Shown here: positions 1 to 64,000 of the stretch, one piece after another
Position numbering within the stretch: position 1 is the first letter of the stretch
Layout: each line of letters begins with the position of its first letter
Assembly: GCA_033344895.1 (NCBI GenBank)
Contig: JAWPMN010000001.1
Coordinates: 2,426,001-2,490,000, forward strand
Direction: 5' to 3'
Source: Alphaproteobacteria bacterium
GTDB lineage: Bacteria; Pseudomonadota; Alphaproteobacteria; UBA8366; Aestuariispiraceae
DNA length: 64,000 nt
The notes under the pieces: model-generated
The model's input: the letters and a program-made list of their open reading frames with translations, nothing else
What the model was told of the DNA's origin: nothing
Databases searched by the model: none
Program-made: the position numbers and the translations under genes

Positions 1-66
1 GTCATGGTGATCGAACCCGATGCGGGGTGTGTCTCAGACGCGCTCCGACGAATAGGAGGGGACACG

Positions 67-702
67 GTGACAGGCACGCGAGACAATCTCGCCCTGGAGA
101 CCTCAAGTCAGCCTGATCGCACGCCGGAGGAACTGGCGCGTCAGGCGCTTTATGCTTTTCTGACCCGGGCGCTGGCGCGCCCGCTCTCAGCGTCCGAACA
201 GACGGCGCTGTCTCCCTTCGTGAGTTCCGAAACCGACCTCGGCTCGGCAGCCGGCGCGCTTGTCGAAGCGTTGGGCACGGCGGAAGCGGCCAGCCTGTCG
301 CGCGAGTATCAGGACCTCTTCATCGGCGTCGGGCGCGGTGAGTTGCTGCCCTTCGCTTCGTACTACCTGACGGGTTTCCTGAACGAGAAGCCGCTGGCGG
401 AATTGCGGGGCGACATGCGTCGCCTGGGATTCGCGCGTCCGGCCTCGGTCAAGGAGCCGGAAGATCACATCGGATCGCTCTGTGACATCATGTGCCATCT
501 GATCGAAGGCACCGCGACGGGCGATTTCGACATCTACGATCAGGACCAGTTCTTTGCGGCCCATCTGAAACCCTGGGCCGGGAAATTCTTCGCCGATCTT
601 GAAAAGGCGAAGACAGCCGATGCGTACCGACATGTCGGTCGGATCGGTCGGATCTTCATGACGATCGAGGAACAGAGCTTCGGGATGATTGCCCGGGCAT
701 GA
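67..702 (+). CDS. TorD-family chaperone for formate dehydrogenase
   Basis: This is a cytoplasmic chaperone of the TorD/DmsD family, 211 residues, expected to hold the Mo-enzyme apoprotein until cofactor loading and Tat export. Visible family signatures are the YQDLFIGVG block followed by LPFASYYLTGF, and the later EPEDHIGSLCDIM block that matches the TorD EPxDHI motif. The frame is open back to position 4, but a strong AGGAGGGG ribosome site at 54-61 sits correctly before a GTG at 67, so I start there. It is the first gene of the formate dehydrogenase operon, which supports FDH alpha as its client. The specific client is inferred from context. Confidence 0.87.
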   Translation: MTGTRDNLALETSSQPDRTPEELARQALYAFLTRALARPLSASEQTALSPFVSSETDLGSAAGALVEALGTAEAASLSREYQDLFIGVGRGELLPFASYYLTGFLNEKPLAELRGDMRRLGFARPASVKEPEDHIGSLCDIMCHLIEGTATGDFDIYDQDQFFAAHLKPWAGKFFADLEKAKTADAYRHVGRIGRIFMTIEEQSFGMIARA

Positions 703-760
703 CCGCAGTCGGTGTGAGGGTTCTTTTTGGACCAACCCTTTTGAAAGGGAGGATGTCAGC

Positions 761-955
761 ATGAGCGATAAGGACGATAGCGTCAGCCGTCGCCAGTTCT
801 TCGGGGCCGCCGGAAAGGGCGCCGCCGTGGGAGCCGGTGCGGTAGCCGCCGCCATCGGTGTCGCCCCCGCACAGGCGGAGGAGATCATCGAAGGGGCGGG
901 CGACTATCGGGAATCCGCGCATGTGAAGACCTATTACGACCTCGCCCGGTTCTGA
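761..955 (+). CDS. Small twin-arginine signal protein of formate dehydrogenase locus (FdhX-like)
   Basis: A 64-residue protein made almost entirely of a Tat signal peptide: SRRQFFGAAGKG near residue 10, then an Ala/Gly/Val-rich hydrophobic stretch and an APAQAEE cleavage-like site, leaving about 30 mature residues. Proteins of this kind ('formate dehydrogenase region Tat target') recur just upstream of the FDH alpha subunit in proteobacteria; their exact role is not settled. AGGGAGGA at about 746-754 precedes the ATG at 761. It lies between the TorD-like chaperone and the catalytic subunit, in the same direction. Confidence 0.85.
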   Translation: MSDKDDSVSRRQFFGAAGKGAAVGAGAVAAAIGVAPAQAEEIIEGAGDYRESAHVKTYYDLARF

Positions 956-1109
956 TCGAGCCGGCGCGGGCCCGTCGCTAACGGGTCGGATGCGCAGCGT
1001 CCCGGGGACGCGAAACAGGTAGCGTTTTCGATATCGATAAAGGAGGGGCCGGACGGCCGGCGCAACAGGCGCTCGGACGGGACCGGTCAAAAAAAGGAAA
1101 GGGAGAGAC

Positions 1110-3992
1110 ATGCTCCGGAAAAAGACCAGCGGGGTTGCAAATGGCCCCCGTTCGGCAGCGGCCTTCACGGCCGTGTCCGGGAATGCGGTGGATCGACGTA
1201 CCTTCCTGAAGCGCTCGGGCCTGACGGCCGGCGGGATCGCGGTGGCTGCCGCGGCTCCGGCGGGGCTGATGACCAAGCGTGCGGAAGCGGCGAACGCGCC
1301 CGGCACCGGCGAGAATGTCCAGACCGTAAAATCGGTCTGCACGCATTGCTCCGTCGGCTGCACCGTCATGGCCGAGGTGGAAAACGGTGTTTGGACCGGG
1401 CAGGAGCCCGGCTTCGACAGCCCGTTCAATCTCGGTGCCCATTGTGCGAAAGGGGCTTCGGTCCGCGAGCACGCCCATGGCGAACGTCGGCTGAAATATC
1501 CGACCAAGCTGGTGGACGGAAAATGGACGCAGGTTTCCTGGGATCAGGCGATCGAGGAAATCGGCGACAAGATGCTCGAAATCCGTGAGCAGTCGGGACC
1601 GGATTCGGTCTATTGGCTGGGCTCCGCGAAGCACAATAACGAGCAGTCCTATCTGTTCCGGAAGTTCTACGCCTTCTGGGGGACCAATAACGGGGACCAC
1701 CAGGCGCGTATCTGTCACTCCACCACGGTCGCGGGTGTTGCCAACACCTGGGGCTATGGCGCGATGACGAACTCCTACAACGATATCCACAATTCGCGCG
1801 CCATCTTCCTGATCGGGGGCAACCCGGCGGAAGCGCATCCGGTCTCGCTGCTGCATCTGCTGCGGGCCAAGGAGATGAACAATGCGCCGATGATCGTGTG
1901 CGACCCGCGCTTCACGCGTACGGCCGCGCATGCCGACGAATATGTCCGGTTCCGCCCGGGCACCGATGTCGGCCTGGTCTGGGGTATCCTGTGGCACATC
2001 TTCGAGAACGGCTGGGAAGACAAGGAATTCATCCGCCAGCGTGTCTGGGGGATGGATCAGATCCGCACCGAGGTCGCCCGCTGGACTCCCGAGGAGACCG
2101 AACGTGTTACCGGCGTGCCGGGCTCGCAGCTGAAGCGTGTTGCGCGGACGCTGGTCAACAACCGTCCCGGCACCGTGATCTGGTGTATGGGCGGGACCCA
2201 ACATACAAACGGCAACAACAACACCCGGGCCTACTGCATCCTGCAGCTGGCGCTTGGGAACATGGGCAAGGCTGGCGGCGGAACGAACATTTTCCGCGGC
2301 CATGACAACGTGCAGGGAGCGACCGATCTGGGCGTGCTCTGTCACACCCTGCCCGGTTATTACGGCGTGAAGGCCGGTGCCTGGAAGCACTGGTCCCGAG
2401 TCTGGGACGTGGACTACGACTACATGGTCGGACGGTTCGCTTCCAAGGATCTGATGGAAACCGCTGGCTTCCCGGTGTCGCGCTGGATCGACGGCGTGCT
2501 GGAAGACAAGGAAAACGTCGACCAGCCGGACAATCTGCGGGCCATGGTGTTCTGGGGCCACGCCCCGAACTCGCAGACCCGTCTGCCGGAAATGAAGACG
2601 GCGATGGAAAAACTCGACCTGCTGGTCGTGGTGGATCCGTATCCGACGGTCTCGGCCGTGCTGCACGACCGCAAGGACGGCGTCTATCTGCTGCCGGCGG
2701 CGACGCAGTTCGAAACCTACGGCTCGGTGACGGCGTCCAACCGGTCGCTGCAATGGCGTGAGAAGGTGGTCGAACCGCTGTTCGAATCACTGCCGGACCA
2801 CACCATCATGTACAAGCTGGCCAAGAAGCTCGGCATGGCGGATGAGATGTTCAAGAACATCACCATCCAGGACAATGACGAGCCGCTGATCGAAGACATC
2901 ACGCGGGAGTTTAACCGCGGTATGTGGACGATCGGTTATACCGGTCAGTCGCCGGAACGTATGCGCAAGCATATGGAAAACCAGCATACCTTCGACCGGA
3001 CGACGCTTCAGGCGATCGGCGGTCCTTGCGACGGCGAATACTACGGTATGCCGTGGCCGTGCTGGGGGACGCCGGAAATGGGCCATCCGGGGACGCCGAT
3101 CCTGTACGATCCGTCCAAGCCGGTGGCCGAAGGCGGTCTGACCTTCCGGGCGCGCTTCGGCGTGGAACGGGACGGCGACAACCTGCTGGCCGAAGGCTCG
3201 TATTCCGTGGGATCGGAAATCCAGGACGGGTATCCGGAATTCACCATGCAGATGCTGATGGATCTCGGCTGGGACGGTGATCTGACCGCGGAGGAAAGAG
3301 CCGCGATCGATGCCGTTGCCGGTCCGAAGACGAACTGGAAGGTCGACCTGTCGGGCGGCATCCAGCGCGTTGCCATTCAGCACGGCTGCGCGCCCTTCGG
3401 GAACGCAAAGGCCCGCTGCGTGGTCTGGAACTTCCCGGACCCTGTGCCGACCCACCGCGAGCCGCTGTATACGCCGCGCCGCGATCTGGTGGCGGACTAT
3501 CCGACCTACGAGGATCGGAAGATGTACCGTCTGCCGACCCGCTATGCGTCGATCCAGCAGCAGGACTTCTCGAAGGACTTCCCGATCATCCTCACCTCCG
3601 GCCGGTTGGTCGAGTACGAGGGCGGCGGGGACGAAACGCGGTCCAATCCGTGGCTTGCGGAACTGCAGCAGGACATGTTCGTCGAAATCAATCCGCGTGA
3701 TGCCAACAATCTGGGCATCAAGGATGGCGATCGTGTCTGGGTGCACAGTCCCGAAGGCGCCAAGGTCAACGTCATGGCGATGGTGACCGAACGTGTCGGC
3801 AATAGCGTGGTCTTCATGCCGTTCCATTTCGGTGGCTGGTACCAGGGTCAGGACCTCCGCGAAAAATATCCGGCAGGGGCGGATCCCTATGTGTTGGGTG
3901 AATCGTCGAACACGGCCCAGACCTATGGGTACGACTCGGTGACCAACATGCAGGAGACCAAGTGTACCCTGTGCCGGATCGAACGCGCTTAA
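1110..3992 (+). CDS. fdhA: Formate dehydrogenase alpha subunit, Cys-type Mo/W-bis-MGD catalytic subunit
   Basis: Oxidises formate to CO2 in the periplasm. The 960-residue protein opens with a Tat signal (DRRTFLKRSG, Arg29-Arg30, then a hydrophobic stretch), so it is exported folded. A [4Fe-4S] site follows at Cys77, Cys80, Cys84 and Cys112. The catalytic position is ARICHSTTVAG, with Cys202-His203, so this is a cysteine enzyme and not a selenocysteine one. The C-terminal molybdopterin dinucleotide-binding domain is present (TSGRLVEYEGGG to VFMPFHFGGWY). The ribosome site AAAGGAAAGGGAGAG immediately precedes the ATG. Electrons should pass to the four-cluster subunit encoded 16 bp downstream. 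Whether the metal is Mo or W cannot be read from the sequence. Confidence 0.95.
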   Translation: MLRKKTSGVANGPRSAAAFTAVSGNAVDRRTFLKRSGLTAGGIAVAAAAPAGLMTKRAEAANAPGTGENVQTVKSVCTHCSVGCTVMAEVENGVWTGQEPGFDSPFNLGAHCAKGASVREHAHGERRLKYPTKLVDGKWTQVSWDQAIEEIGDKMLEIREQSGPDSVYWLGSAKHNNEQSYLFRKFYAFWGTNNGDHQARICHSTTVAGVANTWGYGAMTNSYNDIHNSRAIFLIGGNPAEAHPVSLLHLLRAKEMNNAPMIVCDPRFTRTAAHADEYVRFRPGTDVGLVWGILWHIFENGWEDKEFIRQRVWGMDQIRTEVARWTPEETERVTGVPGSQLKRVARTLVNNRPGTVIWCMGGTQHTNGNNNTRAYCILQLALGNMGKAGGGTNIFRGHDNVQGATDLGVLCHTLPGYYGVKAGAWKHWSRVWDVDYDYMVGRFASKDLMETAGFPVSRWIDGVLEDKENVDQPDNLRAMVFWGHAPNSQTRLPEMKTAMEKLDLLVVVDPYPTVSAVLHDRKDGVYLLPAATQFETYGSVTASNRSLQWREKVVEPLFESLPDHTIMYKLAKKLGMADEMFKNITIQDNDEPLIEDITREFNRGMWTIGYTGQSPERMRKHMENQHTFDRTTLQAIGGPCDGEYYGMPWPCWGTPEMGHPGTPILYDPSKPVAEGGLTFRARFGVERDGDNLLAEGSYSVGSEIQDGYPEFTMQMLMDLGWDGDLTAEERAAIDAVAGPKTNWKVDLSGGIQRVAIQHGCAPFGNAKARCVVWNFPDPVPTHREPLYTPRRDLVADYPTYEDRKMYRLPTRYASIQQQDFSKDFPIILTSGRLVEYEGGGDETRSNPWLAELQQDMFVEINPRDANNLGIKDGDRVWVHSPEGAKVNVMAMVTERVGNSVVFMPFHFGGWYQGQDLREKYPAGADPYVLGESSNTAQTYGYDSVTNMQETKCTLCRIERA

Positions 3993-4008
3993 GAGGGAGG
4001 ACTGAACT

Positions 4009-4602
4009 ATGGCACGTATGAAATTCCTCTGCGACGCGGAACGCTGCATCGAATGCAACGCCTGCGTCACGGCGTGCAAGAACGAGCATGAGGTCCCGTG
4101 GGGGATCAATCGCCGGCGGGTCGTCACCATCAACGACGGCAAGCCGGGCGAGCGGTCCATCTCGGTCGCCTGCATGCATTGTTCGGATGCGCCGTGCATG
4201 GCGGTTTGCCCGGTGGATTGCTTCTACCAGACCGAAGAAGGTGTGGTGCTGCACTCCAAGGATCTGTGCATCGGCTGCGGATACTGCTTCTACGCATGTC
4301 CGTTCGGTGCGCCTCAGTATCCTCAGGCGGGCAACTTCGGAAGCCGCGGCAAGATGGACAAATGCACCTTCTGCGCCGGCGGCCCCGAGGACAACATGTC
4401 TCAGGCGGAGTACCAGAAATACGGTCGCAACCGTCTGGCCGAAGGCAAGTTGCCGCTTTGCGCGGAAATGTGTTCCACAAAGGCCCTTCTCGCGGGCGAT
4501 GGGGATGTCATCTCCGACATCTACCGCGAACGCGTGGTGTCTCGCGGCTTCGGCTCGGGCGCCTGGGGCTGGGGCACGGCCTACGAGCAGAAAGGTACCT
4601 GA
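4009..4602 (+). CDS. fdhB: Formate dehydrogenase beta subunit, four [4Fe-4S] ferredoxin
   Basis: Electron-transfer subunit of 197 residues carrying electrons from FDH alpha to the membrane cytochrome b. Four cluster motifs are visible: Cys13/16/19/23, Cys55/58/63/67, Cys87/90/93/97 and Cys119/122/151/155. This matches the NrfC/HybA/FdnH-like subunit pattern. No signal peptide or C-terminal membrane anchor is present, so it probably travels with the Tat-exported alpha subunit and docks on the gamma subunit. It starts 16 bp after fdhA behind GAGGGAGG. A strong intrinsic terminator follows its stop codon, before the rest of the operon. Confidence 0.94.
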   Translation: MARMKFLCDAERCIECNACVTACKNEHEVPWGINRRRVVTINDGKPGERSISVACMHCSDAPCMAVCPVDCFYQTEEGVVLHSKDLCIGCGYCFYACPFGAPQYPQAGNFGSRGKMDKCTFCAGGPEDNMSQAEYQKYGRNRLAEGKLPLCAEMCSTKALLAGDGDVISDIYRERVVSRGFGSGAWGWGTAYEQKGT

Positions 4603-4673
4603 TCGCGTCATCGGCGTGCCGTCCCGGGCTGTGTACCGGGCGGCACAATGATGGCCGGTTGATGCCGTCTCTG

Positions 4674-4712
4674 GAGGCGTCGGTGGCCGGTCCGGTTCCG
4701 GCGCCTCTTTTT
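4674..4712 (+). terminator. Intrinsic terminator inside the fdh operon
   Basis: GAGGCGTCGG (4674-4683) pairs with CCGGCGCCTC (4698-4707) through one T-G wobble, giving a 10-bp stem, directly followed by TTTTT (4708-4712). It points in the direction of the operon and lies between fdhB and the lipoprotein and cytochrome b genes. It probably lowers transcription of the downstream genes relative to alpha and beta; complete termination would require a promoter after 4712, and I see no obvious one. Confidence 0.8.
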
Positions 4713-4765
4713 CCAGGACATGCGGCCGTCCGCCGCCCCTGAAAAACGAAGGTCGATCGATACCC

Positions 4766-4969
4766 ATGCAGTACCGACACATCAATCGCTCCCTGCTTCT
4801 GATTGCTGGAACGGCAGCTGTACTTTTTACGGCGGGTTGCCGGGAAGAAGAGCAGGACCGCATCAAATTCTTCGAGCCGGGCGTCTATCAGGGCCAGCAG
4901 GATTCGGCATTGAGCGAAGACACGCTCGATGCCCTGCGCGGCCGCGCCAGTCAGCAGAAGTCTCCCTGA
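4766..4969 (+). CDS. Small lipoprotein of formate dehydrogenase operon
   Basis: A 67-residue predicted lipoprotein: basic N-terminus, hydrophobic segment LLLIAGTAAVLF, then a TAGC lipobox with Cys25 as the acylated residue. The mature part of about 43 residues is acidic and polar with no recognised domain. It lies between the terminator that follows fdhB and the cytochrome b subunit gene, in the same direction. It may be an assembly or anchoring accessory for the periplasmic enzyme; that is inference from position only. Its short length makes family assignment unreliable. Confidence 0.72.
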   Translation: MQYRHINRSLLLIAGTAAVLFTAGCREEEQDRIKFFEPGVYQGQQDSALSEDTLDALRGRASQQKSP

Positions 4970-5045
4970 CATATCGGGGACAGTCATCAAAAGCGCCGGG
5001 CAGGCGCGCCCGCGGCAGCCATGCCGCCGGATCATGGAGGTTGGG

Positions 5046-6092
5046 ATGAAAGGCATGAGATTTCATCTGGTCGCGTTGACCGTTCTGGCGGCTGTGCTTT
5101 ACCTGGCGCCGCAGGCATTCCCCGGTACCGGTGAAGCCTTGGCGCAGGCCCAGGGGCAGGTTCCGGGCGATGCGCTCGGCAGTTCCAGCGACTCCGAACT
5201 CTGGCGGGCCATTCGAGCCGGCGAAGGAAACCTGATTCAGGCGGAAGGCAGCACATGGCGGGCGCTGCGGAACGGTCCGCTGTCGACCTATGGTGTCTGG
5301 GCCGTGGCCGGCATGTTGTTTCTGCTCGCCGCGTTTTTCCTGTTCCGCGGTCGCATCAAGATCGAACATGGACCCGCGGGCACGACGATCGAGCGTTTCA
5401 ATCTGATCGAACGGTGTGGTCATTGGTTGACCGCAGGCTCCTTCATCATTCTGGCGATCACCGGCCTGAACATTCTGTACGGCCGCTACATCCTGATTCC
5501 CGTGATTGGAAAGGACGCGTTCGCGACGATTTCACTGGCGGGGAAATGGGTCCATAACTGGGTCGCCTTCGCCTTCATGGTCGGGCTGGTCATGATCTTC
5601 GTCATGTGGGTCGTCCACAACATTCCGAACCGGCATGATCTGAAATGGATCGCCCAGGCAGGGGGGCTGTTCTCCAAGGGCACCCATCCCCCGGCGAAAA
5701 AGTTCAATGCCGGCCAGAAGATCGTTTTCTGGATCACGATCCTTGGCGGTCTTTCGCTCAGCCTCTCCGGTTGGGCGCTGCTGGATCCGTTCACGACAAC
5801 CATGTTCGCCGACACCTTTGCCCTGCTGAATGTGTTCGGGCTGGGGCTGCCCACCGACCTGACACCGATGCAGGAACAGCAACTGGCGCAGCTTTGGCAT
5901 TCGGTCGTGTCGATGTTCATGATCGCGGTGATCCTTGCGCATATCTATATCGGATCCCTGGGCATGGAAGGCGCATTCGACGCCATGGGCAGCGGACAGG
6001 TCGACCTGAACTGGGCGAAGGAGCACCATTCCCTCTGGGTCGAAGAAATGCAGTCCAAGCAGTCATCCGGACAGCACGCGCCAGCCGAGTAA
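5046..6092 (+). CDS. fdhC: Formate dehydrogenase gamma subunit, cytochrome b556
   Basis: Membrane diheme cytochrome b that takes electrons from FDH beta and reduces quinone. The 348-residue protein has an N-terminal signal-like hydrophobic segment, a periplasmic stretch of about 50 residues, and then about five membrane spans: one near 84-100 plus the four-helix heme-binding core. Candidate heme ligands are His126 (RCGHWLTAGSF), His170, His285 and His299. The frame is open further upstream, but GGAGG at 5036-5040 with proper spacing selects the ATG at 5046. The long N-terminal extension is typical of the FdoI/FdhC type found outside enterics. Confidence 0.9.
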   Translation: MKGMRFHLVALTVLAAVLYLAPQAFPGTGEALAQAQGQVPGDALGSSSDSELWRAIRAGEGNLIQAEGSTWRALRNGPLSTYGVWAVAGMLFLLAAFFLFRGRIKIEHGPAGTTIERFNLIERCGHWLTAGSFIILAITGLNILYGRYILIPVIGKDAFATISLAGKWVHNWVAFAFMVGLVMIFVMWVVHNIPNRHDLKWIAQAGGLFSKGTHPPAKKFNAGQKIVFWITILGGLSLSLSGWALLDPFTTTMFADTFALLNVFGLGLPTDLTPMQEQQLAQLWHSVVSMFMIAVILAHIYIGSLGMEGAFDAMGSGQVDLNWAKEHHSLWVEEMQSKQSSGQHAPAE

Positions 6093-6135
6093 CGACGAGG
6101 GGCGGTACCGCAGTCATGAGCGGGAGAGCGTTTTC

Positions 6136-7494
6136 ATGACCGGCAAAGTGTCGCGCTCTGTCGCTCTGGCGGTTGCCTGCATGATTGTTGGCCTGTGCCT
6201 GGGCCGCATCGGATCGGCCCAGGCGGACTTCATCGGTCACGGCGCGCCAGTGCGCGATGTGGTCCTGTCACCGGACGGGCAATTTGCCGCCACGGCAGGA
6301 TTCGACGATCTGGCCATTTTGTGGTCGGTGGACAGCCGTGAGCAGTTGACCCGGTTCTATGGCCATGAGGCGGGGGTGAACGCCGTCGCCTTCCTGCCGG
6401 CCGCGGCAGGCGCAGAGCGACCGCGTGTCGTGACGGCCAGCGATGATGGAACCGCCCGTATCTGGAACGGCGATACGGGTCGGGAATTGCTCACCCTCTC
6501 CGGACACACCAAGAAAGTGGTTGCCGTCGCGGCTTCGCCGGACGGGAAACTGGTGGCAACGGCATCCTGGGACCGTACGGTGCGCCTTTGGGACGCGGAA
6601 ACAGGCCGGTCGTTGCAGGTGCTCGAGGGCCATGACAACAGCGTCAACGATCTGGTTTTCTCCCCGGATGGTGCGGACGTCATTTCGGCGGGCTATGACG
6701 GCGATGTCTGGATCTGGCCCCTGAAGGAAGGGGAGCCTTTCCGCTTCTCCCGTGTCGGATTCCCCATCAATGCCCTGGCGATTTCCGGGGATGGGGCGAC
6801 ACTGGTTACCGGTTCCGCCGACAAGACGGTTCGCGTCTGGAACCGCGAGACAGGCGAGATGACCCGTGAACTGGTGGAACCCCATGATGGCGCGGTGCTG
6901 ACCGTTGCCGTATCCCGGGACGGTCGTGCGATCGCGTCCGGCGGGGTCGGCGGAACGCTGCTGATCTGGGACGGGGAAACTGCGCCGCGCATATCCCTGC
7001 AGATCGAGCATTACCGAGCAGTCTGGGCGCTGGATTTTGCACCGGACGGACGTCACATCTACGCGGCGGGCATCGATTCCGTCGTGCGCGCCTGGCGTAC
7101 TGCCGATGGACAGTCTGTCATTGGGGAGGCCACCCGTTTCCGCCCCGTCGAGCGGGTGTCTCGCGCCTTGGCGGACTCTCAGGACCCGGTGGAGCGCGGC
7201 AGCTTCCAGTTCCGCAAATGCGCAATATGCCATGCCCTGGAAGATGGCGGCCCGCCACGGTCAGGGCCCAGCCTTGCCGGATTGTTCGGCCGACGGGCCG
7301 GGACGCATCCGGGATACGACTTTTCCGATGCCCTGGATGGCAGCGATGTGATCTGGACGGAGGAAACGGTTGATCTGTTGTTCGACATCGGGCCGGACAA
7401 GATGTTCCCCGGCACCAAGATGCCCGTGCAGCGCCTGACTGACCCGCGCGACAGGCGTGATCTTGTCGAGTTCCTGAAGCAGGCGACGGACTGA
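6136..7494 (+). CDS. Secreted WD40 beta-propeller fused to class I cytochrome c
   Basis: A 452-residue two-domain protein. Residues 1-30 form a Sec-type signal peptide ending AQA. Residues about 31-325 contain seven WD40 blades, visible as the repeated W at LW62-63, IW109-110, LW151-152, IW193-194, VW234-235, IW277-278 and AW319-320. Residues about 352-452 are a mitochondrial-type cytochrome c: heme site CAICH (Cys362, Cys365, His366), GPSLAGLFGRRAG, and PGTKM with Met429 as the likely axial ligand. It starts 43 bp after fdhC and looks like the last gene of the operon. The heme domain could accept electrons in the periplasm, with the propeller as a docking surface; this is inference. Confidence 0.87.
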   Translation: MTGKVSRSVALAVACMIVGLCLGRIGSAQADFIGHGAPVRDVVLSPDGQFAATAGFDDLAILWSVDSREQLTRFYGHEAGVNAVAFLPAAAGAERPRVVTASDDGTARIWNGDTGRELLTLSGHTKKVVAVAASPDGKLVATASWDRTVRLWDAETGRSLQVLEGHDNSVNDLVFSPDGADVISAGYDGDVWIWPLKEGEPFRFSRVGFPINALAISGDGATLVTGSADKTVRVWNRETGEMTRELVEPHDGAVLTVAVSRDGRAIASGGVGGTLLIWDGETAPRISLQIEHYRAVWALDFAPDGRHIYAAGIDSVVRAWRTADGQSVIGEATRFRPVERVSRALADSQDPVERGSFQFRKCAICHALEDGGPPRSGPSLAGLFGRRAGTHPGYDFSDALDGSDVIWTEETVDLLFDIGPDKMFPGTKMPVQRLTDPRDRRDLVEFLKQATD

Positions 7495-7566
7495 CACAAG
7501 CCCGGGAGAGCTGGTTTCGGCTCGGTTGTCACGGAACTTTCCCATTCATTTTATGATTTTGTTAAC

Positions 7567-7598
7567 GCTCCCCCTGATAGTCAGTTATCGGGGCGAGC
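7567..7598 (+). repeat. Stem-loop in the leader of the 7618 gene
   Basis: GCTC-CCCC-TGATA pairs with TATC-GGGG-C-GAGC around a short loop, ending about 20 bp before the start codon at 7618. No run of T follows, so it is not a good intrinsic terminator for the preceding WD40-cytochrome c gene. It could instead influence translation or stability of the following mRNA. The preceding stretch (about 7545-7566) is AT-rich and may contain a promoter, but no convincing -35/-10 pair is visible. Confidence 0.4.
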
Positions 7599-7617
7599 GG
7601 GATCAAACCGATGAGAA

Positions 7618-8838
7618 ATGACTGTGACACCGGAACAAACGAAATTCGTAGATTCGACCGTTTCCGCCCTGCGCGCTCAACTGGGGGACTGTTCAGCTGA
7701 CGAGAAGCGGGGAGTCCTGGAAGAACTTCTGTCCCTGCTTCGGCAATTGAAGACGTCCCGCCATCCTGCGGCGGCGCCGCTGGCCGCTGCGGTTGGCCGC
7801 GACATCATCCCACTCTTCGAAGCAGGATCGGAGGCATCGGACCGCTACCAGTTCGAGCTGGAGGAAACGCGCGTGGCGGACATCGTCGCACGTCATGCAG
7901 CCGGTTCCATGAGCGTGTTCCGCGCCACGGACTACATCAAGGACCCACTGCCCTACGCGGCGGCCTTCCGGTTCTGGCAGCCGCCCTGCTTCATGAGCCC
8001 CGACTTCGAAGACGGGCTGCGCGACCTCTTTCTCGATGTCCTGCGGACCGCCGGACGCACCCAACTGGCGGAAGCCAATTTCTACAAACCCCTTGCCGAA
8101 GCCGCCGGTGACGAAGTCGCTCTGGAAAGCGTGGCGGAAAATATTCGCCCGAACGCGGTCCGGTTCCTCATGGATACGATGGCCGGCATTCGGAAAAACG
8201 ACCGGCCGTACCAGTATCTTTGCCTGGAACGGCTCAAATCGCATTCGATCCGGAATCGCTACCACCTCTACAACGATCTCGACTTCGCCTTCCTGGAATC
8301 GGTGATCCAACTGCCTGAAATTCAAGTGCAGCGGATCCACAAGAAGGTACAGGAAGCCTGGGACCAGGACCTTTCGCGCGAACAGTTTGTCGCCGAATTG
8401 GAATCTCTCGAGGCGGAATCGGATTCATACATCCTCGACTGTGCAATCCTGTCGGCCTTCTATCATCGACAGGGATGCCGCATGGATTTCAGCGCCCTTT
8501 ACCACACCCTGATCGGGGCGGAACGCAGCATCGAAGTCGCACAGTCGTTGCGGGTGGTGCTGACCGGTGAGTTGATGCGTATTCCCAATCGTCTGGCCTA
8601 TGAACTGGCCGAAGGGGACGAGGGACAGGCGGCCGATCGATTTGATTTGCTGGTGGCGGTGCTGGCCGCGATCGGCAAGGCGGAATTGCCGGGGCTCGAG
8701 GATCAGATCCTGGCGTTGATCTGGGGGCGCGACGACCTGCGTGAACTGATTGACTGGATCAATCGGGGCTGCCCGGCCGAGGATCTGCCGAAGCTTCTTG
8801 AAGTCGCCCCGGAAACGGCGCAGCGCAAACAGGCTTAG
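7618..8838 (+). CDS. Conserved-looking hypothetical protein, mostly helical
   Basis: I do not recognise this 406-residue protein. It has no signal peptide, no membrane span and no obvious nucleotide- or metal-binding motif, and is predicted soluble and largely alpha-helical. Aromatic-rich patches such as AFRFWQPPCFMSPDF, PYQYLCLERL and YHLYNDLDFAFLE suggest a folded globular enzyme or scaffold. Base composition and codon usage look like the neighbours. It starts with ATG at 7618 with only a weak ribosome site and is preceded by a stem-loop leader. It stands apart from the fdh operon by 123 bp and is probably transcribed separately. Confidence 0.7.
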   Translation: MTVTPEQTKFVDSTVSALRAQLGDCSADEKRGVLEELLSLLRQLKTSRHPAAAPLAAAVGRDIIPLFEAGSEASDRYQFELEETRVADIVARHAAGSMSVFRATDYIKDPLPYAAAFRFWQPPCFMSPDFEDGLRDLFLDVLRTAGRTQLAEANFYKPLAEAAGDEVALESVAENIRPNAVRFLMDTMAGIRKNDRPYQYLCLERLKSHSIRNRYHLYNDLDFAFLESVIQLPEIQVQRIHKKVQEAWDQDLSREQFVAELESLEAESDSYILDCAILSAFYHRQGCRMDFSALYHTLIGAERSIEVAQSLRVVLTGELMRIPNRLAYELAEGDEGQAADRFDLLVAVLAAIGKAELPGLEDQILALIWGRDDLRELIDWINRGCPAEDLPKLLEVAPETAQRKQA

Positions 8839-8959
8839 CCCGCGCACATCAAGCTTTGGGTCCCGTGTCCGGTTGCGCGGACCGTGCAAAGCTCCTAAAC
8901 AGCTTGGGGCTAGGCACTATCTTGGGGACGGCCTCTTGATCAGGCATGCATTTTCGGGA

Positions 8960-10090
8960 ATGCCGAAATGGGCCGTGGCCCTCGCAGTGGCATTGTCTGT
9001 CGCACTGGCCACCTATGCCCTGATAAAGCCGAAATACGGCTGGGATGTGACAACCTATGTCGGCTGCGCATTCCACGCCCTGGAAGGCGGTAGCTGGTCC
9101 GAGACCCATAGCCGGACCTACGACTATCTGAAGCAGCGGTTTCCCGAGCCCGTTTTCAGGGAGATGACGACGTCGCCGCCGGGTATCAGCACCTATCGCA
9201 CCATCATCGCGACAGATCCGGAGGCCTACCGGCAGCGGCTCAGCGCTTCCTGTTACAAGATCGGCTTCATGGCACCGGTCATTGCCCTGACGGCTGCGGG
9301 CGTCGATGTCTTTCTGGCAACCCGCCTGACTGCGGCGATCCCGGCCGCGCTGTTCCTGCTGATCGCGACACTCTGGATATGCAGGTGGGTTCCGCCTGGC
9401 TGGGGTATGACGCTGGGGCTATTGTGCGCCCTGACAGGCTTGCTGCAGACGGCCCGGTACGAATATCCGGACGGATTGACCGCCCTGACCGTCGGCGGCG
9501 CGGTTCTGGCGTTTTCCATGGCCCGGACCCGTCTGGCATGTGCGCTGTTTCTTTCGGCAATGATCGTTCGAGCGGATGCCATCGTCTATTTCGGAATGTT
9601 CCTGTTCTTCGCGGTCTTTCTCGCAGCGCCGGAACGTCGCCTGCGGTTTCGCGAGTCCCTGGTTTGGGGCATTGCGGCCTTGTGTCTGTGGTTCGTGATT
9701 TCGCGGCTCATGGAGACACCAAGCTATGCCGCCGCCTTCCATCACAGCTTCGTCGCGAACAACCCGTATCTCCTGGATTTTGACGGGTCGCTTTCTCCGG
9801 CGCTCTATTTGGAAATCCTGGCCCGGCAGGTCGGGGTCGTCGCGGGAAAGAGTGCAAAGTATCCGCTCCTGATTGCCATGGCCTGCGCAGCGGCATTGCT
9901 GTCCTGGCGTGACAGCGCCCTTCGTGTTCAGGGGGAGGTCGCTCTACTCTGTCTGATGATGGTCAGCTTTCACTTCCTGTTCATCCCGTGGTTCGATACC
10001 CGGTATTATGCGGCCCCCTATTTCCTGATCGCAGCGGCGTTCGGAATCGTGCTCTATCGGCGGATCGTGTCGCGTATTGCCGACGGTTAG
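8960..10090 (+). CDS. Polytopic membrane protein, GT-C glycosyltransferase-like
   Basis: A 376-residue integral membrane protein with roughly nine to ten hydrophobic spans. A first periplasmic loop follows the N-terminal helix and contains an Asp (YGWDVTTYVG), a layout reminiscent of GT-C fold glycosyltransferases; other conserved-looking charged or aromatic sites are YEYPDGLTAL, VRADAIVYF and WFDTRYYAAPYF. No confident family can be named. The frame is open further upstream, overlapping the preceding gene. I chose the ATG at 8960, which puts the first hydrophobic helix at the N-terminus; a TTG at 8936 behind GGGGAC is an alternative. A sulfotransferase gene follows 30 bp later. Confidence 0.65.
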   Translation: MPKWAVALAVALSVALATYALIKPKYGWDVTTYVGCAFHALEGGSWSETHSRTYDYLKQRFPEPVFREMTTSPPGISTYRTIIATDPEAYRQRLSASCYKIGFMAPVIALTAAGVDVFLATRLTAAIPAALFLLIATLWICRWVPPGWGMTLGLLCALTGLLQTARYEYPDGLTALTVGGAVLAFSMARTRLACALFLSAMIVRADAIVYFGMFLFFAVFLAAPERRLRFRESLVWGIAALCLWFVISRLMETPSYAAAFHHSFVANNPYLLDFDGSLSPALYLEILARQVGVVAGKSAKYPLLIAMACAAALLSWRDSALRVQGEVALLCLMMVSFHFLFIPWFDTRYYAAPYFLIAAAFGIVLYRRIVSRIADG

Positions 10091-10120
10091 CCTAGCCTCG
10101 CGTCTCACTGCGGAAGTTTC

Positions 10121-10933
10121 ATGTCGAAGTCCAACCGTCTCAATTCCGACTGGCAACGTCATCATCGCAGCCTGAAGGCCTGGAACCAGGCCATGAGCCG
10201 CTGGTCGCGTTGGATCATCCCGCGCATTTTCACGCGGCGGGGATATATCTTTGTCGCCGCCTTGCCGAAATCCGGCTCGACGCTTCTGAACAATGCACTG
10301 ATCCGGCTTACCGGCCATTTTCCACATCCGCTCTGTGATCATCATCTGCACGAACAGAACATCATGCAGTCACGATTGATCGACAGTTGGGGGTTCCGGT
10401 CGATTGCCACCCATCACACCTTGGCGACGCCACTGAATGTCGATCTGCTGAGGCGGTTCGAAATTCGTCCCGTCGTCCTGGTGCGGGACATTTTCGATGC
10501 CGCCGTATCCCTTCGCGATCACACACAGAATGAGGCTTTGTCCACGGCCACCTTCCTGCCGCCGCCCGGCTATCCCGACTGGACCGATGCCAGGAAACTG
10601 GATGCGATCGTCGATCTGGCCCTGCCCTGGCACCTGTCCTTCACCGCGTCCTGGCAGGCGGCGTCGATTGATACACTGACGATTTCCTATGAAGGCCTGA
10701 TGCGAGATCCTCAGACCACGCTGGAGCGGGTTCTGGACCATATCGGACTGCCGGACCGAAAACCCGGTATTGCCGCCGCATGGGAAGGGGCCGTCGGGGA
10801 TGGCGATACCCGGCGCAATGTCGGCCGTATCGGGCGGGGCCGCGCCGAATTCGGTGACGAACAGATCGCGCGACTGCGCCATCTGGCCGCCCGTTATCCG
10901 GACGCGGATTTTTCGATTATCGGACTGGATTAG
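10121..10933 (+). CDS. Sulfotransferase family protein
   Basis: Transfers sulfate from PAPS to an acceptor, probably a carbohydrate or lipid. The 270-residue protein shows the 5'-phosphosulfate loop PKSGSTLL at residues 49-56 and the 3'-phosphate-binding block VVLVRDIFDAAVSLRDH with Arg122 and Ser130, both diagnostic of PAPS-dependent sulfotransferases. No signal peptide is present; the protein is cytoplasmic or peripheral. It follows the GT-C-like membrane protein by 30 bp, so the two may modify the same glycan. The acceptor cannot be predicted from the sequence. Confidence 0.85.
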   Translation: MSKSNRLNSDWQRHHRSLKAWNQAMSRWSRWIIPRIFTRRGYIFVAALPKSGSTLLNNALIRLTGHFPHPLCDHHLHEQNIMQSRLIDSWGFRSIATHHTLATPLNVDLLRRFEIRPVVLVRDIFDAAVSLRDHTQNEALSTATFLPPPGYPDWTDARKLDAIVDLALPWHLSFTASWQAASIDTLTISYEGLMRDPQTTLERVLDHIGLPDRKPGIAAAWEGAVGDGDTRRNVGRIGRGRAEFGDEQIARLRHLAARYPDADFSIIGLD

Positions 10934-10972
10934 TCCGGCGAACTCCTGTCTACTCCCCGCTTCGAAGCCGAC

Positions 10973-11004
10973 AAAAAAATTACCCCCAAGCAAAAGCTTG
11001 GGGG
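10973..11004 (-). terminator. Intrinsic terminator of the minus-strand small RNA
   Basis: A perfect 9-bp stem, CCCCCAAGC (10983-10991) with GCTTGGGGG (10996-11004), and an AAAA loop. On the minus strand the stem is followed by TA and then ATTTTTTT-like sequence (plus-strand A run 10973-10979). The plus strand has no T run after the stem, so it does not serve the upstream sulfotransferase gene. Confidence 0.75.
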
Positions 11005-11130
11005 CAAGTTGAACAGGGAGGCTTCACGTCTGGGAGACGTAGGGCCGAGCCGATAGGGACATCGGTCGGCGTCGCTGCAATGCAGCAACTGAAGCACCCC
11101 TTACATAGGCGTCTTGAACCGCTGCGCCTA
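10973..11130 (-). ncRNA. Candidate structured small RNA with intrinsic terminator
   Basis: The 406-bp gap 10934-11339 has no gene but is rich in base-pairing. GCTTCA (11021-11026) pairs with TGAAGC (11090-11095) and encloses three hairpins: 11027-11039 (CGTCT/AGACG), 11044-11070 (two stacked 5-bp stems) and 11074-11086 (GCTGC/GCAGC). A further stem lies at 11106-11130 (TAGGCG/CGCCTA). Only the minus strand ends in a proper terminator (11004 down to 10973), so the RNA should run leftwards. Read that way, CUCCC occurs in the loop of the 11027-11039 hairpin and again near 11013-11019, like the anti-Shine-Dalgarno motifs of AbcR-type or CcsR-type alphaproteobacterial sRNAs. The 5' end and promoter are not visible to me; a 6S-like RNA is an alternative. 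Confidence 0.5.
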
Positions 11131-11339
11131 GCGCCTAAAACGTCACACCCGACATGCGCAAAATGCATGGCTGATCGGTTTGACCCGCGCGATTCGCTGT
11201 GTATGGGGGTAGCGCCTTGACTTTATTGGGTTTTCCGAAACGAGAATAACGGACTGGCTCGTTCGCCAGCCCGTTGCAAAAATGTCACGCTTATTCGACT
11301 TTTTCGAAATGAGGCCGGAAACCCGCCCGTTTGGGGGCT

Positions 11340-11744
11340 TTACAGCGTCGTGAACCGAGCGCGAACGCCCCGTTCGATGCCGGTGCAGATCAGGCGGTCG
11401 AGCTCGAACTTCTGCCGAATGATCTGCAAGAGGTTGAGTTCCTCTTCCGAGGCTTCCAGATCCGCTGCCGCCACTTCAACCGCCAGGGCATAGGCGGTTT
11501 CGCGAAGTTTGACCGGCAAACCGTCCTTCATCTCCTCGATGATCAGGTCGATCCCGTTTTCGTCTTCCAGCTTGGCGAGGCAGGTTTCGGCGATGCTGGA
11601 CAGGTTGGACGCGTCGAAATCCCGGAAGATCGGCAGATGTGTGACGATGCGGCCGATCATGTCCATTTCCGACTTGGTCATGACCGCATCCGCGGCAGCC
11701 ATCATGACCATGCCATGGATCAGGGCTTCGTGCCGGTTCAGCAT
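11340..11744 (-). CDS. TerB-family (tellurite resistance-like) protein
   Basis: A 134-residue all-helical protein. It opens with MVMMAAADAVMTKSEMDMIGRIV and ends with VEVAAADLEASEEELNLLQIIRQ, the duplicated helix-acidic loop-helix arrangement of the TerB fold, in which acidic loops can bind metal. It is soluble and cytoplasmic. TerB-like proteins are often named for tellurite resistance, but most stand-alone members have unknown roles. It is convergent with the sulfotransferase, separated by the small-RNA gap, and divergent from the chemoreceptor pair. Confidence 0.77.
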   Translation of the reverse strand: MLNRHEALIHGMVMMAAADAVMTKSEMDMIGRIVTHLPIFRDFDASNLSSIAETCLAKLEDENGIDLIIEEMKDGLPVKLRETAYALAVEVAAADLEASEEELNLLQIIRQKFELDRLICTGIERGVRARFTTL

Positions 11745-11856
11745 ATCGCGCGGCTCCTATCTTTCGGTTTTCGCTTCGGCGGTTATTCCAACCCCCCCCG
11801 GCGCCGTCAAGCCCAAGCGCGTATCGGGAACGGGAACATTAGTTTCGGTTAACCCT

Positions 11857-11885
11857 TTGACAATGACGTTCGTGGTACGACATTG
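11857..11885 (+). promoter_or_regulatory. Possible sigma70-type promoter
   Basis: TTGACA at 11857-11862 is a perfect -35 hexamer. Seventeen bases later ACATTG (11880-11885) is a poor -10. It lies about 40 bp upstream of the GTG start at 11927 and would drive the small membrane protein and chemoreceptor pair. Confidence 0.3.
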
Positions 11886-11926
11886 CTTCTGTCGCGGAAT
11901 GCGGCAGACAGAGAAATGGTGCTGAT

Positions 11927-12253
11927 GTGAAGGAATACCTCGTCGGATTTGTTCTGGCCGGGGTCGGGCTGGCCAGCCTCGCCGTAATGACCTTCACACC
12001 GCCACGCGATGCCACACAACTGGCGCTCGTTTTTTCCCCATGGCTTAGCCAGGAAGAGGTTTTGGCCCGGATCGTCGATCTGGATGTCCGGCTTGTGCGT
12101 AATGGGGTTTCGGCATCTGTACTGATCGTCGATTTTGCGCATGCCCCGGAGATCGGGCCGGTTCTGGCCGAACGGGCATTATTTGTTGCCGATGCCCGGG
12201 CGGTAGGGGCCTGTTTCGGCGGGTTGCAGGGAACCTTGGGAGTTTCACAATGA
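11927..12253 (+). CDS. Small membrane-anchored protein coupled to chemoreceptor
   Basis: I do not recognise this 108-residue protein. An N-terminal hydrophobic helix ([19 protein letters not shown]) could be an anchor or signal, followed by an alpha/beta-looking domain of about 80 residues with no catalytic motif. It starts at a GTG with a weak ribosome site, and its stop overlaps the start of the chemoreceptor gene by 4 bp (12250-12253), so the two are translationally coupled. That coupling suggests it is a partner or ligand-side accessory of the chemoreceptor; this is inference. Confidence 0.6.
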
Positions 12254-13719
12254 CTGAAGTCCAATCACTCTCGCTTGAATCCATTCGGCGCGCGGCGACG
12301 CGTGTGGCTGTATGGTATCTCTGGGCCCATGTCCCGCTTGTGGCCGGAACGGCCTTCTGGATCGATGCACCGATCCTCCTTCCGACGGGGCTCATGGCGT
12401 TGATCGCCTTCGTGGTGACTCTCGACTGGCTGCGCAATCCAGTCGGCGAAAGTGTCCAGATCACGATGGCTGCCGCGATGGCCCTGACTGTCGGCCTGAT
12501 TGTGTATCTCTTTGCCGGGCATCCCTGGCAGATCGACATGCACATGTATTTCTTTGCGGCCCTGGCGCTGTCTGCTGCTTTCTGCAATTGGCGCGCTGTC
12601 CTTGTCTACGCGACGGTCGTTGCGCTGCATCATCTGCTGCTCAACTTCACCTTTCCGGCGGCGGTTTTTCCGCAGGGGGCGGATTTCGGGCGCGTTGTTC
12701 TGCACGCCGTAATCGTCGTGGTTCAAACCATAGCGCTTGTCTGGCTGGTCCGGACGATCGAGATGTCGTTCCGCTCGGCCGCGCGGTCGCTGGATGAGGC
12801 ACGGTCGGCAGAAGCCGAAACACAGCGTATGTCCGCGGAATTGCAGCAGTCGGAGCAGCGGGCGCGCGAGGAGCGCCTCAGCAGACGGCGGGAACTCGCG
12901 GCAACTTTTGACGCCGACGTCAACTCAGCCATCGCGGCGCTGAAGGAGGCCATGCGCGACGCGCAGCAGGCCGTGGAAGATGCGATGACCCTGAATTCGC
13001 GATCCGAGGATCGCAGTGCGGCCGCCGCCGCCGCGAGCGAACAGATGGCGCAGAACATTCGCACGGTAGCCGCGGCATCGGAGGAATTGGCCGCCAGCGC
13101 GACAGAGATCGGTCGGCGCATCGCCGAGATGACGGAGATCGCCGACGATGTCAGCGACGCGACCCGTCAGACTGCCGAAAAAGGGCGGTCGCTGTCCGAA
13201 AACTCCAAGCGGATCGAAGAGGTCATCGGCCTGATCGCCGATATCGCGGAGCAGACAAACCTTCTGGCCCTGAACGCGACAATCGAGGCCGCGCGGGCGG
13301 GAGAGTCCGGGAAGGGGTTTGCGGTCGTTGCCAATGAGGTCAAGGCGCTGGCAACCCAGACGGCCCGCGCAACGGAGGAAGTCAGCACCGAAGTGACGAC
13401 CATCGTCGCCGCAATATCGGATGTCGCCGAGGCGTTGAATTCTGTGGACCGCCGGAACGGTGAACTGTCGACGATCTTCACGGGCGTTGCCGCATCGGTC
13501 GACGAACAGATGGCGGCGACCCAGGAGATTGCCCGCAACACGCAGGAGGCGGCGCGCGGCAGTGACGAGCTTGGGCAGTCGGTGAATGACGTCAAGGACG
13601 CGACACAGGAGGCTGCATCGAGGATGACCTCGGTGACCGGATTGAACCGGAAGCTCATGGACATCACGCAAACCGTCGAGGACAAATCGTCGGCCTTCCT
13701 GAAGGACATCCAGGCATAA
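12250..13719 (+). CDS. Methyl-accepting chemotaxis protein with six-helix membrane sensor
   Basis: A 489-residue chemoreceptor signalling to CheA/CheW. Residues about 20-168 form roughly six membrane helices with little periplasmic domain and contain [15 protein letters not shown] and [10 protein letters not shown], typical of an intramembrane sensor module seen in alphaproteobacterial receptors. A coiled coil (about 175-245) leads to the MCP signalling hairpin, whose tip is visible as [19 protein letters not shown] (334-352) followed by [16 protein letters not shown]. There is no clear HAMP domain. The His-rich membrane segment could bind metal or heme; this is speculation. It is coupled to the small upstream protein by a 4-bp overlap. 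Confidence 0.9.
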
Positions 13720-13774
13720 GTGCCATGTCTCGCTTTCGCTCGACTTGGACCCGTGTTGCGGACAATGTGCGGCC

Positions 13775-14719
13775 ATGCAGGCACTGATTGACGTTTCCAT
13801 CCCCGTATTCGGCATCATTCTCGCGGGTTATCTGGCCGGGCGGTTCAAGCTGCTTGGGCAGGATTCGACCGCTGCGTTGAACGGTTTCGTCTATTTCATC
13901 GCGCTGCCGGCACTGTTCGTGTCGTCCACATCCCAGGCGCCGGTTGCGGAGGTTCTCGACTGGCGCCTTCTGGCGGTGATCGGCGGCGGCTACATCGTCA
14001 CTGCCCTGCCGGTCGCGATCTTGGCACGGATCCTGTTTTCGAAACGCATCGGCGAGGTCGGGCTGCACAGCGCGGCCGCCGTCTTTGCCAATACGGGCTA
14101 TATGGGGATACCACTGGTCCTGACGGCATTCGGCGCCGCAGCGACCAATGCGATGATCGCGGCGGTCCTCGCGAACCTCTTCATCGTGCTGGGGATCGCG
14201 AGCGCGGTGATGGAGGTGGACCGAACCGGGGCAACCGGGCCGCGGGTCGTGGTGGATGCCGTGCGTGGATTGATTCGCAGTCCGTTGCTTTGGGCCTGCG
14301 CGGTGGGGATGGTCCTTTCAGCCATTCAGGTCAGCATCCCGGGGCCGGCGCTCAAGTTTCTGGATCTGCTGGGGGCGGCGGCAGGGCCTTGCGCCCTGTT
14401 CGCAATGGGGCTCTTTCTCGTCGGCCAGTCCGTGAGGCGCGGTGCGGCAGAAGTGACCTGGATTACCGTCGTCAAGCTGGTCGTCCATCCGGTCGCGACA
14501 TGGCTGATCGCGCACTATCTGATACCGCTGGACCCGCTGGAGGAAGCCGTCGCGGTCATCATGGCTGCGTTGCCGACCGGGGGTCTGATCTTTGTACTGG
14601 CGCAACGTTACGGCGTCTATGTGCAGCGGGCGACGGCGGCAATCCTGGTGTCGACCATCGTATCGATTGCCACCGTCTCCTTCGCCCTTCAGCACTATGT
14701 GGATCTGGTCGGTCCCTAG
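13775..14719 (+). CDS. AEC (auxin efflux carrier) family transporter
   Basis: A 314-residue inner-membrane transporter of the AEC/BART superfamily with about ten membrane spans in two halves. Recognisable features are IPVFGIILAGYLAGRF at the start and NTGYMGIPLVLTAFG in helices 4-5, the conserved N-G-G-like crossover region of the family. Substrates of bacterial AEC proteins are usually organic acids such as malate or malonate; this one is unknown. The frame is open from 13745, but ATG at 13775 puts the first helix at the N-terminus. It is convergent with the downstream hydrolase gene, 11 bp apart. Confidence 0.85.
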   Translation: MQALIDVSIPVFGIILAGYLAGRFKLLGQDSTAALNGFVYFIALPALFVSSTSQAPVAEVLDWRLLAVIGGGYIVTALPVAILARILFSKRIGEVGLHSAAAVFANTGYMGIPLVLTAFGAAATNAMIAAVLANLFIVLGIASAVMEVDRTGATGPRVVVDAVRGLIRSPLLWACAVGMVLSAIQVSIPGPALKFLDLLGAAAGPCALFAMGLFLVGQSVRRGAAEVTWITVVKLVVHPVATWLIAHYLIPLDPLEEAVAVIMAALPTGGLIFVLAQRYGVYVQRATAAILVSTIVSIATVSFALQHYVDLVGP

Positions 14720-14730
14720 ACCGACCTCAG

Positions 14731-15666
14731 TCACGTCTTCCCATATTTCCGGATTATCGCGTCGGTGGGCATTCCGGCGGCGCAATCCGCGGCGGCGGCG
14801 ACACCTGTCCGGGCGAGGCCGTGATGGTCCGGTCCGTCGCCCCGTGTGGGGATCAGGATCGACTCCCGCCCCATTGCACGCAGGGCATAGTGATACTCCT
14901 GCTGCGTGGCGAAGGGGGTGTTGCGATCTTCCGGATCGCCGATGATGAAGATCCTGCGTTCGGGATCGTCGGGAACCGCGGGTGTCATGGCGACGGGGTC
15001 CACATAGGTCCAGAAGCCGGTAAAGTCGCGTCCGAACCAACCATGGACGTGACTTCGGCTTCGCACCGAAAGAACACCGGAACTGATCGCGGCACAGGCG
15101 ATGTCGTTCCGTTTCGACAGCAGGGCTCCGACGAGGTGGCCGCCGCCGGATTGGCCGGCCAGTGCGAACCGGTCGATCCCGTGCCTTGCCTTGATCGCGT
15201 CCAGCGCGGCTTCGACAATCGCGAGGTTCTCCGGTTGCCGGCGCAGTCGGTGATCGCCGGACGACCCGAATGTTCCCGGGCGGGACAGACGGATATAGGG
15301 CATGGCCGTATCTGCTGCGGCCTTTTCCGCCAGGGCCTGCAACTCGTCCGGCGTGGAAAGCGCTTCATACCCGTCATAGACCGTCGCGGTACCGGCCGAG
15401 TTCTGCCACATGACGTCGCCGTGCAGATAGACCAATGCGACCGGCGTATCCTCCTCGGACAAGCCGGCGGTGAAGTAACGGACACATTCGCCGCGCCCGT
15501 TGGCTGTTACCCAGACGGCGGTATTGGTGTCGGTGGGACAATCCTGCACGCTGAGAACGCTGCCTGAGATCACACCGTCGCGGGTAAAGGTATCCGCGCC
15601 GTCGGGATTTATGGCGCAGCCGGCAAGCACCGTCGCAGCCAGGCCGCATAGGAGTGTGGTTCGCAT
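14731..15666 (-). CDS. Lipoprotein alpha/beta hydrolase
   Basis: A 311-residue serine hydrolase with an N-terminal lipoprotein signal (MRTTLLCGLAATVLAGC, Cys17), so it is anchored in the periplasm. The nucleophile elbow GQSGGGH, a VALVYLHGDV oxyanion strand, and the C-terminal GDGPDHHGL His region form an alpha/beta hydrolase triad. It resembles prolyl oligopeptidase or esterase families, but the substrate is unknown. The frame continues upstream into the helicase gene; the ATG at 15666 has a GGAAAGGAAGAAGG ribosome site and gives a correct lipobox. Confidence 0.8.
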   Translation of the reverse strand: MRTTLLCGLAATVLAGCAINPDGADTFTRDGVISGSVLSVQDCPTDTNTAVWVTANGRGECVRYFTAGLSEEDTPVALVYLHGDVMWQNSAGTATVYDGYEALSTPDELQALAEKAAADTAMPYIRLSRPGTFGSSGDHRLRRQPENLAIVEAALDAIKARHGIDRFALAGQSGGGHLVGALLSKRNDIACAAISSGVLSVRSRSHVHGWFGRDFTGFWTYVDPVAMTPAVPDDPERRIFIIGDPEDRNTPFATQQEYHYALRAMGRESILIPTRGDGPDHHGLARTGVAAAADCAAGMPTDAIIRKYGKT

Positions 15667-15772
15667 CCTTCTTCCTTTCCGATGTAAGGACGGCAGGATT
15701 GATGGTCTAGACGCGAAGTATGGACAAAACCGGACGGCCTGAGGGTGGAAATACGGCCATAGCGCGACTTTC

Positions 15773-18559
15773 TCAGTTCTCGTCGCCCGGATTGGAAAGG
15801 AACGCCTGGGTTTTCTCGACGGTCTCCTTGAGGCCAATTCTTTCCACCGCAACGCCTTCGGGAAACGCGCCGAGCAGCCGCGATGGCATGCGACTGTCCA
15901 GCAGGACGAAGACGCCGCGGTCATCTCCCCGTCGGATCAGGCGTCCGAAAGCCTGCTTCAATTTCAGACGGGTCAGCGCGTCGTCATACTCCTTGCCCCC
16001 GAAATGCTTGCGCCGTGCCTTGTGCAGGATGGTGGGGCGTGGCCAGGGCACGCGATCGAAGACGATCAGTCTCAAACTGTCCCCCGGAACATCGACCCCA
16101 TCCCGGATTGCGTCGGTTCCCAACAGGCAGCTATGCGGATCGGCGCGGAACATGTCGATGAGTGTCGGCAGGTTCAGGGCATCGACATGCTGTGCCAGCA
16201 GATCGATCCCGTCCGCTTCCAGGTCCTCCGCGATGCGGCTGTAGACGCCGCGCAACCGTGAAATTGCCGTGAAAAGACCAAGGCCACCCCCGCCGGCGGC
16301 CCGGAACAGGGCGCGATAGGCCGCAGCGACCTGGCTGGCGTCATTCTTGTTGATGTCCGTGACGATGAAGACCCGGGTATTGGCCGGATAGTCGAAGGGG
16401 GACGGCACGCGCGCCCGGACCGGTGGTGCCGGCAGGAAATCCGTGCCGCTGCGCCTCTCCGCGGATTTCCAGTCGGCCTCCGCATCGCCTGACCCGTCGG
16501 TCAATGTGGCGGACGTGACCAAGGCGCCGTGGCTGTTGATCAGGACGGTTTCCGCGAAGGGGAAGCTGGGATCGATCCAGTGTCGGCGCATACCGACATC
16601 GAGGTCGCGTCCATCCGTGCGCGCGACATCGAACCATTCCACGAACTGTTCGGGTGTCGACTGACCGAGAGAGTCCGCCATGCTTGCCGCCGCCTTGGCA
16701 TAGTCGACGACGCGATGCTGCAGCGATCGGCAGATCTGCTCGATTCGGGTCTTTTCCGCGCTTTCCAGTTCTTCCGCCTCATCGGACAGGCGGGATCCCA
16801 TGCCATCCAGCAGGCCTTTCGCGGATGATGCCATGTCTCGAAACAGGTCGCGTACCGACAGGGCGCAATCCAGAATTTCCGGACCCGGATCGCTGACCTC
16901 CACTTCCAGACCGAAGGGGCCGTCGGAGTCTCTGGATCGGGCGTAGACCGCCCGCCGAACCTCAGCCAGGAAGGCCTCCACCGGGCCGGAGGGGCGCCCT
17001 TCGGCCAATCTGGTATGCCAGCCTTCCCCAGGCAGCCCGGCCGCCGCTCGCAGCAAACGTTCCAGATGTTCGCGATTGCTTTCGTCCCCTAGCAGGTCTT
17101 CGCAGCGGGCCTTCAGACCCCTTGCGCGCCCCCGGCCTGTGCCTTCCGCACCGCGCAGCCAGCGGCGCAGTTCCGCCGTCTCCTGGCCGGACAGATGCGC
17201 GGAGAAGGCGCTGTCGGCCGCGTCAAAGACATGGTGCCCCTCATCAAAGACAAGACGCGTGGTCCGGCCACCCAGGTCCAAGGCGCCGCGCGCGGCCTGA
17301 ACCATGACGAGGGCATGATTTGCAACGACCAGATCGGCCCGTCGGGAGCGCCGGACACCGCGTTCGATGAAGCAACGGCTGTAATGCGCGCAGGCGGTAT
17401 AGACACATTCGCCGCGGCGGTCGGTCAGACTGGAAAGGCGCCTTCCGCCGGTCAGGTCGACCAGCCAGGCCGGAAAGTCGCCGCCGGTCATGTCGCCGTC
17501 CCGGGTCGCGGCGGTCCAACGTGCCATCAGACCCAGCGGCACCGCTTCGCCGGGGCTGGCGGCGACTGCGCGCGCCGTTTCTTCCAGGTTCAGCAGGCAG
17601 AGATAGTTTTCCCGGCCTTTTCGGACCACGACGCGCCGTTCCTTCACCGCAGGATCCGGGAAAAGGCGATTCAACTCGGTGTCGATCTGGTGCTGCAGGT
17701 TGCGGGTGTAGGTCGACAGCCAGACCGGTCCTTCGTTCTTCTCCGCCCACAGGCTGGCCGGGGCAATGTAGCCCAGGGTCTTGCCGACACCGGTGCCTGC
17801 CTCCGCCAGAACGACCGAGGGGGCGCCCTCGTCCCGGCGCGGGCGGAAAACCTCGCTGACGGCAGAGGCATAGTCCGATTGACTGGGCCGTGCTTCCGCA
17901 CCCTCACCGAGAAGATCGGCAAGACGGGCCCGGGCCTCCGACGGCTCCACCGCCAGGTCACCCGGCGGGGGCGGCGGCGCGTCTTCCTGCCATTCCGGCA
18001 GATCCTTCCAGACATCCAGGCCAGAAACCGGTGCCCGCAGACCGGCCTCCTCCGGATCGGTCCCCAGGGCGGCAAGGACGGAAGGCGCCCAGACCCAGCC
18101 ACCGCGCGCCATCGCCAGGGCCGTGCGTTTCGCGCCGGGGTCGCGCTCGCCGGTCGCGATCAGATGCCGCAGCAGACGCTGGGCGGCCTTCGGCAGCAGG
18201 ATCGCCTGATCCTCAAGGGCACCAGGTTGCGGCAGATGCAGGGCCTCGGCGAGGCCGCGCGGTGTTGGCACACAGAACTGGGCCGGAGCGACGAAGGCGA
18301 AGAGTTCCAGCAGGTCATAGCTGCGCGACGGCGGTCTGGCACCGATCCGTGCGGCTGTGGCCGGGGCGTGCAACATAAAGACCGGACCGCCGCGCCCGAG
18401 CCGCCGCGCCGCCTCCTTGTGCGACAGTCGTTCCAACTCTCCGTCCGGGGTCAGCCAGGCGCAGTCATGCACGCCCGCGACAAGCGCGGGGACCGGTCCC
18501 AGATGAAGGGTGGGGGCGGCGCACATGGCGGGCACTTTCGCCGGATTCCGCCCGATCAC
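15773..18559 (-). CDS. DinG-like superfamily 2 DNA helicase with Fe-S cluster
   Basis: ATP-dependent 5'-3' DNA helicase of the XPD/DinG family. The 928-residue form has an alphaproteobacterial N-terminal extension of about 240 residues (ending in the PPPPPG linker). Walker A, AEAGTGVGKT, lies at about 252-261. Cysteines in YLC, GEC, TAC and SRC provide the four ligands of the [4Fe-4S] domain. The DEAH-type box is FDEGHH, and motif VI is LKQAFGRLIRRGDDRG. The GTG at 18559 is the furthest start; an ATG at 18526 (residue 12) is equally plausible, and neither has a strong ribosome site. It follows pepN by 24 bp on the same strand. Confidence 0.9.
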   Translation of the reverse strand: MIGRNPAKVPAMCAAPTLHLGPVPALVAGVHDCAWLTPDGELERLSHKEAARRLGRGGPVFMLHAPATAARIGARPPSRSYDLLELFAFVAPAQFCVPTPRGLAEALHLPQPGALEDQAILLPKAAQRLLRHLIATGERDPGAKRTALAMARGGWVWAPSVLAALGTDPEEAGLRAPVSGLDVWKDLPEWQEDAPPPPPGDLAVEPSEARARLADLLGEGAEARPSQSDYASAVSEVFRPRRDEGAPSVVLAEAGTGVGKTLGYIAPASLWAEKNEGPVWLSTYTRNLQHQIDTELNRLFPDPAVKERRVVVRKGRENYLCLLNLEETARAVAASPGEAVPLGLMARWTAATRDGDMTGGDFPAWLVDLTGGRRLSSLTDRRGECVYTACAHYSRCFIERGVRRSRRADLVVANHALVMVQAARGALDLGGRTTRLVFDEGHHVFDAADSAFSAHLSGQETAELRRWLRGAEGTGRGRARGLKARCEDLLGDESNREHLERLLRAAAGLPGEGWHTRLAEGRPSGPVEAFLAEVRRAVYARSRDSDGPFGLEVEVSDPGPEILDCALSVRDLFRDMASSAKGLLDGMGSRLSDEAEELESAEKTRIEQICRSLQHRVVDYAKAAASMADSLGQSTPEQFVEWFDVARTDGRDLDVGMRRHWIDPSFPFAETVLINSHGALVTSATLTDGSGDAEADWKSAERRSGTDFLPAPPVRARVPSPFDYPANTRVFIVTDINKNDASQVAAAYRALFRAAGGGGLGLFTAISRLRGVYSRIAEDLEADGIDLLAQHVDALNLPTLIDMFRADPHSCLLGTDAIRDGVDVPGDSLRLIVFDRVPWPRPTILHKARRKHFGGKEYDDALTRLKLKQAFGRLIRRGDDRGVFVLLDSRMPSRLLGAFPEGVAVERIGLKETVEKTQAFLSNPGDEN

Positions 18560-18564
18560 TCAAG

Positions 18565-18583
18565 CGCGGGGCTGTCCCCCGCG
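18565..18583 (-). repeat. GC-rich hairpin immediately after pepN
   Basis: A perfect 7-bp inverted repeat, CGCGGGG (18565-18571) and CCCCGCG (18577-18583), fills the 24-bp gap between pepN and the helicase gene. It starts one base after the pepN stop codon on the minus strand. No T run follows, so it may act as an mRNA 3'-end stabiliser or partial attenuator rather than a full terminator. Confidence 0.5.
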
Positions 18584-21190
18584 TCAACCGGACAGGGATT
18601 TTGAAGCGATCTCCGTGCAGTCACGGCTCAGGCCGTCAGTGTCCGCGAAGCGCTGCAACTCGGCCTTCATGGCCTGGCTGCGTTCCGCGGTCAGGCGCCG
18701 CCACTGGCCAAAGACCCCCAGCATCCTGGCCGCGACCTGCGGATTGACCTTGTCGAGCTGCTGCAGGAAGTCGATGACGAACTTGTACCCGCTGCCGTCC
18801 TTGGCATGGAAACGGATGGGGTTGCCCATGGCGAAGGCACCGACCAGGGCACGAACCTTGTTCGGCTTCCGGATCGAAAAGACAGGATGCTCCATCAGGG
18901 CGCGAACCCGATCCAGCGTATCGGGCAGTGTGCTCATTGCCTGTACCGACAGCCACTTGTCGATCACCTGCTCGTCGTTTCGGAACCGCTCGTAGAAATC
19001 GGCCAACGCGCCCTCTCGGGCTTCCCCGGGGGCGTCCGACAGGGCGGACAGGGCCGCCATGCGATCGGTCATGTTGTCGGCGTCGTCATATCGTGCTTTG
19101 GCCAGCGCGACCGCCTCGGGCCTGCCGCTCGCGACGATATAGGACAGCGCCGCGTTGCGCAGCGACCTTTGGCCGGCGGCATCGGCACCGGGGTCGAAGG
19201 CGCCGGTCTGTGCCATATCTGTGTGGATGCGATTCAGATCGTCCCACAGCATGTCACCGATGGCGCGGCGCAATGTCTTGCGGGCCTCATGAATCTCATC
19301 GACCGGGACCGGGCGCAGCTGTTCCGCGACATAATCTTCGCTGGGCAGGGCGATGGCGAGGGCCCGGAAGGCCGGGTCGAGATTCTCGTCAGCCAGTGTA
19401 CGGCCCAGCGCGGCAATGAACTCCCGGTCGATCCGGGCTTCCTGCCCGTCACGCAAATCGGCGACCATCTGAATGAGTAGGGCCGTCGCATATTGCTGAC
19501 CGGCCTCCCAGCGGGCGAACGGATCGCTGTCGTGCCCCATCAGGTGGACCCGTTCCGCCGGGGTGTAATCCGCCTTCAGCGTAATCGGTGCCGAGAATCC
19601 GCGATTCAGGGACGGCACGGTTCCGGGATCGACATTTTCGAAGACGGTTGTCTGGGCCGCTTCCGACAGGGTGATGACGGTCTCCGTTCCGACTTCACGC
19701 CCGTCCGGGCCGATCAGTCCGACCCGGATCGGAATCTGCAGCGGTTTCTTCTCCGCCTGACCTGGTGTGGCCTTCGTCGTCTGGACGAGTTTCAGGGTCA
19801 GGGTCCGGCTGTCGGCGTCGTGGGTCCAGCTTGCGGTGACCTCCGGCGTGCCGGATTGCGAATACCAGAGCTTGAAATGGGTCAGATCGACGCCGTTTGC
19901 ATCCGCCATGGCCGCCGCGAAATCGTCGCAGGTCACGGCCTGCCCGTCGTGGCGTTCGAAATAGAGCTTCATGCCCTTCTGGAAACCGTCCTCACCCAGC
20001 ATGGCATGCATCATCCGGATGACTTCCGCGCCCTTTTCGTAGACGGTCGCGGTGTAGAAGTTGTTGATCTCGATATAGCTTTCCGGGCGTACCGGATGGG
20101 CCAGCGGACCGGCGTCCTCCGGGAACTGTCTCGCGCGCAGCGTGCGCACATCCTGGATACGTTTGACGGCGCGGGACCGCATGTCCGCGGAAAATTCCTG
20201 ATCGCGGAAAACGGTCAGGCCTTCCTTCAGGCTCAACTGGAACCAGTCGCGGCAGGTCACGCGATTGCCCGTCCAGTTGTGGAAGTATTCATGGCCGACA
20301 ATCGCCTCGATATTGGCGTAATCGGCATCCGTCGCCGTATGGGAATCCGCCAGGATGTATTTGGCGTTGAAGACGTTCAGCGACTTGTTCTCCATGGCGC
20401 CCATGTTGAAATCGCTGACGGCGACTATGTTGAATATGTCCAGGTCGTACTCCAGGCCGAACCGGTCCTCATCCCACTTCATCGACCGTTTCAGTGCATC
20501 CATGGCATAGGCGCAGCGCGGCGCGTTACCGGGCTCGACCCAGATCTTGAGGTCGACCGTGCGTCCGCTCATGGTTTCGAACGTGTCTTCCAGCGCATCG
20601 AGCCGACCTGCGACCAGCGCAAACAGATAGGCAGGCTTGGGGAACGGGTCCTCCCAGACGGTCAGGTGGCGGCCGTCATCCAGGTCCGATTCCTCGATCA
20701 GGTTGCCATTCGACAACAGGACAGGGCAGGCCGCGCGGTCGGCGCGGATGGTCACCCGGAACCGGCTCATGACATCCGGGCGGTCGGGGTAGTAGGTAAT
20801 GCGCCGGAACCCTTCCGCCTCGCACTGCGTGCAGTAGATGCCGTTCGACTGATACAGGCCTTCCAGTCGTGTATTGTCCGCCGGATTGATCGACACGACC
20901 GTCCGAAGGGTGAATTCGGCGGGTGCTTCCAGCAGCGTCAGTCCGGTTTCCCCCGTCTTGTAGGCCTCCTGCTTCAGCGGCACGCCGTCTAGATCGATCT
21001 CCAGCAGCCGAAGGGCCTCGCCTTCCAGAAAGACCGGCTCTGCGCCGCCATCCGTCCGAACGATCCGCAGGGTGGATTCGACCTGAGTCCCGGACGGCGC
21101 CAGATCGAAAGCCAGATCGGCGGACTCGACCGAGATGCGCGGCGGCGTGTAGTCGGACAGGTGAATGACGGGGGGCTGTTCAGTCTTCAT
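18584..21190 (-). CDS. pepN: Aminopeptidase N (M1 family)
   Basis: Zinc metallopeptidase that removes N-terminal residues from peptides in the cytoplasm. The 868-residue length fits the bacterial PepN type. The exopeptidase motif GAMEN lies at 264-268, the zinc site HEYFH at 300-304, and the third ligand Glu323 sits in LKEGLT. The C-terminal helical domain is present and runs to an intact stop. It is monocistronic or cotranscribed with the downstream helicase. The ribosome site and ATG at 21190 give the expected N-terminus. Confidence 0.95.
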   Translation of the reverse strand: MKTEQPPVIHLSDYTPPRISVESADLAFDLAPSGTQVESTLRIVRTDGGAEPVFLEGEALRLLEIDLDGVPLKQEAYKTGETGLTLLEAPAEFTLRTVVSINPADNTRLEGLYQSNGIYCTQCEAEGFRRITYYPDRPDVMSRFRVTIRADRAACPVLLSNGNLIEESDLDDGRHLTVWEDPFPKPAYLFALVAGRLDALEDTFETMSGRTVDLKIWVEPGNAPRCAYAMDALKRSMKWDEDRFGLEYDLDIFNIVAVSDFNMGAMENKSLNVFNAKYILADSHTATDADYANIEAIVGHEYFHNWTGNRVTCRDWFQLSLKEGLTVFRDQEFSADMRSRAVKRIQDVRTLRARQFPEDAGPLAHPVRPESYIEINNFYTATVYEKGAEVIRMMHAMLGEDGFQKGMKLYFERHDGQAVTCDDFAAAMADANGVDLTHFKLWYSQSGTPEVTASWTHDADSRTLTLKLVQTTKATPGQAEKKPLQIPIRVGLIGPDGREVGTETVITLSEAAQTTVFENVDPGTVPSLNRGFSAPITLKADYTPAERVHLMGHDSDPFARWEAGQQYATALLIQMVADLRDGQEARIDREFIAALGRTLADENLDPAFRALAIALPSEDYVAEQLRPVPVDEIHEARKTLRRAIGDMLWDDLNRIHTDMAQTGAFDPGADAAGQRSLRNAALSYIVASGRPEAVALAKARYDDADNMTDRMAALSALSDAPGEAREGALADFYERFRNDEQVIDKWLSVQAMSTLPDTLDRVRALMEHPVFSIRKPNKVRALVGAFAMGNPIRFHAKDGSGYKFVIDFLQQLDKVNPQVAARMLGVFGQWRRLTAERSQAMKAELQRFADTDGLSRDCTEIASKSLSG

Positions 21191-21266
21191 TCGGGGCTCC
21201 GGAAAACGGCGGGTTCATTCACCTCAAGATCGGGTTTATCGCCGTTCCGTCAAGCCTTGCCGCCAA

Positions 21267-22178
21267 TCAGGGCCACATTGTTTCTGGCCCGGAGAAGCGT
21301 GCCGTGAGGAAGTCGATGAAGGCCCTGACCTTGGCGGATAGATGCCTGTTCGGCGGGTAGATCGCATAGATCCCGATCGGTTCCGGCTCGTATTCTTCCA
21401 GCGCGGTTACCAGCACCCCGCTGCGGATCGCATCCGCGCAGATGAAGGTCGGTGTAAAGACGATGCCAATGCCGGAAGCCGCCGTCTGCATCAGAATGTT
21501 GCCGTTGTTCGACGTCATCGGCCCCTTCACCCGAACGGAAATTTCCTCGCCCGGGTTGTCGGGATCCCGAAAGCGCCAGGTGTTGGGTGCGTTCAGGTAG
21601 GTGTAGGTTAGGCAGTCATGGTTTACGAGGTCGGTCGGATGGGTCGGTCTGCCCATTTCCTCCCAGTAGGCCGGTGTCGCGGCCAGCACGATCCGGGTCT
21701 CGGCGATCCGCTTGGCGATCAGACTGGAATCCTGAAGCACGCTGATCCGGACCGCGAGGTCGAATCCTTCCTCGACGAGATCGACCTTCCGGTCGCTGAA
21801 ATCGATATCGACGCTCAGTTCCCTGTGCGCGCACATGAAGTCGGGCAGGGCGGCGGCCAGATGCGCGATCCCGAAGCTAAGCGGGGCCGAGACGCGCAGG
21901 CGTCCGCGCGGAACGTCCTGCAGCTTCGTGACGGCGAGCTCGGCCTCCTCCGCTTCCGAAATGATGCGACGGCACCGCTCGTAATAGGCCTGTCCGACCT
22001 CTGTCAGGTTGAGACGCCGGGTCGTCCTGGCCAGCAACTGTGCCCCGAGGCGCTGTTCCAGGCGCGTTACCTGTTTGCTGACCGCCGATTTGGATTGCCC
22101 CAGCTTTTCGGCGGCGGCGGTGAAGCTGCCCTCCTCGACGACCGCTGCGAACACCGCGATACTACTCAAATCCTGCAT
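21267..22178 (-). CDS. LysR-family transcriptional regulator
   Basis: A 303-residue regulator with an N-terminal winged HTH (residues about 1-60: SIAVFAAVVEEGSFTAAAEKLGQSKSAVSKQVTRLE) and a two-lobed ligand-binding domain (about 90-295) of the common LysR type. It is transcribed away from the glutathionyl-hydroquinone reductase gene, the usual arrangement for a LysR regulator and its target. A 6-bp inverted repeat in the shared gap is a candidate operator. The inducer is unknown; quinone or electrophile stress is inferred from the target genes. Confidence 0.9.
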   Translation of the reverse strand: MQDLSSIAVFAAVVEEGSFTAAAEKLGQSKSAVSKQVTRLEQRLGAQLLARTTRRLNLTEVGQAYYERCRRIISEAEEAELAVTKLQDVPRGRLRVSAPLSFGIAHLAAALPDFMCAHRELSVDIDFSDRKVDLVEEGFDLAVRISVLQDSSLIAKRIAETRIVLAATPAYWEEMGRPTHPTDLVNHDCLTYTYLNAPNTWRFRDPDNPGEEISVRVKGPMTSNNGNILMQTAASGIGIVFTPTFICADAIRSGVLVTALEEYEPEPIGIYAIYPPNRHLSAKVRAFIDFLTARFSGPETMWP

Positions 22179-22228
22179 CGTTCGACCCTTCTGAAACCGG
22201 ACGTCGGTAGATTAGGCCGGTTTTCGAA

Positions 22229-22256
22229 ACAATCAAATTCTATTAGCGAAGATTGT
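22229..22256. promoter_or_regulatory. Candidate LysR operator between lysR-type gene and ghr
   Basis: ACAATC (22229-22234) and GATTGT (22251-22256) form an inverted repeat separated by 16 bp, in the 144-bp divergent gap that is visibly more AT-rich than its surroundings. LysR proteins bind spaced inverted repeats in such positions. No experimental link is implied. Confidence 0.4.
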
Positions 22257-22322
22257 CGGGCCGATTGCGCCCACTACGTTGGAAGGGGAAGACGCGACAA
22301 GATATCAAAGAGGAGTTGGATT

Positions 22323-23312
22323 ATGGGTCTCCTGATCGACGGCGAATGGCATGACCGCTGGTATGACACGAAGAAGAATGACGGCAAGTTCGTTCGCGGC
22401 GAATCCCAGTTTCGGAACTGGATCACTGCCGACGGGAGCGCCGGGCCGACCGGTGAAGGCGGATTTGAGGCCGAGAGCGGCCGGTATCGTCTTTACGTCT
22501 CGTTGGCCTGTCCCTGGGCGCATCGTGCCCTGATTTTCCGCGCACTGAAGGGTCTGGAAGACCATATTCCGGTCTCTGTCGTGCACTGGCGCATGAAGGA
22601 AAACGGCTGGACGTTCGATACGGAGGACCCGGAGGTCGATGGCGATCCGATCCACGGCGTCGACTTCCTGCATCAGATTTATACCGCCGTTGATCCCGAC
22701 TATACCGGCCGGGTTACGGTGCCCGTGCTGTACGACACCAAGCGGAACACGATCGTTTCAAACGAATCTGCTGACATTATCCGTATGTTGAACAGCGCCT
22801 TCGACGGCGTCGGCGCCAAGTCGGGGGATTACTATCCCGAGCCTCTGCGCGACGAGATCGATGCGATCAATGAGCGCGTGTACCACACCGTCAACAACGG
22901 CGTTTACAAGTCAGGCTTCGCCACGACGCAGAAGGCATATGAGGAAGCAGTCTATCCGTTGTTCGAAAGCCTCGACTGGCTGGAGGATATTCTGTCCCGG
23001 AAGCGTTTCCTGACCGGGGACCGCATTACCGAGGCCGACTGGCGCCTGTTCACCACTCTGATCCGGTTCGACCCGGTCTATGTCGGCCATTTCAAATGTA
23101 ATATCCGCCGGATCGCGGACTATCCGAACCTGTCCGGCTACCTTCGGGATCTCTACCAGTGGCCGGGGGTCAAGGAGACGGTGAATATGCGTCACATCAA
23201 GGCGCACTACTACGGCAGCCACGAGAAGGTAAACCCGACGGGCGTGATCCCGGTCGGCCCCGAACTTGACCTGGAGCGCCCCCATGGCCGGGAAGGTCTG
23301 ATGGCGGCCTGA
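22323..23312 (+). CDS. Glutathionyl-hydroquinone reductase (YqjG/ECM4 family GST)
   Basis: Reduces glutathionyl-hydroquinones to free hydroquinones with glutathione, protecting against quinones in the cytoplasm. The 329-residue protein has the thioredoxin-like N-domain with the catalytic Cys63 in LACPWAHRAL, the ECM4/YqjG hallmark, and a C-terminal helical GST domain (EADWRLFTTLIRFDPVYVGHFKCN). The frame is open far upstream into the antisense of the LysR gene; the ATG at 22323 is preceded by AGAGGAG. Its product begins MGLLIDGEWHDRWYD, the usual family start. A pirin gene follows directly. Confidence 0.93.
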   Translation: MGLLIDGEWHDRWYDTKKNDGKFVRGESQFRNWITADGSAGPTGEGGFEAESGRYRLYVSLACPWAHRALIFRALKGLEDHIPVSVVHWRMKENGWTFDTEDPEVDGDPIHGVDFLHQIYTAVDPDYTGRVTVPVLYDTKRNTIVSNESADIIRMLNSAFDGVGAKSGDYYPEPLRDEIDAINERVYHTVNNGVYKSGFATTQKAYEEAVYPLFESLDWLEDILSRKRFLTGDRITEADWRLFTTLIRFDPVYVGHFKCNIRRIADYPNLSGYLRDLYQWPGVKETVNMRHIKAHYYGSHEKVNPTGVIPVGPELDLERPHGREGLMAA

Positions 23313-23335
23313 GCGCCGGCCGCAGGAGAATGAAG

Positions 23336-24037
23336 ATGAGCGTTGAAATCCGTCCTTTCGACAGTCTTGGTCACGTGGAGTTCGGTTGGCTGGATGCCCG
23401 CCACCACTTCAGCTTCGGCCACTACTATGATCCCAATCGGATGAATGTCGGGCCGCTTCGTGTCTGGAATGACGATACCATTCGGCCGGGGACGGGCTTC
23501 AGCGCCCATTCGCATCGCGACATGGAGATCATTACCTATGTGCGCGAGGGGGCGATCAGTCACCGCGACAATCTGGGAAACAGCGGCCGCACCGTGGCCG
23601 GGGACATTCAGGTGATGTCCGCTGGCAGCGGGATCGTCCATGAAGAGTTCAATCTGGAAGACAAACCGACCCGGATTTTCCAGATCTGGATCATTCCGCG
23701 CAGCCGCGGGCGGCAGCCGCATTGGGAAACCCGCAGTTTTCCCAAACAGGATGGCGGTCTTGTCGCGATGGCCTCCGGTCGGCCGGGCGTTTCCGGCGCT
23801 GTGCCGATCGATCAGGACGCAACCCTTTTTGCCGGGTCGTTGAAGGCGGGTGTTTCCGTGACTCATCCGCTGGGTCTGTCGCGACAGGCCTATATCGTGC
23901 CGGCGAGTGGGAAGGTCGAGGTCGACGGTCGTGCAGTAGACGCGCGAGACGGTGCCATTCTGCGGATGTTGCAGGACGTCACGATTACCGCCATCGACGA
24001 TTCGGAGGTAATCCTGGTCGACGTTCCGGCTGACTGA
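23336..24037 (+). CDS. Pirin family protein
   Basis: A 233-residue bicupin. The N-terminal cupin keeps all four pirin metal ligands: His58, His60, His102 and Glu104 (SAHSHRDME and GIVHEEF). Bacterial pirins of this type can dioxygenate flavonols such as quercetin or act as redox-sensing regulators; the substrate here is unknown. There are two ATGs, at 23330 and 23336; AGGAG at 23324-23328 is properly spaced only from the second. It lies 23 bp behind the glutathionyl-hydroquinone reductase gene, forming a quinone or phenolic stress pair. Confidence 0.92.
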   Translation: MSVEIRPFDSLGHVEFGWLDARHHFSFGHYYDPNRMNVGPLRVWNDDTIRPGTGFSAHSHRDMEIITYVREGAISHRDNLGNSGRTVAGDIQVMSAGSGIVHEEFNLEDKPTRIFQIWIIPRSRGRQPHWETRSFPKQDGGLVAMASGRPGVSGAVPIDQDATLFAGSLKAGVSVTHPLGLSRQAYIVPASGKVEVDGRAVDARDGAILRMLQDVTITAIDDSEVILVDVPAD

Positions 24038-24168
24038 GAGCTCTTTCAGCCGGGGGCTTCACGAATGTTGTGACGGCCCGTCGATACGCCTGCGCTTGTC
24101 TTTCCCGCGCCCGGTATCATTGTTATCCGCCGTGGGCAGGACATGTTTCACCGGGACGAGAGGATATT

Positions 24169-24858
24169 TTGGTCGATCGCGAGGGAATCAAGCAGGGTTT
24201 CTACCAGACCATGGCACGCGATGCCGAGGCGGCGGGCCTCCTGAAGCCGCTGGGCGACGAGGAGCGCCGACAGTCGCGCATCGATACCATGGCCGCGCGC
24301 CCCGACGGTGCGGGGATCTGGGTTTTCGCCTATGGGTCCCTGATGTGGAACCCGGCGTTCAACTACGTCGAAAAGCGCACGGCGCGTCTGCACGGCTATC
24401 ACCGGTCCTTCTGTCTGCAGACTCCCATCGGACGCGGATCGCCCGATTGTCCGGGACTGGTGCTCGGTCTCGATCAGGGCGGATCGGTTCAGGGTGTCGC
24501 ACTGCGCATCGCCGAGGAAGAAGCGGACGAGGAGCTGGACGTGATCTGGTCCCGCGAGATGCTGGCAGACGCCTATCGCCCGACATGGGTCACCCTGGTC
24601 GATAAGGATGGCGTGCGGTTCCACGCCATCGCCTTCGTGATGCGCCGTGATTGTGAACGCTATGCCGGTCGCTTATCTCTAGAGGAGACCGCTGGCCGGA
24701 TCGCACAGGCGACGGGCCGGCTTGGTCCGTGTTCGGAATATCTGGAACGAACGGTCTCGGCGATGGACGAGATCGGCATTTCGGATGGGCCGATGCACGC
24801 CCTGCGCGCCCGGGTGCGGGCGCTGAAACAAGCGCATGAAGGACGCCCCAATGAGTGA
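24169..24858 (+). CDS. ChaC-family gamma-glutamylcyclotransferase
   Basis: Likely cleaves glutathione to 5-oxoproline and Cys-Gly. The protein has the ChaC substrate loop [11 protein letters not shown] (YGSL at residues 55-58 from the chosen start), GYHRSFC and the acidic [10 protein letters not shown] region with the catalytic Glu. The frame is open from a GTG at 24070, but that adds a Cys/Arg-rich leader unlike the family. A TTG at 24169 with AGAGGA just upstream gives a 229-residue protein of usual size. The exact start is uncertain. Its end overlaps the MsrB start by 8 bp, so the two are cotranslated redox genes. Confidence 0.85.
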
Positions 24859-25267
24859 CACGACCGCCCGCAAGGCCAAGGTGAAACTGAGCGACGCCGA
24901 ATGGCAAGAGCGCCTGTCGGAAGAGGAATACTATGTCACCCGGAAAAAGGGGACGGAGCGCGCCTTTACCGGCAAGTACCACGACAGCAAGACCAAGGGG
25001 CGCTATCTGTGCAAGTGCTGCGGTGAACCGCTGTTTCATTCGAACACCAAATACGACAGCGGTTCGGGCTGGCCGAGCTTCTTCAAGCCGATTGAGGAGA
25101 ACGCCGTGGACGAGCGTTCGGACAACAGTCTGTTCATGCGTCGGACCGAAGTCGTTTGCGCCCGCTGCGATGCCCATCTGGGCCACGTCTTCCCGGATGG
25201 ACCGCGTCCGACCGGCCTGCGCTACTGCATCAATTCGGCGGCGCTGGACCTGGACGAGGATATCTGA
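24851..25267 (+). CDS. msrB: Peptide-methionine (R)-S-oxide reductase MsrB
   Basis: Repairs methionine-R-sulfoxide in proteins. In the 138-residue form the zinc ligands are Cys54, Cys57, Cys103 and Cys106, the core signature is SGSGWPSF, and the catalytic cysteine is Cys126 in RYCINSAAL. An ATG at 24836 would add five residues; I chose 24851 because AAGGA at 24838-24842 is well spaced before it. It overlaps the ChaC gene by 8 bp. With LysR, quinone reductase, pirin and ChaC this makes a thiol/oxidative-stress neighbourhood. Confidence 0.95.
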
Positions 25268-25316
25268 CGGCGATCGGATTTTGACCTGACGCCGAAACCA
25301 ACCTATATCCGGCGCC

Positions 25317-27227
25317 ATGAACCGACAGCAGCGACGCGCAGACAAAAAGAAGAACGGCTCGGGCGGCGGCCCGGGCGACCCCCGGCTCGACCAAGCCATG
25401 GCCCTGCATCAGGCCGGCCGACTGATGGAGGCCGACGGTCTTTACCGTCAGGTACTGGAGGCCGATCCGTCCCACCGCGACGCCCTGCGTCTGCGCGGCG
25501 CCTTGGCTTATCAGATCGGCAATCCGGCCGCTGCCGTGGAACTTCTGTCCACGGCGCGGAAGGTCGATCCCGACAATGCCGAGGTGCTGACCCTGCTGGG
25601 CCTCGCGCTGGAGGCATCGGGCAATGCGGAAGGGGCGGAAAAGGCCTATCGCCGCGCCCTGACCCTGACGCCGCGCTCCCCCGAAATCTGGAACAATCTG
25701 GGCGCCCTGTTGCGCGACCGGGGCCGTCAGCAGGATGCGGCGGAAGCATTCGGTCGCGCCGTCGTTCTCAAGCCCGATTATGTCGAGGCCTATCAGAATC
25801 TGGGCGTCACCCTGTATCGCATGGGCAATCTGACGGCATCGATTGCGGCCTTCGAGGCCGGGCTGGACGTCGCGCCGGGGGATGCTGATCTGCTGCTTAA
25901 CTACGGCGTCGCGCTGTCCGATGCCGGACGGACCGAGGAAGCGGCGGCCTGTTACGCGGATGTGCTGGAAAAGGCACCGGACGATCCGGACGCCCTGACC
26001 AACCTTGCCGCCGCGCAGATGCGATTGGAAGACCTGGAAGGCGCGGAAGAGACGGCGCGGCGGGCCCTGTCCCTGGCGCCGGAAAGCGCCGGAGCGATGG
26101 CCAACCTGGCCATGGTGCTGGCCGCCGGACGCCATTTCGAAGAGGCGGAGGGGCTCTATCACGACGCGCTGCGTGAAGCCCCGGACTTCGCGGATATCTG
26201 GGGCAATTACGGCAACCTTCTGATGGCGGCCGACCGGCTGGAAGAGGCGGAGGTCGCGTACAAGAAGGCGGTGAAACTGGACCCGTCGGAACCGCGGCAT
26301 GCCTTTCAGCATGGTCTCTGCCGTTTGAATCTGGGCGATCTGCGAAAAGGCTGGGCCCTGTATGAGAGCCGCATCGACTGCGGTGCCAGTGTGCCGGTGG
26401 AGGCTCCGAAGGCTGCCCGTTGGCAAGGGGAAGCACTACCCGGGCAGTCTCTGCTGATCGTGCCGGAACAGGGGCTGGGTGACGAAATTCGCATGTTGTC
26501 CTGTCTGGACGATGTCATCGCCGCGGCCGGACCGGAGGCGCAGGTGACGGTCGGTTGCGACAGGCGCTTGGAATCGCTGGTCCGCCGGTCGATTCCTCAA
26601 GTACGAACCGCACCGCGCGAGGACGTTGCATCCCGGAAGGCGGATGCCGTGATTCCCTGCGCATCCCTGCCGAACCTGTTTCGTCAGAGGCTGGATCAGT
26701 TTCCGGATCGTGCGGGCTACCTGCGGCCGGATCCGGCGCGGGCGGAAGAGATGGCAGAACGCGTCGCCGCTCTCGGCGGTGGCGTCAAGGTCGGCATTGC
26801 ATGGCGCAGCGGCCTGATCCGCGTTCGGACCCGAAGCGCGCTGACCGAAATTGCGCAATGGGAGCCGATCCTGGCCGTTCCCGGCGTGACCTTCGTGAAC
26901 TTGCAATACGGTGATGTCGATGCGGAATTGGCCGGTCGGCCTGTGGCGAAACTGGACGGCGTTGACCTGCGCGACGATCTGGAAACGGCTGCTGCACTGA
27001 CCGCGAACTGCGACCTGGTCATCAATATGGGAACCTCGGTCGGCGATATGGCCGGGGCGCTGGGCGTGCCTTGCTGGTCACTGCTTCTGAAGCCCGACTG
27101 GGTGACGCTGGGTGCGGACCGGCATCCGTTCTATCCGAATACCAAGATCTTCTGGCGCATGCCGGATGAGGATTGGCCCGCGGTGCTGTCGCGCGTGGCG
27201 GAAGCCCTGGCGGCGACCGCGGGCTGA
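25317..27227 (+). CDS. TPR-repeat protein with GT-B-like C-terminal domain
   Basis: A 636-residue protein. After a basic N-terminus (MNRQQRRADKKKNG), residues about 20-345 hold nine or so tetratricopeptide repeats (for example GNAEGAEKAYRRALTLTPRS and EEAAACYADVLEKAPDDPD). Residues about 370-636 look like a GT9/GT41-type glycosyltransferase lobe: LLIVPEQGLGDEIRML, KVGIAWRSG and LVINMGTSVGDMAGALGVP. Such TPR-GT fusions are common in alphaproteobacteria and may glycosylate proteins or polysaccharide, or serve as scaffolds. The acceptor is unknown. It stands alone, 49 bp after msrB. Confidence 0.82.
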   Translation: MNRQQRRADKKKNGSGGGPGDPRLDQAMALHQAGRLMEADGLYRQVLEADPSHRDALRLRGALAYQIGNPAAAVELLSTARKVDPDNAEVLTLLGLALEASGNAEGAEKAYRRALTLTPRSPEIWNNLGALLRDRGRQQDAAEAFGRAVVLKPDYVEAYQNLGVTLYRMGNLTASIAAFEAGLDVAPGDADLLLNYGVALSDAGRTEEAAACYADVLEKAPDDPDALTNLAAAQMRLEDLEGAEETARRALSLAPESAGAMANLAMVLAAGRHFEEAEGLYHDALREAPDFADIWGNYGNLLMAADRLEEAEVAYKKAVKLDPSEPRHAFQHGLCRLNLGDLRKGWALYESRIDCGASVPVEAPKAARWQGEALPGQSLLIVPEQGLGDEIRMLSCLDDVIAAAGPEAQVTVGCDRRLESLVRRSIPQVRTAPREDVASRKADAVIPCASLPNLFRQRLDQFPDRAGYLRPDPARAEEMAERVAALGGGVKVGIAWRSGLIRVRTRSALTEIAQWEPILAVPGVTFVNLQYGDVDAELAGRPVAKLDGVDLRDDLETAAALTANCDLVINMGTSVGDMAGALGVPCWSLLLKPDWVTLGADRHPFYPNTKIFWRMPDEDWPAVLSRVAEALAATAG

Positions 27228-27230
27228 CCG

Positions 27231-27884
27231 TTAGGCCGTGGCGGTTTCGCGCGGCCGGACGTGATAGGCGCAGCGCCGCGCACCGGCCAGGATGTGGTCC
27301 GTCCGCTCGACCGCATAGTCGGGTCCAAGCGCTTCCGAAAAAACCTGCAGTTCCATCGCGCACAACCCGGTGCAGGCCTTCGCAGCCGCGCAGATCGGGC
27401 AATGGTTTTCAACAAAGACCAGACCGTCGTCGGCTTCTTCCACGCCGGCCATGTATCCTTCGCGGGACCGTATCTCCGCCAACGCATCCAGCTTGCTTCG
27501 GAGATCGGGGGCATCTTCCATGGCGCTGCGGTATAGTTCGGTCTGGCTGCGCGACCGTTCGCGGACGAGGGCATCCAGCGCGTCGTCGCCCATGCTGGCC
27601 CGGATCGCGTCAATCAGGCCAACCGCGAGTTCCGCATGGGCATCCGGAAAGTACCGGTCGGCGGCTTCCGTCAGGTACCATAGTTTTGCCGGACGACCGA
27701 CGGGGCGGGGTTCGGTGCGGGATTCGACCAGACCCTCCGCCTGCAGGTCATAGAGATGCTGGCGGATTGCCATGGGCGTGACGCCGAGACCTTCGGCGAG
27801 TGCCGTCGCATCGCTGCAGCCGCCGGACTTGAGGCGGTTCATGATATCGCGCCGTGTTTTCGGTTTTGCGTCATTCTTGGCCAT
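27231..27884 (-). CDS. SufR-like HTH regulator with Cys cluster
   Basis: A 217-residue winged-HTH repressor (HTH about 11-58: RRDIMNRLKSGGCSDATALAEGLGVTPMAIRQHL) followed by a helical domain and a C-terminal cysteine cluster, Cys162, Cys165, Cys171, Cys175 and Cys205 (NHCPICAAAKACTGLC and RRCAYHV). This matches the SufR-like group in which an Fe-S cluster or another redox centre controls DNA binding. A TTG at 27920 is possible, but ATG at 27884 gives the normal N-terminus. It is divergent from the Rieske gene; two palindromes lie between them, one 8 bp upstream of its own start, pointing to autoregulation. Confidence 0.85.
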   Translation of the reverse strand: MAKNDAKPKTRRDIMNRLKSGGCSDATALAEGLGVTPMAIRQHLYDLQAEGLVESRTEPRPVGRPAKLWYLTEAADRYFPDAHAELAVGLIDAIRASMGDDALDALVRERSRSQTELYRSAMEDAPDLRSKLDALAEIRSREGYMAGVEEADDGLVFVENHCPICAAAKACTGLCAMELQVFSEALGPDYAVERTDHILAGARRCAYHVRPRETATA

Positions 27885-27891
27885 AACTGAG

Positions 27892-27903
27892 TTTCTAAAG
27901 AAA
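27892..27903. promoter_or_regulatory. Palindromic operator candidate, site 1
   Basis: TTTCT-AA-AGAAA is a perfect 12-bp palindrome beginning 8 bp upstream of the start codon of the Fe-S-type regulator, where bound protein would block its own expression. It shares the TTTCTTTA/TAAAGAAA core with site 2 at 27942. Confidence 0.5.
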
Positions 27904-27941
27904 ATTGTTGCGTTAATCAAGGTCTGGCATTAGAAGGTTTG

Positions 27942-27957
27942 TAAAGAAACTTCTTTA
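27942..27957. promoter_or_regulatory. Palindromic operator candidate, site 2
   Basis: TAAAGAAACTTCTTTA carries two 7-bp arms (TAAAGAA and TTCTTTA) around AC, ending 15 bp before the chosen start of the Rieske gene at 27973. It resembles site 1. Together they make a plausible pair of operators for the divergent regulator, in an AT-rich gap. Confidence 0.58.
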
Positions 27958-27972
27958 TAAATGAGGTGCGGC

Positions 27973-29571
27973 ATGACGATGGCGGAAGCGATGGATTGGC
28001 GGGATGTCGGCCCGCTGTCGGATCTCGATCAAACGGGGCGTCGGGTAATCAAGGTGGAAGGCAAGCAGATCGTCGTGTTTCGCTCAGGCGACCGGCTTCT
28101 GGCCTGCAACAATCGCTGCCCTCACGAGGGATTTCCGCTATCCGAAGGTTCGCTGGGTGGCGAGAACGGCTGCACACTCACCTGTAACTGGCACAATTGG
28201 AAATTCGACCTGGATAGCGGCGAGACCATGGTCGGCGGTGACAAACTGCGGCGCTATCCGGTCCGGGTGTCGAATGGACGCATCGAACTGGATCTGTCCG
28301 ATCCGCCAAGGGACGAGGCGGTGGCGGAGGCCCTCAACAACCTTGCAGATGCCCTCGATCGCCACGAATACGATCGGATCGCGCGGGAGATTGCCCGTCT
28401 GCAGCGGGCCGGTGGCGATCCGTTGGACGCGTTGCGCCGCGCCATTGCCGAAACGGTGGACAAGTTCGAGTTCGGGGCAACCCACGCCCTGCCGGCGACA
28501 TCCGACTGGCTCTCTCTCAGGGTCAGGGCTGGTGACGATGCGGTTCGCAGCCTCGCCATGCTGACGGAATGTATCGGTCATTTTTCCTGGGACACGCGCC
28601 GTGAGCCGCGCTTCAGGTATACCAATGACTGGCGACCCTGGGACGAAGACGGATTCGTTGCCGCGGTGGAGGCCGAAGACGAAGCCACCGCCGTCGCCCA
28701 CCTTCGCGGCGGTGTGGCCGCCGGCCTCGCCTGGCCGGATCTCGAGCGCGGATTCGCACGGGCCGCCCTCGCGCACTACGCGGATTTCGGTCATGCTGCG
28801 ATCTATACCTATAAGATGCGGGCGCTGAACGCCCAGTTGGGCGACATGGAAAGTCTCCTGAATCTCGGACTGTTGCTGACCCGGTCCCTGATCTATGCGA
28901 CGCGCGAAGATCTGATCCCGGAATTCCGGTCTTACGGTTCGGCGCTGTCGGCGTGGGACGGTCAGGGGATGCAAGTGCCGAATCCGGCGGACCTGCGCAA
29001 AGGGTCCGTTCGCGAAATCCTCAACCGGATGCTCGCCGGCTCAGCTCGGCCGGAGGAATTGTTCGAAGCGGCACTGGCGGCCGGGTTCTGGCAGTTGCTG
29101 CATTTCGACACCCGATGGCAGGACAAGACCGACAGCACGATCGCCCAAAGCGTCGGCTGGCTGGATTTCACCCATACCGTGACCTTTGCGAATGCGGTGC
29201 GGAAACTTTGCTCGACCCATCCTGATCTCTGGCCGCAGGGACTGCTTCAGATCGGTTGTTTTCTGGGCCGCAATTCGGGGTACACGGATCCGGATCTCGA
29301 TGATGGTCCGTGGCGGGTGAACGACCCGACGGGCGCGGTGGAATCGGCCCTGGCGAGCGTTGAGGATCATGGCGTGTTCGAATACATCGTCGCCAGTCAT
29401 CTGTTGAAGCTCAGTTATGCGGTGCATGAGGAAATGACGGAATTGCCCGACCGGGATTGGCATCCGATTGCGGCGGCAGCGTTGCGCCGCTTCCTTGCCG
29501 GACCGCTGAAGCGCAAGCATACCCTGCGCACGGCCCATCAGGCGCTCGAATTCGTGCGGGCCGAAGGATGA
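27973..29571 (+). CDS. Rieske [2Fe-2S] protein with large His-rich helical domain
   Basis: A fusion of about 532 residues. Residues about 8-100 are a Rieske domain with ligands in CPHEGFPL and CNWHNWKF (C-x-H ... C-x2-H), preceded by LLACNNR. The remaining 430 residues are helical and rich in conserved-looking histidines (HALPATSDW, HYADFGHAAIYTYK, LLHFDTRW, DFTHTVTFANA, CSTHPDLW, HLLKLSYAVHEE), distantly suggestive of questin-oxidase-like proteins; this is a weak resemblance. It is probably a one-protein oxygenase or electron-transfer enzyme. ATG at 27961 has no ribosome site; ATG at 27973 follows AGGTG. Its stop overlaps the MFS start by 4 bp, so the two are coupled. Confidence 0.78.
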   Translation: MTMAEAMDWRDVGPLSDLDQTGRRVIKVEGKQIVVFRSGDRLLACNNRCPHEGFPLSEGSLGGENGCTLTCNWHNWKFDLDSGETMVGGDKLRRYPVRVSNGRIELDLSDPPRDEAVAEALNNLADALDRHEYDRIAREIARLQRAGGDPLDALRRAIAETVDKFEFGATHALPATSDWLSLRVRAGDDAVRSLAMLTECIGHFSWDTRREPRFRYTNDWRPWDEDGFVAAVEAEDEATAVAHLRGGVAAGLAWPDLERGFARAALAHYADFGHAAIYTYKMRALNAQLGDMESLLNLGLLLTRSLIYATREDLIPEFRSYGSALSAWDGQGMQVPNPADLRKGSVREILNRMLAGSARPEELFEAALAAGFWQLLHFDTRWQDKTDSTIAQSVGWLDFTHTVTFANAVRKLCSTHPDLWPQGLLQIGCFLGRNSGYTDPDLDDGPWRVNDPTGAVESALASVEDHGVFEYIVASHLLKLSYAVHEEMTELPDRDWHPIAAAALRRFLAGPLKRKHTLRTAHQALEFVRAEG

Positions 29572-30983
29572 GCCATACGGAAGCCGTTTCCTGGCGCGCG
29601 GTCCTGACCGGGCTGAATGCCGGCATGTTTGCGGTCATGAGCTTCGGCGTGTGGCTGCACGCGGCCGACAGCACCGTCGTCGCAACCCTGATGCCCAGCG
29701 TCGTCTTCGATATCGGCGGCGCGGAGCGCATCTCGTGGAACTACATGCTCTACGAGCTTGCATCGATTGCGGCGGCATCTTGTGGCGCGCTGGTTGCGCG
29801 CCGCTTCGGCCTGCGTCAGGCGATGATCTGGTCGGCGCTCGCCTTCGGCCTGGGATGCGCGATCAGCGCGGTGACGCCGGTGATGACCGGCATGCTGGTC
29901 GGGCGCACGATCCAGGGTGCGGGCGGGGGATTGCTGGTGGCCCTGACGATGATCGGCGCATCCAGCCTGTTTCCCAGACATTATACGCCCCGCGTCATGG
30001 CGGCGATTTCCGCAGTCTGGGGCGCCTCCGCCTTTGTCGGCCCGCTGCTGGGCGGTTTCTTCGCGGAATACCTGGATTGGCGCTACGGTTTCTGGGCCTT
30101 CGTCGCCCAGAGTTTCGTTCTGGCGCTGGCCCTGCGCCTCGCCCTTCCGGCGGCGTCGGAAGCTGGGGATGAGACCGCGCGGATTCCGTGGCGGCGGCTG
30201 GCGGTTCTGTCCGGTTCCGTGCTGGCGGTGGCCGTTGCCGGGCTGAAGGACGCGTTTTCCATGCAGTCGGCCGGCCTCTGCCTGTTCGGGCTGCTGGGCA
30301 TGATCCTTTTTCTGCGCCTCGACGGTCGCGCCGGCAATGACCGATTGCTGCCGCGCGCGATCGGCGATGTGCGCGCGCCGGCCTGGAGCGGCCTGTCCGG
30401 TGTCTTCATGCTGGCCGTGGTGACGACGCCCTTTGTTGTCTATGGCCCGGTTCTGCTGTCGATCCTGCATGGCGTCGGGCCGATTGCCGCCGGCTATCTG
30501 GTTGCCCTGGAATCGGTAGCCTGGACTGTTGGTGCGCTGTGCTTTTCCGGGGTGGCCGGGACGGCGCAGCAACGGGTGATCCGTTGGAATTTTGTGGCGG
30601 TCGCAATTGGCTGCGCCGGTCTGGCACTGTTCGTTGCATCCGGCCCGATCTGGCTGTTGATGCCGTTCCTGTTCCTGCAGGGATTGGGGTTCGGTGCCTG
30701 TTTCGGACATATCCTGCATCGCTGCGTCGACCTCGTGCCGCAGGATGACAAGGACCGAACCGCCTCCGCCCTGTCGTCGATTCAGACTTTCGGATATGCC
30801 CTGGGCGCGGCGATCATCGGGCTGATCGCCAATGCGGTCGGCTTCGGCGTCGATCCAGGGCCGGCCACGGCGGCGAATGCCGCGCATTGGGTTTTCGGGG
30901 CGATGCTCCCGCTTGCCGCGGTTTCGATCCTGACGATCCGGCTGTTGCCTAGCCAGCCTCGTGCTCACGGAGGCGCGGCATAA
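29568..30983 (+). CDS. MFS transporter (DHA2-like)
   Basis: A 471-residue major facilitator with 12-14 membrane spans. The helix 2-3 loop [14 protein letters not shown] matches the MFS motif A region, and [36 protein letters not shown] resembles drug-proton antiporter motif C/B regions. It overlaps the Rieske protein gene by ATGA (29568-29571), so it probably exports the substrate or product of that enzyme. Its 3' end overlaps the convergent moaB gene by 35 bp. The substrate is unknown. Confidence 0.85.
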
Positions 30984-31485
30984 GTTCGACGAAATTGCAC
31001 GGGCGGTGGCGGAAATCCAGCTGCGACCGGAGGATTTCATCCCATCCGTCCTTGCAGGCGCCGGTCGATCCCGGCAGCGCGAACAGGTATGTGCCACGTG
31101 CCACGCCGGCCATGGCGCGGCTCTGGATCGTCGAGGTGCCGATCTTCTTCGCCGAAATCCAACGAAAATACTCACCGAAACCGGGGATGTCCTTCTCGCA
31201 GACCTGGGCAAAGGCTTCCGGCGTCACATCGCGGCCGGTCAATCCTGTCCCGCCGGTCGTGATGACGCAATCGACCTGCGGGTCGTCGATCCAGCGTGTC
31301 AGGATTTCCGCAATGGCCGGCGCGTCGTCGGTCACGATCTCACGCGCGGCCAGGACATGTCCGTCGCCCTCCAGACGCGAGACCAGCGTGTCGCCGGACC
31401 GATCGGTCTCCAGCGTGCGGCTGTCCGACACTGTCAGGACCGCAATGCGGACAGGCTTGAAGGGCAGGCTCTCGTCGATCGCCAT
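30949..31485 (-). CDS. moaB: Molybdopterin adenylyltransferase-type protein MoaB
   Basis: Adenylates molybdopterin in molybdenum cofactor synthesis (MoaB/MogA fold). The 178-residue protein shows the MPT-binding signatures [34 protein letters not shown] and [17 protein letters not shown]. It encodes one of the steps needed for the molybdenum cofactor of the formate dehydrogenase in the same window, although the two loci are 27 kb apart. Its last 35 bp overlap the convergent MFS gene. Confidence 0.93.
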
Positions 31486-31533
31486 TGCATTTCCCCTCGG
31501 GCATTTCCCTCGGATTGTGACTGCTTGCCGCCG

Positions 31534-33393
31534 TTACGGACGGATCGGGTTGCCGGTTCCGGAGACGGGAATGAGTTTCGTCTCACCATCCTGCTGAACA
31601 TAGACCGGCCAGTCGCCGCCGATCAATGCATCCATGCTGATCGGATGCTGCCCCAGTCGCAGCCGGTAGATCCAGTAGTTGGACAGAACATGCTCGATAT
31701 AGTTTCGCGTTTCGCGCGATGGCAGGCTTTCGATGAACAGAAGCGGGTCGTCGCTGTAGTCGATGCGTTTGCGCCAGCGATTCAGGTTGCCCGGTCCGGC
31801 ATTGTAGGCGGCCAATGCGTAGAGAAGGTTGCCGTTGATTTCCTTCAGTCCCAGGACATGACTGACGTATTTCTGGCCCAGGGAGAGGTTCAGACCCGGA
31901 TCGAACAACGTGTCCCGTCCGGCGCCACGGAAGCGCTGGCCGGCCATGTATCCGGCGGTGGCCGGCATCAACTGCATCAGGCCGCGCGCGCCGGCATGGC
32001 TGATGGCGCGGGTTCGGAACTGCGATTCCTGACGCACGATGGCATAGACCAGCGCACGGTCGACCTTGAACCCATCCGACGGTTGCCAGCCCGGCAGCGG
32101 ATACAGTGCACCATCCAGCAGGGTGTTCTGCTTGCGTGCCATGTCGCGGCCGATCCGGAAGGCGACATCGGCCAGCCCGGCCCGATCCGCAAACGCCAAT
32201 AGCGTCCCGGCAAAGGACGGCGGCAGTTCGTCCACGAAGCGGCGCAGTTCCGCGTCGGCCAGATCCGTCTGACCGGATTCGATCAGCGCCAGGGCCCGGT
32301 GCGCGGCCGGAATGCGATACAGAAGTTCGACCTCCGTTTCGGACATGACCGGCATATCGAAATTGAACGGAAGCTGCTCACCGAGGGCCTGGACCGCCAA
32401 CAGCCCGTAGAAGGTGCGCGGATAGGCGGCGGCCCGCATCATGACGTCACTGACGCGGTGCGGTTTTCCGCCGATCAGATAGGCGCGCGACGCCCAAAAC
32501 CCGCCTGCCGCCTTCAACCACTCGTCGGCTTCGGCGCTGACGCTCAACTGGTCGAAATGGGCTGCCGCCCGGTCCCAGTTTTCGGCGCGGAAGGCCGACA
32601 GCCCGCCCCACCAATGTGCCAGCGCGGCGCCGTCACCGGCCAGGGCCTCCGCCTCCGCCGCGACCGCCATCGCCTTGTCGTCCAGATGATAGCGGTAGTA
32701 GCCGCGGGCAATCACACCGAGGCTTTCCGCGTAGCTGACGGCGTCGAACAGACGCTTGTTTGCAGCGGTATCCAGTTTCTCCAGCGCGATCGTCACATTG
32801 CCGCGCTGGACGAGGCTGCGAATGCTGCGCTGAATGCCGCGAATGCGGTTCCGCTCGGATCGGGACTTGCCTTCAAAGCGCCGGCTGACAATGACGCCGG
32901 TTTCAGCTTCGTCGAGTATGTCCGTCACAGCGGCTTCCACCGCGTCCATGGATGGCAGTTCCGTTGCGCGGGGCTTGGCCGGATACTTGTAGTTTGCCGG
33001 GCGTCGCCGCAGCGCCAGCTTGTAGATGCGCGATGCACCGGGATGGTCGGCGTAATCCGACATCCAGTCTTTCAGCTCCCCGTAGGTGGAGCGGTACTTT
33101 GTCGGATGCATGTAGCGCTGGAAGAGGACATGCCCCATCAAGCTACGGTCGGTCAGCTGTGCGATCAGCGCATCGGCGCGCTGCCAGTTGCCATCGCGCT
33201 GAATCCTGAAGATCTCGGCATAGAGGGATGCGTCCTTCGCCGACAGGACCGCCGGCAAGGGGTCTGCGGCTGTCCGGTTCGACAGGCCCGGTGCGATCGC
33301 TGCGGTTTCCGGATTCGTCCGAGTTTCCGCGACGGCGGAGCCGGCGGAAGCCACAATGCCCAGAAGGGCGCCAAGAATAAGGCGCGCAAACAA
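31534..33393 (-). CDS. Soluble lytic murein transglycosylase (Slt family)
   Basis: Cleaves peptidoglycan glycan strands in the periplasm. The 619-residue protein has a signal peptide (residues 1-22, SAVAE), a long helical superhelix domain and the C-terminal SLT domain with catalytic Glu456 in RQESQFRTRAISHAGARGLMQ, then ALAAYNAGPGNLNRW. Length and domain order match Slt70. It is transcribed away from the small DUF2065 gene and follows no operon partner except moaB downstream (48 bp). Confidence 0.93.
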   Translation of the reverse strand: MFARLILGALLGIVASAGSAVAETRTNPETAAIAPGLSNRTAADPLPAVLSAKDASLYAEIFRIQRDGNWQRADALIAQLTDRSLMGHVLFQRYMHPTKYRSTYGELKDWMSDYADHPGASRIYKLALRRRPANYKYPAKPRATELPSMDAVEAAVTDILDEAETGVIVSRRFEGKSRSERNRIRGIQRSIRSLVQRGNVTIALEKLDTAANKRLFDAVSYAESLGVIARGYYRYHLDDKAMAVAAEAEALAGDGAALAHWWGGLSAFRAENWDRAAAHFDQLSVSAEADEWLKAAGGFWASRAYLIGGKPHRVSDVMMRAAAYPRTFYGLLAVQALGEQLPFNFDMPVMSETEVELLYRIPAAHRALALIESGQTDLADAELRRFVDELPPSFAGTLLAFADRAGLADVAFRIGRDMARKQNTLLDGALYPLPGWQPSDGFKVDRALVYAIVRQESQFRTRAISHAGARGLMQLMPATAGYMAGQRFRGAGRDTLFDPGLNLSLGQKYVSHVLGLKEINGNLLYALAAYNAGPGNLNRWRKRIDYSDDPLLFIESLPSRETRNYIEHVLSNYWIYRLRLGQHPISMDALIGGDWPVYVQQDGETKLIPVSGTGNPIRP

Positions 33394-33625
33394 AGGTTTA
33401 CGGGAAATCGGTCTTCCCCCAAATCATATGCCGGGCGATACGCGCGATCCGGGTCTCGTGCCCGTTCTGCGCGGTCAAAAACGGGATCGGCGACGCACGG
33501 CGTTTGTCTCAAATCCCCTGGCAGGATAGGTACGATATCAGGACCGCAAAAGCAAGCGGACGGAGGCGCGCAGGCTCCCGGATTTTCGGCGAACGGGGCG
33601 CGTGAACGGCTGTGGATGGGGAACA

Positions 33626-33826
33626 ATGAGCGAAGAATTCTGGACCGCACTGACCACGGCTTTTGGGCTGGTTCTGGTGATTGAAGGGCTGATTTACGCC
33701 CTGTTTCCCGGCGGTATGAAACGGATGATGGCCGCCGCAATGGAGATGCCGCCGGAAACGTTGCGTCGCGGCGGCGCGATCGCGGTGGCAGCAGGTGTCG
33801 TGATCGTCTGGTTGATCCGGGGGTGA
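33626..33826 (+). CDS. DUF2065-family small membrane protein
   Basis: A 66-residue protein with two hydrophobic helices (ALTTAFGLVLVIEGLIYALF and GGAIAVAAGVVIVWLIRG) separated by PGGMKRMMAAAMEMPPETLRR, the DUF2065 pattern. Members are small inner-membrane proteins of unknown role often encoded near envelope protease genes. An in-frame GTG at 33602 would add eight residues; ATG at 33626 gives the usual family N-terminus. uvrB follows 40 bp later on the same strand. Confidence 0.85.
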   Translation: MSEEFWTALTTAFGLVLVIEGLIYALFPGGMKRMMAAAMEMPPETLRRGGAIAVAAGVVIVWLIRG

Positions 33827-33866
33827 GCGCTTGCGTCGGTCGGGCGGCGCCCTATAGTCACCGGTT

Positions 33867-36071
<2,205 letters not shown>

Positions 36072-36073
36072 CC

Positions 36074-36865
36074 ATGGCCGATCGCGAAAGACTGGCCATC
36101 GTGACCGGTGGCGCACGCCGGATCGGCCGCCGTATCTGTGAGGTGCTGGCGGCCAACCGTCATGCGGTGTGCATTCACTACAATTCGTCCGAAGCCGATG
36201 CAGTCGACCTGAAGCAGCGGATCGAAGAAGCTGGCGGGACGGCGATGATCCACGGTGCCGACCTGACGCAGAGCGGGGCGGCCGATGAGTTGATCGAAGC
36301 TGCGCTCGAACTGGGCCGCCCCGGCATTCTCGTAAACAACGCATCCTGTTTCGACTATGACAGGCCCGGCGACTGGGACTCGGCGCAGTTCGAAAACACC
36401 TTGCGCACCAATCTGATCGCGCCCCTAGCTGTCTCGAAGGCGTTTCACGCGCGCATCGGCCCGGACTGGCAGGATCCGAATATCGTGACCATTCTGGATC
36501 AGAAACTGTTCAACCGGAATCCGGATTACTTCACCTACACCATCTCCAAGGCCGGATTGCAGGAAGCGCAGTATCTGATGGCGATGTCATACGGGCCGGC
36601 CTGTCGCGTCAATGCCGTCGCGCCCGGCCTGACCCTGGTCAGCGGCCCACAGAGCGCGTCGCAGTTCGAAGAGGTTCACGGTCGAACCCTTTTGGGGCGG
36701 GGAACAGTCCCGGACGATATCGCCCGGGCGGTGCTTTATCTCGGTGGTGCGACCGGGGTGACGGGGGCCTGCCTGTCGGTCGATTGCGGGCAGCGGCACG
36801 TCGCATCGGACCGGGACGTCATGTTTCTGAGGCCGGAACGGGAAAGCGAAGGGGGCGAGCGGTGA
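36074..36865 (+). CDS. SDR-family oxidoreductase, FolM-like
   Basis: NAD(P)H-dependent short-chain dehydrogenase of 263 residues. It has the cofactor loop TGGARRIGR (11-19), NNAS (88-91) and catalytic Tyr155/Lys159 in YTISK. ARRIGR in place of the usual GxGxG is typical of pteridine reductase or FolM-type enzymes, and the next gene encodes dihydroneopterin aldolase, supporting a role in (di)hydrofolate or monapterin reduction. It starts 2 bp after uvrB. Its stop overlaps the folB start. The FolM role is inference. Confidence 0.82.
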   Translation: MADRERLAIVTGGARRIGRRICEVLAANRHAVCIHYNSSEADAVDLKQRIEEAGGTAMIHGADLTQSGAADELIEAALELGRPGILVNNASCFDYDRPGDWDSAQFENTLRTNLIAPLAVSKAFHARIGPDWQDPNIVTILDQKLFNRNPDYFTYTISKAGLQEAQYLMAMSYGPACRVNAVAPGLTLVSGPQSASQFEEVHGRTLLGRGTVPDDIARAVLYLGGATGVTGACLSVDCGQRHVASDRDVMFLRPERESEGGER

Positions 36866-37236
36866 ATGACTTTTGGCAGATCCGGCTGGAGGATTTCGAG
36901 GCCATCGTGCGGATCGGCGTTCATGACTTCGAGCGGACCGGACCCCAACGCCTGATTTTTACCATTCACCTGGACCTGGACTATGCTTTCGCGGGGGAGA
37001 TGGACGATCTGTCGAGCGTTGTGGATTACGACTTCGTCCGCGCTGAAATCCTGAAGAGGGTTGCCGAAGGCCATATCGAAACGCAGGAAAAGCTGATCTC
37101 CGATCTGGCGGACGCCTATCTTGGCCATCCGCGCGTATCGAGGGTCGAGATCTTTTCGCGCAAGCCGGACGTCTATCCTGAGCCCGGGGCGATTGGCGTG
37201 TCGTTGGTCCGGCACCGGGCGCGGGACTCGGAATGA
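36862..37236 (+). CDS. folB: Dihydroneopterin aldolase
   Basis: Cleaves 7,8-dihydroneopterin to 6-hydroxymethyl-dihydropterin in folate synthesis. The 124-residue protein has the FolB tunnelling fold signatures: IRLEDFEAIVRIGVHDFERTGPQRLIF with the active-site Glu/His region, DLSSVVDYDFV, and the C-terminal EIFSRKPDVYPEPGAIGVSLVR. It begins at a GTG (36862) overlapping the SDR stop by 4 bp with AGGGGG upstream, so the two are translationally coupled. A 512-bp origin-like gap follows. Confidence 0.9.
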   Translation: MNDFWQIRLEDFEAIVRIGVHDFERTGPQRLIFTIHLDLDYAFAGEMDDLSSVVDYDFVRAEILKRVAEGHIETQEKLISDLADAYLGHPRVSRVEIFSRKPDVYPEPGAIGVSLVRHRARDSE

Positions 37237-37556
37237 GGGCGCCGCTCGTCCGATCCGGTGCATAGCGAAGGGTTAAATCCCGTTTGTGAGGAATCGATTC
37301 CGGTGAGCGTAAATTGCTATAAAATCGACAAGAATCCGGACCGGCGTGGTTGAGTTGTTCACAGGGGGGACGGGGGCAAAGGATGTGCCATATGTTGCAA
37401 TAGGTTTTTTTGCCTTTAACGTTTTTTTCATACTTGACACTTTGAAAGTGAAGCAAAAACAAATGTTTAGTTATTTGTGGTTAAAAAATGGGCAAACAGG
37501 TTGAGTCCCCAGCGTTGCGCGGGGGTGCCCTGTCCGACCACATGTTGCTAACAAGG

Positions 37557-37578
37557 TTATCCACAGAGACGGTGGATA
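37557..37578 (+). promoter_or_regulatory. DnaA box pair as an inverted repeat
   Basis: The consensus box TTATCCACA (37557-37565) is followed by GTGGATA (37572-37578), making a 7-bp inverted repeat TATCCAC/GTGGATA with a 7-base loop. Two oppositely oriented boxes this close are typical of DnaA-binding clusters. Confidence 0.6.
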
Positions 37579-37586
37579 GCTCAGAC

Positions 37587-37607
37587 AAATGCGATTGCAT
37601 CGCATTT
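37587..37607. repeat. Perfect 9-bp inverted repeat in origin-like region
   Basis: AAATGCGAT (37587-37595) and ATCGCATTT (37599-37607) are perfect complements around TGC, 8 bp right of the DnaA box pair. It is either a protein-binding site or a small hairpin; the sequence after it is AT-rich but not a clean T run. Confidence 0.6.
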
Positions 37608-37626
37608 TATCTAATTTTGTGCAGCT

Positions 37627-37694
37627 GCTGCGCATCAGAATACCAATTCGGCAGCGCGTCAGGGTTGCGTGATTGACATGTTGCAGCGCGTCAG
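37627..37694 (+). repeat. Three iteron-like direct repeats
   Basis: GCTGCGCATCAG (37627-37638), GCAGCGCGTCAG (37651-37662) and GCAGCGCGTCAG (37683-37694) lie in the same orientation with start-to-start distances of 24 and 32 bp; the last two are identical. They end 54 bp before uvrC and could be binding sites for a replication or transcription factor. Confidence 0.55.
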
Positions 37695-37748
37695 AACAAC
37701 GAGACACTGATTCCTAAAGAACTTTTCGGATTAGAGGGCCGGGCAAGC

Positions 37749-39722
37749 GTGATTGAGGCAGAAAAAGGCGATGAGACCAAATCCGGCGGCCGTACCCGGC
37801 TGCAAACCGGTGCGGATGTCATTCGCGGCTATCTCGACCACCTTGGGAACGATGCCGGCGTCTACCGGATGATTTCCGGGGAAGGGGAGGCCCTCTATGT
37901 CGGGAAGGCGCATAATCTCAAGAAACGCGTCGCGACCTATTCCCGTCCGGATCGATTGCCCATTCGGTTGCAGCGCATGGTGGCGGAAACCGCGTCCATG
38001 GAATTCGTGACCTGTGCCAGCGAGGTCGAGGCCCTGCTGCTGGAGAACAACCTGATCAAGCGGCTGATGCCGCGTTACAACGTCCTGCTTCGCGACGACA
38101 AGACATTCCCCGACATCCTGATCCGGGGCGATCAGGACTATCCGCAGATCGTCAAACATCGCGGTGCGCGGGATCGCAAGGGCGATTTTTTCGGGCCCTT
38201 TGCATCGGCGGGGGCGGTCAATCGCACCCTGAATGTGTTGCAGAGAGCCTTTCTGCTGCGCAATTGCAGCGACGGCGTGTTCCGGAATCGCTCACGCCCC
38301 TGCCTGCAGTATCAGATCAAGCGCTGCAGCGCGCCCTGCGTTGGCTACATCTCCCGCCCGGACTACGCGGCGACGGTGGATCAGGCCAAGGCCTTCCTGT
38401 CCGGCCGGTCCCAGGAGGTCAAGGACGACCTGGCGAAAGCCATGCAGGAGGCGTCGGATGCCCTGGATTTTGAGCGCGCCGCCGCCTTGCGCGACCGGCT
38501 TCGCGCCATGGCCCATGTTCAGTCCAGCCAGGACATCAATATCGAAGGGATCGGCGATGCCGATGTCGTCGCACTGGAGCAGCGCGGCGGACAGAGCTGT
38601 ATCCAGGTATTCTTCTATCGTGGCGGGCGCAACAACGGAAACCGCGCCTATTTTCCCAGCCATGACAAGCAGTTGGAGCCACCGGAGGTGCTGGCCGGGT
38701 TTCTGGGGCAGTTCTATGAGAACCGTCCGCCGCCCAAGGACATCCTGGTCAACGAGAGGCCGGCCGAACTGGACCTTCTGGGGGAAGCGCTGGGCATCAA
38801 GGCCGGACGCAAGGTTACCATCGCCGTGCCCCAACGCGGCGGTCGTCGAAAGGCCGTCGATCATGCCGCCGACAACGCCCGCGACGCGCTGGAACGGCGG
38901 CTTGCCGAAACCTCCAGCCAGCGCCGCCTGCTGACCGGGCTTGCGGATCTGGCCGGACTTGATGCGCCCCCGGAACGGGTTGAAGTCTATGACAACAGCC
39001 ATATCTCCGGCCGCCAGGCCGTCGGCGCGATGATCGTTGCGGGCGGTGAAGGCTTCATGAAATCCGCCTATCGCAAGTTCAATATCCGGGGCGATGCGAT
39101 CGGAAAAGAGGCCGCCGATGCGGCAGCGGTCGGGCTTGCCGAGGCGCCTGTTCCGGCCATCGGGGATGCGCCCGCGGGCGGCGACGACTACGCCATGACC
39201 CGCGAGGTGATCTATCGCCGGTTTGCACGCGCCATGAAGGAAGACCCCGACCGGTCGGAAGGGCAATGGCCCGATCTTGTGATCCTGGATGGCGGACGAG
39301 GACAACTGACCGCGGCCATGGAGGCGCTGGACGAGTTGGGCCTTCAGGACGAAGTGCCAATCATGTCCGTCGCGAAGGGACCGGAGCGTGAGGCGGGCCG
39401 CGAGAGGATCATCCTGCCGGGCGCCGAGCAGCCTGTTCTGCTGCCGCCGCGCGACCCGGTGCTGTACTTCATCCAGCGTCTGCGCGACGAGGCGCACCGA
39501 TTTGCCATCGGGTCGCATCGGAAGCGCCGCGCCAAGGATCAGGCGCGCAATCCGCTGGATGAGATTCCCGGGATCGGTGCTAAACGCAAGAAGGCGCTGC
39601 TGCTATACTTCGGGTCCGCCAAGGCGGTTTCGAGGGCGTCAGTTGCGGATCTGGAAAAGGTGGATGGGGTTTCGAATGCGGTTGCGCGCAAGATCCACGG
39701 GTTCTTTCATCCGAACGGTTAG
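37749..39722 (+). CDS. uvrC: UvrABC excinuclease subunit C
   Basis: Makes the dual incisions of nucleotide excision repair. The 657-residue protein has the N-terminal GIY-YIG nuclease ([25 protein letters not shown]), a UVR domain ([21 protein letters not shown]) that meets UvrB, the RNase H-like C-nuclease ([28 protein letters not shown]) and tandem C-terminal helix-hairpin-helix motifs ([13 protein letters not shown] and [12 protein letters not shown]). The start is GTG at 37749, behind GAGGG. It is preceded by the origin-like gap. Confidence 0.97.
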
Positions 39723-40119
39723 TTTGGCGCTACTGCTGGCCTCGGTACCCGTCGCCGGAAGCGAGGCGGATGATTGCAACGGGGCGGTTCCCGACGTGGA
39801 GCGCGCAATGCAGGATGGGTTGAGCGACCTCTCCGACGCGCGGGGGCTGACACATGAGGCGCAGAGCCATCTGAGTAAGGCACCCGGTCCCGAGAGCACG
39901 GCCTGCCGGTTCCTGACGAACGGCCGGGACGCCTATCAGCGTGCAGCCGCCCACTTCCGGAAATGCGAGACATTGCTGGACGCGATCCTGGCCGAATGTC
40001 CAGACCCCGACTGGTCGGCGCTCAGCGCCAGTCCGCAATCCTGCCCGGTGACACGCATGGAAATCGAAAGCAGTCTCGCGGTGCTGGCCGGGGACCACAG
40101 TGCGGCCTGCGGGGACTAG
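39676..40119 (+). CDS. Hypothetical secreted protein overlapping uvrC
   Basis: I do not recognise this protein. Translation from ATG 39676 gives 147 residues with a basic N-terminus ([13 protein letters not shown]), a hydrophobic segment ([15 protein letters not shown]) and SEA, a good Sec signal peptide. The mature domain of about 115 residues has six Cys (for example [36 protein letters not shown]), suggesting disulfides in the periplasm. It overlaps the 3' end of uvrC by 47 bp in another frame. The start could lie slightly later. It abuts the convergent MarR gene without a gap. Confidence 0.6.
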
Positions 40120-40665
40120 TTATTCCGGCCGATCCTCGAACCGGTCCCGGTCGTCGTCGCTGGACATGATACCCAGCATCACGGCGCGGAACCCTTCGAC
40201 CGATTCCGGCCCTGCCGCGCGATAGGCCCGCGCGATCCGCTTTCTCTGGGTTTCCGTCAGAACGCGTTCCAGCTCCCGCCCCTGATCGGTCAGCGTCAGC
40301 AGACGCTGACGCCGGTCCACCGTGCCCTGTTCCTGACTGATATAGCCTTCCTGAACCAACTGGCTCAGGACCCGGCTCAGGCTCTGCTTGGTGATCTTCA
40401 GGATATCCAGAAGGTTCGATACCGTCATGCCGGGATAGCGGCCGACAAAGTAGATCACGCGATGATGCGCCCGGCCCAGACCGCGTTCCGCCAGAATCTT
40501 GTCCGGTTCGCCGGTAAAGTCGCGATAGGCGAAGAACAGCATCTCGATTGCCTGACGCAGTTCCTCCTCACGCAGGAACAGCGGGTTGGCACCGCTCTTG
40601 CCGGCACGGGCACGCGGCCGGTTCGGACCGCCAGAGAATGGCTTGGAGGAATTTATGTCAGTCAT
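40120..40665 (-). CDS. MarR-family transcriptional regulator
   Basis: A 181-residue winged-HTH repressor: FFAYRDFTGEPDKILAERGLGRAHHRVIYFVGRYPGMTVSNLLDILKITKQSLSRVLSQL forms helices 1-4 and the recognition helix, followed by the wing (TVDRRQRLLTLTDQG). The GRAHHRVIYFV start resembles the alphaproteobacterial MarR group located next to ilvE. A 17-bp palindrome overlaps its own start codon, so autorepression is likely. It is divergent from ilvE with a 213-bp gap. Confidence 0.9.
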   Translation of the reverse strand: MTDINSSKPFSGGPNRPRARAGKSGANPLFLREEELRQAIEMLFFAYRDFTGEPDKILAERGLGRAHHRVIYFVGRYPGMTVSNLLDILKITKQSLSRVLSQLVQEGYISQEQGTVDRRQRLLTLTDQGRELERVLTETQRKRIARAYRAAGPESVEGFRAVMLGIMSSDDDRDRFEDRPE

Positions 40666-40672
40666 GTTGACA
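40656..40672. promoter_or_regulatory. Palindromic operator overlapping the marR start
   Basis: TGTCAGTCATGTTGACA has 5-bp inverted arms (TGTCA and TGACA) around a 7-bp centre and covers the start codon of the MarR gene (40663-40665). MarR proteins commonly bind such sites at their own promoter. Confidence 0.5.
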
Positions 40673-40878
40673 TATATGCCTCACGATGTTACCTGCTGCA
40701 ACACTGAAGCGTAATTGATCATATCTTTTGGTGGTGCGCTTGAGTAATAAAATTGCGTAATCGGATGGTCGATACGACGGTGATGCGCAATAAATCGTTG
40801 CAAACCAATGGTTTGCCGGAGGAACCTAGGGGCGGTGCCGAAAACGATGCGGTCGAGCCCGAGAACGGAGTGGAAAAT

Positions 40879-41793
40879 ATGTCGTTGATGCCCTTCGACG
40901 ATCGCGACGGAACGATCTGGATGGATGGCCAGTTGGTGCCGTGGCGAGATGCCAAACTGCATGTTCTGACTCACGGTCTGCACTATGCGTCGGGCGTATT
41001 CGAGGGCGAACGCGTATATGGCGGCCAGATTTTCAAGCTGACGGAACATACCGAGCGGCTTCACAAATCCGCCGAGGTACTGGGCTTCACCGTTCCGTTC
41101 TCCGTCGAGGAGATCGACCGGGCCTGTAACGAACTGGTTGCGGCGAACAATATCGATGACGGCTATGTCCGTCCGATTGCCTGGCGCGGGTCGGAAATGA
41201 TGGGCGTGTCAGCGCAGAAGAACACGATTCATCTTGCGATAGCGGCCTGGGAATGGCCGGCCTATTTCAGCCCTGAGGCGCGTATGCGCGGTCTGAAAAT
41301 GAAGATTTCCGAATGGGCGCGCCCGGACCCCAGGACCGCCCCCGTGGTCAGCAAGGCGGCGGGACTGTACATGATCTGCACCCTGTCCAAGCACAAGGCG
41401 GAGGCTGAAGGCTACCATGATGCCCTGATGCTGGACTGGCGCGGCAACGTGGCCGAGGCGACCGGCGCCAACATCTTCTTCCTGATGGAAGACGGGAAGC
41501 TGCATACGCCGGATCCCGACTGCTTCCTGGACGGCATTACCCGCCGCACGGTGATCGATCTGGCCCGGCGTCAGGGGCTGGACGTTGTGGAACGCCATAT
41601 CCGACCGGAAGAAATGGCCAATGCCAGCGAAGCCTTCCTGACGGGGACCGCCGTCGAAGTGACCCCGATTTCCTCGATCGGCGACTACAACTTCAATCCT
41701 GGGCGGGTCTGTGAATCGCTGATGAAGGCCTATGACGAGGAAGTACGTCGTGGTTCGGACAAGGCAGCACTGATCAGCGGCAGCGCCGCCTGA
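40879..41793 (+). CDS. ilvE: Branched-chain amino acid aminotransferase
   Basis: Interconverts Leu, Ile and Val with their 2-oxo acids using PLP (class IV aminotransferase fold). The protein from ATG 40879 has 304 residues, the family size. The Schiff-base lysine is Lys159 in VVSKAAGLY, followed by EAEGYHDALMLDWRGNVAEATGANIFF. The frame is open to 40753, but the extra 42 residues look non-coding, and GGAG at 40867-40870 fits the 40879 start. It lies opposite a MarR regulator, which may control it. Confidence 0.93.
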   Translation: MSLMPFDDRDGTIWMDGQLVPWRDAKLHVLTHGLHYASGVFEGERVYGGQIFKLTEHTERLHKSAEVLGFTVPFSVEEIDRACNELVAANNIDDGYVRPIAWRGSEMMGVSAQKNTIHLAIAAWEWPAYFSPEARMRGLKMKISEWARPDPRTAPVVSKAAGLYMICTLSKHKAEAEGYHDALMLDWRGNVAEATGANIFFLMEDGKLHTPDPDCFLDGITRRTVIDLARRQGLDVVERHIRPEEMANASEAFLTGTAVEVTPISSIGDYNFNPGRVCESLMKAYDEEVRRGSDKAALISGSAA

Positions 41794-41890
41794 TCTGCCG
41801 GTTTTCTGTCGTGCCAATCGGGGTCGGGCGTGGTAAGCCCGACCCCGATTGCATTTCATCCCTAGGCATTTCGACAGTTCCGGTGGCCCC

Positions 41891-42622
41891 ATGCGCGTTC
41901 CCGATATCAGTGTCGTTGTTCCCGTCTGCGACGAAGAAGACAACGTCGCACCGCTGATCGCTGAGATCGCGGAGGCGTTTCCCGACACGACGGAAACGGA
42001 GATTATCTACATTGATGACGGCAGTCGGGACGATACCGCCGAAGTCCTGAAGAAATGCAAGCATCTGCACCCCAATCTGCGGGTGCTGACCCACAGCGCG
42101 CGGTCCGGGCAAAGCCGCGCCATCCGCAGCGGTGTTCTGGAGGCGCGCGGCAGATTGATCTGCGTGCTGGACGGTGACGGCCAGAACGATCCGGCGGATC
42201 TGCCGCGGCTGGTCCAGATATTCGACGAAGCGGCCTCCGCCGGTGAGCGGATCGGCATGGTCATGGGCGAACGCGAAAAACGACAGGATACCGGGTTTCG
42301 CCGCTTCATCAGCCGCGTTGCCAATGCCTGCAACCGCGGCATGCTGAACCATTCCGCGCGGGATGTCGGCTGCGGACTGAAGGTGGTTTCCCGGGACGTC
42401 TTCGCTCGCATTCCCTATTTCGATCACATGCACCGCTTCATGCCGGCGCTGGTCGGGCGCGAGGGCTTTACGGTGCGCTATGAGCGCGTTAATCACCGTG
42501 CGCGGCCGCGCGGACAGTCGAAATACGGCACGCTGGAACGGGCGATGGCTGGGATCGTGGACCTGATCGGGGTCTACTGGCTGCTCAAACGCTCGAAGCG
42601 GCCGGAAGTGACGGAGGGTTAG
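41891..42622 (+). CDS. Family 2 glycosyltransferase, polyprenyl-phosphate sugar synthase-like
   Basis: A 243-residue GT2 enzyme with the GT-A elements ISVVVPVCDEEDNVAPLI, YIDDGSRDDT and the metal-binding DGDGQNDP at 94-101. The GVYWLLKR segment near the C-terminus is a single membrane-associating helix. It resembles dolichol-phosphate mannose synthase or RgtE/ArnC-type enzymes that load a sugar onto a polyprenyl phosphate. An upstream ATG at 41849 would add 14 residues; the family N-terminus supports 41891. A LAB_N membrane protein gene follows 3 bp later, as in rgtE-rgtF-like pairs. Confidence 0.85.
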   Translation: MRVPDISVVVPVCDEEDNVAPLIAEIAEAFPDTTETEIIYIDDGSRDDTAEVLKKCKHLHPNLRVLTHSARSGQSRAIRSGVLEARGRLICVLDGDGQNDPADLPRLVQIFDEAASAGERIGMVMGEREKRQDTGFRRFISRVANACNRGMLNHSARDVGCGLKVVSRDVFARIPYFDHMHRFMPALVGREGFTVRYERVNHRARPRGQSKYGTLERAMAGIVDLIGVYWLLKRSKRPEVTEG

Positions 42623-42625
42623 GGA

Positions 42626-43078
42626 ATGATGGAGTGGTTGGCCGGTTTCGGGGCCAAGCTGCAGGCCATGCCGACCGAAGAGATCGTCTGGGTGACGATC
42701 GGTTTCATGGGGCAGGCGCTGTTCGCCATGCGGTTCATCATTCAATGGATCGTCAGCGAACAGAAGCGCGATAGCGTCATTCCCATTGCGTTCTGGTACT
42801 TCAGCATCGGTGGCGGAGCCGTGCTGTTGTCCTATGCGATCTGGCGTCAGGACCCGGTCATTATTCTGGGCCAGTGCACCGGACTGTTCATCTATCTGCG
42901 CAATCTCTATTTCGTGCACCGCAACCGGCACGCCGATCTCGACGTGCCCAATCCGGACGGCGAAGGGATGGCGAGTGATCCGGTTGCGTCAGACGACGGG
43001 TTCGAAGAGACGGCGCAGGCGGATGCCGGCCCGGTCGAGGCCCATGCGCATTCCGGGCGTGGACGCCTTCAGCCATAA
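42626..43078 (+). CDS. LAB_N-domain small membrane protein
   Basis: A 150-residue protein with three membrane helices. EIVWVTIGFMGQALFAMRFIIQWIVSEQKRDSVIPIAFWYFSIGGGAVLLSYAIWRQDPV is a clear lipid-A-disaccharide-synthase N-terminal (LAB_N) domain. Stand-alone LAB_N proteins pair with GT2 polyprenyl-phosphate sugar synthases and may act as flippases or adaptors. The acidic C-terminal 50 residues are poorly conserved-looking and overlap the convergent PAP2 gene by 90 bp. It starts 3 bp after the GT2 gene. Confidence 0.85.
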   Translation: MMEWLAGFGAKLQAMPTEEIVWVTIGFMGQALFAMRFIIQWIVSEQKRDSVIPIAFWYFSIGGGAVLLSYAIWRQDPVIILGQCTGLFIYLRNLYFVHRNRHADLDVPNPDGEGMASDPVASDDGFEETAQADAGPVEAHAHSGRGRLQP

Positions 43079-43837
43079 GGCCTTCAGGCCGCGGCCCAAG
43101 GGCCGCAACACCGGTCCGACGATGGGGCCCAGCGTCCGACGCACGGGCGCCATGTCCCTGTGCCAATGCTTCTCCACGATCCATCGGTAGAGCAACAGGA
43201 CGCCGCCGCAGGTAAAGACGCCGGAATACAGGACGTCACTGAAGAAGTGCGAACCGTTCATCATCCGCATCAGACCCAAGCCGAGCCCTGCCGTGACCGA
43301 CATGCAGATCCAGAACTTGCGCCGGCGTGTCGCATAGAGTGCCAAAGCCAGCGTGACATAGCCAACCGACGCATCGCCCGAGACGAAGGAACAATTCCGG
43401 CGGCACTGATCGGCGGGCAGAAGCGGCGGCGTGAAAACATACTCTCCGTCAAACTGGGTGACATGCTTCGGACGGGCCCGTCCCCAGTTGTCCTTCAGGA
43501 CGGCATGAACGACCAATCCGGTCGACAGGAAGATGCAAACGAACAGAAACCCGTATCTCGCCAGTTTCTGCAACCTGTCGAGCGGACGTGTCAGCCAGAG
43601 GAAGAGAAACAGCAGCAGTCCGCCGACCGCGACATATCCCACACCGTGCCGGACATAGGCGTTGAGGAAGGCGTTGAACTCCGTCTTTCGCAGCCAGAAA
43701 TCGTTTTCGCCCTTGTAGAAGATTTCCGCGACCCAAAGGTCGATCTGGGGGAAGGGCAGAAATACGATGGTCAATGCGACAAAGGTGATTGCGCAGACCT
43801 TCAGCATTCCGGTCGTCGTCCATGGGCGTACCGTCAT
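42989..43837 (-). CDS. PAP2-family phosphatase, possibly a lipid A or polyprenyl phosphatase
   Basis: A 282-residue integral membrane phosphatase with about six spans. The PAP2 motifs are K115-x6-R122-P123, a second motif FVSGDAS (150s) and R191-x5-H197-x3-D201. The usual His of the second motif (PSGH) is Asp155 here, seen as SGE/SGD in a subset of alphaproteobacterial members. Likely substrates are lipid A phosphates (LpxE/LpxF-like) or polyprenyl diphosphate; this is inference from the neighbouring genes. The stop of the GT39 gene overlaps its start by 4 bp, so the two are cotranslated. Its 3' end overlaps the LAB_N gene by 90 bp. Confidence 0.85.
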   Translation of the reverse strand: MTVRPWTTTGMLKVCAITFVALTIVFLPFPQIDLWVAEIFYKGENDFWLRKTEFNAFLNAYVRHGVGYVAVGGLLLFLFLWLTRPLDRLQKLARYGFLFVCIFLSTGLVVHAVLKDNWGRARPKHVTQFDGEYVFTPPLLPADQCRRNCSFVSGDASVGYVTLALALYATRRRKFWICMSVTAGLGLGLMRMMNGSHFFSDVLYSGVFTCGGVLLLYRWIVEKHWHRDMAPVRRTLGPIVGPVLRPLGRGLKALWLKASTPGMRMGLDRAGIRLRRLFEPVV

Positions 43838-45321
43838 TTCGGGTCCTCCAGCATGCGCAGGATCAGCCGCGTCTCGCGCCCGCGCCTGTCTCGTCTGACT
43901 ATCGGGTCCAGAACCATTGTCGTGGCGAATGCGTCCTCATAGGGGGCCGCGTCATGCGGCGTGACCAGAAGGACACGATTGCCGTCCTTCAACGGGTCAT
44001 AGAGCCAGGCCATCTCATAATGATGGTCGATCTTTGTGTCGTGGTTCCAGGCGCGGATGCGGATGTCACTGTCGCGCAGGGCATAGGCCATGCTGGCCAG
44101 CATCAGCCGATTGTCCATCAACAGGACATCGGTGCCCTGATCCGCCATGCGGGCGCGAACCGATGTGGCCGTCTCCGACCAGCCCTCCAGTTCCCCCAGT
44201 TTCTTTGCAAGACCGCGCGGGGCAAGATCCGGGACCAACACGACGACATAGAATCCCGCTGCGACGATCAGATGCAGGAGGGTGGAGGCCATCAGAATGC
44301 GTCGCCGCGCCATGGTCTTCAGCAGCACGGCCGTTACCAGGATCGACGCGGCTGGATAGGCCGTCGCCGCCCAGTTGGCATTGGCCCGCGACAGCACGGC
44401 CTGAAGGGTGATCACCGCGAGTACCGGCAGGGAAAAAGCCAGCAGCATGCGCACCGGCCCGGAAAGCCGGGCCGCCATGTCGCGGGTGACCGGAAGACAC
44501 AGCAGGAATGTGGCAAACAGGATCGGACCGAACACGCCGAACTGGGCGCCGAGGAATTCGAGCATCTCGTCCGGATGCAGCACGATGCCCTGCCAATGGG
44601 CGTTGTCCGCCGTATGGCCGAGCGTGGCCCAGCCGTTCGCGGCATTCCAGGCAACATTGGGCAGGATCATTGCGGTGCCGAGACCGAAACCGCAGGCCAG
44701 GTGCCGCCAGGCGCCCCGCAAGGCGCTGCGCGCCTCACCGGAAATCCCCAAATGGATGACGGCACACAGCAGGAAATAGGCCATGGCGTATTTTGCATTG
44801 AGGCCCAGGCCGAAGGCGGCAGCCAGGGCCAGGGCGCCGGCCCAAGTCGGCCGTGTCAGGGTCCGGTGATACGCCCAGAGCGTAGCCGACCAGAACAGGA
44901 GCAGGATCGCATCGGTCGACATGATCAGCGAGGAATAGGACACCGCCGGCAGGGTCAGCCAGACGATCCCCGTCCACAAGGCCGTCTGTTGGTCGAAAAG
45001 ACGTCGGGCCAGCGCGGCCAGAACGAAGGCGGTGCCGACATGCAGCAATGCCGCCGGCGCGCGAATGCACCACGCGGCATCGCCGCAGACGCTCGTCGCA
45101 GCGCCGATGACCCAGGCGATCATCGGCGGCTTGGAATAGTAACCGAACGCAAAATCACGGGACCAGGTCCAATACTGTGCCTCGTCGCCATGTAGTGACA
45201 GGTCCGTTGCCAGCAGGATTCCGTACCGCAGGATAAGCAGCACCCCTGCCAGGGCAGACAGAATGATCCAGACCGGCCGGTCTTGAGCGGGGGCAGTGCC
45301 CCCGGCGGCTTGATCGTGCAT
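43834..45321 (-). CDS. Family 39 glycosyltransferase (ArnT-like)
   Basis: A 495-residue polytopic membrane glycosyltransferase (about 11-13 spans) using a polyprenyl-phosphate-sugar donor. The first periplasmic loop carries LSLHGDEAQYWTWSRDFAFGYYSKPP, the GT39/ArnT acidic motif. The frame is open to 45477, but the added residues antisense the two-component promoter; ATG at 45321 follows GAGAG. It is transcribed with the PAP2 gene (4-bp overlap), and the GT2/LAB_N pair that could make its donor is convergent with it. The acceptor may be lipid A or another envelope glycolipid; this is inferred. Confidence 0.88.
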   Translation of the reverse strand: MHDQAAGGTAPAQDRPVWIILSALAGVLLILRYGILLATDLSLHGDEAQYWTWSRDFAFGYYSKPPMIAWVIGAATSVCGDAAWCIRAPAALLHVGTAFVLAALARRLFDQQTALWTGIVWLTLPAVSYSSLIMSTDAILLLFWSATLWAYHRTLTRPTWAGALALAAAFGLGLNAKYAMAYFLLCAVIHLGISGEARSALRGAWRHLACGFGLGTAMILPNVAWNAANGWATLGHTADNAHWQGIVLHPDEMLEFLGAQFGVFGPILFATFLLCLPVTRDMAARLSGPVRMLLAFSLPVLAVITLQAVLSRANANWAATAYPAASILVTAVLLKTMARRRILMASTLLHLIVAAGFYVVVLVPDLAPRGLAKKLGELEGWSETATSVRARMADQGTDVLLMDNRLMLASMAYALRDSDIRIRAWNHDTKIDHHYEMAWLYDPLKDGNRVLLVTPHDAAPYEDAFATTMVLDPIVRRDRRGRETRLILRMLEDPK

Positions 45322-45342
45322 GTTGTCTCTCACAGGGGTCGG

Positions 45343-45375
45343 ACACCATTCGGTGCCAAGGGGCGTACACCATTC
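45343..45375. repeat. Direct repeats in the GT39/two-component promoter gap
   Basis: ACACCATTC occurs at 45343-45351 and 45367-45375, 24 bp apart, with similar flanks (GGGGTCGG and GGGGCGT before; CGGTG and CGCAG after). They lie in the 138-bp divergent gap between the GT39 gene and the response regulator gene, where OmpR-type regulators often bind tandem half-sites. Confidence 0.45.
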
Positions 45376-45459
45376 CGCAGCGTCGTCCAAGTTCCGCATT
45401 GCCTCGGCTGGCACTACGTCGCAATTTCCCCGCATTCGGGAACCACCTATAGTGCAGCC

Positions 45460-46149
45460 ATGACCGAAGAGACGCATATCCTCGTCGTTGACGACGACGC
45501 CCGGCTCCGCAGCCTGTTGCGGGACTATCTGACGAAGGAAGGGTTTCGCATAACCCTGTCAGAAGATGCGGCCGATGCGCGCCGGAAGATGGCTGCGATT
45601 ACCTTCGACTTGATGATCCTGGACGTCATGATGCCGGGAGAGAGCGGTCTGGATCTGGCCAAGGCCGTGCGCGGTGATAGCGGCGTGCCGATTTTGATGC
45701 TGACCGCCATGGGCGAGACCGGCGACAGGATCCTGGGGCTGGAGGCGGGGGCCGACGATTATCTGCCGAAACCCTTCGAGCCCCGTGAACTCATTCTGCG
45801 CATCCAATCGATCTTGCGGCGCATTCCCTCGGCGGAAGAGCCGACCCGTGCTTCCGTTGTCCGATTGGGGCGGCTGCAATTCGATCTGGGGCGTGAGCTT
45901 CTGCTGCAGGGCGACAGTCCGATCAGACTGACCACGAACGAAACCGCCTTGATGAAGGTTCTGGCGGCGGAACCGGGCCGGATCATGGCCCGGGAAGAAC
46001 TGACCCATATCCTTCAGATCGACGGCGGGGACCGTGCGGTCGATGTACAGGTCACGCGCCTGCGCCGGAAGGTGGAACCCGATCCCAAGAACCCGCGCTA
46101 TCTGCAGACCGTGCGCGGCCGCGGCTATGTTCTGAGGCCGGACGGATGA
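45460..46149 (+). CDS. OmpR-family response regulator
   Basis: A 229-residue DNA-binding regulator. The receiver domain has DDD at 11-13, phospho-acceptor Asp55, Thr82 and Lys104; the C-terminal winged helix ends in QVTRLRRKVEPDPKNPRYLQTVRGRGYVL. Its stop overlaps the kinase start by 4 bp. The frame is open from 45283, but ATG at 45460 matches the family start. The receiver pattern resembles the OmpR/PetR type of alphaproteobacteria. Direct repeats upstream may be its own sites. Confidence 0.93.
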   Translation: MTEETHILVVDDDARLRSLLRDYLTKEGFRITLSEDAADARRKMAAITFDLMILDVMMPGESGLDLAKAVRGDSGVPILMLTAMGETGDRILGLEAGADDYLPKPFEPRELILRIQSILRRIPSAEEPTRASVVRLGRLQFDLGRELLLQGDSPIRLTTNETALMKVLAAEPGRIMAREELTHILQIDGGDRAVDVQVTRLRRKVEPDPKNPRYLQTVRGRGYVLRPDG

Positions 46150-47504
46150 GCAACCCGCGGACCCGGGGACCGATCGGATCGGCGGCAAGGTCGGTTCGTC
46201 TGGCGATCAAAAGCGTGCTGCCGAAGCGGCTTTTCGGCCGGGCGCTGATGATCATCGTCATTCCGCTGATCCTGCTTCAGGTCGTGTCGGCCTGGATATT
46301 CTATGACAGACACTGGGACACGGTAACCTGGCGCCTGTCGGTCAGCGTGACCGGTGACATTGCCAACGCCATCGAACAACTGCGCCGCGACCCGGAAAAC
46401 CGGGATGAGATCTTCAGGGCGGTGCGCAGGCACCAGGAGCTCGAACTCGCGCTTTATCCGGGTGAAATCCTGCCCAATCAGCAATACGAACTGACCGGGC
46501 TGCTGGATACCCTGCTCGCTGCAGCCATGGAGGAGCGGGTCCGGCGGCCCTTCGTGATCGACAGCGAATCCCGCGATGAACAGGTCATCATCCATGTGCA
46601 GCTGAAGGATGCCGTTCTGACGATCGTGGTGCCGCGCAGCAGGCTGTTCAGTTCGACCACCTATATCTTCATCCTTTGGATGGTCGGCACATCGCTGGTG
46701 CTGTTTGCGGTCGCGTCGATCTTCATGCGCAATCAGGTGCGTCCGATCCGGCGGCTTGCCCGCGCGGTCGAAAGCTTCGGCAAGGGACGTGAGCCGGAGG
46801 AGGACTTCAAACCGGAGGGGGCGCTGGAGATCCGCCAGGCCGCCGCCGCATTCAACCTGATGTCGGAGCGGATTCGCCGGCAGGTTCGCCAGCGTACGGA
46901 TATGCTGTCGGGCGTCAGCCACGATCTGCGTACGCCGCTGACCCGGATGAAGCTGCAGATCGCCATGCTTGGCGAGACCCCGGAAACGCAGGAACTGTCC
47001 GCCAATGTCTCCGAAATGGAGAAGATGATTCAGGATTACCTGACCTTCGCACGGGGAGAGGGGGGCGAAAAATCCATCGAAAGCGATCTGGGACAGATCG
47101 TGGCGGACCTGGGTGCGAAATGGCGGGCGGGCGGTATCGCGCTGGACTGTCATGTGGAGGGCAAGATCATTGCCTGGCTGAAGCCCAACGCCCTGAAGCG
47201 CTGCATCGACAATCTCATCGCCAATGCGTCGCGCTATGGAACCCAGGTCTGGATTCATGCGGGACGGCGCGGGCAGGCCATCGAGGTGCTGGTAGACGAC
47301 AACGGGCCCGGCATTCCGGAGGACGAACGCGAGGATGCCTTCCGGCCGTTCTACCGACTGGATCGTTCCCGGAATCCGGCGACGGGAGGCACCGGCCTGG
47401 GATTGTCAATCAGCCGCGACGTGGCACGGACCCATGGGGGGGATATCTTTCTGGAGGATTCGCCGCATGGCGGCCTGCGGGCGCGGGTGCGCCTGCCGCT
47501 CTAG
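46146..47504 (+). CDS. EnvZ-like sensor histidine kinase
   Basis: A 452-residue membrane kinase cognate to the overlapping response regulator. Transmembrane helices lie at about 33-52 and 173-193 with a periplasmic sensor between them. A HAMP domain (VRPIRRLARAVESFGKG) leads to the HisKA helix with His259 in SGVSHDLRTPLTRMK, then the ATPase domain with the N box (IDNLIANASRYG), G1 (VDDNGPGIPEDERED) and G2 (GGTGLGLSI). The signal is unknown. It is in an operon with the regulator through a 4-bp overlap. Confidence 0.93.
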   Translation: MSNPRTRGPIGSAARSVRLAIKSVLPKRLFGRALMIIVIPLILLQVVSAWIFYDRHWDTVTWRLSVSVTGDIANAIEQLRRDPENRDEIFRAVRRHQELELALYPGEILPNQQYELTGLLDTLLAAAMEERVRRPFVIDSESRDEQVIIHVQLKDAVLTIVVPRSRLFSSTTYIFILWMVGTSLVLFAVASIFMRNQVRPIRRLARAVESFGKGREPEEDFKPEGALEIRQAAAAFNLMSERIRRQVRQRTDMLSGVSHDLRTPLTRMKLQIAMLGETPETQELSANVSEMEKMIQDYLTFARGEGGEKSIESDLGQIVADLGAKWRAGGIALDCHVEGKIIAWLKPNALKRCIDNLIANASRYGTQVWIHAGRRGQAIEVLVDDNGPGIPEDEREDAFRPFYRLDRSRNPATGGTGLGLSISRDVARTHGGDIFLEDSPHGGLRARVRLPL

Positions 47505-47511
47505 TTGCCCC

Positions 47512-48477
47512 TCAGGACGCCGTCCGCTGCTTGTAGGTCGATACGGCAGAGGAAATCTGACCGGCGATGTCGACCGCGGACAGGTCCGGATTGAACGCGG
47601 CCAGAATCGCCTCGGACATCGGCTTCAGCAAATCCACGTCCTTCTTTTCCGGATGCGTGATGCTGTCCGCTATCGACGAGGCGACGCGGATCATCGCGTT
47701 GCACAGGCTGCTGACATGCTCATAGTCCGTGCCCTTCATCCGGTTCCCGGTATCTCTGGAAACCGCTATCAGACGATCGACCGTCTTGATCCGCTCGTCG
47801 GTGACATCGAACTTCTTCAACTCGGGCATCAGAAGATTGACCAGGAAGCCGATTTGGAACGCATTCCGCTTCAGACGCTGGTCATTGATATCGCTTTGGG
47901 CCTCACGGATCGCATTTTCGATTGCGGTCCGGTCGACCGGCTCCCCCCGGACCTTGGAGCGTAGGGTGTTTGGGACCTCGATGGTCGGAATTTCCGATCC
48001 GCGCCCGACGTCCTTGCGGCGGTCCGGGCCGATATAGTCACTGGTCACGACAAAGGGTTTGCGGTTGTTGACCAATACCTTGATGCGCTCGAACACCTGC
48101 GCCGGGCTGAGCGGCTTCACCAGCAGGTCATCGGTTCCCGACGATGCCACACGCTTAACCTGTTCGCGCGTCGGCTCCCAGATCGTGACGATCACCGGAA
48201 CAAAGGGGTTCCGGCCCAGCTTGTTGTAGCGAAGGTCGGTGATGAGCCGGTCGGCTTCGCTCTCGTCCATCTCCGAATCCATGACCACAAGGTCCGGATC
48301 GTTCTTGATGATCGCCTCGCGCAGCATTGCCACCCGGTCGAAATCATAGACGTTTTCGTAACCCTGCCGGTTCAGCGCCGCGCGAATTGCATGGCGCAGC
48401 TGAGCTTCCGGCTCGCCGAACACGATCCGAACGTCGCGGCCCTTGTCCGGGGCAGAGTTGTTGTTTTGTAAACTCAT
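47512..48477 (-). CDS. Response regulator with helical C-terminal domain
   Basis: A 321-residue protein with an N-terminal receiver domain (VRIVFGEPEAQLRHAIRAAL, phospho-acceptor Asp67 in LVVMDSEM, and LLVKPLSPAQVFERIK). A linker with SDYIGPDRRKD follows, a short motif common after receiver or PilZ-like domains in alphaproteobacteria. Residues about 175-321 are helical with no DNA-binding motif, so it likely acts by protein contact. It faces the kinase gene tail to tail with a 7-bp gap; whether it belongs to the same pathway is unclear. Confidence 0.82.
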   Translation of the reverse strand: MSLQNNNSAPDKGRDVRIVFGEPEAQLRHAIRAALNRQGYENVYDFDRVAMLREAIIKNDPDLVVMDSEMDESEADRLITDLRYNKLGRNPFVPVIVTIWEPTREQVKRVASSGTDDLLVKPLSPAQVFERIKVLVNNRKPFVVTSDYIGPDRRKDVGRGSEIPTIEVPNTLRSKVRGEPVDRTAIENAIREAQSDINDQRLKRNAFQIGFLVNLLMPELKKFDVTDERIKTVDRLIAVSRDTGNRMKGTDYEHVSSLCNAMIRVASSIADSITHPEKKDVDLLKPMSEAILAAFNPDLSAVDIAGQISSAVSTYKQRTAS

Positions 48478-48618
48478 AGCGCGATCTTTATCGCACCGTT
48501 TGCATGGGGAGGCAATTGATCGCCTCTGCGATGCGCGTCCCCTTCAGGTTGATTTTGCCGCAGAATGGACATGGAAACTTCGGTGGACCGGCCAGACCCG
48601 TCGGGGCATAGTCCGGCC

Positions 48619-50406
48619 ATGAAGACAATCGGCAAGATTTTTCTCTGGGCCTTCGCCCTGCTGGGCGGACTGACATTTCTTTCGGTAGCCGCGATCGTGG
48701 CCTTTACCGCCAGTCAGCGCGGCAAGCCGCCGCCCTTGCCGGACAAGGCGGTGCTCAGCCTCGACTGGAACGAGGCGCTGGAGGAACGTCATGCGACGGC
48801 GCCGCTGTTCAAGCCGGTTCCGCCCGCAACCGTCCTGGATACGCTGACGGCGTTGGAACGCGCCGCGGCCCTGCCGCAGGTCAAGGCCCTGGTCGTGCAA
48901 CTGGGGGCGGAGCCGATGGAATTCGCCCGTGCCCAGGAACTGGCGGATGCGGTCCGGACGTTCCGGGAATCCGGAAAGCCCGCCTATGCCTATGCGGACG
49001 ATCTCGCGGCTTTCGGGGATGCCACGCCGGAAGTGATGCTGGCTGCGGCCTTCGACAAGGTATGGATGGCGCCGTCCGGTATCGTCGGCCTGACCGGTGT
49101 GTCGCTGGAAGTGCCCTATTTCGCCGAAGGGCTGAACGAGTTGGGCGTGACGGCAGAGTTCGAACAACGCCATGAGTTCAAGGGCGGTGCCGACCCCTTC
49201 ACCCAGGAGCGAATGCCCCTGCCGGTGCGACGGTCTCTGGGGACCCTTGCGAAGGGACTCCTGGATCAGGCTGTTGCGGCGATCGCGTCAGATCGCGCGC
49301 TTGCGCCGGATACGGTTCGCACGCTCATCGACCAGGGACCTTTGCTGGGGGATGAGGCGGTTTCCGCCGGGCTGATCGACGGTCTGCTGTATCGCGAGCA
49401 GTTCGAGGCCGAGGTCGATGCGGTCGCCGGCGAGGACGCAAACTGGATCGATGCCCCCTATCTGCTGGCAGCGAGCGAGGAGGACGCGGACGGCGTGACC
49501 GAGCCCGTTGCAAAGGTCGCCGTTCTGTATGGGATCGGTCCGATCGGTGTGGGCAACAGTGACAGCCCGTTCGCGGATCCGGGGTTCGATTCCGACGCCC
49601 TGATCGAGACGATGCATTCGATCATTGAGGACAGCAGTCATGACGCCGTGCTGCTGCGCATCGACAGCCCGGGCGGTGCCTACGGACCGTCGGACGCGGT
49701 TTGGCATACGGTCGGCCTGCTGCGGGAGGCCGGGATTCCTGTCGTGGTTTCGATGGGCGGCACGGCGGCCAGCGGCGGTTACTTCGTATCCGTCGCGGCG
49801 GATCGCATAGTCGCCCAGCCGACCACGATCACCGGCTCGGTCGGCGTCTATGCCGGCAAGTTCGATGCCAGCCGCCTCTGGGACAATCTCGGGGTTCAGT
49901 GGGATCGCATTTCCGTGGGCGAGAATGCCGGCATGTGGAGCATGACACGCGGCTTCGACCGGTCCGAACGGGAACGCTTCGCCCGGGCCATCGACTTCGT
50001 CTATGCCGATTTCACGACCAAGGTGGCTCAGGGACGCGGGTTCGATGCGGAAACGCTCGATCAGGTGACGCGGGGGCGGATATTCACGGGCGCTGATGCG
50101 CTGGCGGCCGGCCTGGTGGATCGCCTGGGCGGGTTCCCGGCTGCGATCGCGGAACTCAAGGACCTGATGCAGATTCCGCAGGACGCGGAAATCGAGCTGG
50201 AGGTACTGCCGGAGCCGAAGAAGCCCTGGCAGGCCCTGATGGAAGCGGCGGAATCCGGCGATTTCGAACTGGGTGCCGCGACATTGGTCGCCGACGCGGT
50301 CGAACGGCGGATCGTGGCACGACTGGAATCGGTTCTGGGCGACCTGGATCGTGTGGCCGCGCCGCACGGACTGGTATCCGCTCCGCCGGTCAGACTGGCG
50401 CGTTAA
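48619..50406 (+). CDS. sppA: Signal peptide peptidase SppA, 67K type
   Basis: A 595-residue inner-membrane serine protease of family S49, double-length type. An N-terminal anchor helix (8-30) is followed by two repeated S49 domains. The lysine is Lys188 in HEFKGGADPF (first domain) and the nucleophile is Ser385 in GGTAASGGYFVSVAADRIVA (second domain), matching the Ser-Lys dyad of E. coli SppA split across the repeat. It digests cleaved signal peptides. An upstream in-frame ATG at 48565 adds 18 residues; ATG 48619 puts the helix at the N-terminus. Confidence 0.94.
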   Translation: MKTIGKIFLWAFALLGGLTFLSVAAIVAFTASQRGKPPPLPDKAVLSLDWNEALEERHATAPLFKPVPPATVLDTLTALERAAALPQVKALVVQLGAEPMEFARAQELADAVRTFRESGKPAYAYADDLAAFGDATPEVMLAAAFDKVWMAPSGIVGLTGVSLEVPYFAEGLNELGVTAEFEQRHEFKGGADPFTQERMPLPVRRSLGTLAKGLLDQAVAAIASDRALAPDTVRTLIDQGPLLGDEAVSAGLIDGLLYREQFEAEVDAVAGEDANWIDAPYLLAASEEDADGVTEPVAKVAVLYGIGPIGVGNSDSPFADPGFDSDALIETMHSIIEDSSHDAVLLRIDSPGGAYGPSDAVWHTVGLLREAGIPVVVSMGGTAASGGYFVSVAADRIVAQPTTITGSVGVYAGKFDASRLWDNLGVQWDRISVGENAGMWSMTRGFDRSERERFARAIDFVYADFTTKVAQGRGFDAETLDQVTRGRIFTGADALAAGLVDRLGGFPAAIAELKDLMQIPQDAEIELEVLPEPKKPWQALMEAAESGDFELGAATLVADAVERRIVARLESVLGDLDRVAAPHGLVSAPPVRLAR

Positions 50407-50426
50407 GTCCAGCCACGGACAGACTG

Positions 50427-51215
50427 TCAGTCCGGTTTGCGGCCGTAGAGATGGCAGGGGCGCAACGCGCCCTCCGCCACGGCCTGCTTGCGGATTTCAA
50501 AGCTTCTGCTGCGCTGGATCGCGGCGTCCATGCCGATGGTTGCTTCCAACTGCTGGAAGCCGGGACCGGTGACCTGCAACTCCTCCTTCTTCAGCTCCTC
50601 GCCGTACCACGCGTTGCGGTCGCGGACGCGGACATCCTGAAACCCGGCTTCCGCGAGCGCCCGTTCCGTCATGGCCGGCGTCGCGAAGTCGGCAACGAGA
50701 CCGTTTTGATCCCCCCAGGTCTTCAGGATCTCCGGCAACGGGCCGTCATCCGCGCCGCCGCGCAGCCAATCGCTGGCAATCAGCCTCCCGCCCGGCCTCA
50801 GAACGCGCAGCAGATCGGCGTAAAGCGTCCGCTTCTCCGGGATATGCAACATGGCGTCCTTGCTGAAGACCGCATCGAACCTGTTCGCGGCGAAAGGCAG
50901 GGGGCCCGGCTCGACCAGTTGAACGTCTATGCGCCCGGACAGATCGGCCGCCGCGACCCGATGACCGGCATGCTCGACCAGTTGCGGTTCCACATCGATC
51001 GCCGTGACATGCGCGGCGCCGTATTCCTCAACCAGGATAAGATCGATACCGCCTACACCACAGCCGATATCCAGAACCTCCAGCCCGTCCAGACGTGTGC
51101 CGTCCATCATGGTCGCGATTTCGGCAGGCCCGCCTGGTGACAGGAAGCCGTCGCCCCAGATCGCCTGAAGGGCTTCGATGAAGCTGTCCGGGTAATGCAG
51201 GTCCTGTTCACTCAT
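50427..51215 (-). CDS. Class I SAM-dependent methyltransferase
   Basis: A 262-residue methyltransferase with motif I VLDIGCGVGGIDL, post-I AIDVEP, motif II FDAVFSKDAMLHIPEK and motif III LRPGGRLIASDW. The pattern and size resemble phosphoethanolamine- or small-molecule N-methyltransferases (UbiE-like fold); the substrate is not established. The frame is open far upstream, but its ATG at 51215 overlaps the stop of the RidA gene by 4 bp, a coupled pair. Confidence 0.85.
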   Translation of the reverse strand: MSEQDLHYPDSFIEALQAIWGDGFLSPGGPAEIATMMDGTRLDGLEVLDIGCGVGGIDLILVEEYGAAHVTAIDVEPQLVEHAGHRVAAADLSGRIDVQLVEPGPLPFAANRFDAVFSKDAMLHIPEKRTLYADLLRVLRPGGRLIASDWLRGGADDGPLPEILKTWGDQNGLVADFATPAMTERALAEAGFQDVRVRDRNAWYGEELKKEELQVTGPGFQQLEATIGMDAAIQRSRSFEIRKQAVAEGALRPCHLYGRKPD

Positions 51216-51592
51216 CCTACGGCTTCGCCCTCGATCTCGACGGTCAGTTCGGGCATTGCCAGACCGGCAACGATCAGCAGCGTCGAGGCCGGGGCGTGGC
51301 CTTCCAACATCTCGTCGCGTATCTGGCGATACAGCGATACGTCCTGCGGGCGGGTCAGAAAGACCGTGACCTTGATCAGGTCTTCCTTGCCCAGGCCTTC
51401 TTCGGCCAGCACGGCAAAGAGATTTGTCCAGCAGCGGCGCATCTGGTCTTCGCTGGATTGTTCCAGTGTGCCGTCCGGTTTCACACCGATCTGGCCGGAG
51501 ACGACGACCCTTCGACTTTCCGCCCTGATGGCCACCCCTTGGCTGTAATTCGATGCCGGCGCAGCGATGCCGGAAGGATTGTATCGGCGCAT
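51212..51592 (-). CDS. RidA/YjgF family protein
   Basis: A 126-residue RidA-superfamily protein, which typically hydrolyses reactive enamine or imine intermediates in a trimer. The family features RVVVSGQIGVKPDGT, KVTVFLTRPQDVSLYRQIRDEM and the C-terminal IVAGLAMPELTVEIEGEAV are visible; the active-site Arg of the R-x-A-V region is not obvious, so it may belong to a non-RidA subgroup. It is translationally coupled to the downstream methyltransferase. Confidence 0.85.
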   Translation of the reverse strand: MRRYNPSGIAAPASNYSQGVAIRAESRRVVVSGQIGVKPDGTLEQSSEDQMRRCWTNLFAVLAEEGLGKEDLIKVTVFLTRPQDVSLYRQIRDEMLEGHAPASTLLIVAGLAMPELTVEIEGEAVG

Positions 51593-51670
51593 GACCTGTC
51601 CTCCATCGTACCGAATGGAAAAAGCCTATCGGATCGCCGGGCGCAATCCAATGCCGGTCGACATTCCGGT

Positions 51671-52006
51671 TCAGGCGATACCGGACCCCACCAACACGGC
51701 ATAGGTCGCGACTCCCGCCGCCAGGCCGGTCGGAACCGATTTGCCGCGCCAGTACCAGGCCGCCAGTCCGACCAGAAAGGCGATGAGACGCCAGACCATC
51801 CTGTCGGGCTCCATGTCGCCGCCCGGCATCAGCAGAACCCGGGCCATCAGGCCCGCGACCATGGCGTAGGCGACGCAGCCGATCCAGACGAAGAGCGGGC
51901 TGTCCTGCCGTACGCGGGTCTCCACCGCGACCCCGAGAACGCGCCACATGAAGGTTCCCAGGCCGCCGACGGCGACGGCAATCCAGATTTCCGTATCGCC
52001 CATCAT
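51671..52006 (-). CDS. azlD: AzlD-family branched-chain amino acid transport protein
   Basis: A 111-residue small membrane protein with three to four helices (IWIAVAVGGLGTFMWRVLGV, VAYAMVAGLMARVLL, LIAFLVGLAAWYWRG, LAAGVATYAVLVGSG), the AzlD subunit of the two-part exporter for branched-chain amino acids or analogues. Its start overlaps the AzlC stop by 4 bp, the usual azlC-azlD arrangement. Confidence 0.88.
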   Translation of the reverse strand: MMGDTEIWIAVAVGGLGTFMWRVLGVAVETRVRQDSPLFVWIGCVAYAMVAGLMARVLLMPGGDMEPDRMVWRLIAFLVGLAAWYWRGKSVPTGLAAGVATYAVLVGSGIA

Positions 52007-52743
52007 CCGTTATCCCCGCCATCCGTCGGGAACAGGCGCGGTGCGCTCAGGAAGGCGAGGGTGCCGCCCAGCAGGCCGGCAGCAATCACCGACCAGTCGC
52101 CCATCATCGGGTAGAACCCGACGCCGACCAGAATGCCGAACACGACGGACAGCCGGTTGACCCATTGCCGGGCACCGCTGATCAGCAGCAGCAGATAAAG
52201 CGGTGTCATGAAAATGGTCACTGTCAGAACCGATTCCGGCACGACACGGCCCATCTGGTGGCCGACGAGCGTTCCGGTCAGGCCGGCGGCAATCAGTGTC
52301 GCAGCAAAGCCGAGATAGTAGGTCAGGCGCTGCGGATTCGGGACGTGATCGCTGCGTGTCATCATCTGCGTCCAGCAGGAGATAGCCATGGTCTGCATCA
52401 GGAGCACGCGTGCCGGGAAGGGGACGCGCTTGCCACCCAGCACGGCGGAGAGGCCGGTGACCGACATCGGCAGCATGCGCAGATTGGCCAGCGCAACGGC
52501 CACGAAGAGTGCCAGAAGCCCGCCGCCGCCTGCGTGAATCTCGATCAGCGCGACCTGCCCGGCGATGCCCCAGACAAAGGCGGTGACCCCCATCGCCGGC
52601 AGCAGCGCGATTCCGGCATCCTGTGCCATGGCTCCGAAGCCGACCATGGTCAGGCCGAGGCCCAGCGCCGGGACGTTCAGACAGTCCAGCATGCCGCGCA
52701 GGGCGGGACGGGGCAGGGGCGGCGGCGCTGTGGCGTCGGTCAC
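52003..52743 (-). CDS. azlC: AzlC-family branched-chain amino acid permease
   Basis: A 246-residue inner-membrane permease with five or more spans, beginning MTDATAPPPLPRPALRGMLDCLNVPALGLGLTMVGFGAMAQDAG, the AzlC (LIV-E class) N-terminal pattern; GVTAFVWGIAGQVALIE and NLRMLPMSVTGLSAVLG are typical. With AzlD it should export branched-chain amino acids or toxic analogues; the real substrate is inferred from the family. It lies downstream of the sucB terminator on the same strand, so it is probably transcribed separately. Confidence 0.88.
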   Translation of the reverse strand: MTDATAPPPLPRPALRGMLDCLNVPALGLGLTMVGFGAMAQDAGIALLPAMGVTAFVWGIAGQVALIEIHAGGGGLLALFVAVALANLRMLPMSVTGLSAVLGGKRVPFPARVLLMQTMAISCWTQMMTRSDHVPNPQRLTYYLGFAATLIAAGLTGTLVGHQMGRVVPESVLTVTIFMTPLYLLLLISGARQWVNRLSVVFGILVGVGFYPMMGDWSVIAAGLLGGTLAFLSAPRLFPTDGGDNG

Positions 52744-52980
52744 GGAATGCAGGCACCTGTCTTATGGAACAACGGATCGCCCGAAGCTTGGCGCAGCGCG
52801 CCAATGGGTTCAACCATGGGCATGCTGCAGTGCAGGATCAGCACCTGTAACCACGCGTCAGGTGTTGCACGCCTTCAGCGCCGCCGGACAGGCGGACCAC
52901 ATACCGCGGCCGGTGTCACACCGTGCCATTCGCCCCCGATTTGTCCGGATCGTTGCGATCATGGCGGCACAGGCCGGCCG
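52744..52980. other. Intergenic region upstream of azlC
   Basis: The 297-bp space from azlC to sucB contains the sucB terminator at its right end (52981-53017). The remaining 237 bp should hold the azlCD promoter on the minus strand. I see a few short GC-rich inverted repeats but no convincing promoter, operator or small ORF. Confidence 0.4.
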
Positions 52981-53017
52981 AAAAAGTAAGAGGGGAGGCA
53001 AGTTGTTGCCTCCCCTC
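52981..53017 (-). terminator. Intrinsic terminator of the sucCDAB operon
   Basis: AGGGGAGGCAA (52991-53001) pairs perfectly with TTGCCTCCCCT (53006-53016) around GTTG, extended by a G-C pair at 52990/53017. On the minus strand the stem is followed by CTTACTTTTT (plus-strand A run 52981-52985), just after the sucB stop codon. Confidence 0.85.
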
Positions 53018-53040
53018 CCGATGAATGGACGTGCCGTGGA

Positions 53041-54342
53041 TCAGACGTCGATCAGCAGGCGGGCCGGGTCTTCCAGCATTTCCTTGATGCGGACCAGGAA
53101 GGTGACCGCCTCGCGGCCGTCGATGATCCGGTGATCGTAGGAATGCGCGACATACATCATGTTGCCGACGACGATGTCGCCCTTGGCGTTCACGATCGGG
53201 CGCTTCTGGATCTTGTGCATGCCCAGGATGCCAGACTGCGGCGGGTTGATGATCGGCGTCGACAGCAGCGACCCGAACACTCCGCCATTGGTGATCGTGA
53301 AGGTTCCGCCCTGCATCTCGGCCATGCTCAGCTTGCCGTCACGGGCCCGTCGGCCGAAATCGGCGATGGCCGCTTCGATCTCTGCAAAGCTCTTCTTGTC
53401 AGCGTCGCGCAGAACCGGAACCACCAGACCCTGCGGCGTGCCGACGGCAATGCCGATGTCATAGTAGTTCTTGTAGATGACCTGATCGCCGTAGATTTCC
53501 GCATTCACGGCCGGCAATTCCTGAAGCGCCGCGACCGCCGCCTTCACGAAGAAGGACATGAAGCCCAGCTTCACGGAATGCTTCTTCTCGAAGCGTTCCT
53601 TGTAATCGGCACGGACCTTCATCATCGGGCCCATGTCGATTTCGTTGAAGGTCGTCAGCATCGCCGCCGTGTTCTGCGCTTCCTTCAGGCGGGTCGCGAT
53701 GACCTTGCGCAGCTTCGACATGCGGACATGTTCTTCACCGCGCGGATCGGGCGTGCGCTCGGGCAGGGCTTCGTATGTCGGGGTGGCGGGCTTTGCGCCA
53801 CCGACCGGGGCTGCCGCCGGGGCAGCCGGTTTCGCGGTCGGGGCTGCCGCCTTGCCGCCGGACTTCAGGTAGTTCTGAACGTCCTCTTTCGTCAGGTTGC
53901 CCTTGGGGCCGCTGGCCGGGATCTTCGACGCATCCAGATCGTTCTCCGCGACCATCTTTGCGACCGCCGGAGACAGGGTCTCGTTCGTCGCCGTGGCCGC
54001 CTGACCGGAATCGGGCTTCTCCGCCGGGGCTTCCTGCTTGGCAGGCGCTTCCTTGGCGGGTTCGGGCTTCACTTCCGCCGCCGGTGCGGAGGCGTTGCCG
54101 GAGGCTCCCTCCTCAATTCGGCAGAGCAGCGCGCCGACCTCGACGTCGCTGCCGTCGGCCGCGACGATTTCCGTCAGGGCGCCCGCCACGGGGGAGGGCA
54201 CTTCGATGGTCACCTTGTCGGTTTCCAGTTCGACCAGCGGCTCATCCTTGGCGATCGAGTCGCCGACCTGTTTGAACCATTGGATCACACTCGCTTCGCT
54301 GACCGATTCACCGAGCGTGGGGACCGTTACATCCGTCGCCAT
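53041..54342 (-). CDS. sucB: 2-oxoglutarate dehydrogenase E2, dihydrolipoamide succinyltransferase
   Basis: E2 core of the 2-oxoglutarate dehydrogenase complex, 433 residues. It has an N-terminal lipoyl domain with Lys43 in [13 protein letters not shown], an Ala/Pro/Lys linker, a peripheral-subunit-binding domain ([35 protein letters not shown]), a second Ala/Pro linker and the catalytic domain with His404 and Asp408 in [12 protein letters not shown]. The ATG at 54342 has GAGAGGA upstream; the frame extends to 54426 through hairpins. lpd (E3) is not found next to it in this window. Confidence 0.96.
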
Positions 54343-54361
54343 AGTATCCTCTCGTATGTCT

Positions 54362-54415
54362 GGCCCCGGGTTTCGTCCAAGGGGTTGACCCTGGGGCCGG
54401 CGGGGCCGAAGCCCC
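54362..54415 (-). repeat. Tandem hairpins between sucA and sucB
   Basis: GGCCCCGGGT (54362-54371) pairs with CCCTGGGGCC-type sequence (54388-54398) in about a 10-bp stem; next to it CGGGGC (54400-54405) and GCCCCG (54410-54415) form a 6-bp stem around CGAA. There is no T run, so this is more likely mRNA processing or stability structure than a full terminator. Confidence 0.5.
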
Positions 54416-54439
54416 GGTTCAGTCATCAGATCCGTTCAG

Positions 54440-57400
54440 TCACTTCTTCTTGGCTGCCGCCTTTTTCGAAGCCGCTTTCTTGGCGGCGGACTTCTTGGCC
54501 GCTGCCTTTGTCGTGCCTGCGGCTTTCTTGGCGGTTGCCTTCTTGGAAGCGGTTTTCTTCGAAACGGCGACCTTGCGGCTGCGCTCCGGCAGGTCCAGTG
54601 CCTCATTCACCAGCGCCGCCTGTTCGATGGCGTGGCGTTTGGCACTGCCGGTGGCCGGCGAGGCCGCGGCTTCGCGGCCGACATAACGCGGACGGCCGTT
54701 CGGCTTGTGGTTCAGTTCTTCCAGGACGCGTTCGATCCGACGGTCGACGAAGAACCAGGCACCGTTGTTCTCAGGCTCTTCCTGGCACCAGATCACTTCC
54801 GCGTTCGGGAAACGCGCCAGTTCCGTGGTCACCGCATGGAACGGGAAGGGGTAGAGCTGTTCGACGCGCATGATGTAGACGTCTTTCAGCCCCTTGGCAT
54901 CGCGTTCGGCCTCCAGGTCGAAATAGACCTTGCCGGAACACAGGATGACGCGGCGGATGTCCTCGTCGGGCGCCAGCGAACCGTTCAACTGGCCATTGTC
55001 CCAGAGGACCCGGTGGAAGGTCGTTCCCGGACCGAACTCCTCCAGTTTCGAAACGCAGGCCTTGTGACGCAGCAGCGATTTCGGCGTCATCTGGATCAGC
55101 GGCTTGCGGAAGTTCCGACGCACCTGACGGCGCAGGGCGTGGAAGTAGTTGGCGGGCTGCGTGATGTTGCAGACCTGCCAGTTGTCTTCCGCCGAAAGCT
55201 GCAGATAACGCTCCAGTCGGGCGGACGAATGTTCCGGTCCCTGACCCTCGTAACCGTGCGGCAGCAGCATCACCAGACCGCACATGCGCAGCCATTTGGT
55301 TTCACCCGATGCGATGAACTGATCGATGATGACCTGCGCGCCGTTAGCGAAGTCGCCGAACTGGGCTTCCCATAGAACCAGCGAGTGCGGTTCGGCCGAA
55401 GAATAGCCGTATTCGAAGCCCAGCAGACCGAACTCGCTCAGCGGACTGTCGATCACCTCGAACGGCGCCTGCCCCATCCGGATGTTGTTCAGCGGAATGT
55501 GCCGGTTCTCGTTTTCCTGATCGACCAGGACCGCATGCCGCTGCGAGAAGGTGCCCCGCTCGCAATCCTCGCCGCTCAGACGGATCGTCGTGGATTCGCA
55601 GAGCAGCGTTCCGAAGGCCAGCGCCTCGGCTGTGCCCCAGTCGATCCCCTCGCCGGTTTCGATCATCTTGCGCTTGGCATCGAGCTGGCGTTCGATCTTG
55701 GGGTTCAGCTTGAAGTTCTGCGGTGCCTGCGAGATGGCATGACCGACTTCACGCAGCAGATCCATGTCGACCGAGGTATGGCCGCGACGGGCCCCTTCCT
55801 CGGCAATCGACAGGCCGGACCACTTGCCTTCCAGCCAGTCGGCCTTGTTCGGCTTGAACGATTTCGCGGCTTCGAAGCTTTCGTCCAGGGTCTGCTTGAT
55901 CTCGGATTTCAGGGCTTCGCAGCCTTTCGCGTCGATGACGCCCAGTTCCTGCAGGCGCTTGGCGTAGATCTCGCGGGTTCGCGGATGGTTCTTGATCTTG
56001 GTGTACATCGAAGGCTGCGTGAACATCGGTTCGTCGCCTTCGTTGTGACCATGGCGCCGGTAGCACCACATGTCGATCACCACATCCTTCTTGAACTTCT
56101 GACGGTATTCCATGGCCAGACGCGCGACATGCACGCAGGCTTCCGGATCGTCGCCGTTCACGTGGAACACCGGGGCGTCCACGGTCTTCGCCATGTCGGA
56201 ACAATAGGGCGAGGAACGCGACTTGGACGGGGCCGTGGTGAAGCCGATCTGGTTGTTGATCACGATGTGGATCGTGCCGCCGGTCTTGTAGCCGTCCAGT
56301 TGGCTCAGCAGGAAGGTCTCCGCCACGACGCCCTGACCAATGAAGGCCGCATCGCCATGCAGCAGCAGCCCCATGACCCGGTTGCGGTCGCTGTCGGCAC
56401 GCTGATGCTGCTTGGCACGCACCTTACCGAGGACGACCGTGTTGACGCATTCCAGATGGCTCGGGTTGGCGGCCAGTGACAGGTGAATGGTCTTGCCTTC
56501 GAAGTCCCGGTCCGCAGATGTCCCCAGATGGTACTTCACGTCGCCGGAGCCCTGGATGGAATCCGGCTTGCCCGCCAGACCTTCGAATTCCGCGAAGATC
56601 TGCATGTAGGGCTTTTTCATTATGTTGGCGAGGACGTTCAGACGGCCGCGATGCGCCATGCCCAGAACGACTTCCTCCAGACCCAGCTGCGCGCCGCGTT
56701 TGAAGATCTGCTCCATCATCGGAACCAGACTCTCGCCGCCGTCGAGGCCGAAGCGCTTTGTGCCGCGATACTTGGTGTCGAGATAGGTCTCGAACATGTC
56801 CGCGCTGGTCAGGCGTTCCAGAATTGTCTGGCGCCCCAGATCGGTGAAGTCCTTCCGGTTCCGGCTGCTTTCGATCCGTTCCTGAATCCAGGATTTCTCG
56901 TCCGGGTCCTGAATGTGCAGGAATTCGACGCCGATGCTGCCGCAATAGGTCTGCCGGCAGATCTTGACGATCTCGCGGACCGTCGCCGATTCCAGGCCCA
57001 GATAGTAGTTGATGAAGATCGGGCGATCCATGTCCCGCTCTTCGAACCCGTAGGTCGCCGGGTCCAGTTCCGGATGGTCTTCCCGCTTCTCCAGGCCCAG
57101 CGGGTCCAGATTGGCGGCCAGATGACCGCGCATGCGATAGGCGCGGATCAGCATCAGGGCGCGGATCGAATCCAGCGTCGCCTGACGGATCTGGTCGCTG
57201 CCGGCCGCGACGCCGCCGCCGCGCAGGGCAGAGATCAGCTGTTGAATGGAATCCTGCGAGATGTCCGGATCGCTGAGTGCATCGGACAGACTCTGCCCGC
57301 CGCCGGAACTGCCTTCGCCGACAACACGGGTCGTGCGCTTGGTCCAGCTCGGTCCCTTGTGATCGTCCTCCAGGACGACCTCACCTGGCTCGAGGGTTTC

Positions 57401-57520
57401 GAAATAGGCCGCCCATCCCGGGTCGACCGCGTTCGGATCTATCGCCCATTTGGCGTAGAGTTCGGCGATGTATGTCTCGTTGGCGCCGAACAGTTGGGAC
57501 GATTCGCCGATATACGTCAT
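54440..57520 (-). CDS. sucA: 2-oxoglutarate dehydrogenase E1 with Lys/Ala-rich histone-like tail
   Basis: Thiamine-diphosphate decarboxylase of the 2-oxoglutarate dehydrogenase complex, 1026 residues. The N-terminal TYIGESSQLFGANETYIAELYAKW region contacts E2; the core has GMAHRGRLNVL, the ThDP loop GDAAFIGQGVVAETFLLSQLDGY with INNQIGFTT, and the transketolase-like C-domain. The catalytic part ends near residue 975. The last 44 residues contain 17 Lys and no acidic residue, in KKAAS/KKAAA repeats like the tail of histone H1, an unusual addition. ATG at 57520 gives the normal N-terminus although the frame continues to 57733. The next gene, sucB, starts about 100 bp later. Confidence 0.95.
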   Translation of the reverse strand: MTYIGESSQLFGANETYIAELYAKWAIDPNAVDPGWAAYFETLEPGEVVLEDDHKGPSWTKRTTRVVGEGSSGGGQSLSDALSDPDISQDSIQQLISALRGGGVAAGSDQIRQATLDSIRALMLIRAYRMRGHLAANLDPLGLEKREDHPELDPATYGFEERDMDRPIFINYYLGLESATVREIVKICRQTYCGSIGVEFLHIQDPDEKSWIQERIESSRNRKDFTDLGRQTILERLTSADMFETYLDTKYRGTKRFGLDGGESLVPMMEQIFKRGAQLGLEEVVLGMAHRGRLNVLANIMKKPYMQIFAEFEGLAGKPDSIQGSGDVKYHLGTSADRDFEGKTIHLSLAANPSHLECVNTVVLGKVRAKQHQRADSDRNRVMGLLLHGDAAFIGQGVVAETFLLSQLDGYKTGGTIHIVINNQIGFTTAPSKSRSSPYCSDMAKTVDAPVFHVNGDDPEACVHVARLAMEYRQKFKKDVVIDMWCYRRHGHNEGDEPMFTQPSMYTKIKNHPRTREIYAKRLQELGVIDAKGCEALKSEIKQTLDESFEAAKSFKPNKADWLEGKWSGLSIAEEGARRGHTSVDMDLLREVGHAISQAPQNFKLNPKIERQLDAKRKMIETGEGIDWGTAEALAFGTLLCESTTIRLSGEDCERGTFSQRHAVLVDQENENRHIPLNNIRMGQAPFEVIDSPLSEFGLLGFEYGYSSAEPHSLVLWEAQFGDFANGAQVIIDQFIASGETKWLRMCGLVMLLPHGYEGQGPEHSSARLERYLQLSAEDNWQVCNITQPANYFHALRRQVRRNFRKPLIQMTPKSLLRHKACVSKLEEFGPGTTFHRVLWDNGQLNGSLAPDEDIRRVILCSGKVYFDLEAERDAKGLKDVYIMRVEQLYPFPFHAVTTELARFPNAEVIWCQEEPENNGAWFFVDRRIERVLEELNHKPNGRPRYVGREAAASPATGSAKRHAIEQAALVNEALDLPERSRKVAVSKKTASKKATAKKAAGTTKAAAKKSAAKKAASKKAAAKKK

Positions 57521-57554
57521 GATATGACCGCTCCCTAAAATGCCGCCCGAACGG

Positions 57555-57592
57555 CTGGGAGGCCGGCTCCCGTTTGGAAACCGGCCTCCCAG
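57555..57592 (-). repeat. Strong hairpin between sucD and sucA
   Basis: A perfect 12-bp inverted repeat, CTGGGAGGCCGG (57555-57566) and CCGGCCTCCCAG (57581-57592), with a 14-base loop, fills most of the 79-bp gap after sucD. On the minus strand it is not followed by a T run. It could set the ratio of SucCD to SucAB or protect the upstream mRNA end. Confidence 0.6.
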
Positions 57593-57599
57593 TTCTGTA

Positions 57600-58474
57600 T
57601 CAGCCGCCCATGGCCTTGACCATGGTTGAGCCCAATGCCGACGGACTGTCGGCCACGAGAATCCCGGCGCTTCGCATCGCCTCCTGCTTGGATTCAGCCG
57701 TGCCCTGTCCGCCGGAAATGATCGCGCCCGCATGGCCCATGCGTTTGCCCGGGGGCGCCGTGACGCCGGCGATGAAGCCGACCATCGGCTTCTTCACCTT
57801 AGACTGCTTCACGAATTCGGCCGCTTCCTCTTCCGCGGTGCCGCCGATTTCGCCGATCATGATGATGCCTTCGGTTTCCGGGTCGCCCAGGAAGGCGTCG
57901 ATGCAGTCGATGAAGTTCGTGCCGTTCACCGGGTCGCCACCGATCCCGATGCAGGTCGTCTGGCCCAGCCCCGTCGCCGTCGTCTGTGCGACCGCCTCGT
58001 AGGTCAGCGTTCCCGAACGGGAAACGACGCCGATCTTGCCCCGCTTGTGAATATGGCCCGGCATGATCCCGATCTTGCATTCGTCCGGCGTGATGATGCC
58101 GGGGCAGTTCGGCCCGATCAGACGGGTCGAGGAATTGGCCAGCGCACGTTTCACGCGCACCATGTCGAGAACCGGAATCCCCTCGGTGATGCAGACCGCC
58201 AGTTCGACTTCGGCATCGATCGCCTCCAGGATCGCGTCGGCCGCGAAAGGCGGCGGAACATAGATCACCGAGGCATTGGCGCCGGTCTTTTCGACCGCTT
58301 CGGCCACCGTGTCGAAAACCGGCAGGTCGAGATGCGTGGCACCGCCCTTGCCCGGCGTCACACCGCCGACCATCTTGGTGCCGTAGGCGATGGCCTGTTC
58401 GGAATGGAAGGTCCCCTGGGCACCGGTGAAGCCCTGGCAGATGACCTTGGTGTTCTTGTCGACGAGAACGGCCA

Positions 58475-58475
<1 letters not shown>
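57600..58475 (-). CDS. sucD: Succinyl-CoA synthetase alpha subunit
   Basis: Substrate-level phosphorylation in the TCA cycle, 291 residues. It has a Rossmann CoA-binding N-domain ([35 protein letters not shown]), GPNCPGI, and the phosphohistidine His248 in [15 protein letters not shown]. It starts by a 1-bp overlap with the sucC stop (TGATG). Gene order sucC-sucD-sucA-sucB is the common alphaproteobacterial layout. Confidence 0.97.
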
Positions 58476-59671
<1,196 letters not shown>

Positions 59672-60209
59672 CGGGTTCGAAATTCCCTTGAGAGCGGGTT
59701 GGTAAAATCGGGCGTCACGCGCGGGCGGATAGGACCGCCCAGGTCTGGGCCTGCCAAGCCTGCGCCTGTCAGGTCTGTGCCTGTTCTTGCTGTCGTGTCC
59801 GGATCGCGCGCGCCGGTCATTCGGTTCCCCCCAATGCCGTGGAGGTTATCGTATTCATTCATACGGCTTTGGAGCGGGTACAATATCAGGCCTCGATGAC
59901 CGTTCAACCGGTTAACGCCGCTTTTTCGCTACCAAAATGACGCAACGCGACCAGCAAACCGGCTGGACGATCCGACAGTTCGTATTTCGTTGACTTCGGT
60001 TCCGCAACCACTTATGTGCAGCGCACAAGAACGAGGCGGCGCGACACGCGCGATCGCCCGGACCTGTCGCGAACGCGCAAGCGGCGCTCGGAATGTCGAC
60101 CGCCCCACCATCGCTACCGGCCCTGAACCTCTCCCATAGGCGTTGCGCGCACCTTGGGCGCACAAGAACGTCCCGAACATTGTGTCGGGGCGCATAGGAT
60201 ATTGTTTAC
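59672..60209. other. 538-bp intergenic region between sucC and the RNA helicase
   Basis: No gene is supported here. It contains the divergent promoters of sucCDAB (minus) and the helicase (plus). Visible structures are a hairpin GGGCGG/CCGCCC (59723-59740), two imperfect copies of AGGTCTGNGCCTG at 59741 and 59771 (30-bp spacing), and GCGCACAAGAACG repeated near 60014 and 60159. The stretch 60160-60209 just before the helicase start is less GC-rich and may be a leader. I see no convincing -35/-10 pair. Confidence 0.45.
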
Positions 60210-61547
60210 ATGCAAGAAGATAGTGTTCGTTTCGAAGACCTGAACCTCGTCGGCCCGCTGCTGGGTGCGCTGCGGAACCAGGGCTTCTCCGTCGCGACCC
60301 CGATCCAGGCGCAGGCCATACCGCCCGCGCTGGAGGGCCGCGACGTTCTGGGCATCGCCCAGACCGGGACCGGCAAGACCGCGGCTTTCGCGCTGCCGAT
60401 CCTGCAGCACCTTTCGGAAATGAAGGGCAAGCCGGCGCCGCGTACCACGCGCGCCCTCATCCTGTCCCCGACCCGCGAACTGGCGGCGCAGATCCATCAG
60501 AGCGTCACCGCCTTTGCCAGCCGGATGCGGCTGTCCGCAGCGGTCGTTTTCGGGGGCGTCGGCAAGGGCCCGCAGGCCCGCCAGTGCCAGCGCGGTGTGG
60601 ACATTCTGGTCGCCACCCCGGGTCGCCTGCGCGATCTGATGGAAGACCGGGCGATCAGCCTGGAGGATGTTTCCTTCCTCGTCCTCGACGAGGCCGACCG
60701 GATGCTGGACATGGGCTTCGCCCCGGAAGTCCGGCGTCTGGCCAAGACCATGCCGTCGGACCGCCAAACAGTCCTGTTCTCGGCCACGATGCCGAAGGAC
60801 ATCGCCGTTCTGGCGGAGGAACTGATGAACGATCCGGTCAAGGTCGAGATCACGCCGGAATCGACCACGGTCGAGCGTATCGACCAGAAGGTCCTGTTCG
60901 TGGAACGCCTGCGCAAGGCGCCGCTGCTGCGTGAAATCCTGACCGGTGACGATGTTGGTCGTGCCATCGTCTTCACGCGGACCAAGCGCGGTGCGGACAA
61001 GGTCTGCAAGGGGCTGAAGGCCGACGGATTCGGCGTTGCCGCGATCCACGGCGACAAGACCCAGGGCGCGCGCCGTCAGGCGCTGAACGATTTCGCCCGG
61101 GGCCGTGTCACCGTCATGGTGGCGACAGACCTGGCCGCGCGCGGCATCGACGTCGAGGGGATCACCCATGTGATCAACTACGATCTGCCGGTCGACGCGG
61201 AGAGCTATGTTCACCGGATCGGCCGGACGGCCCGCGCCGGGGCCAGCGGGATCGCGCTGTCCTTCTGTGCGCCGGACGAGGTCGATACCCTGAAGGCCAT
61301 CCAGAAGCTGACCCGCCTGACCATTCCGGTTGATGCGGATCACGCCTACCATGCCGAGGATGCTGCCGCGGCGGCCCTCACCGGCAAGGGCGGTCCCGCC
61401 GGTCACGGCAAGCCGTCCCGCAACCGGGGCCCGAAACGCTTCGGCGGGCCGAAGGGCCAGGGCAAGCCGGGCGCCCCGCGCAACGGCAAACCCTTCCGTC
61501 AGCGTCGCCCCAAGAAGGCGAGCAACGAAGGCGGCAGCCGGGGCTGA
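60210..61547 (+). CDS. DEAD-box RNA helicase, RhlE type
   Basis: ATP-dependent RNA helicase of 445 residues: F-x-Q motif PIQAQAIPPAL (31-41), Walker A AQTGTGKT (50-57), DEAD box LVLDEADRMLDMGF, SAT and the C-terminal ARGIDVEGI and HRIGRTARAG motifs. After about residue 370 there is a Lys/Arg/Gly-rich basic tail (RNRGPKRFGGPKGQGKPGAPRNGKP) that can hold RNA. It resembles RhlE, used in RNA decay and cold adaptation. The AT-rich leader upstream would allow leader-mediated control. Confidence 0.94.
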   Translation: MQEDSVRFEDLNLVGPLLGALRNQGFSVATPIQAQAIPPALEGRDVLGIAQTGTGKTAAFALPILQHLSEMKGKPAPRTTRALILSPTRELAAQIHQSVTAFASRMRLSAAVVFGGVGKGPQARQCQRGVDILVATPGRLRDLMEDRAISLEDVSFLVLDEADRMLDMGFAPEVRRLAKTMPSDRQTVLFSATMPKDIAVLAEELMNDPVKVEITPESTTVERIDQKVLFVERLRKAPLLREILTGDDVGRAIVFTRTKRGADKVCKGLKADGFGVAAIHGDKTQGARRQALNDFARGRVTVMVATDLAARGIDVEGITHVINYDLPVDAESYVHRIGRTARAGASGIALSFCAPDEVDTLKAIQKLTRLTIPVDADHAYHAEDAAAAALTGKGGPAGHGKPSRNRGPKRFGGPKGQGKPGAPRNGKPFRQRRPKKASNEGGSRG

Positions 61548-61560
61548 AGCCAGGCAAATC

Positions 61561-61589
61561 GGGCATTCCGGACGCGCTCCGGGATGCCC
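61561..61589. repeat. Hairpin between convergent helicase and hydrolase genes
   Basis: GGGCATTCCGGA (61561-61572) pairs with TCCGGGATGCCC (61578-61589), 12 bp with one mismatch-like T/G. It lies in the 75-bp convergent gap and may end transcription from both sides, though neither side has a good T run. Confidence 0.5.
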
Positions 61590-61622
61590 GTCGCCTTGCG
61601 GGGCGTCGGGCCCTACCGCCCA

Positions 61623-62414
61623 CTATTGCGCCAGCATTGAATCCAGCTCCTCCAGGATCGACGTTTCCGCGCGCCTGGCGGCGTCGGGATGGAACTCTAT
61701 TCCCTTCTCTGGCATGGCGGCGGCGGCGAATGTGAAGGCGTGCATGGCATGACCATAAGCACGCATTTCCCATGGCGCGCCGGCTAGGGTCAGTTCCCGG
61801 CCCAGGGCAGTCACGTCCGAGGGCGGCGCCACAGGGTCTTCCCATCCGTGCAGGATCAGTACCCGGGAGCGGATCCGGGCGGTCGGAGTGTCTTGCGGTG
61901 CCACGAGGCCGCCATGGACGCTAATCACCGTGCTCAGCCCGTCGGGATTGTTCCGGGCAAGATCCAGGACGCATGTGCCGCCAAAGCAGAACCCCAGGGC
62001 AGCCATTCTGGAGCCGTCAACACCCGGCAGGTTTCGAGCGGTTTCGTATCCGGCCCGCACGCGGCGTGTCAGGAGTGGCCGATTCGCCATCATCGGGCCC
62101 ATCAGGTCGGTATTGTCGCCCAGTTCGTCCCCGCGCAGACCCTTGCCATAGGTATCGATCAGAAAGACGGCATAACCGAAGGCCGTCAGGCGGCGTGCGA
62201 TGGCCTGTGTGCTTTGGTTCGGGCCGCTCCAGTCATGACCCAGGATGACACAGGGGAAACGGCCTTCCGCGGACGGCGCAGCGGCGTAGCCTTCGAATTC
62301 CACGCCGCCCTCGGAATAGGCGACGGGCGTCAGTTGCGGCAGGCGATCGGTCGGCATGGCGTCGACCAGCAGACCTCGCCCGTCGCCGGCTGGTGCGGCA
62401 TTTTCATTTGGCAT
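61623..62414 (-). CDS. Dienelactone hydrolase family protein
   Basis: A 263-residue alpha/beta hydrolase whose nucleophile is a cysteine: Cys143 in GFCFGGT, with Asp193 in GWEDPVAP and His225 in GHAMHAF. This Cys-Asp-His triad is that of dienelactone hydrolases, which open muconolactone-like rings in aromatic degradation; the true substrate is unknown. The frame extends to 62561, but ATG 62414 behind GGAAGG gives the family N-terminus. It is convergent with the RhlE gene. Confidence 0.88.
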   Translation of the reverse strand: MPNENAAPAGDGRGLLVDAMPTDRLPQLTPVAYSEGGVEFEGYAAAPSAEGRFPCVILGHDWSGPNQSTQAIARRLTAFGYAVFLIDTYGKGLRGDELGDNTDLMGPMMANRPLLTRRVRAGYETARNLPGVDGSRMAALGFCFGGTCVLDLARNNPDGLSTVISVHGGLVAPQDTPTARIRSRVLILHGWEDPVAPPSDVTALGRELTLAGAPWEMRAYGHAMHAFTFAAAAMPEKGIEFHPDAARRAETSILEELDSMLAQ

Positions 62415-62508
62415 GGTTCGGTTCCTTCCCGTTGGATTCATCGTGTCGGGAAGGCATAGCGTGCTGCAGTCGGAACGGATTGGCGGAATGGGACATCCCG
62501 ATGGGACG

Positions 62509-63348
62509 TCAGAGGTAGAATGGCGCCCCAGGGCCGGCTTCCACGGCGAACCGGGTGGCAATTTCTGAGGGGCCTTCCTTCCGGTAGCGGCTTGGCGTCA
62601 TGCCGGTCCGGCGACGCCAGTCGCGAATCCGATGGCTTTGGTCGTAATAGCCTTCGGCTGCATCTCCGCCCATTTGCGCGGCCGAGAGGCTTGATGACAG
62701 GCGGTCCAGATCCCGCACCTCCTTCGGGCCGAGTCCGAAACTTTCCCGGAACCAGCGGTTCAACTGCCGGCGGCTGATCCCGATTTCTCCAGCGGCCTCA
62801 TCGACGGATCGTGTCTTCAGGCGGGGATAGGCGCGAATGGCGCGATAGCCCGCATTCGTGTGGCGCACCGCACTCAGGCGGTCCGCCAGCCACCTGTCCA
62901 GGATCGATTTGATGACTGCCGGGTGCCACCCAGCTTCGGCTCCCCGGGTCAGCGAGTCCGCATCCCGTTGGCCGACATCTCCGGCGAGATCGATAAGCCC
63001 GTTTGCCGCAGCGGCACCGGCCCCCGGAAACAGGGTTGCGAGACCGGGCAGGGTCAGCATCGCCATTGCGAAATAGGTTTCGTCTGACGGGTGCCAGACG
63101 CGGCTGGCTGTCTGAATTCCCGCCAGGGAAAGGCGTGGAACGGGCAGAATACCGTCCATCAGGTTGGGCTTTGCGATGTTGATGGCGAGCGCGCCACCGG
63201 GATGTGGCGCCGTTCGAACCGGCCGGCCGAAATAGAGACCGTCCAGATCCCGGATGAACCAATAGCCCCGCACGAGGCCGGAAAGACAGTGTGCCGGCGG
63301 CAGGACCTCGAAGCAGGACGGGGTTATGTCTTGCCGCGCCGGGTTCAC
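62509..63348 (-). CDS. AraC-family transcriptional regulator
   Basis: A 279-residue regulator. The C-terminal AraC domain has two HTHs (RSVDEAAGEIGISRRQLNRWFRESFGLGPKEV and the second SHRIRDWRRRTGMTPSRYRK). The N-terminal 180 residues begin PSCFEVLPPAHCLSGLVRGYW, a cupin-like sensor. Its start GTG at 63348 overlaps the acetyltransferase stop by 4 bp, so the two genes form one unit. It is encoded beside the dienelactone hydrolase on the same strand, perhaps as its regulator; this is inference. Confidence 0.85.
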   Translation of the reverse strand: MNPARQDITPSCFEVLPPAHCLSGLVRGYWFIRDLDGLYFGRPVRTAPHPGGALAINIAKPNLMDGILPVPRLSLAGIQTASRVWHPSDETYFAMAMLTLPGLATLFPGAGAAAANGLIDLAGDVGQRDADSLTRGAEAGWHPAVIKSILDRWLADRLSAVRHTNAGYRAIRAYPRLKTRSVDEAAGEIGISRRQLNRWFRESFGLGPKEVRDLDRLSSSLSAAQMGGDAAEGYYDQSHRIRDWRRRTGMTPSRYRKEGPSEIATRFAVEAGPGAPFYL

Positions 63349-63797
63349 ATCCGGACCCGATCGAAACGTTGCAGGCCGACGGTGCCGGACCATGGGTCGG
63401 CCGCTTCTTCCTGCGTCAGGGTGAAGTCGTGGCGTTCGTAAAGGCTGCGCGCCGCGTCGAGCCCCTTGAAGGTCGTCAGATAGGTTCGCCTGTAGTCGCG
63501 GGCATCGACGAAATCCATCGCGCGGGCCATCAACTGCCCGCCCAGCCCGGTCCCTCGTGCCTTGTCGCTGACGATGAACCAACGCAGATGCGCCCCGGCC
63601 CCATATCCCTCCAGCCCGTCAATCGTGATGCTGCCCATCAGATCGCTGCCCAGATCGCGCGCCAGATTGGATTCGAACGGGGCTCCGAAGGTCCAGACAT
63701 CCAAGTAATAGTCCATGTGCAGTCCGATGATCCGGGACACGGCGCCAGCCCGGTATCCGTCATACTGAAATGATTCAGTCACCGCATCACCTCGCAT
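63345..63797 (-). CDS. GNAT-family N-acetyltransferase
   Basis: A 150-residue acetyltransferase: WFIVSDKARGTGLGGQLMARAMDFV is the acetyl-CoA-binding loop (R-G-x-G-x-G-like) and YLTTFKGLDAARSLYERHDF is the C-terminal GNAT strand-helix. The sequence from FQYDGYRAGAVSRIIGLHMDYY matches the GNAT half of MarR-GNAT fusions; the MarR half is absent here. It is coupled to the AraC gene by a 4-bp overlap. The substrate is unknown. Confidence 0.85.
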   Translation of the reverse strand: MRGDAVTESFQYDGYRAGAVSRIIGLHMDYYLDVWTFGAPFESNLARDLGSDLMGSITIDGLEGYGAGAHLRWFIVSDKARGTGLGGQLMARAMDFVDARDYRRTYLTTFKGLDAARSLYERHDFTLTQEEAADPWSGTVGLQRFDRVRM

Positions 63798-64000
63798 GGC
63801 AAACCGTTCCCGTCAGATCCATCGGTGCCATGATCAGTCGCTGCCGGATCATGGAGACGATCCAATCGAATGTTCGCCGACGCCGGCCTCCGCCCTCAAT
63901 GCTGGTTGCGGTATAGCGGGCGTACTCGACGCAGCCGCATCCACAGCAGCGTGATGCTTCGTCTCTGACCGGCGCGGCGTATCGTCCTGCAGCCGTCTCA
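63798..64000. other. Right-edge intergenic stretch
   Basis: The last 203 bp hold no supported gene. The gene of the GNAT protein starts at 63797 on the minus strand, so its promoter should lie here. A minus-strand frame ending in a stop at about 63898-63900 could be the 3' end of a gene continuing beyond the window, but too little is visible to call it. Confidence 0.35.

Follow-up and report, generated by a model that had tools for sequence, protein, structure and literature searches.

A candidate DARS-type DnaA-box element upstream of uvrC in Alphaproteobacteria

Introduction

The gap between folB and uvrC in an alphaproteobacterial genome (a single contig of 4,637,961 bp) contains DnaA boxes in both orientations, an AT-rich tract and five GANTC sites, all of which were found again in the present analysis. 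The window, i.e., the whole 64-kb stretch of DNA analyzed, corresponds to positions 2426001-2490000 of that contig. From these features, the original prediction was of a replication origin (oriC) or of a locus controlled by DnaA and CcrM. A cluster of DnaA boxes in an AT-rich gap is not necessarily an origin. Models of the alphaproteobacterial cell cycle are built on the synthesis of DnaA, on HdaA and on proteolysis, and no route of ATP-DnaA regeneration is known to be established in these bacteria. The best explanation, to which a probability of about 0.68 is assigned, is that the gap carries a DARS-type (DnaA-reactivating sequence) element, an extra-origin site that would regenerate ATP-DnaA as in E. 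coli. This reading is more specific than the original prediction and was absent from it.

Architecture of the element in the window

The gap extends from 37237 to 37748, bounded by the stop of folB at 37236 and the start of uvrC at 37749. Its GC content is 0.484, and no other 100-bp stretch in the window is richer in AT than the one that starts inside it at 37391. The exact DnaA box TTATCCACA is present as a single copy in the window, at 37557 in the gap, while the whole genome holds 5 exact copies, against 20 of the reversed control pattern. The features of the locus are collected in Table 1. The core has the layout III-N3-II-N6-I with box I inverted; the conserved part of box I, GTGGATAG, occupies 37572-37579, 6 bp after box II.

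The GANTC sites of the gap start at 37291, 37296, 37332, 37503 and 37709. As for the predicted enrichment, the five sites are there, but bins of 512 bp with 5 or 6 GANTC also occur near 19221, 56800-56880 and 57160-57240, and the density of the gap by itself is not exceptional. It is the conservation in relatives (14 of 14 family genomes), and not GANTC density, that places the site above chance. The site at 37503, which precedes box II by 54 bp, is the only one whose position recurs in relatives, and the spacer between box II and box I is free of GANTC in the window.

Two repeats lie between the element and uvrC. Right after the element, at 37587-37607, there is a perfect 9-bp inverted repeat, AAATGCGAT-TGC-ATCGCATTT, which is terminator-like and absent in the nearest relative, and 37627-37694 holds three copies of a 12-mer repeat resembling GCAGCGCGTCAG.

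Table 1. Coordinates of the features of the folB–uvrC locus, numbered from the first base of the window.
Feature	Position	Strand	Basis or remark
folB	36784..37236	+	upstream neighbour; start as in the ORF tool listing
Whole conserved element, distal DnaA box to inverted box I	37355..37579	+	alignment and conservation across loci
Distal DnaA box TTGTTCACA	37355..37363	+	202 bp before box II
AT-rich tract, 73% AT	37391..37490	n/a	composition
Predicted IHF-like site AAACAAATGTTTA	37457..37469	+	1 mismatch to WATCAANNNNTTR; 100 bp before box II
DnaA box TTAACCACA	37476	-	near-consensus match
Fis-consensus 15-mer GNNYANNNNNTRNNC (GGTTAAAAAATGGGC), putative palindrome site	37479..37493	+	78 bp before box II
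GANTC site (GAGTC)	37503..37507	n/a	recurs in relatives at -54/-55 from box II
Weak DnaA box III TTGCTAACA	37545..37553	+	3 bp before box II
DnaA box II TTATCCACA	37557..37565	+	exact consensus
Inverted DnaA box I CTATCCACC	37571..37579	-	near-consensus match, opposite to box II
uvrC	37749..39722	+	usual downstream neighbour of the element

Conservation upstream of uvrC

By DNA similarity search, the gap was matched in 6 of 59 relatives, counting the source genome. In the family, TTATCCACA or TTTTCCACA was present upstream of uvrC in 14/14 genomes from 7 genera, and the alignment of the gap, which had been proposed as a check, showed a common layout; the box at 37476 was conserved only in part.

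A wider set of 110 uvrC loci was composed of the best 80 named contigs, a non-random choice, and of order-level genomes. Deduplication left 104 loci, among which near duplicates may persist. In 63 of them, the 700 bp that precede uvrC contain the core pair TTWTCCACA-N6-GTGGA, which did not occur once in the 876,056 control strand-bases elsewhere in the same 104 loci. In all 63 pair-bearing loci, the pair had the same orientation, and its spacer was 6 bp in every case although 0-15 was allowed. Box III, with at most 2 mismatches to TTWTNCACA, stood at exactly -12 in 46/63 loci, compared with 0-4 loci at each of 15 other offsets.

Further upstream, an IHF-like site with no more than one mismatch was located at -97 to -100 in 47/63 loci (18 exact), and 55/63 carried the Fis-consensus 15-mer between -77 and -79, where about 0.023 per locus would be expected by chance. 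A distal TTDTNCACA box was detected in 42/63 loci, 38 of them with the box 197-203 bp upstream and 4 with it at 211-213 bp; the remaining distances up to 330 bp were 12 bp (3), 81 bp (1) and 239 bp (1). The two distance classes are about one helical turn apart; this hints at a looped complex at the element but is not proof of one. GANTC overlapped the pair spacer in 18/63 loci and was present within -60 to +20 in 37/63, compared with about 0.12 expected per locus. Thus, the part of the original prediction that concerned a DnaA/CcrM locus is supported as far as sequence goes, with DnaA boxes conserved at fixed spacing and GANTC at recurrent places beside them.

Two of the loci carry titles from outside the class (L091, CP051228.1, titled Mesoflavibacter, and L142, PCAU01000009.1, titled Acidobacteria). 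Both UvrC and element look alphaproteobacterial in them, and they are probably mislabelled MAGs.

Distribution of the element in the class and phylum

A sequence-only model, R1, was built from 41 alphaproteobacterial loci over 132 positions, from the IHF site to box I, with the distal box excluded. At E <= 0.001, 260 of the 387 alphaproteobacterial genomes gave a match, usually a single one, and these belong to 180 of the 263 genera. Among the best 80 named uvrC loci, 63 had a forward match, although 21 of these belong to the training set and two are weak or partial (L096 and L166); the 17 named loci with no R1 match include all five of Microvirga. As a chance control, reversed stretches of the source genome (1.18 Mb plus the window) gave no R1 match better than E 8.

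In a sample of the phylum, 101 of 150 genomes were matched, 14 of them alphaproteobacterial and 87 from other groups. The rate outside Alphaproteobacteria is therefore 87 out of at most 116, if all 29 non-matching genomes of unassigned class are counted. In non-alphaproteobacterial family f166, e.g., genome G455, up to nine R1 matches per genome were observed. Within the loci examined, the matches of three non-alphaproteobacterial stretches (L288, L291 and L294) had no uvrB, mutH, bioD, rppH or uvrC adjoining them, and on their own these matches are no confirmation of the DARS1 or DARS2 positions.

Relation to the DARS sites of E. coli

In PMC5742627, DARS1 and DARS2 are described as having three DnaA boxes each at equal spacing, with box I opposite to boxes II and III. 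The same arrangement is found in the window at 37545, 37557 and 37571(-). In E. coli, DARS1 lies at 0.813 Mb in the bioD-uvrB gap, with the core III-TGG-TTATCCACA-GGAATA-GTGGATAA, and DARS2 at 2.969 Mb between rppH and mutH, with the core III-ACT-CTATCCACA-GAAAAG-GTGAATAA; its box I-III stretch was identified by means of the primers given in PMC4585315. The N3 and N6 spacings are common to the window element and to both E. coli sites.

R1, which was trained without any DARS, recovered the two sites as ranks 1 and 2 of 4. With filters off, DARS1 (25.9 bits) and DARS2 (19.0 bits) were the top two matches in 11 kb of E. coli K-12. A larger set of 120,004 bases also took in oriC, datA and a background of 100 kb; there, the scores were 25.9 bits for DARS1, 19.4 for DARS2, 16.9 for datA and 16.5 for oriC, with no other match up to E 10. 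The matches at datA and oriC stop before box I.

Additional factors were also compared. According to PMC5742627, PMC10380432, PMC8682772 and PMC4245941, DARS2 additionally needs IHF and Fis. IHF-like sites were computed at -99 and -83 in E. coli DARS2, 3 bp apart, in agreement with the separation reported for IBS1-2. A predicted IHF site at the corresponding distance from the core is found in the window element. The Fis-type block is not at the DARS2 place, and a search of the source genome for a stand-alone Fis gave none (10 HTH_8 matches, the shortest open frame being 197 aa). By its core architecture, the predicted element is grouped with DARS, as a variant and not as a strict DARS2.

Several observations count against the DARS reading. 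The Fis-type block lies at -78 and not at -137, and no stand-alone Fis was found. R1 gave no match in 127/387 alphaproteobacterial genomes, some of which are misses due to the strict filters, and the exact pair is missing in 41/104 uvrC loci. In the 16 genomes with both placed, the distance between element and hemE is spread from 4.8% to 46.4% of genome length (KS p 0.16 versus uniform), while DARS positions are described as conserved among E. coli relatives; a conserved element-origin distance, as for E. coli DARS, had seemed suggestive and was dropped, as the distribution does not differ from uniform. Finally, the element is mostly beside uvrC and in a single orientation, which also fits a promoter role.

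Gene context and alternative functions

The last point leads to the alternative that survives best, an unlikely one in our judgement, namely a promoter controlled by DnaA and IHF that would couple the expression of uvrC to the replication cycle, comparable to the repression of uvrB by DnaA that is reported for E. coli in PMC6015884. In addition to the shared orientation of the pair in all 63 pair-bearing uvrC loci, this alternative is favored by the gene context, since uvrC is just downstream in 29 of the best 30 class loci matched by R1. In 20 further loci, picked partly as extra copies or from distant families, uvrC was present in 12 but absent from the fetched stretch in 8, two of them near contig ends. 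In L229, the order uvrB-SDR-folB-element is followed by genes that face the element; in L247, the element stands between an SDR gene and a hydrolase gene facing it; and some uvrC-free copies sit between convergent genes. Second copies and small genomes also have other neighbours. In L233 and L234, which are near contig ends, the element adjoins an aldolase-SDR gene, and in the small genomes L243 and L244 it is beside rplM or between xseA and a cutA-like frame. No sigma-70-type promoter was found, and the distance from the element to the UvrC match varies from about 93 to 622 bp. The distal box, which is outside R1, was present in 13 of the 20 further loci, including L229, L233 and L234. Since copies without uvrC exist, some of them with the distal box, the element appears to act as a unit separable from uvrC, and the case for a plain uvrC promoter as its sole role is weakened by them. 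DARS and transcriptional roles are compatible and can coexist in one element. As a separate observation, L230, L232, L233 and L234 are second copies of the element, away from uvrC, in families f47 and f18.

A site of the datA kind is improbable; it would make DnaA less active, either through ATP hydrolysis or by titrating it, with a loop formed by IHF. The element resembles datA, as presented in PMC10380432, in its DnaA boxes flanking one IHF site at fixed spacing, and the R1 match at datA, though weak, is consistent with this resemblance. However, the best-conserved part of the element is the head-to-head pair of boxes I and II at DARS spacing, both DARS1 and DARS2 outscore datA, whose match is without box I, and the element is far from the origin.

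A chromosomal origin at a novel position, for which the DnaA boxes, the AT-rich tract and the GANTC sites of the gap would speak, is very hard to sustain. GC skew was surveyed with forty 20-kb samples and three window pieces. Between 1.86 and 3.94 Mb it is positive, and from about 4.06 Mb, across position 0, up to 1.74 Mb it is negative. The GC-skew check proposed with the original prediction turned out against an origin here: in a contiguous scan of 356 kb, the cumulative skew is lowest in the bin 1,656,000-1,659,999, and the best parB match is at 1.637 Mb. This minimum is adjoined by the gap between the divergent genes ppsR and hemE, at about 1,655,019-1,655,354. We take the ppsR-hemE gap to be the alphaproteobacterial place of the origin, as in Caulobacter, and it is likely the real oriC of this genome. 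The element, at 2.4635 Mb, is 808 kb from hemE and about 0.81 Mb from the skew minimum. The folB-uvrC gap thus has neither the GC-skew minimum nor the conserved origin gene neighbourhood, and in another genome (G384) the element is near the skew switch opposite hemE. On the grounds of skew, parB position and the ppsR-hemE gap, oriC was ruled out here, which leaves, of "oriC or DnaA/CcrM locus", the second half. The ppsR-hemE gap (L052 15020-15355) shows nine weak DnaA-like matches in 336 bp, with a background of 1.5, and an AT-rich end.

An RNA gene or hairpin formed by the inverted boxes, with TATCCAC and GTGGATA able to pair, has a negligible probability, since an Rfam search of the gap gave nothing above the gathering score and the five family genomes with TTTTCCACA retain GTGGATA in the other arm, leaving the pairing uncompensated, while the change to TTTTCCACA fits DnaA-box degeneracy.

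Proposed mechanism and significance

For the DARS-type element, the architecture is read from the sequence, while DnaA and IHF binding, ADP release, the effect on initiation and any role of methylation are transferred from E. coli. ADP-DnaA would bind the core boxes III, II and inverted I, so that the molecules on boxes I and II would contact each other head to head. IHF would bend the DNA about 100 bp upstream of the core, and a protein on the Fis-type palindrome, together with DnaA on the distal box some 200 bp off, may assist. A RegA/PrrA-type regulator that carries a Fis-type HTH (L280) is a candidate for the palindrome protein. ADP would then leave and DnaA would take up ATP, becoming competent to start replication at the hemE oriC. 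CcrM methylation, which reports fork passage, could tune the site through the GANTC beside or between the boxes.

A broader proposal, which we offer tentatively and regard as possible without favoring it, is that an ancient proteobacterial DARS was kept in at least one copy in most of the sampled alphaproteobacteria. These copies would have IHF at the DARS2 distance, a new palindrome factor, a distal box in helical phase (about 200/212 bp) and CcrM sites between the boxes, whose methylation after fork passage would help to switch DnaA reactivation on or off.

According to PMC4245941 and PMC5742627, the E. coli relatives that share DARS2 or its core are confined to the gamma, or to the beta and gamma, groups; a broader conservation of DARS-like sequences, in "many proteobacterial species", is stated in PMC10380432, which cites a 2009 paper. 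A literature search of titles and abstracts found no alphaproteobacterial DARS, which is not proof of absence. If the DARS reading is true, the matched alphaproteobacterial genomes (260 of the 387 sampled) would offer a discrete DNA segment for deletion and assay, the DARS mechanism would be older, towards the proteobacterial root, in view of the 87 other genomes also matched, and DnaA reactivation would be tied to CcrM methylation.

Other DnaA boxes were observed in the source genome. Consensus or near-consensus boxes at 2724678-2725011 (L064 9679-10012) and 4472089 (L067 6090) are upstream of two different ribonucleotide reductase genes, one box being inside, and together with the DARS-like site they make up three of the five exact TTATCCACA of the genome. 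At 2510342 (L066 342), the tandem DnaA box pair TTGTTCACAGACTTATCCACAGG, with N3 spacing, immediately precedes a frame that encodes a succinate dehydrogenase cytochrome domain.

Comparison with known systems

The alphaproteobacterial oriC at ppsR-hemE resembles the folB-uvrC gap in having DnaA-type boxes in an intergenic gap, but it differs in lying at the skew minimum and in its weaker boxes. The E. coli uvrB promoter (PMC6015884) also has DnaA boxes upstream of an excision-repair gene, whereas the alphaproteobacterial element is a fixed multi-box IHF architecture that is found without uvrC too. datA shares DnaA boxes and one IHF site at fixed spacing, but it is without the conserved head-to-head pair at DARS spacing, and its R1 match is weaker and lacks box I.

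DARS2 has equal core spacing, and its IHF-like site at -99 in E. coli compares with -97 to -100 in the alphaproteobacterial element. The exact Fis consensus, in contrast, is at -137 in E. coli and at -78 in the window, and the distal box about 200 bp away and the GANTC sites are unlike DARS2. DARS1 shares the III-N3-II-N6-I core with box I inverted and likewise adjoins an excision-repair gene, uvrB in E. coli and usually uvrC here. It differs in being about 101 bp long with no IHF requirement, as described in PMC5742627, whereas the alphaproteobacterial element adds to the core an IHF-like site, a Fis-type block and a distal box.
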